Below are positions 1 through 64,000 of a stretch of 64,000 nucleotides of DNA, in pieces (position 1 is the stretch's first letter; each line of letters begins with the position of its first letter). The translations under genes and the position numbers were made by a program. Under the pieces are notes generated by a model. It had not been told where the DNA came from. It saw only the letters and a list, made by a program, of their open reading frames with translations, and ran no database searches. Source of the DNA: Paenimyroides ummariense (GTDB lineage Bacteria; Bacteroidota; Bacteroidia; Flavobacteriales; Flavobacteriaceae); contig NZ_FOVI01000009.1 of assembly GCF_900115115.1 (NCBI RefSeq), positions 62,001 to 126,000 of the forward strand, in the 5' to 3' direction.

Positions 1-2078
<2,078 letters not shown>

Positions 2079-2103
2079 TTATAGTTGTTTTATAGTTCTT
2101 TCA

Positions 2104-2133
2104 TAAAATTACTAATAAAACAGGCAGTTACAA
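2104..2133 (-). promoter_or_regulatory. Candidate katG promoter
   Basis: On the minus strand a TTG (2131-2133) is followed after 19 bases by TAATTTTA (2104-2111), close to the Bacteroidota pattern TTTG-N19/21-TAnnTTTG. It would start transcription about 20-25 bases before the katG ATG. The last base of the -7 element departs from consensus. Confidence 0.35.
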
Positions 2134-2148
2134 TTTGTATTGATATTA

Positions 2149-2172
2149 AAAATCTATTAAACAATAGATTTT
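2149..2172. promoter_or_regulatory. Perfect 10-bp inverted repeat upstream of katG
   Basis: AAAATCTATT and AATAGATTTT form perfect 10-base arms around the 4-base spacer aaac. A second pair, GCAGTTA (2124-2130) and TAACTGC (2174-2180), encloses it. It lies about 75 bases before the katG start and just upstream of the candidate promoter, as an operator for a peroxide-sensing regulator would. It could instead be a weak terminator of the rhomboid gene, but it has few G/C pairs. Confidence 0.4.
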
Positions 2173-2186
2173 CTAACTGCATGATT

Positions 2187-2960
2187 CTATTTTTGCAACG
2201 TATTTTCTTTTATAATGTAGGATTGATGGTTTGAATTGTTTTTACGGTGGAAGGTGTCGTTATAAAGATATCCTTCTGAATCTTTTCTTAATAAAGGTAA
2301 AGGATTGAAATTTCCTTTAGCATCAAACTGTCTGATAAAATCGTCTTTGCTTTCATCGTAATCAGGATGTTGCCAATCGTACTTATATTCGGGTTCAAAC
2401 TGAGGTCTTTTCAAAATATACGAAAGAAGAAAACCAGAAATAAATCCAGCCAAATGTCCTTGCCATGAAATACCTTCTTCAATATCAGGCAACATATACC
2501 AAACCGACCCTCCGTACAAAATAATCATTAAAAACGAAATTGCCATTAAACGGTATTGCTTGCTGCGAATTCCCGTAAAAAACATGTAAGCTGTTAAAAC
2601 GTAGATTAATCCACTTGCTCCAATGTGCGTTCCTGTTTTTGCGATAAGCCACGTACCTATTCCCGATAGTAAGATTCCTCCGAAAATTAGGGTTTGCCAG
2701 TTTTTATAGTAGTAATAACATATAAGTGGAAGCAAAACCAAAAGCGCTAGTGTGTTGTTCCATAAATGTTGAATGGATCCATGCAAAAATGGCGAAAACA
2801 GTATACCGCGCAACCCTTTAAATGTTCTTGGTACGATTCCGAAATTATTAAGTTCAAAGAAAAAACGCCAGTCTATATAATAAATCAACCAGATCACTAA
2901 AAGTGAAACAAACGGAACCCAAAAAACTTGCGGACGGTATTTTAATTGATCTATTTCCAT
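2187..2960 (-). CDS. Rhomboid-family intramembrane serine protease
   Basis: 257-residue polytopic membrane protein. It carries the rhomboid signatures in the right order: an HGSIQHLWNN segment in an early helix (HxxxxHxxxN), the catalytic serine in GASG (about residues 115-118), and the catalytic histidine in GHLAG (about residues 168-172). About six transmembrane helices are visible, followed by a soluble, charged C-terminal tail of about 65 residues. Rhomboids cut transmembrane substrates within the membrane; the substrate here cannot be inferred. It is divergent from rarA and precedes katG. The ATG at 2960 gives a sensible cytoplasmic N-terminus (MEIDQLKYRPQVFW). Confidence 0.92.
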   Translation of the reverse strand: MEIDQLKYRPQVFWVPFVSLLVIWLIYYIDWRFFFELNNFGIVPRTFKGLRGILFSPFLHGSIQHLWNNTLALLVLLPLICYYYYKNWQTLIFGGILLSGIGTWLIAKTGTHIGASGLIYVLTAYMFFTGIRSKQYRLMAISFLMIILYGGSVWYMLPDIEEGISWQGHLAGFISGFLLSYILKRPQFEPEYKYDWQHPDYDESKDDFIRQFDAKGNFNPLPLLRKDSEGYLYNDTFHRKNNSNHQSYIIKENTLQK

Positions 2961-3054
2961 GAGGGAATGAAATCAAAAATAAACCCAAATAAATAAGACT
3001 GCCGTTTTGACAGAAAACGTCATGCTTCACAACAACTTAAATAATACATATTTT

Positions 3055-3087
3055 TTTGTTGCGACATAATCTATTTTATAATTTTAC
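3055..3087 (+). promoter_or_regulatory. Candidate rarA promoter
   Basis: TTTG (3055-3058), 20 bases, then TAATTTTAC (3079-3087). The core ends three bases before the rarA ATG, so a start site at the usual distance would fall on or next to the start codon and the message could be leaderless. Confidence 0.4.
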
Positions 3088-3090
3088 GAT

Positions 3091-4368
3091 ATGAAAGCAC
3101 CTTTAGCAGAACGTATTCGCCCGAAAACATTAAAAGATTATATAAGTCAGGAACATTTGGTTGGTGAATCAGGCATTTTAACGCAAAGCATTAAACGCGG
3201 CATTATACCGTCGATGATTTTTTGGGGACCGCCCGGAACGGGGAAAACAACTTTAGCCGAAATTATTGCAGAAGAAAGCAAGCGACCGTTTTATGCGTTG
3301 AGTGCGATAAATTCCGGTGTAAAAGATGTGCGCGAAGTTATTGAAAAAGCTAAAGGACAAAATGGCTTATTTACGCCAAAAAATCCTATTTTATTTATTG
3401 ATGAAATTCACCGTTTTAGTAAATCGCAGCAAGATTCTTTGTTGGCAGCTGTTGAAAAAGGATGGATCACATTGATTGGTGCTACGACCGAAAATCCGAG
3501 TTTTGAAGTCATTCCCGCATTGCTTTCACGCTGTCAGGTTTACACGTTAAACGCTTTTACAAAAGCAGATTTAGAGGCTTTACTGAACCGTGCGTTAATT
3601 GTTGATGAAGAACTGAAAGAAAAAAATATTTCGATTATAGAAAACGAAGCTTTGTTCCGAGTTTCAGGTGGCGATGGCAGAAAATTGCTGAATACGTTTG
3701 AATTGATTGTAAATTCTATTGATGATGAAACCGTTGAAATTACGAATGACAAAGTACTGCAGATTGTCCAAAAAAACACGGTTTTGTATGATAAAACCGG
3801 CGAACAGCATTACGATATTATATCTGCTTTTATAAAATCGATTCGTGGAAGCGATCCAAACGGTGCTGTTTATTGGTTAGCCCGAATGATTGAAGGTGGC
3901 GAAGATTTAAAGTTTATCGCACGTAGGTTGGTTATCTCGGCATCAGAAGATATTGGTTTGGCAAATCCAACAGCAATAATTATGGCAAATAATATCTTTC
4001 AGGCAGTTTCGGTTATTGGATACCCTGAAAGCAGAATATTATTAAGCCAATGTGCTATTTACTTGGCAACATCTCCCAAAAGCAACGCCAGTTATATGGC
4101 AATTGGCAAAGCACAGGCTACTGTGAAACAAACCGGAGATTTATCTATTCCGATTCATTTACGAAACGCTCCGACCAAATTAATGAAGGAATTGGGTTAC
4201 GGCGAAGATTATAAATATAGCCATGATTATCCGGGAAATTTTACCTATCAGGAATATTTACCAGACGATTTAATCAACACACCGTTTTACGAACCTGGAG
4301 AAAATGCGCGTGAAAAACAAACCAAAGATTTTTTACATCAACGTTGGCAGGGAAAGTATGGTTATTGA
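3091..4368 (+). CDS. rarA: Replication-associated recombination protein A (RarA/MgsA) AAA+ ATPase
   Basis: 425-residue AAA+ ATPase related to clamp-loader subunits. It acts at stalled replication forks with single-stranded DNA binding protein. The N-terminus [20 protein letters not shown] is the usual family start. Walker A is GPPGTGKTT (46-54), Walker B is LFIDEIHRF (about 102-110), and the sensor segment [10 protein letters not shown] follows. The C-terminal half contains the tetramerisation and MgsA_C parts, with the typical [14 protein letters not shown] stretch near the end. The length is normal for the family. It stands alone on the plus strand, divergent from the rhomboid gene. Confidence 0.97.
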
Positions 4369-4423
4369 TGGATGACGGATGATGTATGATGGATGTTAGG
4401 TGCAGGGTGTATGTGTTAGGGAT

Positions 4424-4500
4424 TGAAGCGGATAGCCCGCAGGTGCTGGAGCTATAGCGGAATGCACCGAGGACTTGCAGCGAAAAGCCCGACCCGACTA
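4424..4500. repeat. GC-rich REP-like palindromic element
   Basis: A GC-rich patch in an AT-rich intergenic region. It contains GGTGC (4442-4446) pairing with GCACC (4464-4468), the palindrome GCTATAGC (4451-4458) inside that loop, and two related motifs GCGGATAGCCCGC and GCGAAAAGCCCGAC. I read it as a dispersed intergenic repeat rather than a gene. From memory, similar 'tagcccgac' sequences recur between genes in flavobacteria, but I cannot show other copies in this window. Confidence 0.45.
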
Positions 4501-4578
4501 CTTACACGTATTTGGTGTTTATTAACTTCGTTCTATTTATTGTAATTTGACTTTGAAAAACCAATTTAGGGGAACGCC

Positions 4579-4611
4579 AAAAAAAAATCTCGCCAAAGTA
4601 TTGACGAGATT
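4579..4611 (-). terminator. Rho-independent terminator of the 4620-5039 operon
   Basis: On the minus strand AATCTCG and CGAGATT (arms 4605-4611 and 4586-4592) form a hairpin followed by a run of T. It lies directly downstream of the stop of the small secreted protein gene at 4620. Confidence 0.75.
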
Positions 4612-4619
4612 CTGTTATT

Positions 4620-5039
4620 TTATTGTTTATTTTTATTAAGAACCGTATATTCTAAAGCATTTTTCAAAGCATCAACATGAGATTTGCTACGTTTTTTAAT
4701 TCTGCTTTCGCCGTTTGCTGTAAAAATTTGTTCGTTTTTGCAGTTTATTAAGCTTACTGTTAATTTAGTAGCAGTCATTGATTTTCCGCGTTCTACATTA
4801 CAAGTTAAAAGTTTACAAGGATCTGCTTTTACTTCTTGCGGTAATTCCTGATCATCGTAAAAAACGGTGTAACCAGCTTCTTCTAATTTATGTTTTAAAA
4901 AAGAATTTACGCGGTATTCGTTAAATTCTTCCTGAAAGTTATACACCTTTTTCATTTGAACATATTTTACGTTCAAACCTTGTGCCTGCATGCCTAAACC
5001 TAAACATGCGAAAAGCATTAATAATAAAAATTTCTTCAT
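4620..5039 (-). CDS. Small secreted protein of unknown function
   Basis: 139 residues with a clear signal peptide (MKKFLLLMLFACLGLGMQAQ, predicted cleavage after the AQ), so it is exported to the periplasm or beyond. I do not recognise a family. The mature part is basic and has two closely spaced cysteines (DPCKLLTC) plus a third further on (INCKNEQ), which could form a disulfide. It is the last gene of a minus-strand series: it begins one base after the stop of the HAD hydrolase gene and a terminator follows its stop, so it is co-transcribed with the hydrolase and probably with the DUF3299/ABC genes upstream. Confidence 0.7.
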   Translation of the reverse strand: MKKFLLLMLFACLGLGMQAQGLNVKYVQMKKVYNFQEEFNEYRVNSFLKHKLEEAGYTVFYDDQELPQEVKADPCKLLTCNVERGKSMTATKLTVSLINCKNEQIFTANGESRIKKRSKSHVDALKNALEYTVLNKNKQ

Positions 5040-5040
5040 T

Positions 5041-5730
5041 TTATAAGATCTCTAAAAGTTGATTTAATTGTTGTACTTCTGCCACGCCAATGGTATTTTC
5101 TAATTTAAACTCGTTAAACCAAACAGCCTGCATACCTACGTTTAACGCACCGTGAACATCGGCATTTATGTTATCGCCAATCATTAAACTGTTTTCGGCT
5201 TTTGTTTTTGCGGTTAATAAAGCATGTTGAAAAATTCCCGGATGCGGTTTTTTAACTCCTGCTATTTCAGAATTGGTTATTGTTTGAAAATATGCTGTTA
5301 AATTGGCATTTTTCAATTTTTTCTCTTGAACCGAATCGGGTCCGTTGGTGATAATATGTAAGCGATAATTGTTTTTCAATACTTCAAGCGTTTCGTAAGC
5401 GCCGTCAAAAACATGATTATGGTTAGGCAATTTACCGATAAATTCATCTGCAATGTAATAGATGTGGTCATCATTAATCTTTACATCAATAGCATCAAAA
5501 GTATCTTTTAATCTGCCATAACGTAAAAAATCGCGCGAAATTTCTTCTCTCGAAAATCGTTCCCAATACGAATCATTAATCGGTTTAAAATGCATCATAA
5601 AATCATCGACACCGTTTAATTGCATTTCGGTAAAAATAGCTTGAAAAGTCAACGCGGAATTTTTATCAAAATCATAAATGGTATGATCCAAATCAAAAAA
5701 CAAATCTGTAATTTGTTCCTTTTGTATCAT
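5041..5730 (-). CDS. YjjG-type HAD-family nucleotidase
   Basis: 229-residue haloacid-dehalogenase hydrolase. Motif I is FFDLDHT, with the nucleophile Asp13 and general acid Asp15. Motif II is the Thr in IITNG (about 123-127), motif III the Lys of KKPHPG, and motif IV the acidic pair in MIGDNINAD. The overall pattern, with a helical cap after motif I, fits the YjjG group of non-canonical pyrimidine nucleotide 5'-nucleotidases, which remove damaged nucleotides from the pool. Its ATG shares one base with the stop of the DUF3299 gene upstream (TAATG), which suggests translational coupling. Its functional link to the transporter genes is unclear. Confidence 0.85.
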   Translation of the reverse strand: MIQKEQITDLFFDLDHTIYDFDKNSALTFQAIFTEMQLNGVDDFMMHFKPINDSYWERFSREEISRDFLRYGRLKDTFDAIDVKINDDHIYYIADEFIGKLPNHNHVFDGAYETLEVLKNNYRLHIITNGPDSVQEKKLKNANLTAYFQTITNSEIAGVKKPHPGIFQHALLTAKTKAENSLMIGDNINADVHGALNVGMQAVWFNEFKLENTIGVAEVQQLNQLLEIL

Positions 5731-6209
5731 TATTTCTGATGTGTAATAACAGCGTTTTCAATGTGGTAAATCCAATCGTCGATGTCGTCTGCATTGTATC
5801 TAAACGTACCTTCCATGGTAACATAGGTATCAGTTTTCAATCGCGGCGTATTGCCTTTAAACTTAATACCCATAATGGTTTCAGGCCCGGCATTTCCGCA
5901 GAAAAAACACTGTGCGAAAACATTTTTACTCAACGCGTACGATTTACTGTCGATAGGAACAATAAAACCCGAAGCCTTGATTTTTTTACCCTGCAAAGCC
6001 TTTAATGTCCCGTTTATCATAGGATACATTACTTCACCGTAATGCGGATTTTTCTTTTTAACGAAATCAATCTGTCCCAATAATTTCCAAGTGACTTCGG
6101 TTGGGTTTTGATAAAATTCCGATGGTTTTTCTGTTGTATTTTTTGCAGAAAAGCTCATTAAAAAAACGGCTAATCCGCAATAAGCTGCAACGAATATTTT
6201 TTTTAACAT
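5730..6209 (-). CDS. DUF3299-type exported protein, copy 1
   Basis: 159 residues with a signal peptide (about 1-23) and a single conserved domain with the pattern LxGKKIKxSGFIVPIDSKSY, then CFFCGNAGPETIMGI, then a TYVTMEGTF strand. This matches my memory of DUF3299. The CxxC of FFCGNAGPE could bind a metal. It is a tandem paralogue of the next gene (6223-6690), with almost the same signal peptide, 13 bases between the two genes and about half of the residues shared by eye. It lies directly downstream of the ABC permease. DUF3299 genes occur beside FtsX-type ABC transporters in other bacteria, which suggests an accessory role in that transport. Confidence 0.75.
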   Translation of the reverse strand: MLKKIFVAAYCGLAVFLMSFSAKNTTEKPSEFYQNPTEVTWKLLGQIDFVKKKNPHYGEVMYPMINGTLKALQGKKIKASGFIVPIDSKSYALSKNVFAQCFFCGNAGPETIMGIKFKGNTPRLKTDTYVTMEGTFRYNADDIDDWIYHIENAVITHQK

Positions 6210-6222
6210 GTGATCTATTTTA

Positions 6223-6690
6223 TTATTTTTTATTGGTAATTATTGCGTTTTGTATATTAAAAATTAAATCGTCTTTATTTTTATCGTTGTAAAAAAATGT
6301 TCCTTCTAACGTAATATAGGTATCGGTTTTTAAACGTGGGGTTTTGTTTTTAAACTGAATGCCCATAAGTGTTTCTATACCCGCATTTTTATTGCAGAAA
6401 AAACAATGCGAATACACATTTTTGCTTAAAACGTACGATTTACTATCTAAAGGAATTACAAAACCGCTTATCTTAATCTTTTTGCCTTGTAACGATTCTT
6501 TTATAACATCGCCATAATTCTGCATAACCTGTAAGCTGCCGCCCATTCTGCCCAACATTTGCCAGGTAACTTCGGTTGGCTGATCTTGAACATTAATTTC
6601 TGCAAAAGACTTAGCTTTTTTATTTGTAGAAAAGCTCATTAAAAAAACAGCTAATCCACAATACACTGCAATGATTATCTTTTTAAGCAT
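6223..6690 (-). CDS. DUF3299-type exported protein, copy 2
   Basis: 155 residues, paralogous to the neighbouring 159-residue protein. The signal peptide MLKKIIIAVYCGLAVFLMSF is nearly identical, and the domain has the same SGFVIPLDSKSYVLSKNVYS block and a CFFCNKNAGIETLMGI cysteine pair. The ATG at 6690 lies inside the end of the permease gene (8-base overlap), so translation is probably coupled to it. The duplication with modest divergence suggests two forms that work with one transporter, perhaps with different metals or partners; that is inference. Confidence 0.75.
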   Translation of the reverse strand: MLKKIIIAVYCGLAVFLMSFSTNKKAKSFAEINVQDQPTEVTWQMLGRMGGSLQVMQNYGDVIKESLQGKKIKISGFVIPLDSKSYVLSKNVYSHCFFCNKNAGIETLMGIQFKNKTPRLKTDTYITLEGTFFYNDKNKDDLIFNIQNAIITNKK

Positions 6691-7945
6691 TTGCCAATGT
6701 TTTTGATATATTTAACGAATACGCTTTAATTGCCGGAATTATTGCTGCAATGATTCCTACAGATAATGTGGCTAAAAACAACATTCCTTCTTCTTTCCAT
6801 AAAAATTCAAAAGGATCAAACGCCATTTTAAATTCTTCTTGCGATGAAACGGATAAGAAATACAATCCGATTCTACCAAAAACAATACCAAGAATAAATC
6901 CGATAGTACATAAAAAGATACTTTCTAACAAAACCAACCATAATAGCTGCATTTTAGTAGCCCCGGTGATGCGAAGCAACGCAAATTCGTACTTGCGTTC
7001 TTTCAATGTATTGTACAATGCAACAAAAATACTGATGCCCGAAATAAACATAATGCCGTACGCTAAATAGGTTAATGCCGAAATTCCTACACCAAACAAA
7101 GCAAACAAACGGTTGACTTCTAAAGCTGGCGATGCTGCCTGCATTTCGGTATTTTGAGGAATGATTCTTGGCCACGTCATTTTAGCCATATTGTTGCGCA
7201 GTTTTAAAAGAACTGCCGTAATTTCTTTTCCTTCGTGCGGATTTACTTCTTCGTGATGATGCTCCTCGCCTTCTGCATGTTGATGATCGGAATGATCGTG
7301 TGCTGCTTCAGAATGACCTTCGTGTTCATGTTCATGATCGTGCATGTGCCAAACCGATGAGATGTTTGATAGAATTAAATTATCGGCAACTTTACCAGAC
7401 GGCGCCAATATTCCCACCACTTTATAGGCATGATGATCGTGTACTTCGCCTTCTTCAGCATCGCCATGTGTTCCAAAAAAAGTATCGCCTATTTTTAAAT
7501 CGATATTTGCTGCAATGTTCGATCCAACGACAACCTCAAAATCTTTTGAAAACAATTTTCCCTGCTGAATTTTCAAGTCGAAGTGTTTGGTATAATTTTC
7601 GTTGGTCCCAACAATTTTATATCCCAAATAATTATCGCCATAAGCCAGCGGAACGGCACTTTCTACCATTGGTTTGTTCATCCATGCTTCGGCTTCGGTG
7701 TACGAAATATTTCCCGGGGGAGCATCCATTTGATAAACCGATGAAAGAATCAATTGCAACGGACTTCCCTTTGCTCCCAACACCAAATCTATATTATCCA
7801 TTGATGACGAAAACTTCTCTTCGAACTGTTTTTGAAGCAAGATCAATATCGATATAATAGAAACCGATGCTGTTAAAAGTATGATGCTTAAAAAAGTATT
7901 CAGCGGCTTAAACCACGTATTTTTCCATGCTATTTTGCTAATCAT
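6683..7945 (-). CDS. FtsX/MacB-type ABC permease with histidine-rich loop
   Basis: 420-residue permease of the LolE/MacB/FtsX group. It has one N-terminal membrane helix (about 15-37), a large periplasmic MacB-like core (about 40-275), and three C-terminal helices (about 282-310, 330-355, 388-410) with the FtsX pattern LKERKYEFALLRITGAT. The periplasmic domain carries an insertion at about residues 195-240 dominated by histidine with Asp and Glu (for example HDHEHEHEGHSEAAHDH and EGEEHHHEE), a likely metal-binding loop. It overlaps the ATPase gene by four bases and the DUF3299 gene by eight. The context and His-rich loop resemble the zinc-linked ZrgABCDE system described in Vibrio cholerae. 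Confidence 0.88.
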   Translation of the reverse strand: MISKIAWKNTWFKPLNTFLSIILLTASVSIISILILLQKQFEEKFSSSMDNIDLVLGAKGSPLQLILSSVYQMDAPPGNISYTEAEAWMNKPMVESAVPLAYGDNYLGYKIVGTNENYTKHFDLKIQQGKLFSKDFEVVVGSNIAANIDLKIGDTFFGTHGDAEEGEVHDHHAYKVVGILAPSGKVADNLILSNISSVWHMHDHEHEHEGHSEAAHDHSDHQHAEGEEHHHEEVNPHEGKEITAVLLKLRNNMAKMTWPRIIPQNTEMQAASPALEVNRLFALFGVGISALTYLAYGIMFISGISIFVALYNTLKERKYEFALLRITGATKMQLLWLVLLESIFLCTIGFILGIVFGRIGLYFLSVSSQEEFKMAFDPFEFLWKEEGMLFLATLSVGIIAAIIPAIKAYSLNISKTLANA

Positions 7946-8571
7946 GACAAGGTAATTTGGTGGTTAAACAATGATTTTAAACGTTGATCGTGCGTAACAA
8001 TGATTAGTGACGACTGATATTCTTTTGCTAAATCGCTTAATAATCGGGCTACAATTAAAGCATTTTCGTCATCTAAACTCGATGTAGGTTCATCTGCTAA
8101 AATTACTGACGGATTGTTTATTAACGCTCGGGCAATGTTTACACGCTGCTGCTGACCGATACTTAACTGGCTTGGCAATTTATACACGTGATCTTTCAAC
8201 CCCAGATTATCCAAAATGCTTAGGGCTTTTTCTTTGGCTTTTGATTTTTTTGCGATCCACGATGCCAGCAAAACATTATCTAAAACCGAAAGTGCTTCGA
8301 TAAAAAATGATTTCTGTAAAATCATACCGATCGATTGTCCGCGAAAAGCATCTAATTTAGCTGTGTTTAACTGTAAAATATCCTGATTGTTTATAGTGAT
8401 GTTTCCTGCGGTTGGCTGCAACAAACCACCCAGCAAATGCAGTAAAGTGGTTTTACCTGTACCCGAATTTCCTGTAACCAACAAGGTTTGCCCGTTAGAA
8501 CAATCGATATCAGGAAAATGGAATTTTTGCGTAGCCGAATAGGAAAAAGTAACGTTTTGTGTTTTAATCAT
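7942..8571 (-). CDS. LolD-type ABC transporter ATP-binding protein
   Basis: 209-residue cytoplasmic ATPase. Walker A is GNSGTGKTT (about 34-42), the signature is LSIGQQQRV (about 133-141), Walker B with the catalytic Glu is VILADEPTSSLDD (about 154-166), and the H-loop is IIVTHDQ (about 190-196). The Q-loop is in GMILQKSFF. The length and motif set are those of LolD/MacB partners of FtsX-type permeases, and the stop overlaps the start of that permease gene (ATGA). It is the first gene of the transporter operon. No strong promoter core is evident in the 100 bases upstream. Confidence 0.92.
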   Translation of the reverse strand: MIKTQNVTFSYSATQKFHFPDIDCSNGQTLLVTGNSGTGKTTLLHLLGGLLQPTAGNITINNQDILQLNTAKLDAFRGQSIGMILQKSFFIEALSVLDNVLLASWIAKKSKAKEKALSILDNLGLKDHVYKLPSQLSIGQQQRVNIARALINNPSVILADEPTSSLDDENALIVARLLSDLAKEYQSSLIIVTHDQRLKSLFNHQITLS

Positions 8572-8671
8572 TTTGTATATTCTTAAACGGTATGCAAGAT
8601 AGTGAATATTCTGCGGATATTATAATAGGTTTGTTTCAGGTTATCGTTTGTTTAACGTTTAAAGTTTTAGC

Positions 8672-9370
8672 CTACAAAATATCCTCATCGGCAAAACTAA
8701 AATAACCGGTTTGGGTAATAATTAAATGATCAAGCAATTTAATATCCAAACTATTGCCTGCCAGCTTAATTTTCTGCGTGATATCTTTATCTGCACCACT
8801 TGCAACTAATTGTCCCGACGGATGGTTGTGCACCAGAATCAAAGCCGTTGCCAAATGTTCCAAAGCGGTTTTAAACAACATTCGGATATCAACAACAGTT
8901 TGGGTTAATCCGCCTTTGCTTAGTTGTAATTTGTAAATTACTTTGTTGCTATTGTTCAGCAATAAAACCCAAAATTCTTCATGCGGTAAATCCCCAATTA
9001 TTGGTTGCATTAATTTAAATACATCTTCTGAAGATCCTATTTTTGTGAGTTCTTTGGTTTCCGATAACTGCAAACGCTTCGCCAGTTCTAACGCTGCTAC
9101 AATGGTTATGGCTTTTGCTTCGCCAATGCCTTTAAACTGCATTAACTGCTGAATACTTTGCTTTTGCAACTGATGCAACTGATTGTTATTTTGCTGTAAA
9201 ATACGCTTGCATAATTCAACCGCACTTTCATTTCGGCTGCCCGATCCTATTAAGATAGCAACCAATTCGGCATCACTTAACGCATTTTTGCCTTTGTACA
9301 ATAATTTTTCGCGCGGCTGATCGTCTTCAGACCAATTTTTTATGGAGAAATGTTTACCTTCGTTACTCAT
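8672..9370 (-). CDS. radC: RadC-family JAB-domain protein
   Basis: About 232 residues. The N-terminal helix-hairpin-helix part (KGKNALSDAELVAILIGSG and MQFKGIGEAKA) is followed by an MPN/JAB domain with the metal motif HNHPSG...D (about residues 180-192), the hallmark of RadC. The family was long called a DNA repair protein, but its true function is unsettled. The longest frame opens with TTG at 9376; the ATG at 9370 (MSNEGKHFSIKNW) is the better start. It is divergent from the DUF1287 lipoprotein gene with only about 28 bases between the two starts. Confidence 0.93.
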   Translation of the reverse strand: MSNEGKHFSIKNWSEDDQPREKLLYKGKNALSDAELVAILIGSGSRNESAVELCKRILQQNNNQLHQLQKQSIQQLMQFKGIGEAKAITIVAALELAKRLQLSETKELTKIGSSEDVFKLMQPIIGDLPHEEFWVLLLNNSNKVIYKLQLSKGGLTQTVVDIRMLFKTALEHLATALILVHNHPSGQLVASGADKDITQKIKLAGNSLDIKLLDHLIITQTGYFSFADEDIL

Positions 9371-9398
9371 GCCCAACTAATTAACGTTTTATAAATAT

Positions 9399-10055
9399 AT
9401 GAAAGTATTTTTGTTTTTGATGTTTTCTATTCTGATAAGTTCGTGTACTTTGAAAGGTCAGGAAGGTACTGATGTTGCTGTATTTTCATCTGACGAAAAA
9501 ACTATCAAGAAAGACACGATTAACGATGATGTTTCAGATTTTAGAAAAAATCTTTCTGATAAAGCACTTTCTATTATTGATCCCTCGGTTCGATACACGC
9601 CCGATTACGTTAGTATTAGTTACCCAAATGGCGATGTACCTGCGAAAACCGGAGTTTGTACCGATGTTGTGATTAGATCGTACAGAAAGTTAGGAATTGA
9701 TCTTCAAAAAGAAGTGCATCAAGATATGCGTGCGAATTTTGGTATCTATCCGAAAAATTGGGGTGCTACAAAACCCGATACCAACATTGACCACCGACGT
9801 GTGCCTAATTTAGAAACTTTCTTTACCAGAAAAGGTAAGAAATTACCCGTTACACAAACTCCCAACGATTATAAAACAGGAGCCATTGTTACCTGGATGA
9901 TTAACGATAAATTACCGCATATTGGCATTGTTACCAACAAACTTTCTAAAGATGGTAAACGCAGGTTGATTGTTCACAATGTTGGCGGTGGACAGGTATT
10001 AGAAGATTGTTTGTTTAAATACACTATTGTGGGACATTTTGTTTATGAGGGTTAA
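9399..10055 (+). CDS. DUF1287-type lipoprotein
   Basis: 218 residues. The lipobox LISSC gives a lipidated Cys16 after a short signal peptide. The remainder matches the DUF1287 pattern: YPNGDVPAKTGVCTDVVIRS, a central DHRRVPNLETFF block, and LPHIGIVTNK near the C-terminus. The cysteine in GVCTDV and the histidine in PHIGIV are placed like the Cys/His pair of NlpC/P60-like hydrolases, so a cell-envelope hydrolase is possible but unproven. Its TAA and the stop of the next gene (minus strand) share bases, a tail-to-tail overlap of four bases. Confidence 0.85.
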   Translation: MKVFLFLMFSILISSCTLKGQEGTDVAVFSSDEKTIKKDTINDDVSDFRKNLSDKALSIIDPSVRYTPDYVSISYPNGDVPAKTGVCTDVVIRSYRKLGIDLQKEVHQDMRANFGIYPKNWGATKPDTNIDHRRVPNLETFFTRKGKKLPVTQTPNDYKTGAIVTWMINDKLPHIGIVTNKLSKDGKRRLIVHNVGGGQVLEDCLFKYTIVGHFVYEG

Positions 10056-10678
10056 GCGTTGTATTTTGGATTATGTTTTCTAAAATCGCTTTTACTTTCA
10101 AAAGTATGGTTACCAAGAATATCATGTAGGTTTAATTCCCGGATTAATCCTAACTTATAATAATGAACCAGTTCTTTTCTAAAAGAAAACATGTGAATTT
10201 CATTCAATAATTTAAACTGATATTTATTAACTGTCCCATCTTTAAAACGAATAGATAAAAAGTTATAAATACCTGCAGAGTTAACCGGATTGTACAAACT
10301 GCCGCCTCCAATATATTTATCTTCGTAAGTAACACAAGTAAACTCCATATTTTCAATTTCAAATAAATCAAAACGTCTGTCTAAAATCTCTACAAAATCC
10401 ATATAAAAATATATCTTACCTAAAGTGCTATAAGTTATATTCTCACTTCTCAACAGATTGCCTATTCTTACATAGAAAAAATTAACCAAATAATAAACAA
10501 TACTCAGAACAAAGATAAAAATCGTAACAAAATCAGGAAGATATCTATGAAAAAATAGAGCTATTGCTATCAAGGGAAGAATCACAACCCATTCTTTATC
10601 TATAATATCATAATACTTATATTTTGGCTCTGGCAAAACCTCAACAATACTTAAACCTTCTTCGGCATACGCTCTCAT
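10052..10678 (-). CDS. Two-helix membrane protein of unknown function
   Basis: About 208 residues from the ATG at 10678 (MRAYAEEGLS). The frame stays open upstream to 10735, but those extra codons are the translation of a rho-independent terminator hairpin (10699-10724) after the response-regulator gene, so I reject the longer start. Two adjacent membrane helices at about residues 30-65 are followed by a soluble domain of about 130 residues with a beta-rich look, perhaps PH-like. I recognise no family. It could be expressed by read-through from the LytTR operon or from a promoter overlapping the terminator. Confidence 0.7.
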   Translation of the reverse strand: MRAYAEEGLSIVEVLPEPKYKYYDIIDKEWVVILPLIAIALFFHRYLPDFVTIFIFVLSIVYYLVNFFYVRIGNLLRSENITYSTLGKIYFYMDFVEILDRRFDLFEIENMEFTCVTYEDKYIGGGSLYNPVNSAGIYNFLSIRFKDGTVNKYQFKLLNEIHMFSFRKELVHYYKLGLIRELNLHDILGNHTFESKSDFRKHNPKYNA

Positions 10679-10698
10679 AAAAATGTTTTTACTAATAT

Positions 10699-10724
10699 AA
10701 AAAAAAGCAACAAAAATGTTGCTT
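10699..10724 (-). terminator. Rho-independent terminator after the LytTR regulator gene
   Basis: On the minus strand AAGCAAC and GTTGCTT (arms at 10718-10724 and 10705-10711) form a hairpin with an AT loop, followed by a run of eight T. It begins just after the stop codon of the response-regulator gene. Confidence 0.8.
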
Positions 10725-10727
10725 GGT

Positions 10728-11444
10728 TTAATCAATATTCAATGAACCGTTTGAGTATTTATCGAAAAAATCTTTTTTATACACATCGCCCAAAGGAATT
10801 TCGGCATCGTTAATATATAATGTGTGATTGGTAAACGAATCAATATAATCTAAATTAATCACATACGATTTACTTACACGTTGAAAATAATTTTCAGGCA
10901 GTTTCTGGTGGATGCTTTTTAAATTCATTGCCGTAATAAGCTTTTGATTTTGGGTATGAATAATCACGTAATCCTTTAACCCCTCTACAAACCAGATATC
11001 CTTAAAATAAATTTTATGGTAACGACGGTCGGCTTTTATAAACAAAAAATCGGTGGTGTTTGATTCTATCGTGTTCTTTTGTTCGGCAAGTAAATCTATA
11101 TATAAAGTGGCTTTTTTAACGGCTTTGTCTAATCGGTTAACATCAATTGGTTTCAGCAAATAATCAATCGCATCAAATTCGTAACTTTTCAGTGCATATT
11201 GTGGGTAAGCCGTTGTAAAAACAATCAGCGTTTTTTCGGGTATCTGCATGGCATATTCCAAACCGTTCATTAAAGGCATTTCGATATCAAGAAAAATTAA
11301 ATCAACATCATTTTCCTTAATAAAATCTAACGCTTTTATGGCTGTAGAAAATTTTGCTTTAATTTCTATGTTCGATACTTCGCCTAAAAGTGCCTGCAAT
11401 TCTTCGCGTGCCAAAGGTTCATCGTCTATTATAATACAGTTCAT
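10728..11444 (-). CDS. LytTR-family response regulator
   Basis: 238-residue transcription regulator. The receiver domain (about 1-120) has the acidic pair in IIIDDEPLA, the phospho-acceptor Asp53 in IFLDIEMP, the Thr/Ser switch in VFTTAYP, and Lys in LLKPID. A LytTR DNA-binding domain (about 135-232) includes FIKADRRYHKIYFKDI and ENYFQRVSKSYVINLD. The gene overlaps the upstream histidine kinase gene by four bases, forming a LytS/LytT-type pair. A terminator follows it. Confidence 0.95.
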   Translation of the reverse strand: MNCIIIDDEPLAREELQALLGEVSNIEIKAKFSTAIKALDFIKENDVDLIFLDIEMPLMNGLEYAMQIPEKTLIVFTTAYPQYALKSYEFDAIDYLLKPIDVNRLDKAVKKATLYIDLLAEQKNTIESNTTDFLFIKADRRYHKIYFKDIWFVEGLKDYVIIHTQNQKLITAMNLKSIHQKLPENYFQRVSKSYVINLDYIDSFTNHTLYINDAEIPLGDVYKKDFFDKYSNGSLNID

Positions 11445-12547
11445 AACGGAATGGCTAAATTAACAATATATTCTTTTGGGTTATTGGTAATACTTAACTG
11501 GTAATTATTGCGATACAGTAATTCTAAACGTCTTTTTATGTTCGCTAAACCCAAACCATTGCTTTTGTTTTTTGAAAGCTGGTTTTCTTCGGCTTTTGAA
11601 TTGATACACACAAAATGCAGCTGTTTGTCTTTAATATCGATACTTATCTTCACAAATGTTTCATCGCCATTAGGATCTACGCTGTGTTTTATGGCATTTT
11701 CTATAAAAACGGTAAATAATCCGGGCGAAATAAAAGTGCTGTTTAGTGTGTTTTTATCGATATGATTTTCAATTTCAACCTTAAAATTATCCTTACGGAT
11801 TTGTTCCAGATTTAAAAAGTTCGAAATAAATTCAATTTCTGATGCTAAAATGGTTCTTTCTCCACTGTTTTCGTACAACTGATATCTTAAAAATTCTGAC
11901 AGACGAATAATTACTGTGTTTGCCATTTCGGGATTTGTACGGATCAATGCTTTTACGTTGTTCAACATATTAAACAAAAAATGCGGACTTACCTGATTCT
12001 TCAGTTCATTTAATTCCATCTCAAACGTAATGTTGTTTAGTTCGGTAATACGTTCGTTATCTTTAAGCCAGCGCTGCAATAATTTTATGGTGGTTGAAAC
12101 CGAAATTAAAGATGCACAAATAACGATCACTCCGTAAAAATCAGATCTTCTATTAATTTCCTTATGCATCAATCGGTGTGCTTCAGCATAATCTTGATGT
12201 AAATGCAGATTGAAATAGTTCTCATGAAAATAACTTAAAATCTGCACACCAGAAACAGCCAGCAAAATTAAAAAAACAGCATATCCTAAATATTTAGATC
12301 TAAACAAAAAGCACGGAACCAGCACGTACATATTTACATAAAACATGGCAACAAAGATTACGTAAACCATTGCTGCAGCGTAATATCCGTACGGCGTTCC
12401 GTACGAATCTACAAAGCTACCGCCATAAAGCATCAAGAAAAACACCGTTAAAAACAACACATGGCGTTTAATTCGGTAACGTTTATCTATCAAAAAATCC
12501 AATACTTTTTTATCTCTGTAATCCTGACATTCTGCAATCATCAACAC
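11441..12547 (-). CDS. LytS-type sensor histidine kinase
   Basis: 368 residues. About four membrane helices lie in residues 28-155, with little periplasmic sequence. Then comes a His_kinase (PF06580) dimerisation region with the phospho-acceptor His189 in VSPHFLFN, and a HATPase domain with FIENAIKHSV (N box) and GLGLANIKRRLELLY (G box). This architecture is the Bacteroidota YehU/LytS group and pairs with the LytTR regulator encoded directly downstream. The signal is unknown. A second in-frame ATG at residue 3 is equally possible as the start. Confidence 0.94.
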   Translation of the reverse strand: MLMIAECQDYRDKKVLDFLIDKRYRIKRHVLFLTVFFLMLYGGSFVDSYGTPYGYYAAAMVYVIFVAMFYVNMYVLVPCFLFRSKYLGYAVFLILLAVSGVQILSYFHENYFNLHLHQDYAEAHRLMHKEINRRSDFYGVIVICASLISVSTTIKLLQRWLKDNERITELNNITFEMELNELKNQVSPHFLFNMLNNVKALIRTNPEMANTVIIRLSEFLRYQLYENSGERTILASEIEFISNFLNLEQIRKDNFKVEIENHIDKNTLNSTFISPGLFTVFIENAIKHSVDPNGDETFVKISIDIKDKQLHFVCINSKAEENQLSKNKSNGLGLANIKRRLELLYRNNYQLSITNNPKEYIVNLAIPL

Positions 12548-12562
12548 AAAAAAATTTATGCT

Positions 12563-12571
12563 GCAAAGTTA
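12563..12571 (-). promoter_or_regulatory. -7 promoter element of the LytS/LytTR operon
   Basis: TAACTTTGC on the minus strand is an exact TAnnTTTG-type core, 15 bases before the kinase start. No clear TTTG is seen at the usual upstream distance. Confidence 0.5.
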
Positions 12572-12735
12572 AGGCTTCTTTTACAACCACTTACCTATAT
12601 TATACAAACCACCTAATTTATTATATCAAAAAAACAAATTATGGGTTTTGTATAAAAAAACCAAGGTTTCATCTAAAAAACAAAAAATGCGTGGTTTTAA
12701 GCAAGTTCTTTGCACTGTATTTAAACAAATGGTTT

Positions 12736-13176
12736 ATGAATATTGATACTTTTCAAACATTTTTAGAACGAATAGATCCTGCTTTAACTAAAGAGGAAAA
12801 GAAAGATAAAATGGTGCAAATTGCCGATATTAGTTTGTTTACCCAATGTTACAACACCCAGATAACTTTTATGGGTTGTATTGAATACGATATTAATATT
12901 ATTGAACAAAACGGCATTAAAACAGGCATTTTGTTTTGCGATTTAAACAAGTTAAAAAAAGATTCGTTTAATCCTTGGTTGTACACTCCGTTTTCGTCAC
13001 CGTTTTTTAGATCGCAGACAAATGTAGATGATTTTTGGTTTGTTTTTGTTGAAGAGCACATAAACCCAAACGCTAAAAAATTCACCGATTTTATCGAACA
13101 AAACAATCTAACAGACTTTTACAGCAAGATATTTTTACTGAGTTATTTTGAATCAACCCTACACCAACTAAAATAA
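12736..13176 (+). CDS. Hypothetical cytoplasmic protein
   Basis: 146 residues from the ATG at 12736 (MNIDTFQTFLERIDPAL); the frame also reaches back to 12691, but those residues look non-native. It has no signal peptide or membrane helix and no family I recognise. The sequence is acidic, with aromatic-rich stretches (DDFWFVFVEE, FNPWLYTPF). It is followed 24 bases later by a 70-residue gene and then a cyclase gene, so the three may form one transcription unit. Confidence 0.65.
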   Translation: MNIDTFQTFLERIDPALTKEEKKDKMVQIADISLFTQCYNTQITFMGCIEYDINIIEQNGIKTGILFCDLNKLKKDSFNPWLYTPFSSPFFRSQTNVDDFWFVFVEEHINPNAKKFTDFIEQNNLTDFYSKIFLLSYFESTLHQLK

Positions 13177-13200
13177 TAATTGTTTAACGATTGAATAAAT

Positions 13201-13413
13201 ATGATACGGATTTTTAAAACAAACGTTACACACGCTACAGACGGAAACCATTTATTAGAAAATGTTCTGCAGCAGAAATACCCGCACTTTAAAATTAATT
13301 TTGATTTAGAAGATTGCGACAATATTTTACGAATTGAAGGTACCGATTATGAGTCGAACGAAATTATTGCCTTAATGGATACCAACGGTTTTTTATGCGA
13401 AGAATTACATTAA
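13201..13413 (+). CDS. Small HMA-like ferredoxin-fold protein
   Basis: 70 residues. The order of strand and helix (MIRIFKTNVT, helix, FKINFDLEDCDNILRIEG, helix, FLCEEL) resembles the small heavy-metal-associated-like domain proteins common in flavobacteria, but the CxxC metal site is absent. It lies 15 bases before the cyclase gene and is likely co-transcribed with it. Function unknown. Confidence 0.7.
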   Translation: MIRIFKTNVTHATDGNHLLENVLQQKYPHFKINFDLEDCDNILRIEGTDYESNEIIALMDTNGFLCEELH

Positions 13414-13428
13414 CCTAAAAACACACGC

Positions 13429-14556
13429 ATGTTTCAAGATTTCGCAGCCTGGTTTAAAAATAAAATCAACAATAACTTAGCTTACAATTTACGGCAGGTT
13501 TGCTACATTGTAGGCATTTGGGTTTTTGTTACGTTGTTTTTTATCTACCTAAAGTTTAACGACATTCCTGAAAGTTTTTTAGTAGAAATATACCAGTTAG
13601 ATTACAGTATTTCAAAAAAACAAATGTATCAGGCGGCATTATTCATTGGATTATCTTTTGGTTCAGTATTGGGATTTTTGCATGTATTTGTATATCCTTA
13701 TATCGAAAGAACCCAGAAACTTTTATTCAATATTGTGTTTAGAATCACTGTTTTCTGTCTGCTTTCGCACATTGTTTATTATACATTGCTCACTTATTAC
13801 GGATATTCTATGAACACCAAATTCGTTATTTGGGGTTTTAACGATCCGGGAACCATAAACATTTTAATGTACGCTTTTGTAACCGAATTTTTGGTAGGAT
13901 TGATTATACTTCTACGACGCAATTTGGGTAGAAAATACTTTATCAATACCATTAAAAACACCTACCGGCATCCGAAAGAAGAAAATCGAGTTTTTATGTT
14001 TTTAGATTTGGAAGATTCCACGGTTATTGCCAACAAAATGGGACATTTGAATTTTAGCAGATTTATCCAGGATTGTTTTTGGGATTTATCGGATATCACA
14101 CTGAAATACGGTGCCGAAATTTATCAATTTGTTGGTGATGAAGCGGTAATAACCTGGAAAGTTTCAAAAAATTTCGATTACGAGAAATGTATTGCCCTTT
14201 ATTTTGCCTACAAAGAATTGTTAGAAAGTAAAACCGATTTTTACATCAAGAAATACCAGACAATACCCAACTTTCGATGTGCCCTTCACAGCGGAAAAGT
14301 TTCTGCAGCTTTGGTTGGCGATTATAAAAAAGAAATTGCCTATCACGGAAATGTTCTAAATTTAGGATCGCGCTTGCAGAAAACCTGCAAAGAACACAAT
14401 GCCGATATTTTAATTTCGGAAGATTTTTCAGAGAACCTAAAAGATCATTGGTACGGTTTAACTCCAATTACTTTGCATCATTTAAAAGGCATCAACGATA
14501 TACAAACCGCTTATAAAGTTTGTGAAGAAAACAAGAAGTATTATTTTTATTTGTGA
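13429..14556 (+). CDS. Membrane class III adenylate/guanylate cyclase-domain protein
   Basis: 375 residues. The N-terminal half has about four to five membrane helices (about 25-165). The C-terminal half is a class III nucleotide cyclase domain starting at about residue 185. FLDLEDSTVIA carries the first metal Asp, FVGDEAVITW the second Asp, and YHGNVLNLGSRL the Asn and Arg that orient and stabilise the transition state. Core catalytic residues therefore appear present; substrate choice (ATP or GTP) cannot be read safely. It could make a cyclic nucleotide in response to a membrane cue. Confidence 0.85.
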   Translation: MFQDFAAWFKNKINNNLAYNLRQVCYIVGIWVFVTLFFIYLKFNDIPESFLVEIYQLDYSISKKQMYQAALFIGLSFGSVLGFLHVFVYPYIERTQKLLFNIVFRITVFCLLSHIVYYTLLTYYGYSMNTKFVIWGFNDPGTINILMYAFVTEFLVGLIILLRRNLGRKYFINTIKNTYRHPKEENRVFMFLDLEDSTVIANKMGHLNFSRFIQDCFWDLSDITLKYGAEIYQFVGDEAVITWKVSKNFDYEKCIALYFAYKELLESKTDFYIKKYQTIPNFRCALHSGKVSAALVGDYKKEIAYHGNVLNLGSRLQKTCKEHNADILISEDFSENLKDHWYGLTPITLHHLKGINDIQTAYKVCEENKKYYFYL

Positions 14557-14604
14557 TTGAATATAATAAACTTGTATCATCTTCCTTAATTTTTAATCAA
14601 AAAA

Positions 14605-14633
14605 TCCTACAAGGTTTTAAAAACCTTGCAGGA
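14605..14633. repeat. Palindromic repeat, TACAAGG family (half element)
   Basis: Near-perfect inverted repeat with core arms CAAGGTTT and AAACCTTG inside flanking CCTA and CAGG. It is the same family as the pairs at 36501-36577 and 37123-37183. Between the cyclase and mpl stop codons it may also serve as a bidirectional terminator. Confidence 0.75.
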
Positions 14634-14661
14634 TAAATTATAATTTAAAAAACGCTTTAAG

Positions 14662-16017
14662 TTATTCTATAATACTTTGAACCTCATCAAAATTCAGTCC
14701 GCCGTAATTTCCGGAACTCATCAGCAATAAAACCGAATCGGTGAAATCCTGCACTAGTAAAAACGATTTGAACTCTTCAGGATTGGTGTAAACAATTATA
14801 TTTTCGCGGTTAAACGCTTGTTCTATCTGTTCCTTTGTAACTTCTTGTAGCTTTTTAATAGCAACCGCATCTGGTGAATAAAACACAACAGCAACATCGG
14901 CAGCATCTAACGCACCTTGATATTCTGTTAAAAACTCGGCATTTAAACTGCTGTATGTATGCAATTCCAAACAAGCAATCAATTTTTTCTGCGGATATTG
15001 CTTTTTAACTGCCTGCGTTGTTGCAGACACTTTACTTGGCGAATGCGCAAAATCTTTATAAGCAACCGCCGTTTCTGTAACGGCAATTTTTTCTAATCGT
15101 TTACTTGCACCTTTGAACGATGCAATGGCTTCGTAAAACTCGGCTTCATCAATTCCCATGTTCTGACAAATCCATTTTGCACCTGCCAAATTACTTAAAT
15201 TATGCGCACCAAAAACTTCAATAGGCATGGCTCCATCTAAGGTTTCCAAATACGTAATTCCGTTATCGATAGAATATTCTGGTAACGAATACGGCATTTT
15301 ACGGATTGGTTTTTCTGCTTCCTCGGCAATTTGTTTTACAACAGCATCGTCTTCGTTATAAACCAGAATTCCGCCGTTTGTAATTTTATCTATAAATATT
15401 TTGAATTGATCTACATAGTTTTCAAACGTTGGAAACACGTTGATATGATCCCAAGCAATACCGCTTATCAAGGCAATATTTGGTTGGTACAGATGAAATT
15501 TCGGACGTAAATCGGTTGGTGATGACAAATATTCATCGCCTTCAATCACAATAAAATCGTTTTCTTTTGTTAAATGCACCATATTGGTAAAACCTTCTAA
15601 TTGTGCGCCTACTAAGAAATCCACCGCTACGTTATGATAGTTCATTACGTGCAAAATCATGGAAGTAATGGTTGTTTTGCCGTGCGATCCGCCAATAACA
15701 ACTCGAGTTTTGTTTTTTGAATGTTCAAAAATAAATTCAGGGTACGAATATATTTTCAATCCTAATTCTTGCGCTTTTAACAATTCCGGATTATCTGCTT
15801 TTGCGTGCATACCTAAAATTACCGCATCAATTTCGCTGGTAATTTTTTCTGCAAACCATCCTTCTTCCGCCGGAAACAGACCTTTTGCCTGCAAACGTGA
15901 TCTCGATGGTTCAAAAATAGCATCGTCGCTACCTGTAACTACATCGCCTTTATCATGTAAAGCCAAAGCCAAATTGTGCATGGCGCTGCCGCCTATTGCT
16001 ATAAAATGTACGCGCAT
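14662..16017 (-). CDS. mpl: UDP-N-acetylmuramate:L-alanyl-gamma-D-glutamyl-meso-diaminopimelate ligase
   Basis: 451-residue Mur-ligase family enzyme that joins recycled murein tripeptide to UDP-MurNAc in the cytoplasm. The N-terminal nucleotide domain starts MRVHFIAIGGSAMHNLA, typical of Mpl and MurC. The ATP loop is GGSHGKTT (109-116), and the central domain includes EGDEYLSS and AWDHINVFP. The C-terminal ligase domain has KDFAHSPSKV, which in Mpl replaces the MurC DDYAHHP pattern. Length is normal. It is convergent with the cyclase gene, separated by a palindromic repeat. Confidence 0.93.
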   Translation of the reverse strand: MRVHFIAIGGSAMHNLALALHDKGDVVTGSDDAIFEPSRSRLQAKGLFPAEEGWFAEKITSEIDAVILGMHAKADNPELLKAQELGLKIYSYPEFIFEHSKNKTRVVIGGSHGKTTITSMILHVMNYHNVAVDFLVGAQLEGFTNMVHLTKENDFIVIEGDEYLSSPTDLRPKFHLYQPNIALISGIAWDHINVFPTFENYVDQFKIFIDKITNGGILVYNEDDAVVKQIAEEAEKPIRKMPYSLPEYSIDNGITYLETLDGAMPIEVFGAHNLSNLAGAKWICQNMGIDEAEFYEAIASFKGASKRLEKIAVTETAVAYKDFAHSPSKVSATTQAVKKQYPQKKLIACLELHTYSSLNAEFLTEYQGALDAADVAVVFYSPDAVAIKKLQEVTKEQIEQAFNRENIIVYTNPEEFKSFLLVQDFTDSVLLLMSSGNYGGLNFDEVQSIIE

Positions 16018-16073
16018 TGTTTTTTATTTTAGTAACAAAACTACATTTTTTTAGGGGAATAGGAAATAGAATC

Positions 16074-16100
16074 AAGAAGAAAGAAGAAAGAAGAAAGAAC
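16074..16100. repeat. Short tandem repeat, AAGAAGA x3
   Basis: Three exact 7-base units AAGAAGA followed by a partial unit and further purine-rich sequence to about 16112, in the gap upstream of mpl. Low-complexity; no function inferred. Confidence 0.7.
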
Positions 16101-16174
16101 AAAGAGAAAAGATTTTTAATTAATCCGATTTATTTAATTACTTTGCTTAAGGTTATAAGATACGTGCTTTATTA

Positions 16175-16456
16175 ATGAAACATCTGATTTTAAATATTGC
16201 GTCAATTTTAATGTTCATATTTTACTATTGCATTAATAATAACGATTTCACGAAAGAACAACTTGTTTTTCATTTTGGTTCTCGATCAATATTATTTGTA
16301 TTATCGATAGCCATTCTGATGCTTATTTTTATTGTAAACCTTTTTTACTTTTTAAAACTTAAGAAAAGTACTCAAAAATGGATAAGCTTAATTTTTATTG
16401 TAATTGCTGTTATAAGTTTATATGCATTTCTATTTCAATCTCCCTTATTGTATTAA
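16175..16456 (+). CDS. Small three-helix membrane protein
   Basis: 93 residues with three predicted membrane helices (about 5-20, 38-60, 68-88) and a basic loop LKLKKSTQKW between the last two. I recognise no family. It is a single-gene unit ahead of a terminator and the toxin-antitoxin pair on the other strand. Confidence 0.65.
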   Translation: MKHLILNIASILMFIFYYCINNNDFTKEQLVFHFGSRSILFVLSIAILMLIFIVNLFYFLKLKKSTQKWISLIFIVIAVISLYAFLFQSPLLY

Positions 16457-16495
16457 TTTTATTGATTGAGTTTCATAAATCATTAACAACCTATA

Positions 16496-16524
16496 AGAGA
16501 TTCCTCCTTTGTCGGAATGACAAA
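16496..16524. repeat. Possible dispersed repeat fragment
   Basis: The stretch centred on GTCGGAATGACAAA resembles, from memory, an intergenic repeat scattered in many bacterial genomes. It is GC-richer than its surroundings. No second copy is seen in this window, so support is weak. Confidence 0.25.
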
Positions 16525-16571
16525 CTATGTGAAATTTTGAGAGTGAACAAGTATTGACAAACTGAAATAAC

Positions 16572-16633
16572 AAAAAAGAGTAAAAACATATCGTCTTTAC
16601 TCTATTTTCTATTTTCTATTTTCTAATTTACTG
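16572..16633. terminator. Terminator repeat, copy 1 (downstream of toxin gene)
   Basis: AGAGTAAA (16577-16584) pairs with TTTACTCT (16596-16603); A-run and T-rich flanks allow use from both strands. The roughly 60-base sequence is repeated almost exactly at 17939-18002, including the loop CGTC and the tail CTATTTTCTAATT. Confidence 0.75.
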
Positions 16634-16638
16634 AAAAA

Positions 16639-16932
16639 CTAAAGATTTTGCCAGCTTTCAGGATTTTGTGAAGTATGGAAAACAGAGTAAACAATTATTT
16701 CATTACCGTTTATTTGATAAATGATTAAATAAGGAAATTTACTTACTAATGCTTCTCTAAAAGGAGGTGTTTTCTCTGAAAATTGAAACGGATTTTTCAA
16801 AATTATATTAAACAATTTGTCAACACATGAAATAAAACGCTTACCTAATTTAGTTTGTTGCAGTTCATACCAATCCACAGCATCAGCCATTTCAGCCTTC
16901 GCTTTAGGTAAAATCACTAAACGATAATTCAT
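16639..16932 (-). CDS. RelE/ParE-superfamily toxin
   Basis: 97 residues. The order of segments is that of the ParE/RelE fold: MNYRLVILPKAKAEMADAVDWY (first strand and helix), LGKRFISCVDKLFNIILKNP (second helix), FPYLIIYQINGNEIIVYSVFH (strands). The residues after VFH (TSQNPESW) match the usual C-terminus (HxxRxPxxW), with Ser-Gln in place of the usual basic residue. It could act on gyrase or on ribosome-bound mRNA. Its start overlaps the antitoxin stop by four bases. Confidence 0.88.
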   Translation of the reverse strand: MNYRLVILPKAKAEMADAVDWYELQQTKLGKRFISCVDKLFNIILKNPFQFSEKTPPFREALVSKFPYLIIYQINGNEIIVYSVFHTSQNPESWQNL

Positions 16933-17189
16933 TTATTTACTCGTTCTAACAATTCCTTTTTACAATCTTCCCATAACAAACCTTGAACTTTTCCGTTTTC
17001 ATAATCGTTTTTTCTTTCTATAAGTTCATTGATAAAATCTTTTGGTATTAAAGACCCATTATCAGTTGGAATTTGAAAATCTTCTGTAACTGTTATAGAC
17101 ACAGGTTTTCCGTTATAGAAACTCTTTAGTTTTTCTATAAACTCTTCTGTAATTTCATTTGCAGATGAAAATCGAAATGTAGTATCCAT
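16929..17189 (-). CDS. Antitoxin of the RelE/ParE pair
   Basis: 86 residues, directly upstream of the toxin gene with an ATGA overlap. It is acidic and helical with a C-terminal stretch (WEDCKKELLERVNK) like the toxin-wrapping tails of such antitoxins. I cannot name the DNA-binding fold. The call rests mainly on position, size and partner. Confidence 0.75.
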   Translation of the reverse strand: MDTTFRFSSANEITEEFIEKLKSFYNGKPVSITVTEDFQIPTDNGSLIPKDFINELIERKNDYENGKVQGLLWEDCKKELLERVNK

Positions 17190-17294
17190 AGCTCTAATGT
17201 ATTTCTTTCAAAGATAATGATTTTTAAAGAATTGATAAAACCTTAGAGTTTAGAGATTTTAATTAATTTTACAGCTCATTTAAAAACACACATG

Positions 17295-17311
17295 AAAAAA
17301 AAAAAAAAAAA
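17295..17311 (+). repeat. Poly-A tract (17 A) directly after an ATG
   Basis: ATG at 17292-17294 is followed by 17 A. As read, the ATG frame ends after seven codons (AAT TAG). With 16 A the ATG would run into the frame of the gene at 17347-17940. See that gene. Confidence 0.85.
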
Positions 17312-17346
17312 TTAGAGGTGGAAAAAGAAGGTTAAAAGCCATTAAA

Positions 17347-17940
17347 TTGTGGGTAGAAAACAATAAAATGTTAGACATAGATTATTTACGTTCTTATGAA
17401 AAAGATTATGTAAAATTTCGTATTGGTCCTTGGGGGCGATTTATTATAAACAATATTGAGTTTCCGCAGCCTAAAAAAATGTTTAAAAGAGAATTTATAA
17501 ATGGCTTAATAGATATTTATACTTCATGGCAAGATCAATTAAACAAACTTAATGAACCTTATTATTTGAAAATTTGGCTATTTGAAAAAGATTTAAAAAA
17601 ATCACAAGTAGTTTGTGCTATCAATTCTAAAATAGATTTTTATGTAAACACTTTCGAAAAAACTGATACTTCAAAACATTCAAACAAATTACTTTCTTTT
17701 AAAAACAGTAATCCAAAATTAAATGATTTTCAGTGGGAAATGGCTTTAGATAATTTATATGTTGAAGATGATATCATTCAAAATAAAAATGAATATTCCA
17801 ACGAAAGAGATTATTTAGAAGCAAAAAAATGGTTTAACAAAGTTGTTTTAAAAGAATATAAACGAATTGAAATTTTTGAAGGTAATCGATCATTTTATGT
17901 TTTAGATAATGATGTGGTTTGGATTGGTGAAAGAAAATAA
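17347..17940 (+). CDS. Hypothetical protein with start disrupted by a poly-A tract
   Basis: The open frame has no good start: TTG at 17347 or ATG at 17368 (MLDIDYLRSYEKD). The frame stays open upstream through IRGGKRRLKAIKLW to the A17 tract, where an ATG at 17292 is one base out of frame. One A fewer gives an N-terminus MKKKKKIRGGKRRLK. I think this is the natural start, which makes the gene a candidate for slippage at the tract. The protein (about 197-216 residues) is soluble, lysine- and aromatic-rich, and not recognised. It sits beside the toxin-antitoxin pair, and near-identical terminators flank the three genes. Confidence 0.65.
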   Translation: MWVENNKMLDIDYLRSYEKDYVKFRIGPWGRFIINNIEFPQPKKMFKREFINGLIDIYTSWQDQLNKLNEPYYLKIWLFEKDLKKSQVVCAINSKIDFYVNTFEKTDTSKHSNKLLSFKNSNPKLNDFQWEMALDNLYVEDDIIQNKNEYSNERDYLEAKKWFNKVVLKEYKRIEIFEGNRSFYVLDNDVVWIGERK

Positions 17941-18002
17941 AAAAAGAGTAAAAACATCGCGTCTTTACTCTTTTTACTCTTTTCTCTATTTTCTAATTAC
18001 TG
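17939..18002. terminator. Terminator repeat, copy 2
   Basis: Same sequence as 16572-16633 with few changes: AGAGTAAA, loop with CGTC, TTTACTCT, then a T-rich tail ending CTATTTTCTAATTACTG. It lies between two convergent genes and contains the stop codon of the minus-strand gene that ends at 17997. Confidence 0.75.
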
Positions 18003-20330
18003 CAACCCTAAATATTTACGGAAATAACCACATTCTGCAATTACATCTTGGTAATATTTGGTATCGCTGTAATTTGCTTTTAAATCTACAAAGCCTTGCC
18101 ATTTCTGAATTACAGCCCCATCAGGATAACCCCAATAAGTGTTTGTTGAGAAATACTTATTGTAGTAAAAATCGTTACGTTGTGTTTTAGCCAGCATATA
18201 TGCCATTTTAGCTTTTTGCTCGTTATCTGCAGCTGCTTTTTTAGCTATGTTGTAATACTTTTGTACGTTTTCCATGCCGTACAACATTTTGCTGTGTTCA
18301 TTACTGATGCTGTTTCCGTACTCGTTTATAATGTTGTTGTAGTAAAAAGCGCGTGCATTTCCAAAATAGGAGGCGTTATAAAAAGCATTTCCTACCAAAA
18401 GCGCGTTGCTGTAAACATCTTCGCCTGCGGCAATTTTCGCCTTCATTTCTTTTATTTTTTGAAGGAAATTCAACTGCGAATATTTTACCGATTGTTTTGC
18501 TGCATGATCGCAATCGTTACAATCTTTAATTTTTCCATTGAACGGATTTCCTGGTAGCTCTTGTGTTTTGTAATCAACCATTTGGGTTTCGTATTGTTGT
18601 TTTTCCCAATTATAGGTTTTGCTTTCAAACGGAGTAATCTTTTCAAACTCTGCAATGGCTTCATCAATCTTATCCTGATAGAACAAATAAATTCCTCGAC
18701 TTTCGTAAATATCTGCCAGTTTATAAGGATAAATCCCTACAAAAATATCCTGCCAAGCCGAACGCTGACTACTCAACAACAGTTTTTCCATGGCGTTGCT
18801 CTGCTTTTGATCTTTATAAAATCCTTTAATCGGATACGTTAATTCTGACATTAACCCATCGCCTTGTTTCCTGTAAAGTGAACTGATGTATTTTTTTGTA
18901 AACGATTGCAAATAATCGGTTCTTCCTTCGCTAACATAATCTTTTACCGGAAATGTTTCTTCGTAAAACAACCAGTTTACATCTTCAATCAGTTTTCCTT
19001 CGGCTTTTAAATCGATCTGATCAACACTTAAAAGATTGTTCAACAAACGCAAACTGCGAACCTGATTTTTTTGATTAGCATTTTGAGATAAAGTATGTGC
19101 TTCTTTCAGTAAATTATCGGCTTTAGAATAATCGCCCGCCAACGAATTAAAATATGCTGCAGTTGCTTTCCAAATGTACGGATTATGCACTTTTGAATCG
19201 TTTGCTACTTCGTTAATCCACTTTAATTCAACTGCATTTACCTTATCTTTCAGTTCTTTTTTAACCTTTTTAGCATCGATATCCAACTTATCGTATTCTG
19301 TATAAATATTGATACTTTGCTCATTGATATTTACCCAGCGCGATAGTACAAAATCGATATGCGGCGAGTTCGGATTCAGCTTATACAAATCTTGCATGGC
19401 ACTGAATTCGTTGGTATAGTAGCCCTGCAAAGCGTACATAGCTTCTTTTGCAGACTGATTTGGCGCCTGACTTAAAGATGCTTTAAAAGCAGCGGCATCT
19501 AAAGGTTTATAATCAAAAAGTGCAGACGGCATCATTGGTTTACACTGATTAAAAACTTGCGCAAATGTGGCATTTGCTTTTTCGTAATTTTTCAGGTTTT
19601 TATACGCACCGCCCACATAACTTAACGCCTGATAATACAGGTTGTTTTTAGGTTGATCTTTCTGCGTGTCGTTAAAAAAGGTAATGACCGAACTGCGATC
19701 CGATGAATAAAATTTAGATCGAACTACCTGAAACCACATGCGGTTTTTAAAGAAATCGTCTTTATTTGAAGTTTGTTTTTTGTACAGATTTTCCACTTTT
19801 CCGGTAAAGTCCGTATCGGCATTTAACTGTGTGCGGTTGTTGTAATCCCAATAATTGTAGGATTGGTTAGAATAGGTTTCGATACCGCGCGCCAACATAA
19901 TAAACAGTACAAATTTCTGCGTTTTTTCGTCTGATGTATCCAAAGTGAATTTAAAATTCTGCTTTTTAAACTCAGCTGCCGGATTTTTAGCCTGACTAAT
20001 TGTTCTTAATGGAGCATCTAAATCTTTATTGTACAGATAATATTCTACCGTTTCAGGAGTGTATTTTTTCAGGTAGCTTGTCCAATCTGAAACGTTTTCG
20101 TCTTTAAACAAATCGCCGGGTGACTGAACGGTGTATCCATTATAAAATATGAAATAATCATCGTAAAAAAACGGTTGGTAATCTTTGTTGTTTACCGTAA
20201 TTTCAGGTGAAAAAACCGATGTATAACCCGATCCCCACCAACCATCGGCACAACCATAAGCGTAGGTTCCGTAACCCAATATAGCAGTTAAACTACCAGC
20301 GGCTAACAGTTTTAAAATCTTCTTTTTCAT
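17997..20330 (-). CDS. Large exported protein with TPR-like helical repeats
   Basis: 777 residues with an N-terminal signal sequence (MKKKILKLLAAGSLTAILGY). The mature part begins with a Cys/Trp/Gly-rich segment (GCADGWWGSGYTSVF) and continues as mostly helical sequence with TPR-like stretches such as NLYYQALSYVGGAYKNLKNY and LADIYESRGIYLFYQDKIDE. A CNDCDHAA motif lies near residue 600. I do not recognise a characterised family; it is probably a Bacteroidota-specific periplasmic scaffold. Its start lies 38 bases inside the end of the upstream lipoprotein gene, an unusually long overlap that suggests translational coupling. Confidence 0.8.
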   Translation of the reverse strand: MKKKILKLLAAGSLTAILGYGTYAYGCADGWWGSGYTSVFSPEITVNNKDYQPFFYDDYFIFYNGYTVQSPGDLFKDENVSDWTSYLKKYTPETVEYYLYNKDLDAPLRTISQAKNPAAEFKKQNFKFTLDTSDEKTQKFVLFIMLARGIETYSNQSYNYWDYNNRTQLNADTDFTGKVENLYKKQTSNKDDFFKNRMWFQVVRSKFYSSDRSSVITFFNDTQKDQPKNNLYYQALSYVGGAYKNLKNYEKANATFAQVFNQCKPMMPSALFDYKPLDAAAFKASLSQAPNQSAKEAMYALQGYYTNEFSAMQDLYKLNPNSPHIDFVLSRWVNINEQSINIYTEYDKLDIDAKKVKKELKDKVNAVELKWINEVANDSKVHNPYIWKATAAYFNSLAGDYSKADNLLKEAHTLSQNANQKNQVRSLRLLNNLLSVDQIDLKAEGKLIEDVNWLFYEETFPVKDYVSEGRTDYLQSFTKKYISSLYRKQGDGLMSELTYPIKGFYKDQKQSNAMEKLLLSSQRSAWQDIFVGIYPYKLADIYESRGIYLFYQDKIDEAIAEFEKITPFESKTYNWEKQQYETQMVDYKTQELPGNPFNGKIKDCNDCDHAAKQSVKYSQLNFLQKIKEMKAKIAAGEDVYSNALLVGNAFYNASYFGNARAFYYNNIINEYGNSISNEHSKMLYGMENVQKYYNIAKKAAADNEQKAKMAYMLAKTQRNDFYYNKYFSTNTYWGYPDGAVIQKWQGFVDLKANYSDTKYYQDVIAECGYFRKYLGLQ

Positions 20331-21282
20331 AAGCTTTTAAATTATTTTCATTTAAATCGTAAAATATAATCTCGTTAGGTTTGTGTCTGCTGTTCTTTTT
20401 AATATCGTGCATCATTTCCTTTAACTGATCGGCACTTACAGCTTCAATTTTAATTTCATCGTCTTTCGCCAGATATCTGCCTTTAAAAACAATATCTTTT
20501 ACAACCTTATATCTATTATCGCTGATCTTTGCAAATTGATCTCCCGTTAAATCGTTCACTCGCAAACCACCTATTAAATTTGTCACCTGATTGTTGCGAA
20601 CATGAACACCCCAACTAAAAACGGGCAACGCAATATTTAATGGTAGGTTGTAATTTTGTAACGAATTTACATAGTTTTTTGCTGTTTTTTGACTGTAGAT
20701 GGAATTGTCTTCACCGGAATTGATAACACCCATGTTATAATACATTAACACGCCGGTTTTTACTGAAGGAATTCCAGTTTTTTCGGGATATTTGATTTGA
20801 TGCAGCCGAATGGTCGCCGATAAATTGGGATGTAGTTTTTTAAATTGATCTATAAACTGAAAGTAGTTTTGTTTTGATTTTAGACTCCAATCGCAATCAA
20901 ACTGAATTTCGTTTACCGATACATCTGCCGATTTATTGATTTGTTGGATATAATTGTACACTTTTACCGCCAAACTATCAGCAGAACCGTTTTGCAAGAA
21001 AACTTCATTCTTAATATATACAACAGGAACAACATTATATCCCTCAGGTTTCTGATTAAAAACTATTGGTGCTACAGGAATAGCTTCATTGTTCTGTAAA
21101 GCCACATCGAAATACCGAATGTACAGTTTTTTGACATCCAGATCTTTTAAATACTGCTGTTCTGTTTCGGTTAAACTAAACGTTGTACGCCAGAAGTAAA
21201 ATGCCGTGCTTATTTTTTCTGTTTTTGCCGAACAAGCTACCAACAAAGTAACCAGCAACATTAACAACCAAATCTTTTTCAT
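20293..21282 (-). CDS. Lipoprotein with TIM-barrel-like sequence
   Basis: 329 residues. Signal peptide and lipobox LLVAC give a lipid anchor at Cys17. The alternating strand/helix pattern and the segments EIQFDCDWSLKSKQNYFQFI, VLMYYNMGV and LNIALPVFSWGVH suggest a glycosidase-like barrel, with Asp residues in FDCDW as possible acids. No catalytic assignment is possible. It is translationally linked to the 777-residue exported protein gene downstream and follows a 143-residue exported protein gene by 15 bases. Confidence 0.75.
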   Translation of the reverse strand: MKKIWLLMLLVTLLVACSAKTEKISTAFYFWRTTFSLTETEQQYLKDLDVKKLYIRYFDVALQNNEAIPVAPIVFNQKPEGYNVVPVVYIKNEVFLQNGSADSLAVKVYNYIQQINKSADVSVNEIQFDCDWSLKSKQNYFQFIDQFKKLHPNLSATIRLHQIKYPEKTGIPSVKTGVLMYYNMGVINSGEDNSIYSQKTAKNYVNSLQNYNLPLNIALPVFSWGVHVRNNQVTNLIGGLRVNDLTGDQFAKISDNRYKVVKDIVFKGRYLAKDDEIKIEAVSADQLKEMMHDIKKNSRHKPNEIIFYDLNENNLKAYEKEDFKTVSRW

Positions 21283-21297
21283 AATGCAAAGAAAAAA

Positions 21298-21729
21298 CTA
21301 TTCCTGCAAAGTAGCGTTATCTTCGGTTAACAATTTAATTTCGTTCGTTTGCACCGCATCTTCGTATCGAACAAAAACAGGTGTTGCACCCAAGCCTTTA
21401 CAGGTAAAAAACACGGTATAGCCTTTTTTATCGTCGCCCGACACATTTATGGCTTTTACCTTTAATTTTTTGTTCATTTCATCGGCACGCAGGTATGCAT
21501 CGTTTTGAGTAATATACATGTAGCGTTCAAAATTACTTGGATTGCTAATTTGTAAACTATCGCCTACTTGAACTGTTGCTCCTGCTCTTGAAATATATTC
21601 GGTATAAGTACCTGCTTTGGTCAACGCATCATGCGAAACTGATTTAACTTTTTTGTTTTGAGCCAAAACCTGCTGACCAACAACAACTAAAAGAAGTAGT
21701 ATTATTTTTTTTAAATGGATATTTTTCAT
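21298..21729 (-). CDS. Small exported protein of unknown function
   Basis: About 143 residues from the ATG at 21729 (MKNIHLKKIILLLLVVVGQQ); a further in-frame ATG at 21741 adds four residues. It has a signal peptide and a beta-rich mature part with no family I recognise. First gene of a three-gene minus-strand cluster (this gene, the barrel-like lipoprotein, the 777-residue protein), all exported, so a joint envelope role is likely. Confidence 0.7.
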   Translation of the reverse strand: MKNIHLKKIILLLLVVVGQQVLAQNKKVKSVSHDALTKAGTYTEYISRAGATVQVGDSLQISNPSNFERYMYITQNDAYLRADEMNKKLKVKAINVSGDDKKGYTVFFTCKGLGATPVFVRYEDAVQTNEIKLLTEDNATLQE

Positions 21730-21807
21730 AATTAATAGCATTTAATTTCAATTAAAAGTAATCAATTTTAATGTTAAATTTTTTATTTTAGATAAAATTT
21801 GTTTCCT

Positions 21808-22218
21808 ATGATTTTTAAAATCTATTACCAAAATATAGTTTTTCTTTTAAGTATAATATTAATTAGTTCTTGCAGTTCAAATTTTGACAGTAAAGAATAT
21901 CCTATTATTTATTCCTCAAAAAACACGCAATTTAACATGCTTATTTATAGTGGAAAATTTCCTATTGATGAGAAGCTTGTATTTAATGAAGACAAAAGCT
22001 ATTTTTATGAAACATGTAGTTTAAACGAAAAAGGAACATGGAAAATAAAAGGTGATTCACTATTTTTATTTTGCCAAGAAAAAGGTTTTAAAAATGAAAA
22101 TTTGTATAAAATTGATTCATTAAAGCAGGTTATAATCTGCAGAAAAACACCAACGATTTGGATAATAAAGAGCAACCGAATAAAACAAGTTGATAGAAAT
22201 CTTCTATTATTTGAATAA
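21808..22218 (+). CDS. Small lipoprotein of unknown function
   Basis: 136 residues from ATG 21808 (MIFKIYYQNIVFL); an ATG three codons earlier is also in frame. Lipobox LISSC followed by Ser-Ser-Asn-Phe-Asp. The mature part has a lipocalin-like pattern (GTWKIKGDSLFLFC), as in small stress or copper-resistance lipoproteins, but I cannot name it. Its own strong terminator follows. Confidence 0.65.
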   Translation: MIFKIYYQNIVFLLSIILISSCSSNFDSKEYPIIYSSKNTQFNMLIYSGKFPIDEKLVFNEDKSYFYETCSLNEKGTWKIKGDSLFLFCQEKGFKNENLYKIDSLKQVIICRKTPTIWIIKSNRIKQVDRNLLLFE

Positions 22219-22224
22219 AAACAA

Positions 22225-22257
22225 AACCCCGACGGAGTTTAAAACTCCGTCGGGGTT
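22225..22257. terminator. Strong bidirectional terminator
   Basis: Perfect 16-base complementary arms (AACCCCGACGGAGTTT at 22225-22240 and its complement at 22242-22257) between convergent genes. The GC-rich stem and A/T flanks suit both directions. Confidence 0.85.
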
Positions 22258-22280
22258 GGTAAATTATCTAATAAATAAGA

Positions 22281-24437
22281 TTATTTAATAATCTTTAATT
22301 CGTTAATTAAGTTGGTTGCACCAGCGTATTTATCGATAATGAACAATACGTAACGGATATCAACATTAATGGTACGTTGCAATTTAGGATCAAAAATAAC
22401 ATCACCAGCCATAGCTTCAATATTACCGTCGAAAGCTAAACCAATCAACTCTCCTTTTCCGTTTAAAACCGGTGAACCAGAGTTACCACCAGTAATATCG
22501 TGATCTGTTAAAAAGTTTACGTGTAACGTTCCGTCTTTATCGGCATACTGTCCATAATCTTTTGCGTTATACAAATCAATTAAACGTTGTGGGTTTTCAA
22601 ACTCTTCGTCGCCTGCTTTGTGTTTCGCAATAGTCCCTTTTAAAGTCGTGTACCAATTGTCAGTTGCATCGTTCGGACGATCTGCACGGCGAGGTAAATC
22701 AATTACTTTTCCATAAGTTAAACGCAATGTTGAGTTAGCATCCGGATAGTATTTTGTTTTTGGATTTGCCTTACGTAAACCATCAACCAATTTGCGGAAA
22801 GCTACATCGTATTTTTCTTTTAGCGGAGCAATTGTTGCTGGTTGCTCGCGGTATTTGGTTAATAAATCAGATGAAATCTTAAATAATTCATCATTCTCGA
22901 TCATTGATTTATCAGGATTTTTTAAATACTTCATCAATAAATCTTTTGATGAAAACACACTACCTGCAAATGCTTTATCTACAATTTTAGAATAATCGAA
23001 ATTATTTTTCTCGCCTAATTGTTTTACATACGGAGCCACATCATAACCAACAGATTTAGTTGCATACAGATTTAACTGACGCGCCAACATTTCAGCTTCT
23101 AACGGACCATAAAAACCTTTATAAGTATCGTTAATTGCCTCTTCTAATCTTGGGCGCATTTCTGCGCGCTTCGCTTCGTTTTCATTAGCATACTGAATTA
23201 ACGCATTTCCGAAACTATAAGGAATTGCAGCTAAATCTGATGTACGTAAAATAGTCATTAAATAATTGTCGTGTCGTGCTTTTTCGTTGGTTGCAGCGTA
23301 ATATGCATTGATATCGGCAACAACGTTTCCGTATTCTTCTTTATTATTTTTTTTGTTAGCCCATTTGTTAAATTTGGCTTCGTTTTTACGTTTTGTATCT
23401 GCTGTTTTTTGAGCTGTTAATGCATCGATCATACCCTGACGGTTTTTCCAGTAGTTTGCAACGCCTGCGTATTTACTTGCATAAGCCAAACGAACTTCGT
23501 CTTTCTGATCCATGTATTTTTTCATCACATCCATTCCTAAACGAGATCCTTCAACCCAAGCAGGATAAGCAAATTCAACATTTTGCTGAATTCCTTCTGC
23601 CGGCATCCAACGATTTGTTCTACCAGGATATCCCAAAATCATAGAGAAATCGCCTTCTTTTAAACCTTGAATGTTTACAGGTAAAAAGTGTTTTGGTTTT
23701 AACGGAACGTTGCTAGCAGCATATTCTGCCGGATTTCCATTCGCATCGCCATAAACGCGGAACAATGAAAAGTCACCTGTGTGACGTGGCCATTCCCAGT
23801 TGTCTGTATCGCCACCAAATTTACCGATTGATGCTGGTGGAGTTCCCACTAAACGAACATCGGTATAATCTTGATACACGAAATAGTAATATTCGTTCCC
23901 TTGGAAGAAAGATCGAACTGAAACAGTATATTTACCACCTTCGTTATTTTCTTTATCGATTTTTGCAATTTCCTGATTGATCGCCTTTTCGCGTTCTGCT
24001 TCGGTCATTCCTTTGTTAACAACACCTAAAATACGTTTTGTAACATCGTCCATACGAACAAAGAAACGCACCGAAATATCTTTAGGTTTGCGTTCATCGG
24101 CTTTTGTTTTTGCCCAGAAACCGTTTGTTAAAATATCGTCTTGCGGAGTAGAAAGTTCTGCAATTTTATCATATCCGCAGTGGTGGTTTGTTAAAACCAA
24201 ACCTTGATCCGAAATAATTTCTGCAGTACAACCTCCGTCAAACTGCACAATGGCATCTTTTAAAGAATGGTTGTTTATGCTGTAAATTTCATCGGGCGTT
24301 AACTGTAACCCCATTTTTTGCATATCGCGGTGGTTTAAACGTTCAATGAACATTAAAAACCACATTCCTTCGTTTGCAAACATACCCAAAGGCATTGCCA
24401 GCATAAACAAAGAAAGAAATAAGCTTAATTTTTTCAT
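22281..24437 (-). CDS. S46-family dipeptidyl peptidase (DPP7/DPP11 type)
   Basis: 718-residue exported serine peptidase that releases dipeptides from peptide N-termini in the periplasm of asaccharolytic Bacteroidota. It has a signal peptide (about 1-21), then NEGMWFLMFIERLN, the usual S46 mature start. The catalytic His is in VLTNHHCGYD (85/86), Asp in GGDTDNWEWPRHTGDF (about 226) and Ser in GNSGSPVL (about 653). The specificity position seems to be the Gly of AFDGN; as I recall, Gly there marks DPP7 (hydrophobic P1) and Arg marks DPP11 (acidic P1), so DPP7-like is more likely. Single-gene unit. Confidence 0.93.
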   Translation of the reverse strand: MKKLSLFLSLFMLAMPLGMFANEGMWFLMFIERLNHRDMQKMGLQLTPDEIYSINNHSLKDAIVQFDGGCTAEIISDQGLVLTNHHCGYDKIAELSTPQDDILTNGFWAKTKADERKPKDISVRFFVRMDDVTKRILGVVNKGMTEAEREKAINQEIAKIDKENNEGGKYTVSVRSFFQGNEYYYFVYQDYTDVRLVGTPPASIGKFGGDTDNWEWPRHTGDFSLFRVYGDANGNPAEYAASNVPLKPKHFLPVNIQGLKEGDFSMILGYPGRTNRWMPAEGIQQNVEFAYPAWVEGSRLGMDVMKKYMDQKDEVRLAYASKYAGVANYWKNRQGMIDALTAQKTADTKRKNEAKFNKWANKKNNKEEYGNVVADINAYYAATNEKARHDNYLMTILRTSDLAAIPYSFGNALIQYANENEAKRAEMRPRLEEAINDTYKGFYGPLEAEMLARQLNLYATKSVGYDVAPYVKQLGEKNNFDYSKIVDKAFAGSVFSSKDLLMKYLKNPDKSMIENDELFKISSDLLTKYREQPATIAPLKEKYDVAFRKLVDGLRKANPKTKYYPDANSTLRLTYGKVIDLPRRADRPNDATDNWYTTLKGTIAKHKAGDEEFENPQRLIDLYNAKDYGQYADKDGTLHVNFLTDHDITGGNSGSPVLNGKGELIGLAFDGNIEAMAGDVIFDPKLQRTINVDIRYVLFIIDKYAGATNLINELKIIK

Positions 24438-24762
24438 TATTAATGTTGATTTTTTCTTTACATGCGAAGATAATAAATTGTTTTTAGTTGTAGGTTATTA
24501 GTTACTTAAGATACTTATTTGGTTTGATATTTTTAATTGAAAACAGACGGTCTGCGGAATTTCTCCACAAAAAACCACAATTCATCAATAGAACTTTCTG
24601 CTTTTAGATCCTTTTAAATTGACATCTTTCAAAATTATTAATCAATAAACAGCTGATTTTGTAAAGAATACTCTTAAATATCAATTAAAAAACTAAGCCC
24701 ATTGTAATGTTATAAAAAAACGGTTCGGTTTTAGTAAATGGTTTTATTTAAAATTTTAAACC
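24438..24762. other. Intergenic region between divergent genes
   Basis: 325 bases of AT-rich sequence between the S46 peptidase and a lipoprotein gene. On the minus strand TATCTTCGC near 24465-24475 is a near match to the -7 element for the peptidase. I see no clear core for the plus-strand gene, no gene and no strong hairpin. Confidence 0.6.
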
Positions 24763-25242
24763 ATGAAGAAAATATTCAAAAATTTTATTGGCTTATGTAC
24801 TTTAGCCGTTGTAACAAGCGCTCTATTTGTAAATTGTAGCAGTAGCGATGACGGAAATGGCCCTGTTATTCCTGGAATTGAAGGTAAAAACATGAAATTT
24901 ACCATTACCATTGATAATGTAACTATGGACGATTATATTTCATTTGTTGCCGTGAGTTCGTCTTTCAACACCAATACTATTTGGAAAGTGAATGGTACAG
25001 AACGTGCAAACGAAACAGGCATTTCTTTAGATAAACAAAGCTTTTCAGGATCGACTAAAACGTATGTTATTGAAAGTATTTCGCCATTACCTGCCGCAAG
25101 TTTAAGTATGCAGTTTATTCCTTTTAACAACAAAAGCATTACGTATTCTTACAAAGCAGAGATTAATGGAACGGTGGTAAAAGACGAACAAAACATCACG
25201 GTAACTAACCCAAACAGCCATACAGCACAATACAGTTACTAA
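24763..25242 (+). CDS. Predicted surface lipoprotein
   Basis: 159 residues. Signal peptide ends in LFVNC with the lipidated Cys at about residue 26, followed by SSSDDG, an acidic stretch of the kind that directs Bacteroidota lipoproteins to the cell surface. The mature domain is beta-rich with Ser/Thr/Asn-rich strands and no family I recognise. Own terminator downstream. Confidence 0.75.
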   Translation: MKKIFKNFIGLCTLAVVTSALFVNCSSSDDGNGPVIPGIEGKNMKFTITIDNVTMDDYISFVAVSSSFNTNTIWKVNGTERANETGISLDKQSFSGSTKTYVIESISPLPAASLSMQFIPFNNKSITYSYKAEINGTVVKDEQNITVTNPNSHTAQYSY

Positions 25243-25245
25243 TAA

Positions 25246-25275
25246 AAAATGTCTCTAAAATTTTAGGGACATTTT
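25246..25275 (+). terminator. Terminator of the lipoprotein gene at 24763
   Basis: AAAATGTC and GACATTTT arms with a complementary CTAAAATTTTAG core give one long hairpin three bases after the stop codon, ending in a T-rich stretch. Confidence 0.8.
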
Positions 25276-25365
25276 ATTTGGTACGATATTAAATTCAGTT
25301 GCTAAAATTTGATCACATTATATATTTTTTATTACATTTATTAAAATTTAAAAATTAATTACGTT

Positions 25366-25824
25366 ATGGGATTATTTTCATTTATTAAAGAAAAGGGCGC
25401 TAAAATTTTTGGCAAAAAAGAACAGGAAGCTCCTGTTGAAGAGAAAAAAACATTGCAGGCACAAGCTTTGTTAGACTATGTAAAGCAGCTTGGTTTACCT
25501 TACAACAGAATTAAATTATCGGTTACCGATGATGATGTTAAGGTTGAAGGCGAGGTTGCTGCACAAGAAGATGCCGAAAAAATTGTTTTAGCAATTGGTA
25601 ATGTTGAAGGTGTTGACCAAGTTGATAACTTAATGACTGTTGCAACACCGGCTCCACAAGCACAATTTTATACTGTTGTAAGTGGTGATACCTTATCGAA
25701 AATTTCTAAAGAATTTTATGGCGATGCCAACAAATACAATACTATTTTCGAAGCGAATAAACCCATGTTAACGCATCCTGATAAAATTTATCCGGGTCAG
25801 GTTTTAAGAATACCAAATTTATAA
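25366..25824 (+). CDS. BON-LysM protein (Kbp/YgaU-like)
   Basis: 152 residues without a signal peptide, beginning MGLFSFIKEKGAKIFGKKE as in the family. A BON domain (about 28-90, with VKVEGEVAAQEDAEKI) is followed by a C-terminal LysM domain (about 98-150, YTVVSGDTLSKISKEFYGD). The E. coli homologue Kbp (YgaU) binds potassium and is made under salt stress. Despite LysM it is probably cytoplasmic. Single gene bounded by a terminator. Confidence 0.92.
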   Translation: MGLFSFIKEKGAKIFGKKEQEAPVEEKKTLQAQALLDYVKQLGLPYNRIKLSVTDDDVKVEGEVAAQEDAEKIVLAIGNVEGVDQVDNLMTVATPAPQAQFYTVVSGDTLSKISKEFYGDANKYNTIFEANKPMLTHPDKIYPGQVLRIPNL

Positions 25825-25828
25825 ACTG

Positions 25829-25860
25829 AAAAATCCTCTTAAAATTTTAAGAGGATTTTT
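25829..25860. terminator. Terminator between Kbp-like and thermonuclease genes
   Basis: AATCCTCTTAAAA and TTTTAAGAGGATT pair perfectly, with A and T runs on either side, so it can serve both convergent genes. Confidence 0.85.
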
Positions 25861-25864
25861 TTGA

Positions 25865-26359
25865 TTATCTATTCCACAATCCGCGATTGTTTTCACGAGC
25901 TTGAACTTGCAGATTGTAAAAAAGATCGGCATATCTTACATTGGGCGATACCGTCATAATTAAGGCATAACCTTCTTTTATCATGATAGCGTTTACAAAA
26001 GTATCGTCTTCTAAATATACGTAGGATAAGGTTCTGCCGTATCGATCTAAAGAATCGATATCTGTTTCTAAACGCACTTTTTTATCTTTCAACATTTTGG
26101 TTAGATACGCTTTGGATTCTTTACCATAATGTCCTTCTTCTTTTTTCCATCGTTTTTGAGATTCGGGAGCATCGATACCTGTTAATCTAATTTTTATTCC
26201 TTTTGATGTTCCGTTATCTACCCAAAAGGTATCACCATCGACCACTTTTGTAACCGGATACCATTCCTGAGATTGTCCTGAGTTTTCAGAAAAATCGTTT
26301 TTGTTTGAACTGCAAAAGGTTAACGATACCAATAAAAAGAGTAAATAAAGTTGTTTCAT
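25865..26359 (-). CDS. Thermonuclease-family lipoprotein
   Basis: 164 residues from ATG 26359 (MKQLYLLFLLVSLTFCSSNK); an earlier in-frame ATG at 26380 would bury the signal peptide. Lipobox LTFC. A staphylococcal-nuclease fold follows: VVDGDTFWVD, IRLTGIDAPES (catalytic Arg), YGKESKAYL (catalytic Glu) and DRYGRTLSYVY (second catalytic Arg). All three catalytic positions are present, so it is an envelope-anchored nuclease, perhaps for nutrient scavenging or for resisting DNA from outside. Confidence 0.92.
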   Translation of the reverse strand: MKQLYLLFLLVSLTFCSSNKNDFSENSGQSQEWYPVTKVVDGDTFWVDNGTSKGIKIRLTGIDAPESQKRWKKEEGHYGKESKAYLTKMLKDKKVRLETDIDSLDRYGRTLSYVYLEDDTFVNAIMIKEGYALIMTVSPNVRYADLFYNLQVQARENNRGLWNR

Positions 26360-26445
26360 AGGGTTTGTTTTAAATTGCAAAAATGAGGATTATTTACAAA
26401 CTTACTCTTAACAAGAATCAATTTCTTACGACTTTCCACATTCAA

Positions 26446-26475
26446 CAAAAAAAATCCGACTAAAAAGCCGGATTT
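26446..26475 (-). terminator. Terminator downstream of the NarL-type regulator
   Basis: On the minus strand AAATCCG and CGGATTT (26469-26475 and 26452-26458) are followed by a T run. A second hairpin lies between it and the gene: TTTTCTTAA (26481-26489) with TTAAGAAAA (26501-26509). Confidence 0.7.
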
Positions 26476-26549
26476 CAACATTTTCTTAAAACAAACAACT
26501 TTAAGAAAACAACAACAAAGTGTTTCAATGTAATATTTTAAAAATGGAT

Positions 26550-27218
26550 TTATATTAACCCTATATCTTTGGTTTGACTGATAAGATGTGTAATGTTTCG
26601 AGAATTAAAATGAATTTTCAGTTTATTTATGCGCTTTTCAACACTGCTCATGCTTGCAGATGTGTAATTTTTACTCCTAAAGTCTTTACTGATTTCTTCT
26701 TGAGAATATCCTTTGGCTAAAAGATTCAACAATTCAATATCTTGTTCTTCAATCTCAAAAACCGAAGCTTCTCGAAACATACTCTGAAGGTTTTCCGGAA
26801 CATATTTTCCCTCGTTTGCATATACGTTTTCAATGGCTTTTTTTAGTTCTTGCGTGCTGTTTCGCCCTTTAGAAACATAGGCATTTATTAAATTGTTGTC
26901 GAACATATTTTTAATTTTTGCCATGCGGTCTTCTATCGAATATACAATGATGCGAATTTCGGGTTGAATTTCTTTTACCGCCTGTACCAATTCTTCGCCC
27001 GCATGCAAAATGGTCTTGGTGTGATCTGCCTTAAAAGAAAGATCAGAAATCAGCAAATCATAAGGATTGTTTTCCTGGATCGCTTTTTTTATTTTTAATA
27101 ACGCATCGTCGCAATATTTGGCATGGTGAATTTCCATAGTTGAATATTCTGCCAAAGCGGTAACTATACCAAAACTAATGGTATCGATATCTTCTGCTAT
27201 TAAAACTTTTTTAAACAT
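26550..27218 (-). CDS. NarL/FixJ-type response regulator
   Basis: 222 residues. Receiver domain (about 1-125) with acidic VLIAEDIDT, phospho-acceptor Asp in LLISDLSF (about 59) and the Lys of VSKG. The C-terminal part has a LuxR-like HTH (IELLNLLAKGYSQEEISKDF to SVEKRINKLKIHF), slightly longer than usual between the helices. It starts 10 bases after the stop of the TPR histidine kinase gene and is its obvious partner. Confidence 0.9.
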   Translation of the reverse strand: MFKKVLIAEDIDTISFGIVTALAEYSTMEIHHAKYCDDALLKIKKAIQENNPYDLLISDLSFKADHTKTILHAGEELVQAVKEIQPEIRIIVYSIEDRMAKIKNMFDNNLINAYVSKGRNSTQELKKAIENVYANEGKYVPENLQSMFREASVFEIEEQDIELLNLLAKGYSQEEISKDFRSKNYTSASMSSVEKRINKLKIHFNSRNITHLISQTKDIGLI

Positions 27219-27228
27219 TTTATTCTTT

Positions 27229-29169
27229 TTATAACGGGAAACGCAACACAGCTTTCACGCCCTTTTTTACTTTCGAGTCAAAAGTAATCGTTCCATTTAT
27301 AGTTTTTATGCGGGTTTCCACATTTTGGAGTCCATTTTTTATTTTTTCTTTATTTTTATCGAATCCAACACCATTATCGGTATATTGAATTTCGGCGTAT
27401 TTGTTAGATTTTGAGAATTTTATAACCACCAAATCTGCCCCGCTGTGCTTTTTCATATTCACTAATAATTCTTGAATAATTCTGTACAAAACCACTTTTT
27501 TGATCTTATTTAAATTATCCCACGAAAAATCATCGATACCTGCCGTAATAATTTTCACCTGCGAATTTTGAAATTCTAATAGCATATTTTTAAGATAACT
27601 TACATATTCCGTTCCTGTTGGAATAAAGCTGTTTTCTTTTGAAATATTTCGGGTACGGTTGTAAACATCTTCTAAATGATCCAATAATTTTACTTTGTTG
27701 TTTCCATCAGATAGATCAGTGTTTTCGGCATACGAAATGGTATGATACACATCGTTTGCCAATTCATCATGAATTCGTGTTGCAATGCGCTGTTCGGTTT
27801 TATAGTTTTCTTCGATTTTTTCTTTTGCATGTCTGTTGCGGAGATAATAATAGATAAAATAGAAAAATATGATTACAAAAGCAATGACGCTGCACAATAC
27901 CAAATGAGTGTTTTTTTGCTTTTGAATGGTTAACTGATTTTCGATTTCTTTTGATTTAAGCGTTTGATTTTGTTCTAATTCTTTGGAATAATCAAAACGC
28001 ATTTTAGCAAACTGGTTTTTTGCCTGGTTTCTAACGCTGGTAATGCTATCGTTTAATCGAATATATTCTTCGGAATAATTTAATGAAGCGTTATTCTTTG
28101 CTAATGGAATCAACTTTTTTAAAGCTAAAATTTTATTGTCGATACTTTTGTGTTTGGTTGCTAATGTTAATGCTTTTTTTAGATAATCTATAGCTGTTGA
28201 TTTATTTTTTAACGCGTAAAAATCAGATAGTTCAATATAGTTTTCAATCGATAATGTTTCAAAATGTGCACTTTCTCTTATTTGTAAAGATTGTAAAATT
28301 TGTTGTAGCCCATTATCATTATCTTGTTTAAATAAAGCATTTCCTAAATTTAGTAGAACAGCCGATTGTAAATTTTCATCATTAGTTACTAAATCAGAAT
28401 CTAACAAATTATAAAGTGTTTGTTTTGCTTTTTCGTATTGGTGTAAAGCTATATATAAAGAAGCTATATTATTTCTTAAATAACTTTCTTCTAAAGATCT
28501 TTTTTCTGTAAGTGTTAATGCTTTTTGGTAATACGTAATGGCTTCATCATATTTATCCGATTTCTTGTAAATGCTCCCTAAAATATTATATGTTTCAATT
28601 ATATAAGAGTTGTTTTTTCCTTTTAGATATTCCAAAGCTTGCGTAACTAATTCTTCACTTGCATTGTAATCGTTATAAAAATAATGAATACGCGCCATCA
28701 TAAGTTGGTTATATGCTAACGATAAGCTGTCATTAACATCATAATAAACCACATTGGCGTTTTTAAAATAATAATACGCACTATCGTATTGCGTATTGTT
28801 ATAAAGAGAATTTCCTTTTAACGAATACGAATAACCAAGATATTTTTTATTTTTTTTCTTTTTAGAAGTTGTAATAAGTTGGTTGATGTAATAATTTGAA
28901 CTATCTGGAAATACATCAAGATAATGATACGCTTTATTACCAATCCCTTTTAAATATAAGGAATCGATCTGATGCTTTTCCGCAAGAAGAATTCCTTTAT
29001 TGGTAACTTTTATTCGATCATTCAAATTAAGATCATCAGAAAAAGACAGATCATAAAGTGAATCTATTGTTATATTAGGATAATTACTTACATCATTAGT
29101 ACTGAAATTCTTTTTACAAGAAAAACATAATAACGCAAAAAGTAATAAAATAAGGTAGTTATATTTCAT
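27229..29169 (-). CDS. TPR-domain sensor histidine kinase
   Basis: 646 residues. An N-terminal export signal with a possible lipobox (CFSC, Cys18) is followed by a periplasmic TPR array (about 95-390; for example YNILGSIYKKSDKYDEAITY). A membrane helix lies at about 423-443, then a HisKA_3 region with the phospho-acceptor His in RIHDELAND (about 468), and a HATPase domain with IQELLVNMKKH and YTDNGVGFD. The TPR sensor suggests a peptide or protein ligand. The response regulator is directly downstream and a small secreted protein gene is directly upstream. Confidence 0.92.
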   Translation of the reverse strand: MKYNYLILLLFALLCFSCKKNFSTNDVSNYPNITIDSLYDLSFSDDLNLNDRIKVTNKGILLAEKHQIDSLYLKGIGNKAYHYLDVFPDSSNYYINQLITTSKKKKNKKYLGYSYSLKGNSLYNNTQYDSAYYYFKNANVVYYDVNDSLSLAYNQLMMARIHYFYNDYNASEELVTQALEYLKGKNNSYIIETYNILGSIYKKSDKYDEAITYYQKALTLTEKRSLEESYLRNNIASLYIALHQYEKAKQTLYNLLDSDLVTNDENLQSAVLLNLGNALFKQDNDNGLQQILQSLQIRESAHFETLSIENYIELSDFYALKNKSTAIDYLKKALTLATKHKSIDNKILALKKLIPLAKNNASLNYSEEYIRLNDSITSVRNQAKNQFAKMRFDYSKELEQNQTLKSKEIENQLTIQKQKNTHLVLCSVIAFVIIFFYFIYYYLRNRHAKEKIEENYKTEQRIATRIHDELANDVYHTISYAENTDLSDGNNKVKLLDHLEDVYNRTRNISKENSFIPTGTEYVSYLKNMLLEFQNSQVKIITAGIDDFSWDNLNKIKKVVLYRIIQELLVNMKKHSGADLVVIKFSKSNKYAEIQYTDNGVGFDKNKEKIKNGLQNVETRIKTINGTITFDSKVKKGVKAVLRFPL

Positions 29170-29228
29170 TAATCTTCTAAAGAAATTAAATACCCTAAAT
29201 TATTACTTTTATTTAGTTAAACAATAAT

Positions 29229-29441
29229 TTATTTAAGAATAACCGGTGGTTTTGGTGGTTTAATAGGTATTAATACCGTTCCGGTGTTGTTGTTACCGCC
29301 ACCGCTTTGGTCTATTCCTTCTGTTACATTATTATTGATTGATACACTTTTTTCACTTTTAACTGTTTCATTACTTTTTGCAAAAGCAGTTACCGAAATA
29401 CCAAGCAGGAACAAGCCTGCTAAAAAGCCTTTTTTTGTCAT
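29229..29441 (-). CDS. Small secreted Pro-rich peptide precursor
   Basis: 70 residues: a signal peptide of about 21 residues (cleavage after AFA), an Asn/Ser-rich middle with GGGNNNTG, and a Pro/Lys-rich, hydrophobic C-terminus (IPIKPPKPPVILK). No family recognised. It precedes the TPR sensor kinase by 59 bases with no terminator between them, so it is probably co-transcribed. A role as the ligand or modulator of the kinase is speculation. Confidence 0.65.
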   Translation of the reverse strand: MTKKGFLAGLFLLGISVTAFAKSNETVKSEKSVSINNNVTEGIDQSGGGNNNTGTVLIPIKPPKPPVILK

Positions 29442-29623
29442 TTTAATTACTATTGAGATTAAACAATAGTGTGCTTTTCAACATTCGTCGATAGATTTTG
29501 CACACCTTTAAAAAAACAGAGCGCTCTGTACTGGGAAGTGTTAATACCTGACTTACAAAAAATTGCTACTCCCCAGAGAAAGATTTCGCAAGCCAAGCAT
29601 TTATTTTGTAGAAATTAGTTTTG

Positions 29624-29643
29624 TATTTTTGCGACATTCGCAA
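29624..29643 (+). promoter_or_regulatory. -7 element with overlapping operator-like palindrome
   Basis: TATTTTTGC (29624-29632) is an exact -7 core for the plus-strand gene. Perfect arms TTGCGA (29629-29634) and TCGCAA (29638-29643) overlap its end and the expected start site, where a repressor would block initiation. The leader to the ATG is about 140 bases. Confidence 0.5.
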
Positions 29644-29704
29644 CAAGACATCTTCTGATTTCTGAAGCAAAGTAACGGTGCTTTTTACGCCTGAATATCA
29701 AGGA

Positions 29705-29759
29705 ATTCCAATGATTCCGACAATTCCGAAAAATGCTTAAGAATTCCGAAAAATTCCGA
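29705..29759 (+). repeat. ATTCCGA repeat array in the leader
   Basis: ATTCCGA occurs at 29714, 29723, 29743 and 29753, with a degenerate ATTCCA at 29705. Spacings of 9, 9, 20 and 10 bases place the copies on about the same helix face, as expected of a multi-site protein-binding region or an RNA-level control just before the gene at 29777. Confidence 0.55.
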
Positions 29760-29776
29760 TATAAAATAGTTTACTT

Positions 29777-30727
29777 ATGATTGAATCATATAAAAAAGCA
29801 CTGAAAGATTATTATGAAATACAGAAAGAAGATGATCAAATTCGCTCTTTATTAAACCCAACTCCTGCAGGTTTAAGAGAAATTCTAATCTTAAAAATGA
29901 AAGAGGAATTAGATAGTTCCGACAAAAAAATTATCGAGGATTTCTTTGATGTACCTTTTGCAGAACTTACTTTGAACAAGCTTCGGAGTGAAACAGATAA
30001 GTTTAAAGCTTTAGCTAATTTTTTGAAAGAAAAAAGTGGTGGTTCCGATTTAAGAAGATTGGAAATGGTTGCTCTAATTTTAGATTTTAAGCAACGCCCA
30101 TACCGTAAGTTTGAAAAACATTACAGCAAGATTTCTGAAGTTGAAGATATTGTTGACAATCAAAAAACAAATTTTGATTCAGAAGAACCAAATGTAGAAA
30201 GCAGTAATAACGAAGTTGAAAAACCAGAAATTGAAGAGGTTGTTGATAAAGAAATTGTGACTATAGAAGCCGAAGTAAATACTCCAAAAGTTATAGGATC
30301 TTCCGAAGAAGTTTCAATCCAAAAGCGAAAAAATGTTCCGTTGAAAAAAATCGGAATTATTGGAATTGTGTCTGTGATTATTGGATTTTCGCTCTTTTTG
30401 AATTTTAAAACCTGGACAACTAAAGATTGTATGGTTTGGAAAGGAGATAAATATGAAGCCGTAGATTGTACTGAAACAATTAATAGTTTTGCAGAAACAA
30501 CTTTACCAAAAGATGATAAATTGATTAAAGAATTTAGAAAAATGAAGGTTGATAGCAAAACTTCTTTTTTTGATAAAAAGGGAAATCCGAAAATTTGGTA
30601 TATTAAAAACCCTAATGGTATTTTAGAATTTTACAATCAACCTGGATTGCAACCCGAAACCGGAAAAACATTAAAACCCATTTCAAGATACATTATTCAA
30701 GAATATGTACTAAACGAAAAAAAGTAA
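29777..30727 (+). CDS. Single-span membrane protein with cytoplasmic helical N-terminus
   Basis: 316 residues, not recognised. Residues 1-120 are helical and charged (MIESYKKALKDYYEIQKEDD, LRRLEMVALILDFKQRPYRK). An acidic, low-complexity linker runs to about 185. One membrane helix follows basic residues (IGIIGIVSVIIGFSLFLNF, about 195-213), and the last 100 residues would be extracytoplasmic, with a Cys pair (KDCMVWKG, AVDCTETI) that may form a disulfide. Such a layout fits a transmembrane signalling or anti-sigma-like protein, but there is no sigma-factor gene nearby. Confidence 0.75.
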   Translation: MIESYKKALKDYYEIQKEDDQIRSLLNPTPAGLREILILKMKEELDSSDKKIIEDFFDVPFAELTLNKLRSETDKFKALANFLKEKSGGSDLRRLEMVALILDFKQRPYRKFEKHYSKISEVEDIVDNQKTNFDSEEPNVESSNNEVEKPEIEEVVDKEIVTIEAEVNTPKVIGSSEEVSIQKRKNVPLKKIGIIGIVSVIIGFSLFLNFKTWTTKDCMVWKGDKYEAVDCTETINSFAETTLPKDDKLIKEFRKMKVDSKTSFFDKKGNPKIWYIKNPNGILEFYNQPGLQPETGKTLKPISRYIIQEYVLNEKK

Positions 30728-30730
30728 ATA

Positions 30731-30765
30731 AAAAAGGAGCTCATCTTTGCAGATAGCTCCTTTTT
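30731..30765. terminator. Terminator after the 29777-30727 gene
   Basis: AAAAAGGAGCT and AGCTCCTTTTT pair perfectly around a 13-base loop, four bases after the stop; also usable by obgE on the other strand. Confidence 0.85.
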
Positions 30766-30785
30766 ACTTTATCAATGAGATGCTT

Positions 30786-31784
30786 TTAATTCAGCATCTG
30801 CCACAATTTATCTTTTAGCTCGGTTAAGCCTTGTTGTGCAACAGATGAGATAAATAGATACGGAAGTCCGTCAAATTCTTTATCAAGCTGTTCTTTTAAT
30901 TCGTCTTTTAGTTCATCATCTAACATATCGCATTTAGAAATGGCTATTAAACGATCTTTATCTAACATTTCCGGGTTGTATCTTCTTAACTCATCCAACA
31001 AAATATCGTATTCTTTTTTAATATCGTCTGCATCGGCAGGAATCAAAAATAATAAGGTAGAATTTCTTTCGATATGTCTTAAAAAGTAATGTCCTAATCC
31101 TTTACCTTCAGCAGCACCTTCGATAATTCCAGGAATATCAGCAATTACAAACGATTTGAAATCACGATATTCTACAATTCCCAAGTTCGGCTTTAAGGTT
31201 GTAAACGGATAATCGCCAATTTTTGGTTTTGCCGATGTTAAAACAGACAGTAACGTAGATTTTCCTGCATTTGGAAATCCAACCAAACCAACATCTGCCA
31301 AAACTTTTAATTCTAAAATAATATCAACTTCTTCTGCAGGCATACCCGGCTGTGCATAACGCGGCGTTTGATTGGTTGACGAGCGAAAATGCCAGTTACC
31401 CAAACCACCTTTACCACCTTTTGCCAAGATTTTTTCTTCGCCGTTTTCGGTAATTTCAAAAAGCAATTCACCTGTTTCTTTGTCTTTAACTACGGTTCCA
31501 AGCGGCACATCAATATAACGATCTTCACCATCGCTACCAGTACTACGCGAACTACCTCCATCGCCACCGTGACCTGCTTTTATATGTCGTTGAAAACGTA
31601 AATGATGCAATGTCCATAAACTTTCGTTACCACGAATAATTACGTGACCTCCACGACCACCATCTCCACCATCGGGACCGCCTTTTTCAATGAATTTCTC
31701 ACGGTGTAAATGCGATGACCCTTTACCACCTTTACCAGATGCTACATATATTTTTACGTAATCTACAAAATTTCCTTCTGTCAT
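30786..31784 (-). CDS. obgE: GTPase Obg (CgtA)
   Basis: 332 residues. The glycine-rich Obg fold (about 1-160, with [16 protein letters not shown]) is followed by a G domain: P-loop GFPNAGKST (about 167-175), switch region [20 protein letters not shown], and SKCD for guanine recognition. Obg is an essential GTPase in large-subunit ribosome assembly and stress signalling. It lacks the extra C-terminal domain of some homologues, normal for the short form. It lies five bases after the CNNM/CBS gene on the same strand and is likely co-transcribed. Confidence 0.97.
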
Positions 31785-31788
31785 TGTT

Positions 31789-33063
31789 TTAATCTTTTAA
31801 TAGAGAAATCCCTATTTTATCAATTTTTACTCCGTTTGAAGCCAATACTTCAAACTCCATTTTATTCCAAATTAATTTTTCGCCGGTTTTTGGTATGTAC
31901 GATAATTCTTTCATCACCAAACCACTTATGGTTGTTACATCATAATCGGGCATTAATTCATCTAACTCAAAATACGAAAGCAGATCGTGCAGCGGATAAA
32001 ATCCATCAACAATCCATTCGCCTTCGGCTACTTCTTCTAACTTAAATTCTTCTTCGTAAAATTCAGACGCATCGCCCACCAACGATTCTAAAATATCGTT
32101 TAAGGTAATTACTCCTTGAATTACGCCATACTCATCAGACACCAATGCAAAGTGATTTTTTGACGTTTTGAACTGTTCTAAGGCTTTGTATGCCGATGTG
32201 TGTTCAATAAAAAACGTAGGTTCTTTTATGATTGATTTTAAATCTACATTGTCTTTTTCAAACAAAATAAACAGATCTTTTAACGATACAACTCCGATTA
32301 CCTCATCCAATCCGCCTTCGCAAACTGGGTAAAACGAGTGTAAATCTTCTATTACTTTGGCTTTTAATTCCTGTAAGTTATCTTCGCAATCTAAATACAT
32401 TACCGATTTTCGGTGCGTCATTAAAGCGTTTACCTTTAAATCGCCAATATTAAAAACACGCTCTACGATATCCTGTTCAATTTCCTGAACCTCGCCTACT
32501 TCGGTACTTTCTTTAATAATCGATCTAATTTCTTCTTCGGTAACTTTTCCGTCGGCAGTTGGTTTTATGTTGAAGATATTCAGCAGCAAATCAGACGATT
32601 TTGTAAGCAACCACACAAACGGCGCGGCAACTTTAGAAATAAACGTCATGGGAATGGCTACCATTTTTGCAATAGCTTCGGGATAATTCAACCCTAAACG
32701 TTTTGGAACCAGCTCACCTAAAATCAGCGTAAAAAAAGTTAATAAAACCAACACCACACCAACACTTAACGATGATGCGTACGGTTGTAACGATGGAATT
32801 TGAGCAATAAAAGTTTGTAAGTCGGTGGTTATTTTATCGCCCGAATAAATACCTGTTAAAATACCGATTAAGGTAATACCAATTTGTACGGTTGACAGGA
32901 AGTTGTTGGGCTCTTCAACCAGCTTTAAGGCGGCTTTAGCACTGCTGCTGCCTTTTTTTGCAGCCATTTCTAAACGGTTCTTCCTGGAAGATACTAATGC
33001 CATTTCAGACATTGAGAAAATGCCGTTTAGAATGATTAAAATAAAGATGATTAAAATTTCCAC
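31789..33063 (-). CDS. CNNM/CBS-domain protein (hemolysin C/CorC type)
   Basis: 424 residues. N-terminal DUF21/CNNM membrane domain with about four helices (about 1-190; [17 protein letters not shown]), a CBS pair (about 205-335; [31 protein letters not shown]), and a C-terminal CorC_HlyC domain (about 345-422; [15 protein letters not shown]). Members take part in Mg2+ or Co2+ handling; 'hemolysin' is a historical name. Directly upstream of obgE. Confidence 0.93.
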
Positions 33064-33084
33064 TATTGTTGTTCTATTAAATGC

Positions 33085-33126
33085 AAATAATCTTATCCTA
33101 AATTACAAAAAAGGATAAGATTATTT
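33085..33126. terminator. Perfect 15-bp hairpin between adk and the CNNM gene
   Basis: AAATAATCTTATCCT (33085-33099) pairs exactly with 33112-33126 around a 12-base loop. It lies just after the adk stop and just before the CNNM start. There is no T run directly after it on the minus strand, so attenuation or an operator is also possible. Confidence 0.6.
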
Positions 33127-33145
33127 AAAATTATTTTTTTTAGGA

Positions 33146-33718
33146 TTAAAAACGATCAATCACCGCACTTAATCTTTCGGTAATTTCCTGTATTGATCCA
33201 ATACCGTTTACTGCGTGGTATTTGTTTTTGTTGGTATAATATTCAATTAACGGTGCCGTTTTTTCGTTATATTCTTCGTAACGTGTACGAATTTTTGTTT
33301 CGTCTTGATCATCTGCTCTGCCCGAAGTTTTCCCACGCTCTAAAATACGTGCAACCAAAACATCATCATCAGCTTCTAAACCAACAGTTGCTGTTACTTC
33401 TAAATTAATCGATTGTAAAAAAGCATCCAACGCTTCGGCTTGCGCAATTGTTCTTGGAAACCCATCAAACAAAAAACCTGCTTTATCCATGTTTTTAGAC
33501 ACTTCATTCTTTAACATATCAATGGTAATTTCATCGGGAACCAGTTCGCCTTTATTAATAAATTCTTGCGCTTTCTTGCCCAACTCTGTTTCGTTCTTAA
33601 TATTAAATCGGAAAACATCGCCCGTAGAAATATGCGTTAAATTGTATTTTTCTTTTAAAAACTCTGCCTGTGTGCCTTTGCCTGCCCCCGGCTTTCCGAA
33701 TAAAACTATTGCAATCAT
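33146..33718 (-). CDS. adk: Adenylate kinase
   Basis: 190-residue short-form adenylate kinase that interconverts ATP+AMP and 2 ADP. P-loop GKPGAGKGTQ (8-17), AMP-binding HISTGDVFR (about 29-37), FDGFPRTIAQAE (about 83-94), and a short LID with RADDQDETKIRTRY. Residues required for catalysis (Lys14, Arg in FPRT) are present. It is ten bases downstream of the hpt gene; the two form a purine salvage and nucleotide balance unit. Confidence 0.97.
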   Translation of the reverse strand: MIAIVLFGKPGAGKGTQAEFLKEKYNLTHISTGDVFRFNIKNETELGKKAQEFINKGELVPDEITIDMLKNEVSKNMDKAGFLFDGFPRTIAQAEALDAFLQSINLEVTATVGLEADDDVLVARILERGKTSGRADDQDETKIRTRYEEYNEKTAPLIEYYTNKNKYHAVNGIGSIQEITERLSAVIDRF

Positions 33719-33727
33719 TTTTGTATG

Positions 33728-34258
33728 TTATTTTATTTGATAAACTTCGCCTAAATTTCTGCCTTGTTTGTTGTAATCTAATCCGTAACCTACAATAAAC
33801 TTGTTTTCGATACTAAAACCTGTGTATTTAATATCAATAGTTTGTTTATAAGCTTCGGGTTTAAAAAACAAGGTTGCCGTATTTATGCTTTTTACCTTAA
33901 ATCTGTTTACTAAATTGTACAGCGCCGCAATGGTGTTGCCGGTATCAACAATATCTTCTACAATAACAACGTGTTTGTTGGTAAGGTCAATATCTAACCC
34001 TAAAAGTTCGGTTACGTTGCCAGTAGTTTCTGTACCGTTGTACGATGCCATTTTTATAAATGAAATTTCTGCCGCACTGGTGTACTGTTTCATTAAATCG
34101 GCAGCAAAAATAAATGCGCCGTTTAAAACCACTAAAAAGACAGGAACTTCGTTTTTATAATCATTCAATAAATCTTTTGCCAAACGCTGTACTTCCGCAT
34201 CAATTTCTAATGCCGAAAGGTAGGGTACAAAGGTTTTATCTAAGATTTGAATTTCCAT
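33728..34258 (-). CDS. hpt: Hypoxanthine phosphoribosyltransferase
   Basis: 176 residues. The PRPP-binding loop VVIVEDIVDTGNTI (about 95-108) has the two catalytic acidic residues. The N-terminal VFLVVLNGAFIFAADL and C-terminal VGYGLDYNKQGRNLGEVY are those of hypoxanthine-guanine PRTases. It salvages hypoxanthine and guanine to nucleotides with PRPP. First gene of the hpt-adk unit. Confidence 0.95.
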   Translation of the reverse strand: MEIQILDKTFVPYLSALEIDAEVQRLAKDLLNDYKNEVPVFLVVLNGAFIFAADLMKQYTSAAEISFIKMASYNGTETTGNVTELLGLDIDLTNKHVVIVEDIVDTGNTIAALYNLVNRFKVKSINTATLFFKPEAYKQTIDIKYTGFSIENKFIVGYGLDYNKQGRNLGEVYQIK

Positions 34259-34273
34259 ATTATTTTTAACCGT

Positions 34274-34282
34274 GCAAATATA
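34274..34282 (-). promoter_or_regulatory. -7 element for hpt-adk
   Basis: TATATTTGC on the minus strand is an exact -7 core, 15 bases before the hpt ATG. The region about 20 bases further up has TTTA rather than TTTG. Confidence 0.55.
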
Positions 34283-34371
34283 CGAATACGTGTACTTTAA
34301 TTAAAGTTTATTCGCAGTTTTGCCAAATATATTTTTATTTTTAGCATAAATTTTGTTTTTAATAATTTTAT

Positions 34372-34917
34372 ATGGATGTAATTACCTATTTCTCAACGCA
34401 TCACCACAACTTAAGTACGCAAAGCCGAACGTTGGCTATAAATCATATACTGGATCAGGGCATTTTGGCTGATGCTTTTATCGAAGTGATTTATTTTGTT
34501 GATGAAAAGCAGAAAATTGTGCTGTATCACGCATTGGATATGTTGGTAGAACGCCATATTGATTATTTAAACGATTATTTGGATCTATATCTGGAAAAAG
34601 CACTGAACGAAACGCACGAATCTACCAAACGCTGTGTTTCCCGAACGATATTCCATCAATTAAAAAACAATAAAAATCTTTACAATAAAGAACAAAAACA
34701 GCAGATAGTTCACACGATGTTCGATTGGATTATTCTACCATCGGCAGTTGCAACACGTGTAAATGCTATTCATATTTTGTATTTTTTGGTCGATCAAGAA
34801 GATTGGATTAAAGAGCAGTTAATCGCACTTATCGAACAAAATTTACTTTTGCAGGAACCATCGTTTTTAAGTCGTGGAAGAAAAATATTGAAACTTTTGC
34901 ATAAGCAAAAATCATAA
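34372..34917 (+). CDS. Helical (HEAT-like) hypothetical protein
   Basis: 181 residues, almost entirely helical with paired helices (LVERHIDYLNDYLDLYLEK, VATRVNAIHILYFLVDQ), like a short alpha-solenoid. No signal or membrane segment, no family I recognise. It precedes purK by about 80 bases, but purK has its own promoter core, so the link is uncertain. Confidence 0.7.
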   Translation: MDVITYFSTHHHNLSTQSRTLAINHILDQGILADAFIEVIYFVDEKQKIVLYHALDMLVERHIDYLNDYLDLYLEKALNETHESTKRCVSRTIFHQLKNNKNLYNKEQKQQIVHTMFDWIILPSAVATRVNAIHILYFLVDQEDWIKEQLIALIEQNLLLQEPSFLSRGRKILKLLHKQKS

Positions 34918-34948
34918 TTTTACATTTTTATAATGTGGTTTGAAACAG

Positions 34949-34957
34949 TATCTTTGC
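34949..34957 (+). promoter_or_regulatory. -7 element for purK
   Basis: TATCTTTGC is an exact TAnnTTTG-type core, 43 bases before the purK ATG. No PurR-like box was recognised. Confidence 0.5.
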
Positions 34958-35000
34958 CCATTACAATTAAACAGATATACAACTCAACAATAAAACAACA

Positions 35001-36155
35001 ATGAATTATTTTTCTTCTGATTTTAAATTAGGAATTTTAGGTGGCGGACAATTAGGTAAAATGATGCTGACCGAAACCCGAAAGTTCGATATTCAAACGT
35101 ATGTAGTGGATCCAAGTGCCGAAGCACCTTGCCAGTTTGGCGCTACCAAGTTTTTTCAAGGTTCGTTAAACGATTACGATACCGTGATTAATTTAGGAAA
35201 TCAGGTTGATGTTTTAACCATTGAAATTGAAAACGTAAATCTGGAAGCTTTAGAAACCTTGGAAAAAGAGGGTAAAAAAGTGTATCCGTCGCCAAAAACG
35301 TTGCGATTAATATCAAACAAAGGAAATCAAAAAGATTTTTACGCTTTAAATAACATTCCAACCGCACCTTACAAACGTTACAAAACCTTACCTGCATTAA
35401 AGATAGATGTTGAAAACGGTTTGGTTGAACTGCCTTTTGTGTGGAAAGCAACCGAAGGCGGTTACGACGGAAACGGTGTAAAAGTGGTTCGACAGGTAAT
35501 TGATTTGGAAAATTTACCGGAAACAGAATGTATTGCCGAAACCATGATTCCGTTTAAAAACGAATTGGCGGTGATTGTAGCTCGTTCGACATCGGGCGAA
35601 ATTAAAACCTATCCTGTGGTAGAAATGGAATTTCATCCGGAAGCAAATCAGGTTGAATATGTAATTTGTCCGGCTCGTATCAGCGAAACCGTTGCAAACA
35701 ATGCACGCGAAATCGCGTTGAAAGTTTCCGAAAGTTTTAACCATGTTGGTTTGTTGGCTGTTGAAATGTTTCAGACTGCCGATGATCAAATTTTAGTGAA
35801 CGAAGTAGCTCCGCGTCCGCATAATTCAGGTCATTATTCTATCGAAGCGAGTTATACGTCGCAATTTGAACAGCATATTCGCGCCATTTTAGATTTACCT
35901 TTAGGAAACACCGACAGTAAAGTTGCCGGAATTATGGTAAATTTAGTTGGCGAAGAAGGTTTTTCGGGTCAGGTTGTTTACGAAAATATCGAAAAAATCA
36001 TGGCAATTGATGGTGTAACTCCACACATTTACGGAAAACGTGAAACTCGTCCGTTCCGCAAAATGGGACACGTTACCATTGTAAACGAAAACATGACCGA
36101 AGCACGTAAAGTTGCCCAACAGGTTAAAGAAACTATTAGAGTGATTTCGAAGTAG
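35001..36155 (+). CDS. purK: 5-(carboxyamino)imidazole ribonucleotide synthase
   Basis: 384-residue ATP-grasp enzyme that carboxylates AIR with ATP and bicarbonate in purine synthesis. N-terminal Rossmann-like LGILGGGQLGKMM, central ATP-grasp with WKATEGGYDGNGVKVV (about 149-164), and the metal/catalytic block LVNEVAPRPHNSGHY (about 263-277). Length is normal. PurE, which uses its product, is encoded 450 bases downstream, but an antitoxin-like gene and palindromic elements lie between them. Confidence 0.96.
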   Translation: MNYFSSDFKLGILGGGQLGKMMLTETRKFDIQTYVVDPSAEAPCQFGATKFFQGSLNDYDTVINLGNQVDVLTIEIENVNLEALETLEKEGKKVYPSPKTLRLISNKGNQKDFYALNNIPTAPYKRYKTLPALKIDVENGLVELPFVWKATEGGYDGNGVKVVRQVIDLENLPETECIAETMIPFKNELAVIVARSTSGEIKTYPVVEMEFHPEANQVEYVICPARISETVANNAREIALKVSESFNHVGLLAVEMFQTADDQILVNEVAPRPHNSGHYSIEASYTSQFEQHIRAILDLPLGNTDSKVAGIMVNLVGEEGFSGQVVYENIEKIMAIDGVTPHIYGKRETRPFRKMGHVTIVNENMTEARKVAQQVKETIRVISK

Positions 36156-36226
36156 TATTAAGATAGTTGTATTAAGTATTAAGACTATGTTAGATTTTTT
36201 ATTAACTTTAATGTAAATTACTACAA

Positions 36227-36487
36227 ATGAGCACTTCAGAGTTACAACTAAAGCTTGATATAATCAGCAGAATTACCGAATTAAAAGAAGTTCGTGTAAT
36301 AAAGGAAATTAAAAAACTTTTAGATTTTGAACTAGAAGAGAATTTGTATGAATTATCTACAGATCAAGAAAATCGAGTTGCAGAAGCTAGAAAGGAATAC
36401 AAAAATGGTGATTATATTACTAATGAAGAAGCTGAAAATGAAATTGACCAATGGCTAAAAGAAGATTTACAAGTTTTTAATGTATAA
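36227..36487 (+). CDS. Orphan antitoxin-like protein
   Basis: 86 residues, acidic and helical, with the pattern of addiction-module antitoxins: an N-terminal helix pair (LKLDIISRITELKEVRVIKE) and a C-terminal NEEAENEIDQWLKED tail that usually wraps a ParE/RelE toxin. No complete toxin follows; an ATG overlaps the stop by eight bases, but its frame ends at a palindromic repeat after 14 codons. It sits between purK and purE. Confidence 0.65.
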   Translation: MSTSELQLKLDIISRITELKEVRVIKEIKKLLDFELEENLYELSTDQENRVAEARKEYKNGDYITNEEAENEIDQWLKEDLQVFNV

Positions 36488-36524
36488 ACTTTGTATTTGC
36501 TGCAAGGTTTCAAAAACCTTGTAG
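36480..36524 (+). pseudogene. Possible truncated toxin start
   Basis: ATG at 36480 overlaps the antitoxin stop, as toxin starts do, and encodes MYKLCI, like the N-terminus of ParE/RelE toxins, before it enters the palindromic element at 36501 and stops at TAG 36522-36524. The evidence is position and six residues only. Confidence 0.3.
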
Positions 36525-36577
36525 CTATAGATTCCAAAATAAAGCGATACCTACAAGGTCTTAAAGACCTTGCAGGA
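36501..36577. repeat. Composite palindromic element, copy 1
   Basis: Two inverted-repeat units face each other: TGCAAGG...CCTTGTAG (36501-36524) and CTACAAGG...CCTTGCAGG (36551-36576), with about 26 bases between. Outer ends TGCAAGG/CCTTGCA make the whole a MITE-like inverted structure. The same plan occurs at 37123-37183, and a half copy lies at 14605. Confidence 0.75.
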
Positions 36578-36607
36578 TAATCAAAAAAACAGACAAATAA
36601 ACAAAAA

Positions 36608-37087
36608 ATGAAAGTAGCAGTAGTAATGGGCAGCATTTCGGATATGCCGGTAATGCAACAAGCCATAGATATATTAAAAGAATTTGGAGTAGAAACACAT
36701 GTTGATATTGTATCGGCACACAGAACTCCTGAAAAATTAGTCGATTTTTCTAACAACGCACACAAAAACGGCATCAATGTAATTATTGCAGGTGCAGGTG
36801 GAGCAGCGCATTTACCGGGAATGGTAGCAAGTATGAGTCCATTACCAGTAATAGGTGTTCCAGTAAAATCGAGCAATTCTATTGACGGTTGGGATTCTGT
36901 TTTATCAATTCTGCAAATGCCGGGTGGTGTTCCTGTGGCAACGGTTGCGTTAAACGGAGCTAAAAATGCAGGTTTATTGGCAGTACAAATTTTAGCAAGT
37001 CAAAATGCAGAGTTGTTACAAAAAATGATCGATTATAAATTAGGTTTAAAAGAAGCTGTTTTAAAAGCAGCCGAAGGTTTAAAATAA
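36608..37087 (+). CDS. purE: N5-carboxyaminoimidazole ribonucleotide mutase
   Basis: 159-residue class I PurE that moves the carboxyl group from N5 to C4 of the imidazole in purine synthesis. MGSISDMPVMQQA (about 9-21) binds the phosphate, VSAHRTPEKL holds the catalytic His, and AGAGGAAHLPGMVAS and PVKSSNSIDGWDSVLS are the other active-site loops. Normal length. It follows purK, and composite palindromic elements stand on both sides of it. Confidence 0.97.
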   Translation: MKVAVVMGSISDMPVMQQAIDILKEFGVETHVDIVSAHRTPEKLVDFSNNAHKNGINVIIAGAGGAAHLPGMVASMSPLPVIGVPVKSSNSIDGWDSVLSILQMPGGVPVATVALNGAKNAGLLAVQILASQNAELLQKMIDYKLGLKEAVLKAAEGLK

Positions 37088-37088
37088 T

Positions 37089-37117
37089 AAAAGAGCGACT
37101 GAAAAGTTGCTCTTTTT
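37089..37117 (+). terminator. purE terminator
   Basis: AAAAGAGCGACT and AGTTGCTCTTTT pair (one G-T wobble) around the loop gaaa, two bases after the stop, with a T tail. Confidence 0.85.
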
Positions 37118-37122
37118 GCTGC

Positions 37123-37183
37123 TGCAAGGTTTTTAGAACCTTGTAGCTATGTTAACCTACAATGTCAGAAAGACCTTGCAGGA
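37123..37183. repeat. Composite palindromic element, copy 2
   Basis: TGCAAGG...CCTTGTAG is followed by GCTATG, a short spacer and a degraded CTACAA...GACCTTGCAGG. Same arrangement as 36501-36577, with a shorter spacer and several mismatches in the right unit. Confidence 0.7.
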
Positions 37184-37212
37184 GTAAAAAAACCTTAGAT
37201 TAATTTAAGTCT

Positions 37213-37998
37213 TTACCAAGTTGCATAATTACCATAATAAAATTGTTGCGCTTGAGTAAGGTAAAAAGCATCTGTTATTTGAGCATCAATTTCATTGATT
37301 AAAGCAAATAGTTCTTTCTTTAACTCTGGTTTCTCGGTTTCATGAATATCAAATGTATTTTCTAATCTATCAGTAACAATTTGTTGTAATGTTTGCTTAA
37401 ACAAATCTTTCTGTTTAGTAATATCGTATTTTACTGTAAAATCTTTTCGCGTTAAAGCATATAAATAAATAGCATACTCTGCTTCGCCAAAAGTACGTCT
37501 GTATAAGTGCATATATCCCGGACCACCACCATCCAACAAACTAAACATTCTGTTTAATCGTGTGTAAATGATCATTATTTTTTTCCGTTGATCATTAAAA
37601 TCATCATCAATCTTATACATTTCATTCGTATTCTTTAGAAAATACGCGTAATATAAATAATACATATCCTGTCCTACTTCACTTCCAAACTCAACAGAAC
37701 TTGGTATTGAACTATAAGTAACATAAGGATCATTCGGAAACTCAACAAAAAACTCTGGATGATTTCTCACTACATCATTAAAATCATCTTTTAAAACATA
37801 TACAATATCTTCTTCAAAAGAAGCCAACAAAACAGAATCTTTGGTTGTGTAATATTTTTCTGGATTGAATTGATTCGTGGTCTGATCTTTCATTTCTTCT
37901 TGGTGGATTGGATTAGTATTCTGATTTTCCGTTTTGTTCTGACCGCAACTAACCAAACAAAAGCAGTAAAACAAAATTACCTTTATATACTTCTTCAT
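37213..37998 (-). CDS. Lipoprotein of unknown function
   Basis: 261 residues. Lipobox LVSC (Cys18) after a signal peptide, then an Asn/Gln/Thr-rich linker to about residue 45. The remainder is helical and aromatic-rich, with YMHLYRRTFGEAEYAIYLYA and LFALINEIDAQITDAFYL. I recognise no family. Single gene, convergent with purE and divergent from the M3 peptidase. Confidence 0.7.
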   Translation of the reverse strand: MKKYIKVILFYCFCLVSCGQNKTENQNTNPIHQEEMKDQTTNQFNPEKYYTTKDSVLLASFEEDIVYVLKDDFNDVVRNHPEFFVEFPNDPYVTYSSIPSSVEFGSEVGQDMYYLYYAYFLKNTNEMYKIDDDFNDQRKKIMIIYTRLNRMFSLLDGGGPGYMHLYRRTFGEAEYAIYLYALTRKDFTVKYDITKQKDLFKQTLQQIVTDRLENTFDIHETEKPELKKELFALINEIDAQITDAFYLTQAQQFYYGNYATW

Positions 37999-38098
37999 AA
38001 GCGAAATTTTAAAATCGAATATAACGAATTTTCATTTAGCTTTAATACTTCGTTAACGATATAATCCTTAATTTTAGGCTTTAACTTTTAAGCAAATT

Positions 38099-40117
38099 AT
38101 GGAAAATATATTATTGTCGGCTTTTGATACGGCTCCGTTTTCACAGATAAAAACCACCGATTACGAACCGGCATTCGAAGAAGTAATTAAGCAGGCAAAA
38201 GCAGAAATTCAACAGATTATTACCAATACCGATACTCCTACTTTTGAAAACACGATTGAAGCCATGTCGTTCTCAGGTATGCAGTTAGATCGCATTTCAA
38301 ACATCTTTTTTAATTTGAATTCCGCAGAAACCAACGAAGAATTACAGAAAATTGCTCAGATTGTTGCACCTAAACTATCAGCTTTTGGAAACGATATTTC
38401 GCTAAATCCAGATTTATTCAAACGCGTGAAACAGGTGTTCGATACTATTGATAAATCTACTTTAACTACCGAACAAATTACGTTGTTAGACAAAACTTAT
38501 AAAGGATTTGTGCGGAACGGTGCATTGTTAAACGACAATCAAAAGGCAGAATTACGTGAGATTGATGCACAATTATCGGTACTTTCGTTACAATTCAATG
38601 AGAATGTTCTGGCTGAAACCAATGCGTATCAACTACACATTACCAATGAAGAAGATTTAGCCGGATTACCCGATGGTGTGATTGAAGCTGCAAAAAATCT
38701 TGCAGAACAACAAGAGAAACAAGGTTGGATTTTTACTTTAGATTATCCAAGCTATCTGCCATTTGTAACTTATGCTAAAAACCGAGAATTGCGTAAAGAA
38801 ATTGCTATTGCAAACGGTAAAAAAGGCTTTCAGAAAAACGATTACAACAACGAAGAAATTGTTCTTAAAATTGTAAAACTGCGTAACCAGCGTGCGCAAT
38901 TATTGGGTTATAAAAATCATGCAGCGTTTGTGTTAGAAGAACGTATGGCGCAAAACCCTGAAAAAGTATTGTCTTTTTTAAACGATTTATTGGTAAAAGC
39001 AAAACCTGCTGCCCAAAAAGAGTTTGAAGAACTGACTGCTTACGCTAAAAAATTGGACGGAATTGATCGATTAGAAAAATGGGACGGAAGTTATTACAGC
39101 GAAAAATTGAAGCAGGAACGTTTTAATTTAGACGATGAAGCTTTGAAACCTTATTTTAAATTGGATAATGTTTTGAATGGTGCGTTTACTGTTGCCGAAA
39201 AATTGTTTGGTTTGCATTTTACCGAAGTTTTTACGGTTGATAAATACCACGCCGATGTACAGACTTTTGATGTAACCAACGATAACGGAGAAAAAATCGC
39301 GTTGTTATATACCGACTTTTTCCCAAGAAAAGGTAAACGCAATGGTGCGTGGATGACATCGTTTAAATCACAATGGATTAAAAACGGAGTAAATGAACGT
39401 CCGCATATTTCCATTGTTTGCAACTTCACCCCTCCTACTCAATCAAAACCGTCGTTGCTAACTTTTAACGAAGTAACTACTTTGTTTCACGAATTCGGTC
39501 ACGCATTACACGGAATGTTGGCAAACACAACATATCCGTCGTTATCGGGCACATCGGTTTATTGGGATTTTGTGGAACTTCCAAGTCAGATTATGGAAAA
39601 CTGGGTATATCAGCCAGAAACATTAGCGTTGTTTGCAAAACATTACCAAACCGGCGAAACCATTCCGCAGCAATACATTGATAAAATTAAAGAAAGTGCC
39701 AACTTTTTAGAAGGAATGGCAACTTTGCGTCAGTTGAGTTTTGGTTTGTTGGATATGGCTTGGCATTCGGAAAATCCTTCAGAAATTAAAGATTTAAAAT
39801 CGTTTGAGAACAAACAATTCGAAACTACGAAATTATATCCTGATGTTGCCGAAAATGTTATTAGTACTGCTTTTTCGCATATTTTTGCTGGTGGATATGC
39901 CGCAGGATATTACTCGTACAAATGGGCTGAAGTTTTGGATGCCGATGCGTTTGATTATTTTGAACAAAACGGAATCTTCAACAAAGAAATAGCTACCAAG
40001 TTTAAAGATTATATTTTATCGCAAGGTGGAACCGATCATCCAATGACGCTTTATAAAAAATTCCGCGGACAAGAACCATCGCCAAATGCACTTTTAAAAC
40101 GTGCCGGCTTAATATAA
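38099..40117 (+). CDS. M3-family zinc metallopeptidase (Dcp/OpdA type)
   Basis: 672-residue oligopeptidase. The zinc motif is HEFGH (His464, Glu465, His468) in TTLFHEFGHALHGM, with the downstream Glu ligand in NFLEGMATLRQ or MENWVY. SGTSVYWDFVELPSQ and IFAGGYAAGYYSYKWAEVLD are conserved M3 stretches for substrate binding. No signal peptide, so it is cytoplasmic and degrades short peptides, for example those imported after S46 peptidase action. Dcp (peptidyl dipeptidase) is the closest by feel, but OpdA/PrlC is not excluded. Confidence 0.94.
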   Translation: MENILLSAFDTAPFSQIKTTDYEPAFEEVIKQAKAEIQQIITNTDTPTFENTIEAMSFSGMQLDRISNIFFNLNSAETNEELQKIAQIVAPKLSAFGNDISLNPDLFKRVKQVFDTIDKSTLTTEQITLLDKTYKGFVRNGALLNDNQKAELREIDAQLSVLSLQFNENVLAETNAYQLHITNEEDLAGLPDGVIEAAKNLAEQQEKQGWIFTLDYPSYLPFVTYAKNRELRKEIAIANGKKGFQKNDYNNEEIVLKIVKLRNQRAQLLGYKNHAAFVLEERMAQNPEKVLSFLNDLLVKAKPAAQKEFEELTAYAKKLDGIDRLEKWDGSYYSEKLKQERFNLDDEALKPYFKLDNVLNGAFTVAEKLFGLHFTEVFTVDKYHADVQTFDVTNDNGEKIALLYTDFFPRKGKRNGAWMTSFKSQWIKNGVNERPHISIVCNFTPPTQSKPSLLTFNEVTTLFHEFGHALHGMLANTTYPSLSGTSVYWDFVELPSQIMENWVYQPETLALFAKHYQTGETIPQQYIDKIKESANFLEGMATLRQLSFGLLDMAWHSENPSEIKDLKSFENKQFETTKLYPDVAENVISTAFSHIFAGGYAAGYYSYKWAEVLDADAFDYFEQNGIFNKEIATKFKDYILSQGGTDHPMTLYKKFRGQEPSPNALLKRAGLI

Positions 40118-40160
40118 CAAAACTCATGCGCAAGAGTTAACCAACTCTTAAGCATAAAAA

Positions 40161-40190
40161 AACAGCAACCTGAATAAGGTTGCTGTTTTT
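40161..40190 (+). terminator. Terminator of the M3 peptidase gene
   Basis: AACAGCAACCT and AGGTTGCTGTT pair perfectly and a T run follows. A near copy lies at 40782-40810. An extra imperfect hairpin (CAAGAGTT with AACTCTT) lies between it and the stop. Confidence 0.85.
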
Positions 40191-40224
40191 TTGTATATTG
40201 CTAACTCGTTTTAAGTTAATCAAA

Positions 40225-40782
40225 ATGAAAAAATTACTTTTGATAATTATTATTTCGATTCATTATTCATCATATAGTCAAACTTATAGTTCTATAATAA
40301 ATGATAAGGAAATTTCTAATTTCTTAAATTGGATAACTATTCATGATAAAAAATACACTGAAGAAAGTTATTTTGAGAGGAAGAAAATATCGAATAAAAT
40401 TTTAAAATGGCATTTCGAAAATTTTATAAATAATTATGAAGATCCTTATGAAAATGAAATGTTTCTTTATCATGAAAAAAATGATTTAGATTTAATATTC
40501 AATAAAGACGATCAAGAATTTATTTATAAACAATTTGTAAGCATCAAAGATTCTATTTGGTATACAAAATTCTCAAAATCAAAGCTACTTTCTAAAAAGA
40601 ATAAATCAAATAATTATTATGCTTATTCGGTTCCTCTATTTTCTATTGATAAGAAAAAAGTTATATTTTATCGTGTTTTTCACTGTGGAAATGAATGTTC
40701 TTATGGAGGATATTACATATATTCCAAGATAAATGAAAACGATTGGATACTGATAAAAAGTATTAATTCTTGGCAAAGTTAA
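40225..40782 (+). CDS. Exported protein of unknown function
   Basis: 185 residues from the ATG at 40225. The frame opens earlier at 40180, inside the upstream terminator, so that start is rejected. Signal peptide MKKLLLIIIISIHYSSYSQ. The mature part is very rich in Lys, Asn, Tyr and Ile, more AT-biased than its neighbours, with one Cys pair (FHCGNECSYGG) like Bacteroidota exported proteins. It is not recognised. Near-identical terminators stand before and after it. Confidence 0.7.
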   Translation: MKKLLLIIIISIHYSSYSQTYSSIINDKEISNFLNWITIHDKKYTEESYFERKKISNKILKWHFENFINNYEDPYENEMFLYHEKNDLDLIFNKDDQEFIYKQFVSIKDSIWYTKFSKSKLLSKKNKSNNYYAYSVPLFSIDKKKVIFYRVFHCGNECSYGGYYIYSKINENDWILIKSINSWQS

Positions 40783-40810
40783 AAACAGCAACCTTATCGG
40801 TTGCTGTTTT
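40782..40810. terminator. Bidirectional terminator, near copy of 40161-40190
   Basis: AAAACAGCAACC and GGTTGCTGTTTT pair exactly around a 5-base loop between convergent genes. The stem is the same as that of the terminator at 40161. Confidence 0.85.
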
Positions 40811-40814
40811 TAGT

Positions 40815-42092
40815 TTACGCTGCTTCATTAATATCGGCAGATTCATCATCTTTTAAAACTTTTTTGGCAACTTTACCAACGGTTAATCCTTGTACAACAA
40901 TAGAGAACAGAACCACGATATAAGTAACTTCTAACAAAACATCTTTAATATCGCCCACCGAATTAGGTATGCTCATAACCAACGCAATGGAAACTCCGCC
41001 GCGAATTCCGCCCCAAACCATGGTTGTTAACGATCCTTTTGAATACGTGTTTTTTCGTAAAATGGTGCTTGCCGGTATAAATATCGCCAAGGTTCGTGCC
41101 AATAAACAAATGAAGATCGCAATAACGCCTAACAGTAATTGCTCTTGTAAATCGGGTAACATTAGTAATTCAAAACCTATAAAAAGGAAAAGAATGGCGT
41201 TTAAAATTTCATCGATCAATTCCCAGAATTTGCTTAAATAATCGCGTGTGGTTTCGCTCATTGCAGCTGTTTTTCCGAAGTTTCCAATAATCAATCCGGC
41301 AATAACCATGGCAAGCGGCGATGAAAAATGCAATTCCTTCGCTATTAAAAATCCACCCATTACAATTGATAACGTTATAAGAACCGATACTTTGTAATCA
41401 TCGATCTTTTTCATAACGTTGCTTGCGGTAAATCCTAAAAGAGCTCCTAATAAAACACCGCCACCGGCTTCTAACAAAAATAATTTTGAAACAGATGCAA
41501 ACGAAGCATCAAAATCGGTATCGGTCGCCATTTTCAACACAACGGCAAACATTACAACGGCAACACCATCGTTAAAAAGCGATTCGCCCGTAATTTTTGT
41601 TTCGATCATTTTTGGAACTTTCGCTTCCTTTAAAATTCCTAAAACAACGATAGGATCGGTAGGCGAAATCAATGTTCCAAACAACAAACAATATATAAAC
41701 GGAATTTCCATGCCCAACATTGGGGCTACAGTATAGAATAATCCTGCAATAATCAAGGCAGACAGCACCACACTTACCGACGCGTAAGTCAATATAGGCC
41801 ATTTGTGATCGCGCAAGTCGGAAACGTTAATATGCAGTGCGCCGGCGAAAAGTAAAAAGTTCAGCATGGCACCCATTAGAATTTCGGTAAAATCGAATTC
41901 CTGTATTAGAAGAAAAAATTCTTTTGTAGTTTCGGGGAAATATTGATCGCCCACTAAACGGATTCCTACCGAAACCAGCATAGCAATAATCATGATACCA
42001 ATGGTACCGGGCAATTTTAAAAAACGAACATTTAAATAAGCAAAAAACGAGGCAAGTACAATTAAAACTGAAAACGTGTAGTATAATTCCAT
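40815..42092 (-). CDS. NhaP-type Na+(K+)/H+ antiporter
   Basis: 425-residue CPA1-family cation:proton antiporter with about 12-13 membrane helices. The ion-binding ND motif is in GESLFNDGVAVVMF, and TLISPTDPIVVLG and WGGIRGGVSIALVMSIP are family signatures. The C-terminus ends shortly after the last helix with no long cytoplasmic tail. It helps control internal pH and sodium. Single gene. Confidence 0.93.
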   Translation of the reverse strand: MELYYTFSVLIVLASFFAYLNVRFLKLPGTIGIMIIAMLVSVGIRLVGDQYFPETTKEFFLLIQEFDFTEILMGAMLNFLLFAGALHINVSDLRDHKWPILTYASVSVVLSALIIAGLFYTVAPMLGMEIPFIYCLLFGTLISPTDPIVVLGILKEAKVPKMIETKITGESLFNDGVAVVMFAVVLKMATDTDFDASFASVSKLFLLEAGGGVLLGALLGFTASNVMKKIDDYKVSVLITLSIVMGGFLIAKELHFSSPLAMVIAGLIIGNFGKTAAMSETTRDYLSKFWELIDEILNAILFLFIGFELLMLPDLQEQLLLGVIAIFICLLARTLAIFIPASTILRKNTYSKGSLTTMVWGGIRGGVSIALVMSIPNSVGDIKDVLLEVTYIVVLFSIVVQGLTVGKVAKKVLKDDESADINEAA

Positions 42093-42141
42093 AAAAAGTG
42101 ATTTTTACAAATTTACTATTTTATTATTTTTTGTGCCCAAT

Positions 42142-43542
42142 TTACAAGAACTTAAACAGTTTTTTTAACAACGCTAACTTATCTTTAGTATAAGGCGGAT
42201 ATTTTAATTTATTGTCGAACCATGTTTTTCTGTACACAACTGCTTTAGCTTGCGAAAATGCTTTAAAACTGTATTTTCCGTGATAATTTCCAAAACCACT
42301 GGCTCCGATTCCGCCAAAAGGCAACTTGCTGTTCACAATGTGCGACAAGCAGTCATTTACGCAGGCACCACCGTATTTACACTGATTTAACAAGGTTTCA
42401 ATTTCGGTTTTATCATTACCAAAAACATAAAATGCCAAGGGTTTATCGTTTTCATGATTGTACACAATAATCTCGCTTATGTGGTTGTAATTTACAATTG
42501 GCAAAACGGGTCCGAATATTTCGTGCTGCATTACCTCATCGTTCAAATCGTCTATCTTTATAAGCGTTGGCGCAATGTATCGTTTTTTAGAATTGGTTTG
42601 TCCGCCAATCAACACATTGCCCTTCAACACATATTGTTTAATGCGATGGTAATGTTGTTCATTGATAATCCGAGCAAAATAGGGCGATGCTTCGGGTTCG
42701 TCTCCGTAAAAAGTTTCCAGCACTTTTTGCATTTCGGCAATAAACTGCTTTTCTACTTTTGGATGGATGAAAATAAAATCGGGTGCAATACAGGTTTGTC
42801 CGGCATTTACAAATTTACCAAAGGCAATACGCTTTGCAGCCAACGGAATATTGGTACTTGGTGTAACAATACAAGGCGATTTTCCTCCCAGTTCCAAAAC
42901 AACGGGTGTTAGATTTTTAGCTGCAGCCTGATGCACGATTTTTCCTACCGAAGTACTTCCCGTAAAAAAGATCTTATCAAATTTATGATTTAAAAGCTCG
43001 GTTGTTTCTTCCGCACCACCTTCAATAACCCGAATATATTCATGACTAAAATATTTTCCGATTAAATTTCCAAGCAAGGCAGAAGTATTTGGAGCTAATT
43101 CAGACGGTTTTAAAACAACACAATTACCTGCTGCCAATGCCGCCATTACAGGCTGTAATGCCAACAATAACGGATAATTCCAAGGCGAAATAACCAAAAC
43201 TACTCCGTAAGGTTGATACTCCAACGTTTCCTTCGAAGGAAAATTCAATATGCTTGGAAAAACCCGTTTAGGGTGCATCCACGTTTTTAGATTATTTTTA
43301 AAATACGTGAGTTCTTTTTGCAGCATGCTTATTTCGGTAACCAATGTTTCAACAGCAGGTTTATTAAAATCGGCTTGTAAAGCAGCAATCATTTCGTTTT
43401 TATGGTTGTTTAACAACTTTTGAAACTGCTGTAAACAATCCATTCTGTGTTTAAAACTTAATGTTTTGCCCGAATAAAAATAAGTATGTAGGTTTTGTAG
43501 ATTTTCCAAATCAATTCTTTTTACTGAAATTACAAAAACCAA
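42142..43542 (-). CDS. Class 3-type aldehyde dehydrogenase
   Basis: About 466 residues. NAD(P)-binding signatures VLVISPWNYPLLLALQP and FFTGSTSVGK, the general base Glu in LELGGKSP, and the catalytic Cys in NAGQTCIAPDF (about 252). The class 3 type lacks an N-terminal extension and oxidises medium-chain or aromatic aldehydes. The frame has no ATG before residue 34; TTG at 43542 is the likeliest start, but a nearer rare start such as ATT or GTA cannot be excluded, so the first 5-10 residues are uncertain. Confidence 0.92.
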   Translation of the reverse strand: MVFVISVKRIDLENLQNLHTYFYSGKTLSFKHRMDCLQQFQKLLNNHKNEMIAALQADFNKPAVETLVTEISMLQKELTYFKNNLKTWMHPKRVFPSILNFPSKETLEYQPYGVVLVISPWNYPLLLALQPVMAALAAGNCVVLKPSELAPNTSALLGNLIGKYFSHEYIRVIEGGAEETTELLNHKFDKIFFTGSTSVGKIVHQAAAKNLTPVVLELGGKSPCIVTPSTNIPLAAKRIAFGKFVNAGQTCIAPDFIFIHPKVEKQFIAEMQKVLETFYGDEPEASPYFARIINEQHYHRIKQYVLKGNVLIGGQTNSKKRYIAPTLIKIDDLNDEVMQHEIFGPVLPIVNYNHISEIIVYNHENDKPLAFYVFGNDKTEIETLLNQCKYGGACVNDCLSHIVNSKLPFGGIGASGFGNYHGKYSFKAFSQAKAVVYRKTWFDNKLKYPPYTKDKLALLKKLFKFL

Positions 43543-43754
43543 AATTGTTTCATCTAAAATTTATGTGAAACTATTATTAATAAATTATTTTATTTTGAAA
43601 TATCTGTTTTCGAAAATAATTATTTCTAAAATGCTTTCTACTTTTGATAGGATTAAAATCTTAAAAAAATAAAGCAATCAAACTTGCCATAAGACAAGTT
43701 CATTTGTTTAGTGGTATATTAAATTTGAAAACTAAACTCTAAAAAAATAAAACT

Positions 43755-44198
43755 ATGGCAAAAATTCATGCGTACTTAAATTTTAACGGAAACTGCGAAG
43801 AAGCGTTTTTGTTCTATGAAAAAGTGTTTAAATCTCCAAATATTGGAATACACCGTTTTGGCGATATGCCCGAAAACCCTGAGTTTCCAATGAACGATGA
43901 GGATAAACAAAAAATTATGCACACGGCAATTATGATTAACGAAAGCACGATGGTTATGGGATCGGACTGTTTGGAAAACTTTGGCCATAAATTAACATTA
44001 GGCAACAGCACTTATGTAATGTTAGATACCGATACGGCTGAAGAAGCTAAAGAACTTTATGCTGCTTTATCTGAAAATGCCATGAAGATTGAAATGGAAT
44101 TAGGCGAGCAGTTTTGGGCAGAATTATATGCATCGTTCCAAGACCAGTTCGGTATCTGGTGGATGGTTCATTTTGAAGGAAACAAAAGAATGGGGTAA
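43755..44198 (+). CDS. VOC-family (PhnB/glyoxalase-like) protein
   Basis: 147 residues: YLNFNGNCEEAFLFYEKVF at the N-terminus, ending in FQDQFGIWWMVHFEG, as in the PhnB/DUF1428-like VOC proteins. These often bind a metal in a beta-alpha-beta fold, but the specific reaction is unknown. A TAAATTTG -7 element lies at 43720-43727. Followed by an SRPBCC gene. Confidence 0.88.
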   Translation: MAKIHAYLNFNGNCEEAFLFYEKVFKSPNIGIHRFGDMPENPEFPMNDEDKQKIMHTAIMINESTMVMGSDCLENFGHKLTLGNSTYVMLDTDTAEEAKELYAALSENAMKIEMELGEQFWAELYASFQDQFGIWWMVHFEGNKRMG

Positions 44199-44233
44199 TC
44201 AATCCTTATTTTAAACTCAACAGAAATTATCAG

Positions 44234-44260
44234 GAAACTTGTCGTTAATCGGCAAGTTTC
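44234..44260 (+). terminator. Hairpin after the VOC gene
   Basis: GAAACTTG pairs with CAAGTTTC, with CG/CG extension in the loop; the tail is only moderately T-rich, so read-through into the SRPBCC gene is possible. Confidence 0.6.
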
Positions 44261-44285
44261 ATTTATAAACTAAAATATTATTACT

Positions 44286-44807
44286 ATGAAATTTTTAAAA
44301 TACGCACTTTTCACCGTTTTGGGTTTGATCGTATTAGCACTTGTTGTTGCAGCCTTTGTACCTAAAACATTTCATGCAGAAGGTTCGGCAGTTATCAACA
44401 AACCTAATGCCGATGTTTTCAACTATGTAAAACACATTAAAAACCAGGAAAATTTTGGCGTTTGGTTTGAGCAAGATCCGAACATCATAAAAACTTCAGA
44501 AGGAACCGACGGAACTGTTGGCTTTAAATACAGCTGGAAAAGTGAAGAAGTTGGTAATGGATCGCAGGTAATTACAAATATTGAAGAAAACAAACGTGTT
44601 GATATTGATTTGTTTTTAATGGACAGCACTGAACCTGCAAAATCGTTTTTTACAACAGAAGCTGTTAGTGAAAACCAAACTAAAGTTCGTTGGGTGGTTG
44701 ATGGCGAAATGCCTTATCCGTTTAACTTAATGAGCCTTTGTTACGACATGAACAAAGACTTTGTTCATGGAACCGCAAATTTAAAAGCAGTTTTAGAAAA
44801 GCAGTAA
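44286..44807 (+). CDS. SRPBCC-family (polyketide cyclase-like) protein
   Basis: 173 residues. N-terminal membrane anchor (about 6-26, ALFTVLGLIVLALVVAAFV), then an SRPBCC/START-like domain with FHAEGSAVINKPNADVFNYV and GFKYSWKSEEVGNGSQVI. Such domains bind hydrophobic ligands or act in stress responses. Partner of the VOC gene by position only. Confidence 0.85.
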   Translation: MKFLKYALFTVLGLIVLALVVAAFVPKTFHAEGSAVINKPNADVFNYVKHIKNQENFGVWFEQDPNIIKTSEGTDGTVGFKYSWKSEEVGNGSQVITNIEENKRVDIDLFLMDSTEPAKSFFTTEAVSENQTKVRWVVDGEMPYPFNLMSLCYDMNKDFVHGTANLKAVLEKQ

Positions 44808-44825
44808 GTAATACTATCATAATAA

Positions 44826-44855
44826 AAAAAACCTGTAATAATTTACAGGTTTTTT
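44826..44855. terminator. Bidirectional terminator
   Basis: ACCTGTAA and TTACAGGT arms flanked by A and T runs, between convergent SRPBCC and T9SS-substrate genes. Confidence 0.85.
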
Positions 44856-44858
44856 AAT

Positions 44859-45917
44859 TTACTTCTTTATCAACTTTTTAACGGCTAAACCTTCGTTAGT
44901 TTGTATATGCAACATATAAGTGCCGCTTGCCAAGTTCTCTACATTTAATTGTATTTGGGTTTCGTTGTTAAAACTTTGGGTGTTTAACTGTTTACCGCTG
45001 ATATCATAAACAGTAACTTGTTGTACAACCATATTTTCGCTGTTGGTTATGTTTACTAAACTTGTCACCGGGTTTGGGTAAAGATTAAACTTAGTAGCTA
45101 ATTGTTCGTTTACGCTTAAATTTATAACCTCTGGTGGTACCGCCGCTAATGCCGTTATTTTAATATTATCGTACCGGTTACGTGTAACCGTTTGTGGATT
45201 TTGAGTGCTGGTAGTAAAACCTGCAATCAATGAAATAATCGAAGGTTTATAGTCTTCTATAAGGTTGGTTGAAGGATCGTTCTTTAAAAAATCGCTTACA
45301 AAAACTTTATTCAAAGAAGGTATTTCAAAATAAACTTTTCTATTGGGATAATCTAAATAGGCAGTAAGCTTTACCCAGGTATTAAAAGGTAAAAATGTAT
45401 TTTGTTGAACAGGAGTGGTACTTGAAACAAACTCGGTGGAACTCGCAATGCTTCCATCTTGTTTATTATAGTCAAAACGACATAAAAAAGGAGGATTAAT
45501 CAAGCCTCCTTCAACCTCTCCAACCGGTATTAAGTTTATCCATGAACTACTACTGGCATTCGCCTGTATAGATCCTGTAAAATAATCTATTTCAAATTTA
45601 ATCACATCGTTACCCGGGGTACGGTTGTCTATCACTTGATCAATACCGGGTTTAAATGCAAGCAAGCTTTCGCTATGTGATAGGGCAGTAATATCTAACA
45701 CCTTACCCCGATTGGCTTCGTTCACTATGGTAAAAAAAATGTTGGTTTGTGTAATTTTAGATTTGGTGACCCACCCCCATTGCCCGGGTATGGTGCCGGT
45801 AAAATCGGTCCCTAAGGTACCTACACTGTGATTGTCAAAATTTTCGGTGTATACTACTTGACTATTTGCGGTAAGGGTTACTGAAAAATATACTAAAAAA
45901 AACAGGTGCTTTTTCAT
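44859..45917 (-). CDS. Type IX secretion substrate with C-terminal sorting domain
   Basis: 352 residues. Signal peptide (about 1-19, cleavage near ANSQ), a beta-sandwich-like region (about 24-250, VVYTENFDNHSVGTLG), then a type A T9SS sorting domain of about 75 residues with the PNP motif (FNLYPNPVTSLVN), VYDISGKQL and the SGTYMLHI strand, ending in LAVKKLIKK. It is therefore secreted or attached to the surface by T9SS. The N-terminal domain is not identified. It lies downstream of the G-tract lipoprotein gene, with a hairpin between them. Confidence 0.88.
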   Translation of the reverse strand: MKKHLFFLVYFSVTLTANSQVVYTENFDNHSVGTLGTDFTGTIPGQWGWVTKSKITQTNIFFTIVNEANRGKVLDITALSHSESLLAFKPGIDQVIDNRTPGNDVIKFEIDYFTGSIQANASSSSWINLIPVGEVEGGLINPPFLCRFDYNKQDGSIASSTEFVSSTTPVQQNTFLPFNTWVKLTAYLDYPNRKVYFEIPSLNKVFVSDFLKNDPSTNLIEDYKPSIISLIAGFTTSTQNPQTVTRNRYDNIKITALAAVPPEVINLSVNEQLATKFNLYPNPVTSLVNITNSENMVVQQVTVYDISGKQLNTQSFNNETQIQLNVENLASGTYMLHIQTNEGLAVKKLIKK

Positions 45918-45939
45918 ACAAGGTTATTTTAAAAAGTGA

Positions 45940-45963
45940 AAAGGCTGTTGTTCCACAGCCTTT
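45940..45963 (-). terminator. Terminator after the G-tract lipoprotein gene
   Basis: AAAGGCTGT and ACAGCCTTT pair exactly on the minus strand, directly after the stop at 45972; the following sequence is moderately T-rich. Confidence 0.7.
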
Positions 45964-45971
45964 AAAATAAT

Positions 45972-47039
45972 TTATCTACCGGTTACATTTAAATACAATG
46001 CCGAATTTACCCAGCCAGTTTGTCCTGTTGCGGAAAACCCTAACCTTAATTTATAAGTACCATCAATATCTACTTCATGGGGTACCATAGGTACATCAAA
46101 AACCACCTCACGGGAATTACAAAAATTTTCATCAGAAAGACGCGTTATATCCCAATCTGTTTTACCAGGTAATGGCATCGTATCATCATAAAAATAATAC
46201 AATGGTACAGTGAAACCTAAAGTTGGCACGTCTGCATACACGTGATTACCTGCCAAATAATCAACAGGTTTCCAGCCAGCATCTATATCGTCAGGAATAC
46301 CTGAAGGTAGAGTTTTTATTTCAGGATGCATTAAGGTTGAAAGCACTAATGCATTTGTAACTTTATCTGTCACATACACTTCATAAAAAAATATTTTACC
46401 ATAGTGTGCTAGTAACTCTCTTTCTTGGGGTAATAATGTACCCGCCTGATCAAAGTTAGTATGAGGCGGTGGGTATTTTGGCCCAGCTGGAGTTACTCCT
46501 GATAGTGGTAAATGTAACAACTTATCTTCGATACGGAATGAATAATGAGGATCTGGATAAGCAGGTACATCAATAGGTACTGGTATTCTTACCAGATTAC
46601 CAACTTCATGACCGTTTGCGTACAGATTTGGGTAATTTCCAGAAGTTAAATCATGAATAGGCGGAGCTCCAACTTGTGCTACGTCATGAAATTGTCCATC
46701 ATCTGTTCCGTCAAAATAAGCTATACCTGCATAGGCAAAAACGCGTATATTGTAGGGCGTAACATCTTCAACGTTTCCGTTTGAAAAGAAATAAGAGGGT
46801 TGAAGGTCATTTATTCCATTAACTGTAGCGCCCCTAAACCAAATATCCCAAGGTGAAATATAATTTTTACCCCACCATCCTATACCTCCTGGTCCATACC
46901 CAGCATATTGACCACTATCACCGTTGTTAAAACTGTTTGTTTGGTATTGGGAACCTGCTTCTTCGTTTTGCATTTCAGCTTCCTGATAAACGTCTTCGCT
47001 ACACGCTGTAAGGGTTAGGCACATTACCCCCCCCCCCAC
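45972..47039 (-). CDS. Predicted surface lipoprotein, signal peptide interrupted by a poly-G tract
   Basis: The main frame (355 codons from a GTG) begins inside a G tract and contains VMCLTLTACSEDVYQEAE: a lipobox LTAC followed by acidic residues as in surface-exported Bacteroidota lipoproteins. The real ATG is at 47062 and encodes MTKFTKILWGGG, but with 11 G it runs into TAA. With 12 or 9 G the ATG joins the main frame and gives a full lipoprotein signal peptide. As read, the gene is off. The mature part (about 340 residues) is Gly/Tyr/Pro-rich with metal- or sugar-binding-like loops; I recognise no family. Followed by a T9SS substrate gene. Confidence 0.75.
   Translation of the reverse strand: MGGGVMCLTLTACSEDVYQEAEMQNEEAGSQYQTNSFNNGDSGQYAGYGPGGIGWWGKNYISPWDIWFRGATVNGINDLQPSYFFSNGNVEDVTPYNIRVFAYAGIAYFDGTDDGQFHDVAQVGAPPIHDLTSGNYPNLYANGHEVGNLVRIPVPIDVPAYPDPHYSFRIEDKLLHLPLSGVTPAGPKYPPPHTNFDQAGTLLPQERELLAHYGKIFFYEVYVTDKVTNALVLSTLMHPEIKTLPSGIPDDIDAGWKPVDYLAGNHVYADVPTLGFTVPLYYFYDDTMPLPGKTDWDITRLSDENFCNSREVVFDVPMVPHEVDIDGTYKLRLGFSATGQTGWVNSALYLNVTGR
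47027..47037 (-). repeat. Poly-G tract (G11) in the lipoprotein signal-peptide region
   Basis: 11 consecutive C on the plus strand (G on the coding strand) in a genome otherwise poor in G/C runs. Tract length modulo 3 decides whether the ATG at 47062 reads into the lipoprotein frame. Confidence 0.9.
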
Positions 47040-47228
47040 AAAATTTTGGTAAATTTTGTCATAAATAATATTTTTTAATTAATTGTATTGTAAATATAAT
47101 AAAAATTTTAACACAGTGTTAAATAAATTTTAAGAAAGAAAAGTATCTGCTTAAATTAACAGCAGAATATTTTAAAAATTAGCCAGGTACTCATTTATCT
47201 TTTTATTTTTGTGCATTATTATATTTGT

Positions 47229-48821
47229 ATGAAACTGAAAGTAAATAAATACCTGGCTTTTATAGCACTAACCTCTTTATCTTTAATATCGTGTGCGGTA
47301 CAGCAGCAGCAAAAACCTACAAAAGTTACGGTTGTAAAAAGTTCTGAAATAGAACCTGTAACCAAAACACCACAACCTGTTGCACAACCAGCAACAACTA
47401 ATGATTTAAAGATTAATTTACCCGAAGTTAAACGCGAATTTCGCGCTGCGTGGATTGCCACGGTTGCCAACATCAACTGGCCAAGCAGAAAAAATCTATC
47501 TACCGAAGAACAGAAAAACGAAGCCATTAAATTGCTCGATTTATTACAAGATGCTAATTTTAATGCAGTAATTTTTCAGGTTCGTCCGGCTGCCGATGCC
47601 TTATACAAAAGTAATTACGAACCTTGGTCGTGTTATTTAACCGGCGAAACCGGTAAAGCACCTTCACCTTATTACGATCCGTTAGAATTTTGGATAGAAG
47701 AGGCGCACAAACGCGGCATGGAACTGCATGTTTGGCTGAATCCTTATCGTGCGCACCATTTAAGCGGTGGATCGGTTAGCAGTGAATCAATGGTTAAAAA
47801 ATCGCCAAGCAATATTGTACGCCTAAAGAATGGTATGTATTGGTTCGATCCGGCAAGCGTAAAAACCCAAGATCACGTTTCTAATGTGGTAAAAGATATT
47901 GTGTCGCGTTACGATATTGATGCGGTTCATTTCGACGATTATTTTTATCCGTATGCATCGTACAACGGTGGTGCCGATTTTCCTGACACTGCTTCGTGGA
48001 ATACTTACAAAAATGCTGATGGAACACTTTCAAAAGCCGATTGGCGCAGAGATCACGTTAATAAATTCATTGAACGTATCAACAAAGAAATCAAGCAAGA
48101 AAAACCGTATGTTAAGTTTGGTATCAGTCCGTTTGGAATCTGGAAATCGGGTTATCCTTCGGGGGTTGTTGGATCTTCTCAATACGATGAATTATATGCC
48201 GATGCCAAATTATGGTTGAACAAAGGCTGGGTTGATTATTTTTCGCCTCAATTATATTGGCCGATCAATTCACAACGTCAGAATTTTCAGGATTTATTGG
48301 AATGGTGGCAGGATGAAAACACTATGAACCGACATTTATGGCCGGGTTTAAATACGGTTGAAGTGAAAGCAGCTAACAGATCGACCGAAATTGTAAATCA
48401 GGTAAAAATTACTGCTGACGTTTTAAGTAAAAACAGCGTGGGCGCGATACATTACAGTATTGCAGGCTTAACAGACAACAGCGAAATGATTCCGGCATTA
48501 AAAAATGGTCCGTATAAAGAAAAAGCGTTAATTCCATTGAGTCCATGGATAAAGATCAATAAAATTGCAACTCCATCTTTAAATATTAGCAACGATAATT
48601 CTTCTATAAATGTAAATTGGTCAAGCAGTAAATTGAATGATGCTTTTCAGTGGGTTTTGTACACGCGTTACGATAACGAATGGCAGGTTGAGATCCTTCC
48701 TAAAAATCAACTAAGTAAATCTATTGTTCGATCTAAAAACGGAAAAAACTGTAACACTGTAGCCTTAAAAGCGATTGATCGTTTAGGTAACGAAAGTGAT
48801 TACGCTGCCAAAAAAATATAA
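47229..48821 (+). CDS. GH10-like (DUF187-type) lipoprotein
   Basis: 530 residues from ATG 47229 (MKLKVNKYLAFIALTSLSLI); a GTG at 47211 is less likely. Lipobox LISC anchors it. The catalytic-like barrel (about 60-400) has the family stretches FRAAWIATVANINWPS, NAVIFQVRPAADALY, VHFDDYFYPYA and DYFSPQLYWP, matching the glycosyl hydrolase-like 10 (PF02638) group that includes YngK. The Asp pair in HFDDYF is the likely catalytic or binding acid. A C-terminal fibronectin-like domain follows. The substrate may be a cell-wall or envelope glycan. A TATTTTTG core lies at 47204-47211. Confidence 0.9.
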   Translation: MKLKVNKYLAFIALTSLSLISCAVQQQQKPTKVTVVKSSEIEPVTKTPQPVAQPATTNDLKINLPEVKREFRAAWIATVANINWPSRKNLSTEEQKNEAIKLLDLLQDANFNAVIFQVRPAADALYKSNYEPWSCYLTGETGKAPSPYYDPLEFWIEEAHKRGMELHVWLNPYRAHHLSGGSVSSESMVKKSPSNIVRLKNGMYWFDPASVKTQDHVSNVVKDIVSRYDIDAVHFDDYFYPYASYNGGADFPDTASWNTYKNADGTLSKADWRRDHVNKFIERINKEIKQEKPYVKFGISPFGIWKSGYPSGVVGSSQYDELYADAKLWLNKGWVDYFSPQLYWPINSQRQNFQDLLEWWQDENTMNRHLWPGLNTVEVKAANRSTEIVNQVKITADVLSKNSVGAIHYSIAGLTDNSEMIPALKNGPYKEKALIPLSPWIKINKIATPSLNISNDNSSINVNWSSSKLNDAFQWVLYTRYDNEWQVEILPKNQLSKSIVRSKNGKNCNTVALKAIDRLGNESDYAAKKI

Positions 48822-48825
48822 GCAC

Positions 48826-49368
48826 ATGAAAACGTATATTGTACTTTTACGCGGTGTGAATGTTTCAGGCAAAAACATTATTAAAATGGCAATTTTGAAA
48901 GATGTTTTAATTGATAACAACTTTAAAAATGTGGCTACTTACATACAAAGCGGAAACATTATTTTAAGTTCTGATTTAGAGAAGCATGAAGTTGAAACGA
49001 AAATTCAACAGCTTATTTACGATCATTTTCAGTTACAGATTGCTGTTTTTTGTTTGGATCTTCAGGAAATGGAAACCGCTTTACAGAACAATCCGTTTAT
49101 AGAGAACATCGAACCAAATAAATTGTTTTTTACTTTTTTGAACGAAGAACCTGCTGCCGATTTACTAGCTGATTTAGAAAAAATCGATTTTGCAAACGAT
49201 CAGTTTAAGCTCATTGATAAAGTGCTGTATTTTTATCTATCAAAAGGTATGGCAAATTCTAAACTGAACAATAATTTCTTCGAAAAAAAACTAAAGGTAA
49301 CAGCAACGGGCAGAAATTTAAACACCATTCACAAACTGATCGATCTGGCTAAAAACAGCAACAATTAA
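48826..49368 (+). CDS. DUF1697-domain protein
   Basis: 180 residues from ATG 48826 (MKTYIVLLRGVNVSGKNIIK), four bases after the GH10-like stop; the frame also extends 30 bases into that gene. The start LLRGVNVSGKN and TYIQSGNIILSS are the DUF1697 hallmarks. Function unknown; cytoplasmic. Likely co-transcribed with the lipoprotein gene. Confidence 0.9.
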   Translation: MKTYIVLLRGVNVSGKNIIKMAILKDVLIDNNFKNVATYIQSGNIILSSDLEKHEVETKIQQLIYDHFQLQIAVFCLDLQEMETALQNNPFIENIEPNKLFFTFLNEEPAADLLADLEKIDFANDQFKLIDKVLYFYLSKGMANSKLNNNFFEKKLKVTATGRNLNTIHKLIDLAKNSNN

Positions 49369-49504
49369 TCGTGATGTGTGTATATCATACTCAAAATGTA
49401 TAAAGCTATTTAATTATTAATTGCTTAAAAGTCTGTATTTAGGCAGGTTTTGGCTTTGGCATTTTTATTGAATGATGTATTATACAATTATAAATTTATA
49501 TGTT

Positions 49505-49978
49505 ATGAAAAAAAGTATCTTCACATTTTTTGTTTTAGGATTAACCATAATTTCTTGTAATAAGAAAGAAACTGAAACAACTACAGAAACAACAATAAGT
49601 GCAGACAGCACGGAGATTATTGCAAACGATACACTTACAAATGTACACAATGGTCACAATGCACAAAACTCGTTAGATTGGAATGGAACCTACGAAGCAA
49701 CATTGCCTTGTGCAGATTGTTCGGGTATTAAAACGACAATTACGTTAGATAAAAGCGGAACTTTTAAATATGCTGCCGAATATTTAGACAAAAATTTAAA
49801 GGTAAACGATGCCGGCGATATTATGTGGCATGATAACGGATCGGTTGCCCATTTAAAAGGAAAAGATATCGATATTAAACTAAAAGTTGTTGAAAACGGA
49901 TTGGTTGGTTTGGATACCGAAGGTAAAGAAATTGATGGTCCGTTAAAAGAACATTACAATTACAAAAAATTAAATTAA
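49505..49978 (+). CDS. NlpE-like copper resistance lipoprotein
   Basis: 157 residues from ATG 49505 (MKKSIFTFFVLGLTIISCNK); lipobox IISC. After a Thr/Glu-rich linker comes the NlpE N domain: WNGTYEATLPCADCSGIKTTITL with the CxxC motif. In E. coli NlpE senses surface contact, copper and lipoprotein faults for the Cpx system; here there is no Cpx pair nearby. Single gene with a terminator. Confidence 0.9.
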   Translation: MKKSIFTFFVLGLTIISCNKKETETTTETTISADSTEIIANDTLTNVHNGHNAQNSLDWNGTYEATLPCADCSGIKTTITLDKSGTFKYAAEYLDKNLKVNDAGDIMWHDNGSVAHLKGKDIDIKLKVVENGLVGLDTEGKEIDGPLKEHYNYKKLN

Positions 49979-49982
49979 TCAG

Positions 49983-50012
49983 AAAAACCGGAAGTTCAGC
50001 TTCCGGTTTTTT
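49983..50012. terminator. Terminator between NlpE and the XRE gene
   Basis: AAAACCGGAAG and CTTCCGGTTTT arms with a T run; between convergent genes and usable by both. Confidence 0.85.
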
Positions 50013-50013
50013 G

Positions 50014-50214
50014 TTAATCGTCGTCATCCAATTCAAAGAGACTGTCTAAAGGCATATTGAAAATCTTGGCTATTTTTAATGCCAGAACCGCAGACGGTAT
50101 ATATTTTTTTGTTTCGATAGAATTAATTGTCTGTCGTGAAACTCCGACCTTTTCCGCCAAATCTCCTTGCGTTAGATTGTGTCGGGCACGTTCTATTTTA
50201 ATGTAATTCTTCAT
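50014..50214 (-). CDS. Small XRE-family HTH regulator
   Basis: 66 residues, a single helix-turn-helix: LTQGDLAEKVGVSRQTINSI (about 14-33), followed by LKIAKIFNMPLDSLFEL. This small YozG-like type often controls the neighbouring membrane protein genes. Its ATG overlaps the stop of the upstream membrane gene by four bases. Confidence 0.92.
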   Translation of the reverse strand: MKNYIKIERARHNLTQGDLAEKVGVSRQTINSIETKKYIPSAVLALKIAKIFNMPLDSLFELDDDD

Positions 50215-50636
50215 TCTTCTTTTTGTTTAGATAATGAATATATTTGCTGTCCAAAATTGGATAATATCATCAATAAAATAAAAAACATTAATCCAAATCC
50301 ATTATAATGACTATAATCCAAATCTAACCAATCAATCAAACTAAAAAGTGAGCTAATTAATAATGTAGTAATACCTGTAATTACTCCAAGAAGAACAGCA
50401 GACAAACGCATTTGTAAATACATTTCATCTCCATCATCTTTTGTCCATTGGGTCATAAAAAGTAAGAACATACCTACCAATGATATACTGGCAACAATTT
50501 TTGATAGTTTACCGAAATCTAACGATTCAGAAAAACCTGCCAGTTTTAGAAGTAATAATATTAGTACAGGCAATAAAATGATTGCTAAACTGATCCACAT
50601 TCTCTTTTTTGGAATTAATCTACTTTTGTTATTCAT
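50211..50636 (-). CDS. Four-helix membrane protein, paralogue A
   Basis: 141 residues, four predicted membrane helices (about 13-31, 43-62, 80-100, 113-130). The loop after helix 2 has TQWTKDDGDEMYLQMRL, almost the same as in the neighbouring 144-residue protein. Not recognised; such small proteins with DDGDE loops are found with XRE regulators. Three-gene operon: paralogue B, this gene, regulator. Confidence 0.8.
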   Translation of the reverse strand: MNNKSRLIPKKRMWISLAIILLPVLILLLLKLAGFSESLDFGKLSKIVASISLVGMFLLFMTQWTKDDGDEMYLQMRLSAVLLGVITGITTLLISSLFSLIDWLDLDYSHYNGFGLMFFILLMILSNFGQQIYSLSKQKEE

Positions 50637-50638
50637 AA

Positions 50639-51073
50639 TTAATCGTTTTTAGTTAGTTCTTTTCTTAATTTATAAACCTGACTACCAAAAACAAATAATT
50701 GCCACCACAAGATCATAAACATTAAAAAGAAACTATTATGTATTCCAAAATCTGTAAAAGACAAGGTTACTAAATCCCAAATAGAATTTACCAAAAGGAA
50801 GCCAACTCCAAAGAAAACACTACTCAAACTGGAAATCAATCTAAACTGTAAATACATTTCGTCTCCATCGTCTTTTGTCCATTGAGTAATAAAAAGTAAT
50901 AACATTCCTAATAAAATTGTAGATGCTATCAAATTTGTAACAATTTTACCATACGTTTCAAAATCAAGAAAATTAAATATTCTTAATAGAACTAAAAATA
51001 TGATAGGAATAATAATAAGAGACAGACTAATCCATAGATTACGCTTTGGAATTAAAATTTTTCTAGTTTTCAT
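50639..51073 (-). CDS. Four-helix membrane protein, paralogue B
   Basis: 144 residues, same plan as the adjacent protein: basic N-terminus (LIPKRNLWISLSLI), four membrane helices, and the conserved loop TQWTKDDGDEMYLQFRL. Two bases separate the two genes, so they arose by tandem duplication. The conserved acidic loop may bind a cation or a partner. First gene of the operon. Confidence 0.8.
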   Translation of the reverse strand: MKTRKILIPKRNLWISLSLIIIPIIFLVLLRIFNFLDFETYGKIVTNLIASTILLGMLLLFITQWTKDDGDEMYLQFRLISSLSSVFFGVGFLLVNSIWDLVTLSFTDFGIHNSFFLMFMILWWQLFVFGSQVYKLRKELTKND

Positions 51074-51094
51074 ATTAGTTAAGTTTATTTGCTA

Positions 51095-51129
51095 CAAATA
51101 TAAATAAACTTTTCAATTCGTAAAACAAA
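51095..51129 (-). promoter_or_regulatory. Promoter of the membrane-protein/XRE operon
   Basis: On the minus strand TTTG (51126-51129) is followed after 23 bases by TATATTTG (51095-51102), an exact -7 element; spacing is slightly long. Start site predicted about 15-20 bases before the ATG. Confidence 0.5.
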
Positions 51130-51143
51130 CTTTACTTTATGAT

Positions 51144-51182
51144 ATAAAAAAAATCGATATGCCATTATAACATACCGATTTT
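51144..51182 (-). terminator. Terminator of the glycosyltransferase gene
   Basis: On the minus strand AAAATCGGTATG pairs with CATATCGATTTT (one G-T wobble) and a T run follows. Confidence 0.75.
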
Positions 51183-51207
51183 AAAAATACAGTTAGTTTA
51201 ATTGTAT

Positions 51208-52689
51208 TTATGCTGTTGCAGGTAAATCGCGGGTTAACCAACCACTGCGCCCTGCGGTTATTATTGCGTAAGGCGTAATCCAGAATAAAGTAAATAGGTA
51301 GAATACGCTGTAGGTATATGCTAAAAATGCTTCGGCAATGTTGTATTTTTTTGCGTAGAAAAACATTTGAATACTAGAGAATACAAAAATCCCTGCTAAA
51401 CTGGTACATACAAATAGTACCGGATGCGTAACTACAAAAAACAATAACAAAAGTAATAAAGGATAAGCCATAATTACTTTAATCCACTGCATAGTCAGTA
51501 AAATTCGTGAACCTGCTGTTGATTCTTCTCTGAACTTTGTAAAAGCAAACTTACTCATCATGATGTTTTCACGCACATTGCTTCGTTCCCAACGGACAAA
51601 CATTTTGTACAGACTTTTATATTTTTCGGGAATGTTGGTATATACATACGCGTTCTTCTGAAACAACACGTGCAATCCTTGCTTTAAAATCATGTTGGTT
51701 ATCGCTCGGTCTTCGCCAATATCGCTCGGTTGCCCCATAAAAGTCTGGTTCATCCAATCTTCTAAACAGTTCATTACCGCATCTTTTCTGTAAGCTGCCA
51801 ACGCACCCGGTGTACATAAAACCGAACCAATAGCACTTTGTGCCGATCGAACAAATTCAAAACTAAAAACAAAACTTACGTTCAACATTTTTGGTATTAA
51901 ACCTTTTTCTTTGTTTAAAACTCGAACGTTTCCTGCTACGGCGCCACATTTTTCGTTCACAGCAAACGGACTTACCAAGTTGCGTAACGTATCTTCTTTT
52001 ACAATAGAATCGCTATCTACCGTTACAAAAACATCGCCCGTTCCTTCTTTAAAACCGCGGTAAAGCGCATGGCGTTTACCCATATTTTTAGGTTGCTGAT
52101 ATATCGCCAATCGGTCGCCCAATTTGGCTTTTGCTTTCATCATCCATTGCCAGGTATCGTCTTTACTTCCATCGTCAATTGATAAAATCTGTAATTTCTC
52201 AGCCGGAAAATCACTGTCAGCTAAACTCAATAAGGTTTCATAAACCAGTTTTCCTTCGTTATAAGCCGGCACAATTACCGTACACGTAGGCAGTTGCTCG
52301 TTACTTACCGCTTTTACAGGCTTGTATTTTATGTACAGCACAATTAAATAGGTTAAAAAACTTAACTGCAAAACCAACAAGGTTAACGCAATGTAGTTTA
52401 TAGATGCGCCCCACCAAGTATTCATACGTTCAAAGTGCAGTTTTTCTATATCGGGCTGAAAATTTATAAAGGTAATTACAGATACAACCATTAAAAATAA
52501 GGTGGCAGCTACCACGAAATAATCTTTATTTTTTAGGGAGTTTAATGAAAGTTGATCTAAAAACTTTGATCGATCTGCTTTTTGTTTTGAAGTATCGTCT
52601 CGAACTATAGTAAGATGACTGTTGTTTTGTTGATTGGGTGTGTCTAAAAATGGTTTGGTTTTTAAACACTGGTTGCCGGTTGTTAGCAT
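51208..52689 (-). CDS. Membrane GT2 glycosyltransferase (polysaccharide synthase-like)
   Basis: 493 residues. An N-terminal cytoplasmic tail (about 55), two membrane helices (about 57-75, 95-120), a GT2 catalytic domain (about 135-370), then about four C-terminal helices. CTVIVPAYNEGK and DDGSKDDTW bind UDP; VTVDSDS is the DxD metal motif; GEDRAI provides the base (ED of the TED motif); VRWERSN contains the RW of QxxRW. This is the hyaluronan/NodC/chitin synthase-like plan, but the Gln of QxxRW is absent. No partner subunit or export gene is adjacent, so the product is unknown. Confidence 0.9.
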   Translation of the reverse strand: MLTTGNQCLKTKPFLDTPNQQNNSHLTIVRDDTSKQKADRSKFLDQLSLNSLKNKDYFVVAATLFLMVVSVITFINFQPDIEKLHFERMNTWWGASINYIALTLLVLQLSFLTYLIVLYIKYKPVKAVSNEQLPTCTVIVPAYNEGKLVYETLLSLADSDFPAEKLQILSIDDGSKDDTWQWMMKAKAKLGDRLAIYQQPKNMGKRHALYRGFKEGTGDVFVTVDSDSIVKEDTLRNLVSPFAVNEKCGAVAGNVRVLNKEKGLIPKMLNVSFVFSFEFVRSAQSAIGSVLCTPGALAAYRKDAVMNCLEDWMNQTFMGQPSDIGEDRAITNMILKQGLHVLFQKNAYVYTNIPEKYKSLYKMFVRWERSNVRENIMMSKFAFTKFREESTAGSRILLTMQWIKVIMAYPLLLLLLFFVVTHPVLFVCTSLAGIFVFSSIQMFFYAKKYNIAEAFLAYTYSVFYLFTLFWITPYAIITAGRSGWLTRDLPATA

Positions 52690-52853
52690 AATACTTTTAC
52701 TTTAAGAAATATGTTTGATGCTTATTGGTTAGATTAATGATCAAACACCTTTGGTTTTGTCTTAATAAGTTTTCAAGTACTGTGCCACGGGAATTTTTAA
52801 CAAGAAAGCGTTAAATTTTATGATAAATTGAGGTTTTATTGTAGAAGCCAATC

Positions 52854-52891
52854 CCCAAATTGGGTACAAAAATTGTACCATACCCCAATTG
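52854..52891. promoter_or_regulatory. Operator-like palindromes upstream of the glycosyltransferase
   Basis: CCCAAATTGGG (52854-52864), GGTACAA (52863-52869) with TTGTACC (52873-52879), and CCCCAATTG (52883-52891). The overlapping inverted repeats about 165-200 bases before the gene could bind a regulator. The rest of the 298-base gap (52690-52987) contains no gene. Confidence 0.45.
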
Positions 52892-52953
52892 TTAAACTGT
52901 TGATTTCAATTATTATTTGACTAATTCCATGGATCAAAATCAGTATTAAATAT

Positions 52954-52983
52954 AAAATCCGTTACCAAACGATAACGGATTTT
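52954..52983 (-). terminator. Terminator of the leucyl aminopeptidase gene
   Basis: AAAATCCGTTA and TAACGGATTTT pair exactly on the minus strand, four bases after the stop; moderately T-rich sequence follows. Confidence 0.8.
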
Positions 52984-52987
52984 GAAT

Positions 52988-54379
52988 TTACTTTTTATAA
53001 TTTACAAAGAATTCATGCAGTGTACGGATTCCGGTTCCTGTTCCACCAAAACCTTTATAATTTTCAGGAGCTTCGGTAAAAGCAGGCCCGGCGATATCGA
53101 TATGCACAAACGGAGCCTTCGCAAAATGTTCTAAAAACTTCCCGGCAGTAATGGTTCCGGCCATGCGTCCGCCAATATTTTTTAAATCGGCACAAGTAGA
53201 TTTTAACTGCTCTTTATAATCATCCCACAAAGGTAGTTGTACCATGCGTTCGTAAACCTTTTCACCAGCATTTAAAATATCATTGGTAACATTACTTGAT
53301 GCATTACTCATTAAACAAGCTGCACGCGTACCAACCGCAACCAAGGCTGCACCAGTTAATGTTGCCGAGTTAATGATTAATTCTGGATTGTATTTTGTTG
53401 CATAACTAATAGCATCTGCCAAAATCATACGTCCTTCTGCATCGGTATTTGACACCTCAACCGTAGTTCCGTCCATCATGGTAATAATATCGCCCGGAGC
53501 ATACGCATCACCACCCGGACGGTTATCTGTAGCAGGGATCAACCCTATAATATGAACATTTAATTTATTTAATGCCGCTGCGTAAACCGTTCCTGCCATC
53601 ATTGCAGCACCACCCATATCAGATTTCATTAAATCCATTGAGTTTGGTGTTGGTTTTAACGATAATCCGCCGGTATCATAAACCACACCTTTACCAACCA
53701 GAACAATTGGTTTGTCGTTAATCGGGTTTGCAGGTTTGTATTCCATCACCGTAAAAGTTGGCGGTTGAATTGATCCTTTGTTTACAGCCAATAATCCGCC
53801 CATCTTTAAGGCTTCGATTTCCGGTTTACGGAAAACTTCTACATGAAAATGAGCTTCGTCGCCAATTTCCTGAATTTCTTTAGCCAGTTGATTTGCCGTT
53901 AAGAACGAATTTGGTTCGTTCACCATATCACGTGCCCAGAAAACCGCTTTTATTACATTGTTGATTCGGTTTAATTCTTCATTAGAAATATCGCCCAACA
54001 TAAAAACATTCTCTAAAGTATATTCGCGTTCATCGGCATCTTTAAAGTATTTTAAAAACTGATAGTTCGACAATGCCAAACCTTCTGCCAACGCCAAAGT
54101 AGTTTCGCCTGAACCTATAATGGTAATATCATTTGTTTTTTTATCTAATTTTTGTCGGATATTAAAACCGGCAACACGCATTTTTTCCAAATCGCTGTTT
54201 TCTTTTACAAAAAAGTAAAACTGGTTGCCAACTTTTATAAAATCTTCTTTAGTTTCTGCTGATTGAAAGGTTTTAAAAGCCTCGGTAACATAATCAGGGG
54301 TTTGATTATTTAAAGTAGTTTGCCCGTTTACAACGTAAACAAAAGCGTTTCCTTTAATTTCTTGGGTTAATTGTAACAT
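52988..54379 (-). CDS. pepA: M17 leucyl aminopeptidase
   Basis: 463 residues from ATG 54379 (MLQLTQEIKGNAF); the frame extends 45 bases further, but an exact promoter core lies within 30 bases of the inner ATG. Two-zinc aminopeptidase: GKGVVYDTGGLSLKP (catalytic Lys and metal Asp), MKSDMGGAA (metal Asp), and NTDAEGRMILADAI (metal Asp/Glu and catalytic Arg). It is cytoplasmic and finishes peptide breakdown, in line with the S46 and M3 peptidases in this window. Single gene. Confidence 0.95.
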   Translation of the reverse strand: MLQLTQEIKGNAFVYVVNGQTTLNNQTPDYVTEAFKTFQSAETKEDFIKVGNQFYFFVKENSDLEKMRVAGFNIRQKLDKKTNDITIIGSGETTLALAEGLALSNYQFLKYFKDADEREYTLENVFMLGDISNEELNRINNVIKAVFWARDMVNEPNSFLTANQLAKEIQEIGDEAHFHVEVFRKPEIEALKMGGLLAVNKGSIQPPTFTVMEYKPANPINDKPIVLVGKGVVYDTGGLSLKPTPNSMDLMKSDMGGAAMMAGTVYAAALNKLNVHIIGLIPATDNRPGGDAYAPGDIITMMDGTTVEVSNTDAEGRMILADAISYATKYNPELIINSATLTGAALVAVGTRAACLMSNASSNVTNDILNAGEKVYERMVQLPLWDDYKEQLKSTCADLKNIGGRMAGTITAGKFLEHFAKAPFVHIDIAGPAFTEAPENYKGFGGTGTGIRTLHEFFVNYKK

Positions 54380-54399
54380 TGTTTGTTTTATTTTGATTT

Positions 54400-54407
54400 C
54401 AAAAGTA
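54400..54407 (-). promoter_or_regulatory. -7 element for pepA
   Basis: TACTTTTG on the minus strand matches TAnnTTTG exactly, 20 bases before the ATG at 54379. This supports the shorter start. Confidence 0.55.
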
Positions 54408-54425
54408 CGAAAACGAACAGACAAT

Positions 54426-54462
54426 AAAAAAATGAGTTTAACATATTTGCTAAACTCATTTT
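54426..54462 (-). terminator. Terminator of the lipoprotein gene at 54467
   Basis: On the minus strand AAAATGAGTTTA and TAAACTCATTTT pair exactly and a T run follows. Confidence 0.85.
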
Positions 54463-54466
54463 ATTC

Positions 54467-55018
54467 TTAATTGGTAGTTGCCGGTAAATAAAAATGTGAT
54501 TTTTGGTAAACTCCATTCTCATAAAACAAAAGTCCACCTTCGTATTCACCTTTTACTTTTCTATCTCTTCCTTTTAATTCATTTTTAAAATCATTTACAT
54601 ACGCTCTAAAAAGTTTGTTTCCATAATATTTACTATCTATTACAAACAAGGGCGTGTTTCTGGGTTCTAATAAAGCAATATCTAAATCCATATAACTTGT
54701 TAAAACGAAAAAAACTTTGTAACCATTTTTTTTAGCATATTCTTCATAAACAGTTAAAGGCTTACACGCATCGCCTGTACAACCAACAGTATAAACATAT
54801 ACAAACGCTTTAGGATACTCTTTTAAAGCATCCAACAGCGTAGTGGCATTGGTTTTATAAACCCTGCTCATTTTTAATGAATTTTCTTTTTTAAATGGTT
54901 CTATTAAAGTTTTTTCATAAGGTGTAAGGTATTTATAATCATCACCAATACCTCTCATTTGTACACAAGAAGAAACAAAAAAACAAAAGGCTAAAAGAAT
55001 TAAATAATAGTTTTTCAT
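54467..55018 (-). CDS. Thioredoxin-like lipoprotein of unknown function
   Basis: 183 residues. Lipobox VSSC (Cys18). The segment FVYVYTVGCTGDACKPLTVY then GYKVFFVLTSY is like the strand-CxxxxC-helix-strand of a thioredoxin fold, although the two Cys are separated by four residues rather than two. It may be a structural relative with altered redox use. Divergent from glsA. Confidence 0.7.
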   Translation of the reverse strand: MKNYYLILLAFCFFVSSCVQMRGIGDDYKYLTPYEKTLIEPFKKENSLKMSRVYKTNATTLLDALKEYPKAFVYVYTVGCTGDACKPLTVYEEYAKKNGYKVFFVLTSYMDLDIALLEPRNTPLFVIDSKYYGNKLFRAYVNDFKNELKGRDRKVKGEYEGGLLFYENGVYQKSHFYLPATTN

Positions 55019-55022
55019 AATT

Positions 55023-55055
55023 TTTGATTTAAAGTAAATATAACTTTTATCTTTG
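55023..55055 (+). promoter_or_regulatory. glsA promoter
   Basis: TTTG (55023-55026), 21 bases, TATCTTTG (55048-55055): an exact match to the Bacteroidota promoter pattern, about 22 bases before the glsA ATG at 55077. Confidence 0.65.
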
Positions 55056-55076
55056 ATTAAATCTAAAATTTTCGTG

Positions 55077-56102
55077 ATGAAAAAATCTGTATTAAAATTA
55101 CTTTTATTGTTTTTTATCTTTAATTGCCCTTTAGCTGTTGATGCATTACACGCTCAGAAAAAATCAACAATAGTAACCGATAATAAGATAACCGAAAAAG
55201 TTTTACAGGATATTTTAGATCAAAACAAACATTTTGCAACACAAGGAAAAGTTGCCGATTATATTCCCGAATTAGGAAAAATGAGTGCCAACTCTATTGC
55301 TTTTTCTGTAGTTGATACAAACGGAAAAGTTATTAGCGTGGGCGATACTGACAAGAAATTTACTATGCAGAGTATTTCTAAAATTATTGCATTGATGGTA
55401 GCTGTCCAGGAAAATGGAGAAGAAGCTGTTTTTAAAAACATGGGGTATTTTGGATCAGACAAACCGTTTAATCATTTTGGAAATTTAGAAATTACAGGCA
55501 AACCGCTAAACCCTATGATGAATGCCGGAGCCATTTTAACGGTATCAATGATTCAGGGCGAAGGCGAAACTGCTTTTCAAAAGGTGTTGAAAATGGTTCG
55601 ATATATTACTAAAAACGAAAGCATTAATTACAACACAGCCGTTTATTTGTCTGAAAAAGAAACCGGTCACCGCAACCGAGGAATGTTCTATATTATGAAA
55701 AATAGCGGATTGATTACGGGCGAAGAAAATCAGTTAGATAATTATTTTAAACAATGTTCTATTGAAGTTACTGCCGAAGATCTGGCTAAAATTGGATATT
55801 TTTTTGCCAATGAATGTGTACGCTTTGATGGTGATGCTACTCATAAAAATGCCGATTTATCAAAACTGATTCAATCGCAAATGATGGTTGCAGGTATGTA
55901 CGAATTTAGCGGCGAATATGCCCGCAGAATTGGTTTACCAAGCAAATCGGGTGTTGGTGGAGGTATTACCGTAAGTGTTCCAGGTAAAATGGGGATTGGT
56001 GTTTTTAGCGCACCTTTAGACAGTCACGGAAATTCGGTTGCTGGTTATCAAATGATATGGGATTTTTCGAAAAGATTTCAGTTGAATATTTTTACTCCAT
56101 AA
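55077..56102 (+). CDS. glsA: Exported glutaminase A
   Basis: 341 residues from ATG 55077 (MKKSVLKLLLLFFIFNCPLA); an ORF start 24 bases earlier lies close to the promoter and is less likely. Signal peptide, cleavage near HAQ. Serine-beta-lactamase-like glutaminase: SxxK in MQSISKIIAL, GKPLNPMMNAGAI, the Tyr/Asn region around INYNTAVYLSEKETGHRNRG, and GVGGGITVSVPGKMGIG. It converts glutamine to glutamate and ammonia. Export is unusual for this family, which is mostly cytoplasmic, and fits scavenging of amino acids in the periplasm. Confidence 0.93.
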   Translation: MKKSVLKLLLLFFIFNCPLAVDALHAQKKSTIVTDNKITEKVLQDILDQNKHFATQGKVADYIPELGKMSANSIAFSVVDTNGKVISVGDTDKKFTMQSISKIIALMVAVQENGEEAVFKNMGYFGSDKPFNHFGNLEITGKPLNPMMNAGAILTVSMIQGEGETAFQKVLKMVRYITKNESINYNTAVYLSEKETGHRNRGMFYIMKNSGLITGEENQLDNYFKQCSIEVTAEDLAKIGYFFANECVRFDGDATHKNADLSKLIQSQMMVAGMYEFSGEYARRIGLPSKSGVGGGITVSVPGKMGIGVFSAPLDSHGNSVAGYQMIWDFSKRFQLNIFTP

Positions 56103-56174
56103 TAGATTTACTACAGATGTACGGATTTTTTTTTACCACATAAGGTACATAGTTTTAACAAAACTCACCATATA

Positions 56175-56447
56175 ATGAATAATAGATACTTTAAAAAGAT
56201 TTGGAATGAATCAAGTGGAGATGATGTAACAGATTCTTGGGGCAATTCAATCTTTTATTTTGAAACAGATACTAATCTTAATGTTCTAAAACAAATTCAA
56301 GTTTTTGAAAATGGTAAGATCTTAAAATATGATGAACAAAATTATGAAGACGAATATGGATTTCTTGCAGATCAGCCTTTAGAAATTGAAGATTTTGAAG
56401 AGGAGGAAATATCAAAAATTAACTTTTATGAAATCTGGATAAATTAA
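56175..56447 (+). CDS. Small acidic protein, DUF6881-like
   Basis: 90 residues, acidic with aromatic strands (YFKKIWNESS, NSIFYFETDTNLNVLKQIQV, GKILKYDEQNY). The pattern recalls small DUF6881-type proteins, often found as immunity or accessory proteins. No toxin gene is adjacent. Confidence in the family is low; the gene itself looks real. Confidence 0.6.
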   Translation: MNNRYFKKIWNESSGDDVTDSWGNSIFYFETDTNLNVLKQIQVFENGKILKYDEQNYEDEYGFLADQPLEIEDFEEEEISKINFYEIWIN

Positions 56448-56455
56448 TTTAAATC

Positions 56456-56512
56456 AAACATACAGCATCAAACACCAGACACCCCACATCAAGCATCCAG
56501 CACCCAATATCA
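56456..56512. repeat. CATCAA/CACC low-complexity repeat
   Basis: Irregular repeats of CATCAA, CAGCA and CACC, with no T-rich or coding structure, between two gene ends. A related strand-complement pattern (GATGGATGA) occurs at 4370-4400. Likely a dispersed simple repeat. Confidence 0.5.
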
Positions 56513-56513
56513 A

Positions 56514-57116
56514 TCATTTCATCTGCCTAAAAGTCAAACTGATTCTTGGTTCGGTTACTTTTTTAGTCGGAGCAATTCTGTGCAGCCAATGTTTTTGAGT
56601 TTCACCTTTCATTTCAATCAATGAACCATTTGGCAAATCAAACAGTTTTTTCTCTGCCGATTGCTTATGTTTAAAATCGAAACGGCGTTGTGCACCCAAA
56701 CTTAAACAGGCAATTGAACCGTTATCAACCAAATCTTTTTCGCCATCGCTGTGCCAAGCCATACCTTCTTCGCCGCTGTGATACAAATTCAGCAAACAAG
56801 AATTGTACATACTGTCGGTATATAGCTCAATCAGCTGTTTTAATGCCAACAATTCTTCGATCCAAGGTGTTGCAATTCGAGTGTAACCGGAATACGTGTA
56901 CGAAAAATCTTTAGATCCGTACCAGGCAACTTTTCGCTTGGTAGTGATTTCCTTACCATAAATAACCGATTTATCATGATACCATTCAATCTTCTGCATT
57001 AACACATTAAAAAAATGATCGGCTTCCTTGGTATCCAATAAAATTCCATGGTAAATAACTTCGCCATCATAAGGCAATAAATTATCAGTCGCAGCGTTGT
57101 TCGTAAATAAATCCAT
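56514..57116 (-). CDS. alkB: AlkB-like 2-oxoglutarate-dependent dioxygenase
   Basis: 200 residues from ATG 57116 (MDLFTNNAATDN); a TTG 21 bases earlier is also in frame. Iron ligands His-x-Asp in MAWHSDGEKD (about 124-131), the distal His in KHWLHRIAPT, and the 2-oxoglutarate Arg in RISLTFR. It repairs alkylated bases such as 1-methyladenine by oxidative demethylation. Its substrate-side NLYHSGEEGM is typical of the plain AlkB/AlkBH2 group. Confidence 0.92.
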   Translation of the reverse strand: MDLFTNNAATDNLLPYDGEVIYHGILLDTKEADHFFNVLMQKIEWYHDKSVIYGKEITTKRKVAWYGSKDFSYTYSGYTRIATPWIEELLALKQLIELYTDSMYNSCLLNLYHSGEEGMAWHSDGEKDLVDNGSIACLSLGAQRRFDFKHKQSAEKKLFDLPNGSLIEMKGETQKHWLHRIAPTKKVTEPRISLTFRQMK

Positions 57117-57206
57117 GTTATTAAATCTGTTAGGCAAAGATACTTATTTCCTTTTTTGTATCTTCCTAAAAAAATTATCACTAACCTATCAATTAAATTT
57201 AAACTT

Positions 57207-57599
57207 ATGAAAAAACTGCTTTTATTATTTGCATTTATTAGTTTGATATCATGCACTAGTGAAGAGAATTTTAAGCGTGCCGATATTTCGGGCGAATGGA
57301 AAATGACGGCTTATCTTGGTTTTGTACCCGAATTACCGCAGATTGAAAAAGGTTCGGTTGTTTGGAACATTGGTGCTACAAACATTTCTATGACCAATAA
57401 CAGCGAACATGCTTATGTTAGCCAAGAAGGAACTTTTAGTTATCTTTGGTTAAATGCTGAAACCATTTTGATTAATTATCCCGACTTTCCCGGATATTAC
57501 AAAGTTAATTTATTAGACGGCAAATTACGATTAACACGTACTGTTCAGCCAGGTACACCAGAGGTTTCAGATCAACCTGTTCTGGAATTTGAAAAATAG
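57207..57599 (+). CDS. Small lipocalin-like lipoprotein
   Basis: 130 residues from ATG 57207 (MKKLLLLFAFISLISCTSEE); lipobox LISC, then Thr-Ser-Glu-Glu-Asn, a possible surface signal. ADISGEWKMTAYLGFVPELP and TFSYLWLNAETILINYPDFP are strands like those of lipocalin-like DUF proteins. Function unknown. Own terminator. Confidence 0.7.
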   Translation: MKKLLLLFAFISLISCTSEENFKRADISGEWKMTAYLGFVPELPQIEKGSVVWNIGATNISMTNNSEHAYVSQEGTFSYLWLNAETILINYPDFPGYYKVNLLDGKLRLTRTVQPGTPEVSDQPVLEFEK

Positions 57600-57600
57600 A

Positions 57601-57627
57601 AAAAGCAACTCGGTTGGAGTTGCTTTT
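57601..57627. terminator. Terminator after the 57207 gene
   Basis: AAAAGCAACTC and GAGTTGCTTTT pair around a 5-base loop, between convergent genes. Confidence 0.85.
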
Positions 57628-57632
57628 GTGTT

Positions 57633-58022
57633 TTAAAATACTTCCATTTGATAATGTTCTGATATAAACGGAATGGAAATTAACTCGCTGTCGAAAATCT
57701 GCACCAGACATTCTTCATCCAAGTTCACAAAAAAATCAATTAATTGTTCGTTTGGCAAATTGTCCTGAAAAAGTTTTCCTTCCGGGTTTTCATCGCAATC
57801 ACAAGTATCAACCACCATATCTAAATTGGTAAAAGTGGTTACAAACGTAAATTTGTTTAAATACTCTTCTTTTGTAAAAACCGTTTTAAGATACACGCTG
57901 TTGTGTGCTTTTACAATAAACAGTGCCTTTACGTTTTCGTTTAAAAAAGTTGCGTTTACAGCTTTAAAATAATTGATAAAATTTTGACTTTCGTCTGTTG
58001 ATTGAAAATAGTTTTCGGTCAT
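57633..58022 (-). CDS. Hypothetical acidic protein
   Basis: 129 residues, acidic, no signal peptide, with the sequence VDTCDCDENPEGK, whose Cys-Asp-Cys-Asp may bind a metal. Not recognised. Single gene convergent with the lipocalin-like gene. Confidence 0.65.
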   Translation of the reverse strand: MTENYFQSTDESQNFINYFKAVNATFLNENVKALFIVKAHNSVYLKTVFTKEEYLNKFTFVTTFTNLDMVVDTCDCDENPEGKLFQDNLPNEQLIDFFVNLDEECLVQIFDSELISIPFISEHYQMEVF

Positions 58023-58177
58023 AATAGTACATTTTGTTTAGTTAATTGTTTAAATATACAGCTTACACTTTACGTACTGTTATTAAAAATGTTAATTTAT
58101 AAAATTTAACACACCATAGCTACTTAACGACAAACAACGTCATTCGAAATCATGAAATTTGAACAAAACAAGAAAAC

Positions 58178-58585
58178 ATGATAACCTATTACAGACATCA
58201 ATACGAATTATTGCAGTTGAATTTAAAAATTGTGAACTGCAATTTAGAAAAACTTACGTGGTTGGAAATTAACGATGAAACGACCATTAAAATATATCAG
58301 GACAAATTGAATAGTTTGGAATTCGAAAAGGAAAATTATCTGAACAACTTACTACAAAGTCTATCGAAAACTGAAATCACACAGCAAAATATTGATGAAG
58401 TGAAACTTTGTTACGAACTGATTGAGCAACACAGCAAAAAACATTACAGCCAACTTTTTAAAACACATTTAAACCGAACGATAGAAAATCATCAGAAAAA
58501 ACACGGCGACTTTTTATTGAGAAATCAATTGAAAAAGGCGACTGAAATTGAACAGATTATTACGCATTTAGAACGTGCCGCTTAA
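58178..58585 (+). CDS. Helical hypothetical protein
   Basis: 135 residues of almost pure helix with heptad-like patterns (LQLNLKIVNCNLEKLTWLEI, LEFEKENYLNNLLQSLSK), consistent with a coiled coil. No family recognised. Its stop codon overlaps that of the next gene on the other strand by four bases. Confidence 0.65.
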   Translation: MITYYRHQYELLQLNLKIVNCNLEKLTWLEINDETTIKIYQDKLNSLEFEKENYLNNLLQSLSKTEITQQNIDEVKLCYELIEQHSKKHYSQLFKTHLNRTIENHQKKHGDFLLRNQLKKATEIEQIITHLERAA

Positions 58586-60087
58586 ACTTTTTTATTCTTT
58601 TGCATCCAGTTCTGCATGCTTTCGAAATTGTTTGCAACGTTTTCATTGGTTACTTTTTCAAATGTTTTACGTTCGGTACTGTAAACATACAAGCCGTTTT
58701 TATCTTTAAAAAAGTGATAGTAATGAACAACAACCGGAATTTGTCCACGACCGCCATCGCAAGGTGACTGTACATCAACTAAACTGCCTGCAAATTCTAT
58801 GGAATTAAAATCAGTTGGGGTTGTAATTAGTTCGTTATCTATAAAAAGTTGATTATTAAAAGTATATCCAACGGAAAGATCTTTGATTTCATTGTTAACG
58901 TCGGCTAGTTTTTTTATAGTGTTTTCGCCATTAAAAACATACAGTCCTTTTTGCATTATAAAAAAAGGAGCTGTTCCGTGCTGATAACTTTTAATGCCGT
59001 TATAAAATGCAATATTTCCTTTGAGATAATCAATAAGAACAAATGTGTTACCGTCATAATTAAATCGGTAATAAGCAGATCCATCGTAATAGATATCATT
59101 CGGAAACAATTCCAGTTTATCAAGAAAAAAAGTGTTAGCTGTACTTATCTCACCAGTTTCGTAAACAGCATTCCAGCTGTGGTTGTAATATTTGCCGTTA
59201 ACAACTACAAACATTTTATTACTTGTAAGTTTTGCATTTTCAATAGGATAAAAATGAGTATCCGGACTGCCTTCCAGCGAAATTCCTGCTTCAACATAAC
59301 TCCAAAAAGTATTTTCTTTCACATCATAAAAACCGCTTAAAAATCCTTTATTGATATGTTCTAAAGTGGTGAAATCACCCGAGAAACCTAACATTTTGAA
59401 TTCATTCGTAACATCACTATTCAAATCCAAACTAGTACTTGTTAAATAAAATGTATCATTATCGAACAAAAAATAATTGTCTAAATAATATTCGGGTGCT
59501 ATCAAGCGCACCGTTGAAGCGTTTATGTTTGGCACTTTTACAACCTCAACATCATTATTGCTAAAAACACAGGTGTAAACAGATTCCTTATTTTTTAACA
59601 AATAACTGTTGGTCGGTGTTTTTGCAAAAAAATCCGCATCAGACGGAAGATTTGTGATCTTTTTCCGGGTCACTTTTTTTTCAAAATCGTCATAACTAAC
59701 ATAAATCCATTCATTATTTTTCAGAAACATATTTCCATTAAAAGTTGATGTAATCTCGCTTTTATCGAAAATCTTTATAGGTTGATTCTTCTCAAAATCA
59801 TAACTGCTGTGATTTAATATAAAATATGCATTTTTGTTAGAAAGTAAAATAAAATCACCGTCTTTATTCTCTACACCCCAATCTTCTTGCGGTATTACAG
59901 ACAATTTTACTTTTTTTGATTCTGAAATACTTACACCGTTAGGATCAATAGTATTACAAACCAAAAAAACGCCATTTATATTGGTTTCGATTTTATACTG
60001 AACCGATGTATGATAATGATAACATTCACTTGCAAATGTCGAAAAATTCAACAAAAGCAACAGACAGAAAGCTATTTTTTTAAACAT
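58582..60087 (-). CDS. Exported beta-rich protein, DKNYY-like
   Basis: 501 residues with a signal peptide (about 1-19, FSTFASEC). The mature part is repetitive, with short strands around Tyr/Asn/Asp (YDGSAYYRFNYDG, KNGLYVYSTE) that resemble DKNYY-type repeats, and may form a beta-propeller or solenoid. Not otherwise recognised. It follows the gene at 60106 by 18 bases on the minus strand. Confidence 0.7.
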   Translation of the reverse strand: MFKKIAFCLLLLLNFSTFASECYHYHTSVQYKIETNINGVFLVCNTIDPNGVSISESKKVKLSVIPQEDWGVENKDGDFILLSNKNAYFILNHSSYDFEKNQPIKIFDKSEITSTFNGNMFLKNNEWIYVSYDDFEKKVTRKKITNLPSDADFFAKTPTNSYLLKNKESVYTCVFSNNDVEVVKVPNINASTVRLIAPEYYLDNYFLFDNDTFYLTSTSLDLNSDVTNEFKMLGFSGDFTTLEHINKGFLSGFYDVKENTFWSYVEAGISLEGSPDTHFYPIENAKLTSNKMFVVVNGKYYNHSWNAVYETGEISTANTFFLDKLELFPNDIYYDGSAYYRFNYDGNTFVLIDYLKGNIAFYNGIKSYQHGTAPFFIMQKGLYVFNGENTIKKLADVNNEIKDLSVGYTFNNQLFIDNELITTPTDFNSIEFAGSLVDVQSPCDGGRGQIPVVVHYYHFFKDKNGLYVYSTERKTFEKVTNENVANNFESMQNWMQKNKKV

Positions 60088-60105
60088 AATTTTAAAGTTG
60101 AAGTT

Positions 60106-61083
60106 TTACTTAAAATTGACATTGCTAAAAGTGTTCCATTTTAAATTATTGAAAGATCCGGCGGTTTCTTTTATTTTATTTAAATGATACGTTTTGCCGT
60201 TATCCTTTACTGTAATTTCTTTTGATGAAACTTCGTAGATGGTGCTTTTGTTGCTAAAAGTTAATGTTTGCGTGGTTTTATTAAATGTAAAATCGGCATC
60301 AATGAAGAGTTCTACCACGTTATCTGCATTAGTAAAAATATATCCCAACTGATCACCACCATATATTTTTGTCAAATACATTTTTTTGCCATTTTCAAAA
60401 ACCATGGTAAACTCATAATCGCTATTCTCTAAAGGAAATTCTTGATAATGACTAGTAACCATTTTACCATTCACACGTTTTTGAACCGAATAATCTGCGA
60501 AAATACCTGAATAGGATTCTTCAACAATTTCGATGGGAACCACCTGATTATTTTCTACCACATAGGTTGCAAACTGATGCCAGCAGCAACCGCTCTTTGT
60601 CATGGTTTGCAACTGTTTTTTTTCATCGTCAACCGTAAACATTCCGCAATAATTAGATCCTAATTCGGTAAAACTTTCATTGAAGGTAAAACCTTTTTTA
60701 TCAGCCAGATATATTTCAAACGACGGACCACCGTAACAACCATAATTCCCGGTTCGCAAGGCAATATCTTCTTTTCCGTCGAAATTAAAATCCTCAAAAA
60801 TTAAGATACTTTGCTCGCCATACGGAATTTCTTGAATGTTCGATTTCACTTTAGAATCTTCAAGATCATATCCCGAATAAAAAGCAGGTTTAGAGAAAAC
60901 GAGTTTACCATTCTTCTTTTGATAGAGATTTAAGGTACAGTTTGTTTCCAGATCGGAATTTTCCTGATTGTCATCAACAATAATTTTTCCAGAAAATTCA
61001 TCAGAAAAATCAATTAAATCATACGATTGTTGTGCAGATGCAAAAAAGGGCATCAATAATAAAACAAACAACATCTTTTTCAT
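60106..61083 (-). CDS. Exported protein with a DxDxDG calcium-like motif
   Basis: 325 residues with a signal peptide (about 1-17, ASAQ). DFNFDGKEDIALRTGNYGCYG contains a DxDxDGxxD-like calcium loop of the VCBS/XAC2610-type beta proteins. GCCWHQFATYVV and a C-terminal lipocalin-like tail are also visible. XAC2610-like proteins bind calcium, and some inhibit lysozyme; this is only a resemblance. Middle gene of the three-gene minus-strand unit. Confidence 0.75.
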   Translation of the reverse strand: MKKMLFVLLLMPFFASAQQSYDLIDFSDEFSGKIIVDDNQENSDLETNCTLNLYQKKNGKLVFSKPAFYSGYDLEDSKVKSNIQEIPYGEQSILIFEDFNFDGKEDIALRTGNYGCYGGPSFEIYLADKKGFTFNESFTELGSNYCGMFTVDDEKKQLQTMTKSGCCWHQFATYVVENNQVVPIEIVEESYSGIFADYSVQKRVNGKMVTSHYQEFPLENSDYEFTMVFENGKKMYLTKIYGGDQLGYIFTNADNVVELFIDADFTFNKTTQTLTFSNKSTIYEVSSKEITVKDNGKTYHLNKIKETAGSFNNLKWNTFSNVNFK

Positions 61084-61089
61084 AATTCT

Positions 61090-61923
61090 TTATTGAAAAT
61101 TAAATAAAACAACCAACAAATACCACAAAACCGGTACACTTTCTACCCAAAAAAGCGTGTAATATTTCGATCGGTTTGGGTTGGCATAATAGGTAAATAA
61201 TGAAATGACAGCTACCAAAATAAGATTGATGATCCATTGATTTCCATAATAATTTACTTTTAAAAATTCCAGAAAATAAAACGGAATCAGCAACAAACCA
61301 ATCAAATATTTTGTTTTTAAAACACCAATGGTCTGCGGAACGGTTTTAAGTCGGATATCATCGTACTTTAAATCGTTAATTTCGAAAACCAAAATAAGAA
61401 TCAGTGTAAGAATAAATCGTTGTAAAAACTTAAAAACAATATCACTTTCTATGGCTTGTTCGGCATTTACAATCGGCAGTAATGTAGTAACTCCCGCCCA
61501 ACACAGCGATACAATGTAGATTTTTATTCCGGCATAATTCCGTAAATTGGTCTTTGATTTGGCAAGCGGAATTACATACAAAACACACAGCAATCCAAAA
61601 AAAACAGTGAGTAGCTGTGCTTTTAAATTCAAAAAGAAAAAACTTAGTACCGCAATTAAAAAACTTACAACGCTTAACGCTAAAATACTTTTTAAAAACA
61701 GCGATAGTTCTTTTTTCTTGGCAATAACCTGGGCGTATTTAATAAAGTTGTAGCTAAAAACGGTTCCAAAAAAAACCAAATTGGTAACAGCCGCATTAAA
61801 AGGCAAATAGCAAAAATAAAAAGTCATTTGCACCAATGCCGTTGTAGCCAGCGCCACATGCAAACTTGCGTGCAAATACCAATCAAAAAAACGCATTATA
61901 TTTTTAGTACTCTGTTGCTGCAT
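61090..61923 (-). CDS. UbiA-like membrane protein with incomplete active site
   Basis: 277 residues, about eight to nine membrane helices. The C-terminal Asp-rich loop EINDLKYDDIRLKTVPQTIG matches the second motif of UbiA prenyltransferases. The first motif (NxxxDxxxD) is missing, replaced by FSYNFIKYAQV, so prenyl diphosphate binding may be altered or absent. This form occurs as a 'UbiA-like' protein in flavobacteria, as I recall. First gene of a unit with the two exported proteins downstream (six-base gap). Confidence 0.75.
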   Translation of the reverse strand: MQQQSTKNIMRFFDWYLHASLHVALATTALVQMTFYFCYLPFNAAVTNLVFFGTVFSYNFIKYAQVIAKKKELSLFLKSILALSVVSFLIAVLSFFFLNLKAQLLTVFFGLLCVLYVIPLAKSKTNLRNYAGIKIYIVSLCWAGVTTLLPIVNAEQAIESDIVFKFLQRFILTLILILVFEINDLKYDDIRLKTVPQTIGVLKTKYLIGLLLIPFYFLEFLKVNYYGNQWIINLILVAVISLFTYYANPNRSKYYTLFWVESVPVLWYLLVVLFNFQ

Positions 61924-61985
61924 AACTTGTTGCTGTTCACATCACTTTATTTTTTCTATCCGTAAAATTAATCAAATATTAGTTG

Positions 61986-61994
61986 TATTTTTGC
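61986..61994 (+). promoter_or_regulatory. -7 element for gcvP
   Basis: TATTTTTGC is an exact core, 36 bases before the ATG. The leader is too short for a glycine riboswitch. Confidence 0.55.
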
Positions 61995-62030
61995 TTTCTT
62001 TAAACACAACTATAATTTTATTAATAGCAG

Positions 62031-64000
62031 ATGAAGACAAATGCTTTTGCTTTAAGACACATTGGACCTAGAGCAACCGACTTACAACACATGTTTGACA
62101 CGGTAGGTGTGAAAGATATGGATCAATTGTTATACGAAACTTTTCCAGACAAAATCCGTTTAGAGAGAGATATCGTTTTAGACGAAGCACTTACAGAATA
62201 CGAATATTTGGCACACGCTACGGCATTAGGCGCACAAAACAAGGTATTTAAATCAATGATTGGTTTAGGATATAACGAAGCGATCGTTCCGGCTGTTATC
62301 CAACGTAATATTTTCGAAAATCCGGGTTGGTACACTGCGTACACACCTTATCAGGCAGAAATTGCTCAAGGACGTTTAGAGGCTTTATTGAATTTCCAGA
62401 CTACCGTAATTGAATTATCGGGAATGGAAATTGCAAATGCATCGTTATTAGACGAATCTACTGCAGTTGCCGAAGCTATGGCATTGTTGTTTGATGTTCG
62501 TACTAGAGATCAAAAGAAAAACAACGCAAACAAGTTATTTGTTTCAGAAGAAATTTTACCTCAAACGTTATCGGTTTTACAAACGCGTTCTACTCCAATT
62601 GAAATTGAAGTTGTTGTTGGAAATCACGAAACATTTGAGTTTACAGAAGATTTCTTCGCTGCAATTTTACAATATCCTGGTAAATATGGTCAGGTTCACG
62701 ATTATGAAGATTTCATAAACAAAGCACATTCAAAAGATATTAAAGTGGCGGTTGCTGCTGATATTTTATCATTAGCACGTTTAAAATCTCCGGGCGAAAT
62801 GGGTGCCGATGCAGTTGTTGGTACCACTCAGCGTTTTGGTATTCCGTTAGGTTTTGGTGGACCACACGCTGGTTTCTTTACAACTAAAGAAGAATACAAA
62901 CGTTCTATGCCAGGTAGAATCATTGGTGTTTCTCAAGACACTAACGGAAACCGTGCATTGCGTATGGCATTACAAACACGTGAGCAGCACATTAAACGTG
63001 AAAAAGCAACATCTAACATTTGTACTGCACAGGTTTTATTGGCAGTTATGGCGGGTATGTATGCGGTTTATCACGGACCAAAAGGTTTACGCCGCATTGC
63101 AAACGAAGCACACGCAAAAGCAGTTACTATTGAAACCGAATTAACTAAATTAGGTTTTGAGCAATTAAACGATGCGTATTTCGATACTATTTTGGTAAAA
63201 GCCGATGCTGCTAAAGTAAAAGCTGTTGCCGAAGCGAAAGAATTCAATTTCTATTATGCTGATGCAAATACGGTTTCAATTTCAGTTAACGAAACTATTT
63301 CTATAAACGATATTAATACGGTGATTGGTATTTTTGCAGAAGTTGCCGGAAAATCATTCACTGCAGTTACCGAACTTTCTCAAGAAGCTTTGGTTCCTGT
63401 AAAATTAGAAAGAACATCTACGTTCTTAGAGCATGAGGTGTTCAACACGTATCATTCAGAATCTCAATTGATGCGTTATATTAAAAAGTTAGAGCGTAAA
63501 GATTTGGCATTAAACCATTCTATGATTTCTTTGGGATCTTGTACAATGAAGTTGAATGCAGCAGCAGAAATGTTGCCTTTAAGCAATCCTAACTGGAACA
63601 ATATCCACCCATTTGCTCCGGCAGATCAAACCAAAGGATATTTAACCATGTTGCATAAATTAGAGCAGCAGTTAAACGTAATTACCGGTTTTGCCGGTAC
63701 TACATTACAACCAAATTCTGGTGCACAAGGTGAATACGCTGGTTTAATGGTCATTCGTGCATATCACGAATCTCGTGGTGAAGGTCACAGAAACATCGCG
63801 TTAATTCCTGCATCGGCTCACGGAACAAACCCTGCATCGGCTGCAATGGCTGGTATGAAAGTGGTTGTTACCAAAACGACTGAAGAAGGAAATATCGATG
63901 TAGAAGATTTAAGAGCGAAAGCTGAATTACACAAAGACAATTTATCTTGTGTAATGATTACTTACCCTTCTACACACGGAGTTTACGAATCATCGATCAT
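62031..64000 (+). CDS. gcvP: Glycine dehydrogenase (decarboxylating), P-protein (3' end outside window)
   Basis: PLP enzyme of the glycine cleavage system. The frame is open from ATG 62031 to the window end, 656 codons of the usual 950 or so. The start MKTNAFALRHIGPRATDLQH, the pocket stretches NPGWYTAYTPYQAEIAQGRL, GGPHAGFF and SLGSCTMKLNAAAEM, and LIPASAHGTNPASA are typical of the single-chain P-protein. The PLP lysine lies beyond the edge. It releases CO2 from glycine and passes the aminomethyl group to GcvH. Confidence 0.97.
   Translation, partial: MKTNAFALRHIGPRATDLQHMFDTVGVKDMDQLLYETFPDKIRLERDIVLDEALTEYEYLAHATALGAQNKVFKSMIGLGYNEAIVPAVIQRNIFENPGWYTAYTPYQAEIAQGRLEALLNFQTTVIELSGMEIANASLLDESTAVAEAMALLFDVRTRDQKKNNANKLFVSEEILPQTLSVLQTRSTPIEIEVVVGNHETFEFTEDFFAAILQYPGKYGQVHDYEDFINKAHSKDIKVAVAADILSLARLKSPGEMGADAVVGTTQRFGIPLGFGGPHAGFFTTKEEYKRSMPGRIIGVSQDTNGNRALRMALQTREQHIKREKATSNICTAQVLLAVMAGMYAVYHGPKGLRRIANEAHAKAVTIETELTKLGFEQLNDAYFDTILVKADAAKVKAVAEAKEFNFYYADANTVSISVNETISINDINTVIGIFAEVAGKSFTAVTELSQEALVPVKLERTSTFLEHEVFNTYHSESQLMRYIKKLERKDLALNHSMISLGSCTMKLNAAAEMLPLSNPNWNNIHPFAPADQTKGYLTMLHKLEQQLNVITGFAGTTLQPNSGAQGEYAGLMVIRAYHESRGEGHRNIALIPASAHGTNPASAAMAGMKVVVTKTTEEGNIDVEDLRAKAELHKDNLSCVMITYPSTHGVYESSI

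Follow-up and report, generated by a model that had tools for sequence, protein, structure and literature searches.

Within the window, by which we mean the whole 64,000-nucleotide stretch of DNA analysed here, a run of 11 G residues lies in the signal-peptide codons of a putative surface lipoprotein gene. This run very probably serves as a slipped-strand (replication-slippage) switch of the lipoprotein, with probable effects on the partner gene behind it, and it is part of cassettes that appear to recombine. As we read the sequences, gaining or losing G units would decide whether the start codon and the lipoprotein body share a reading frame, so that any one copy could be expressed in part of the cells and silent in the rest. 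The partner gene would probably be affected as well, through operon polarity. Recombination would diversify the lipoprotein bodies and the partner domains between sites and species, with the leader and the sorting domain staying conserved. The presumed gain would be a variation of the surface that is met by phages, by predators or grazers, or by hosts, or a variation of attachment.

On the plus strand, the run reads as 11 C, and it is the sole run of at least 8 G in the window. Overlapping G8 matches numbered four, compared to a mean of 0.22 in shuffled sequences, and four or more were reached in 1 of 100 shuffles. The frame from the ATG on the minus strand reads MTKFTKILWGGG and meets a TAA directly behind the run. 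The long frame behind the run carries the lipobox LTAC followed by SED and stays open to the end listed in Table 1, giving a body of 343 aa counted from the Cys. Judged by this reading frame, the window copy is off as assembled. The preliminary description, made from the sequence alone, had called the run striking, had followed the ATG through MTKFTKILW into the run and on to the TAA, had placed a lipoprotein signal and SED in the long frame behind it, and had considered the gene off as read, all of which agrees with the present analysis. A GTG at position 47039, on the edge of the run, opens the long frame at 11 G; we regard it as unlikely to be the working start, since its product (MGGGV...) has, as judged by eye, no positively charged signal-peptide start.

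Table 1. Features of the locus, in window coordinates
Feature	Position	Strand	Basis
11-G run in signal-peptide codons, proposed slipped-strand switch	47027..47037	-	same position in 28 leaders
Leader ATG start (MTKFTKILW)	47060..47062	-	ATG 23-26 bases ahead of the run in 28/28 leaders
TAA that ends the ATG frame just behind the run at its length of 11 G	47024..47026	-	
Putative surface lipoprotein, open frame, 355 codons from GTG	45972..47039	-	family alignment A1
Mature lipoprotein start, Cys codon	47001-47003	-	
Promoter-like box TTATATTTAC, core TATATTTA	47090..47099	-	core in 28/28 aligned leaders
Palindrome TTTAACANNNTGTTAA, possible operator	47107..47123	either	
Partner gene (T9SS cargo of 352 aa), separated from the lipoprotein gene by 54 bases	44859..45917	-	
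Partner residues 17-259, predicted concanavalin A-like lectin/glucanase sandwich	45141..45869	-	model and fold comparison
Partner C-terminal sorting domain (T9SS type A)	44868..45083	-	Pfam and NCBIfam
Flanking gene marking the site	44286..44807	+	relative flanks a family copy in G027 (L052)
Flanking GHL10 gene, other side of the site	47211..48821	+	relative also in G027 (L052)

The lipoprotein belongs to a gene family whose carrier group is Paenimyroides-like. A protein search of 60 genomes (the window's own and relatives) found five copies each in the window's own genome (G000), G022, and G027, and none in the other 57. When a 17-row alignment was searched against 398 genomes of the genus, 15 matched, seven of them strongly and eight weakly; at most five candidates were scored per genome, so the copy numbers are lower bounds. 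The strong matches were G000 and its relatives G022, G027, G196, G228, G284, and G299, which make up the seven family genomes. At the 13 weak loci inspected, there was no G run of five or more near the start of the long frames. Among 397 genomes of the taxonomic family, evenly drawn from 237 genera, only G000 matched (1 of 237 genera), and a scan of named genomes gave six loci, five in Paenimyroides viscosum YIM 102796 and one in a Myroides metagenome-assembled genome. G000 itself contains at least five family copies, of which four have G runs, and behind each copy stands a gene whose product ends in a T9SS-type tail.

Database searches placed the lipoprotein in no described family. The window protein had no significant Pfam match, and the same held for all 17 alignment members, the one DUF4223 match standing at E 0.036. 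NCBIfam gave no significant relative for three lipoproteins, a PDB sequence search gave nothing significant (one match at E 0.91), a plasmid search gave no significant relative of the lipoprotein, and PADLOC gave no significant match to either window protein, lipoprotein or partner. A fold assignment from a structure model was rejected, as the model was too poor (mean pLDDT 43.7). By eye, the family has an LTAC-type lipobox Cys behind the signal peptide, a residue that the leader pattern described below itself demanded. Among the partner-adjacent rows that start at the Cys (25 of 29), D stood at +4 in all 25 and S or T at +2 in 24. From these acidic residues behind the Cys, surface export of the family lipoproteins would be likely. 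The lipoprotein export signal reported for F. johnsoniae has polar and then acidic residues after the Cys, SDDFE (PMC5080379), to which the family residues are similar, not identical.

To compare the leaders, we searched the family genomes with a pattern of four G, TART, up to 12 bases, and CTTRCNGCNTGT, which includes the Cys codon. It occurred at 28 places, in 7/7 family genomes, and the reversed-pattern control had 0 matches in all seven. The leaders share one layout of an ATG, about eight codons, the G run, and the lipobox. The run lengths were 5 G (one leader), 6 G (two), 7 G (two), 8 G (11), 9 G (five), 10 G (six), and 11 G (one), and there are two leader types, each with a different in-frame length modulo three. 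Seven copies are in frame and 21 out of frame, where one third in frame would be expected at random (binomial p 0.43). The body is open in 18 of the 21 out-of-frame copies, with 296–346 aa from the Cys; the other three are the first L147 copy and two copies of G299, a genome in which the body is gone behind all four leaders.

The preliminary description had weighed a real switch against a homopolymer read error and had proposed a comparison of tract lengths across related genomes. This comparison, with 5–11 G at a shared position in the 28 leaders from seven genomes, both frames represented and 18 of 21 bodies open, supports the switch. Homopolymer runs of such length are error-prone, and a single base decides the frame of the window copy, as would suit read or assembly errors in genes that are truly in frame and unswitched; on the other hand, the runs stand at the same codons in seven assemblies, and 13 of the out-of-frame copies have runs of 6, 7, or 8 G, lengths that pose less difficulty in sequencing. 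A lone read error cannot account for runs that recur at one position in seven genomes, for conserved bodies of off copies, and for near-identical cassettes that differ in their runs. We give hardly any credence to truly in-frame, unswitched genes, although any single run length may still be off by one.

Closely related copies show how the runs behave relative to the genes. In G196, L143 and L148 are identical at 1044 of 1050 bases behind the run and have 10 G and 8 G, respectively, with differing upstream flanks; L146 and L147b, in the same genome, are identical at 1028 of 1031 columns, the former with 10 G (off) and the latter with an interrupted run (in frame). At a site that is orthologous between two species, L149 (G284) has 8 G and is off, and L154 (G228) has 9 G and is on. 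The site of the window copy, recognized by the same neighbours on both sides, holds a family gene with 10 G in G027. As far as these comparisons reach, the runs change faster than the genes, for which slippage would be the likely cause. The part behind the run gave dN/dS values (Nei-Gojobori) of 0.18–0.45 in 13/13 pairs computed (both bodies longer than 250 aa, dS 0.02–1.2, some members shared between pairs), and in nine of these pairs both copies are currently out of frame. In dead genes, dN/dS would approach 1. Because 18 of 21 bodies are open and dN/dS is this low, the off copies are not dead genes, and their bodies appear to be kept functional while off.

The same figures bear on a decaying family in which frameshifts at the G runs are dead ends. 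All four G299 leaders are bodiless, and three in-frame copies elsewhere are cut by a stop or an apparent insertion, as decay would predict; the dN/dS range, with its nine pairs of out-of-frame copies, the 18 of 21 open out-of-frame bodies, and two intact in-frame copies make decay a very improbable account. The intact in-frame copies are L145 (G196) and L154 (G228), 2 of the 7. In the other five, a TAG stands just before the G run (L046 and L159), a TAA follows after 35 codons (L041, in the window's own genome), the gene is apparently cut near its C-terminus by an insertion, with the missing end matching about 1 kb further on (L050), or the lipoprotein body is lost (L160). Damage was thus found in 5 of 7 in-frame and 3 of 21 out-of-frame copies (Fisher p 0.0095), or in 3 of 5 and 1 of 19 when G299 was left out (p 0.018), a difference noticed post hoc, with counts entered by hand and copies that are related and not independent. 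The excess gives a hint of some disadvantage of being on among clones that were sequenced.

Several observations count against the switch. Only 2 of 28 run-bearing copies are both intact and in frame, several paralogues have no run, and G9 runs also occur elsewhere, in 52 of 150 genomes of the genus. The paralogues that are intact without a G run are L044, two copies in L048, L152, and L155, and interrupted G runs that are in frame were found in L147 and L151. The preliminary description had held that relatives with an intact gene lacking any G tract would speak against its reading. Such relatives do exist among the paralogues, but they represent different copies of the family and resemble members fixed in the on state.

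A switch in the genome would be unnecessary if the G run were a site of transcriptional or ribosomal slippage that yields some full protein at any length. Constant low-level rescue of this kind would also explain why out-of-frame copies are conserved; yet a programmed site should keep both its length and its frame relation constant, and here the runs vary from 5 to 11 G and differ between near-identical cassettes, and two copies with interrupted runs are in frame. We consider such a slippage site unlikely, and the reading as a replication-slippage switch is the one followed below.

Runs of at least 9 G were absent from 98 of the 150 genus genomes mentioned above. The seven family genomes contain 27 distinct runs of this length, 12 in the lipoprotein leader and 15 outside it. 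Those outside comprise one in a partner gene (G027 C23), six in another T9SS-sorted family (assigned by tails or likeness, with PF18962 tested on L174), one in signal-peptide codons of a short gene that precedes T9SS-sorted genes (G027 C3), two in housekeeping-like genes, two outside clear genes, and three that were not read. Most of the runs that were read lie in or near genes of exported proteins, not all of them. In the second T9SS-sorted family, at L056:4937 and 8531 (G022), L174 (G284), L163 (G228), and L164 (G196), a run of 9–12 G stands at the same codons (QAIGGG), with frames both open and broken, so that on the sequence pattern this family is probably phase-variable too; a related gene at L162 (G284) carries 11 consecutive C on the coding strand. 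The 9-G run at G027:C3:52715-52723 (L018, L055) lies in a short gene before three T9SS-type genes, and with nine G the frame from the start is interrupted. In the window's own genome, a 13-G run in a short open frame closes off a contig (G000:C19:53-65, L045), and the assembly may have broken there because of a switch. The runs at L167 (G228:C86, G9) and L173 (G299:C1:1533475, G10) are inside long frames that resemble housekeeping enzymes by eye, indicating that not every G run is a surface switch.

The gene behind the lipoprotein had been described beforehand as T9SS-exported, and its C-terminus bears this out, with matches to Pfam PF18962 (Por_Secre_tail; E 1.2e-16, 61.1 bits against a cut-off of 27) and TIGR04183 (E 1.2e-15, 57.2 bits against a cut-off of 23). 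The T9SS domain was likewise detected in the partner of L145. The structure model of the window partner, built from eight sequences, has a middling mean pLDDT of 67.3, with residues 116–177 below 50. Foldseek gave a best E of 2.2e-7, and the best VIA row (6t2o) had Z 15.4 and rmsd 3.1 over 201 aligned residues. The best 50 VIA rows ran from Z 15.4 to 14.1 with GH16 enzymes and legume lectins mixed, and these rows speak for a common fold only, a family missing from the list meaning nothing. From the model, the partner is predicted to have a concanavalin A-like sandwich; a PDB sequence search gave nothing at E 0.01. The GH16 motif is E-x-D-x(1,2)-E. It had no match in 29/29 partner middle parts scanned, some of them fragments, and because of this absence the partner, as modelled, probably binds sugar rather than cleaves it. 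The window partner thus resembles T9SS type A cargo of the concanavalin A-like kind in its sorting domain and predicted sandwich, and the partners differ from GH16-type cargo of this kind in lacking the GH16 motif.

By regular expression, a gene with the same tail was found within 2.6 kb of 29 family bodies, with and without runs, in a set that took only bodies having a downstream tail gene. The adjacency would fit co-transcription with the lipoprotein. Two or three partners stand in tandem at L047, L048, L049, and L053. In G299, a partner gene or its remains lies near the bodiless leaders (L157–L160), and partners there seem to outlive lipoproteins. The identity matrices of lipoproteins and partners were correlated, with r 0.86 over 29 pairs (0/2000 permutations), rows that include fragments (L041, the first copy of L147, the L148 partner, L153, and L161), and with r 0.75 over 20 representatives (0/5000 permutations). 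Strict co-evolution of the two proteins was nevertheless rejected as an explanation: the genes are adjacent and linkage explains the correlation, and at the L149/L154 site the N-terminal part of the partner differs while the lipoprotein is a patchwork.

The cassettes are mosaic. Measured per 100 bases, identity at the L149/L154 site is 88–99% over the last 900 bases upstream; it varies in patches from 58 to 97% across the lipoprotein, the next 800 bases, which cover the N-terminal part of the partner, fall to 43–64%, and identity comes back up to 66–90% over the sorting domain. Exchange between conserved ends would leave such a pattern, and strong diversifying change could give a similar picture. 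The best match of the window protein in G027 (59%) lies elsewhere in that genome, while its counterpart at the shared site in G027 has 34% identity over residues 2–240. Beside a potassium-transporter-like gene (named by eye), a family copy or its remains is found in 7/7 genomes, and another chromosomal site is shared by copies in four genomes. At L047, L048, and L143 (G022, G196), family genes are flanked or separated by genes that resemble transposases by eye (MAKVTFKNQTGNSPE...) and that may help in moving cassettes.

The region upstream of the leaders is conserved as well. The core TATATTTA sits a little downstream of a palindrome, TTAACA-N3-TGTTAA, which is imperfect in some copies, among them two of four run-bearing leaders in G000 and both in G284. 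All distinct sites of the perfect TTTAACANNNTGTTAA precede family genes in G000 (2/2), G022 (4/4), and G196 (7/7), and neither of the two sites in G284 is at a known family gene (0/2); the copies bearing the palindrome share ancestry, and their sites are not independent. As controls, G010 had one site and G013 none, and the reversed pattern matched 0–2 times per genome. From this distribution, a regulator common to the family genes is plausible, with TTTAACANNNTGTTAA as its candidate operator.

Beyond the switch itself, these elements might form a combinatorial system of surface variation, in which operons of a poly-G-switched lipoprotein and a matched T9SS lectin share an operator and are re-assorted by recombination. 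Each lipoprotein would anchor or match its own T9SS-secreted lectin, and every cell would carry a different lectin set. We put this forward tentatively, as a possibility that we would not ourselves back at even odds.

Phase variation in Bacteroidota is known mainly as DNA inversion. The invertible promoters of Bacteroides (capsule, SusC/SusD) resemble the present family in producing surface phase variation within the same phylum, and differ in working by site-specific inversion, not homopolymer slippage. A review mentions Bacteroides mainly in connection with inversion (PMC11868660) and nowhere uses the words Flavobacter or Capnocytophaga. Homopolymer phase variation in Flavobacteriaceae was absent from the matches listed in our literature searches, whose scope left subscription journals mostly outside, so that this is weak evidence of absence. 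Within these limited searches, homopolymer switching in Flavobacteriaceae looks new, and the gene family and its T9SS link look new, with a mechanism known elsewhere. If the switch is real, homopolymer slippage would control a surface-lipoprotein family with several copies and a link to type IX secretion, in Flavobacteriaceae that are not known as notable pathogens, and these bacteria would maintain a repertoire of surface lectins switched at random. Such a repertoire could explain why phage sensitivity or attachment varies among cells of one clone, and run lengths in reads would offer a simple sequence test for any isolate.

In other phyla, slipped-strand switching has long been known. The Vlp, P78, and Vpma families of mycoplasmas likewise comprise several switched surface lipoproteins. 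For p78 of M. fermentans, a surface lipoprotein, switching by frameshifts in a poly-A tract is cited (PMC3711429). The present family differs from these in its poly-G run within the signal peptide and its outer-membrane T9SS setting, and no homology is claimed. The poly-G/C contingency loci of Neisseria, Campylobacter, and Helicobacter belong to other phyla, and the family studied here is set apart from them by a body that lacks a Pfam match and by its T9SS-sorted lectin-like neighbour. What it has in common with these loci is a long G run in the coding part of surface genes, several such genes per genome, run lengths that differ between copies, and the reading frame as the switch.
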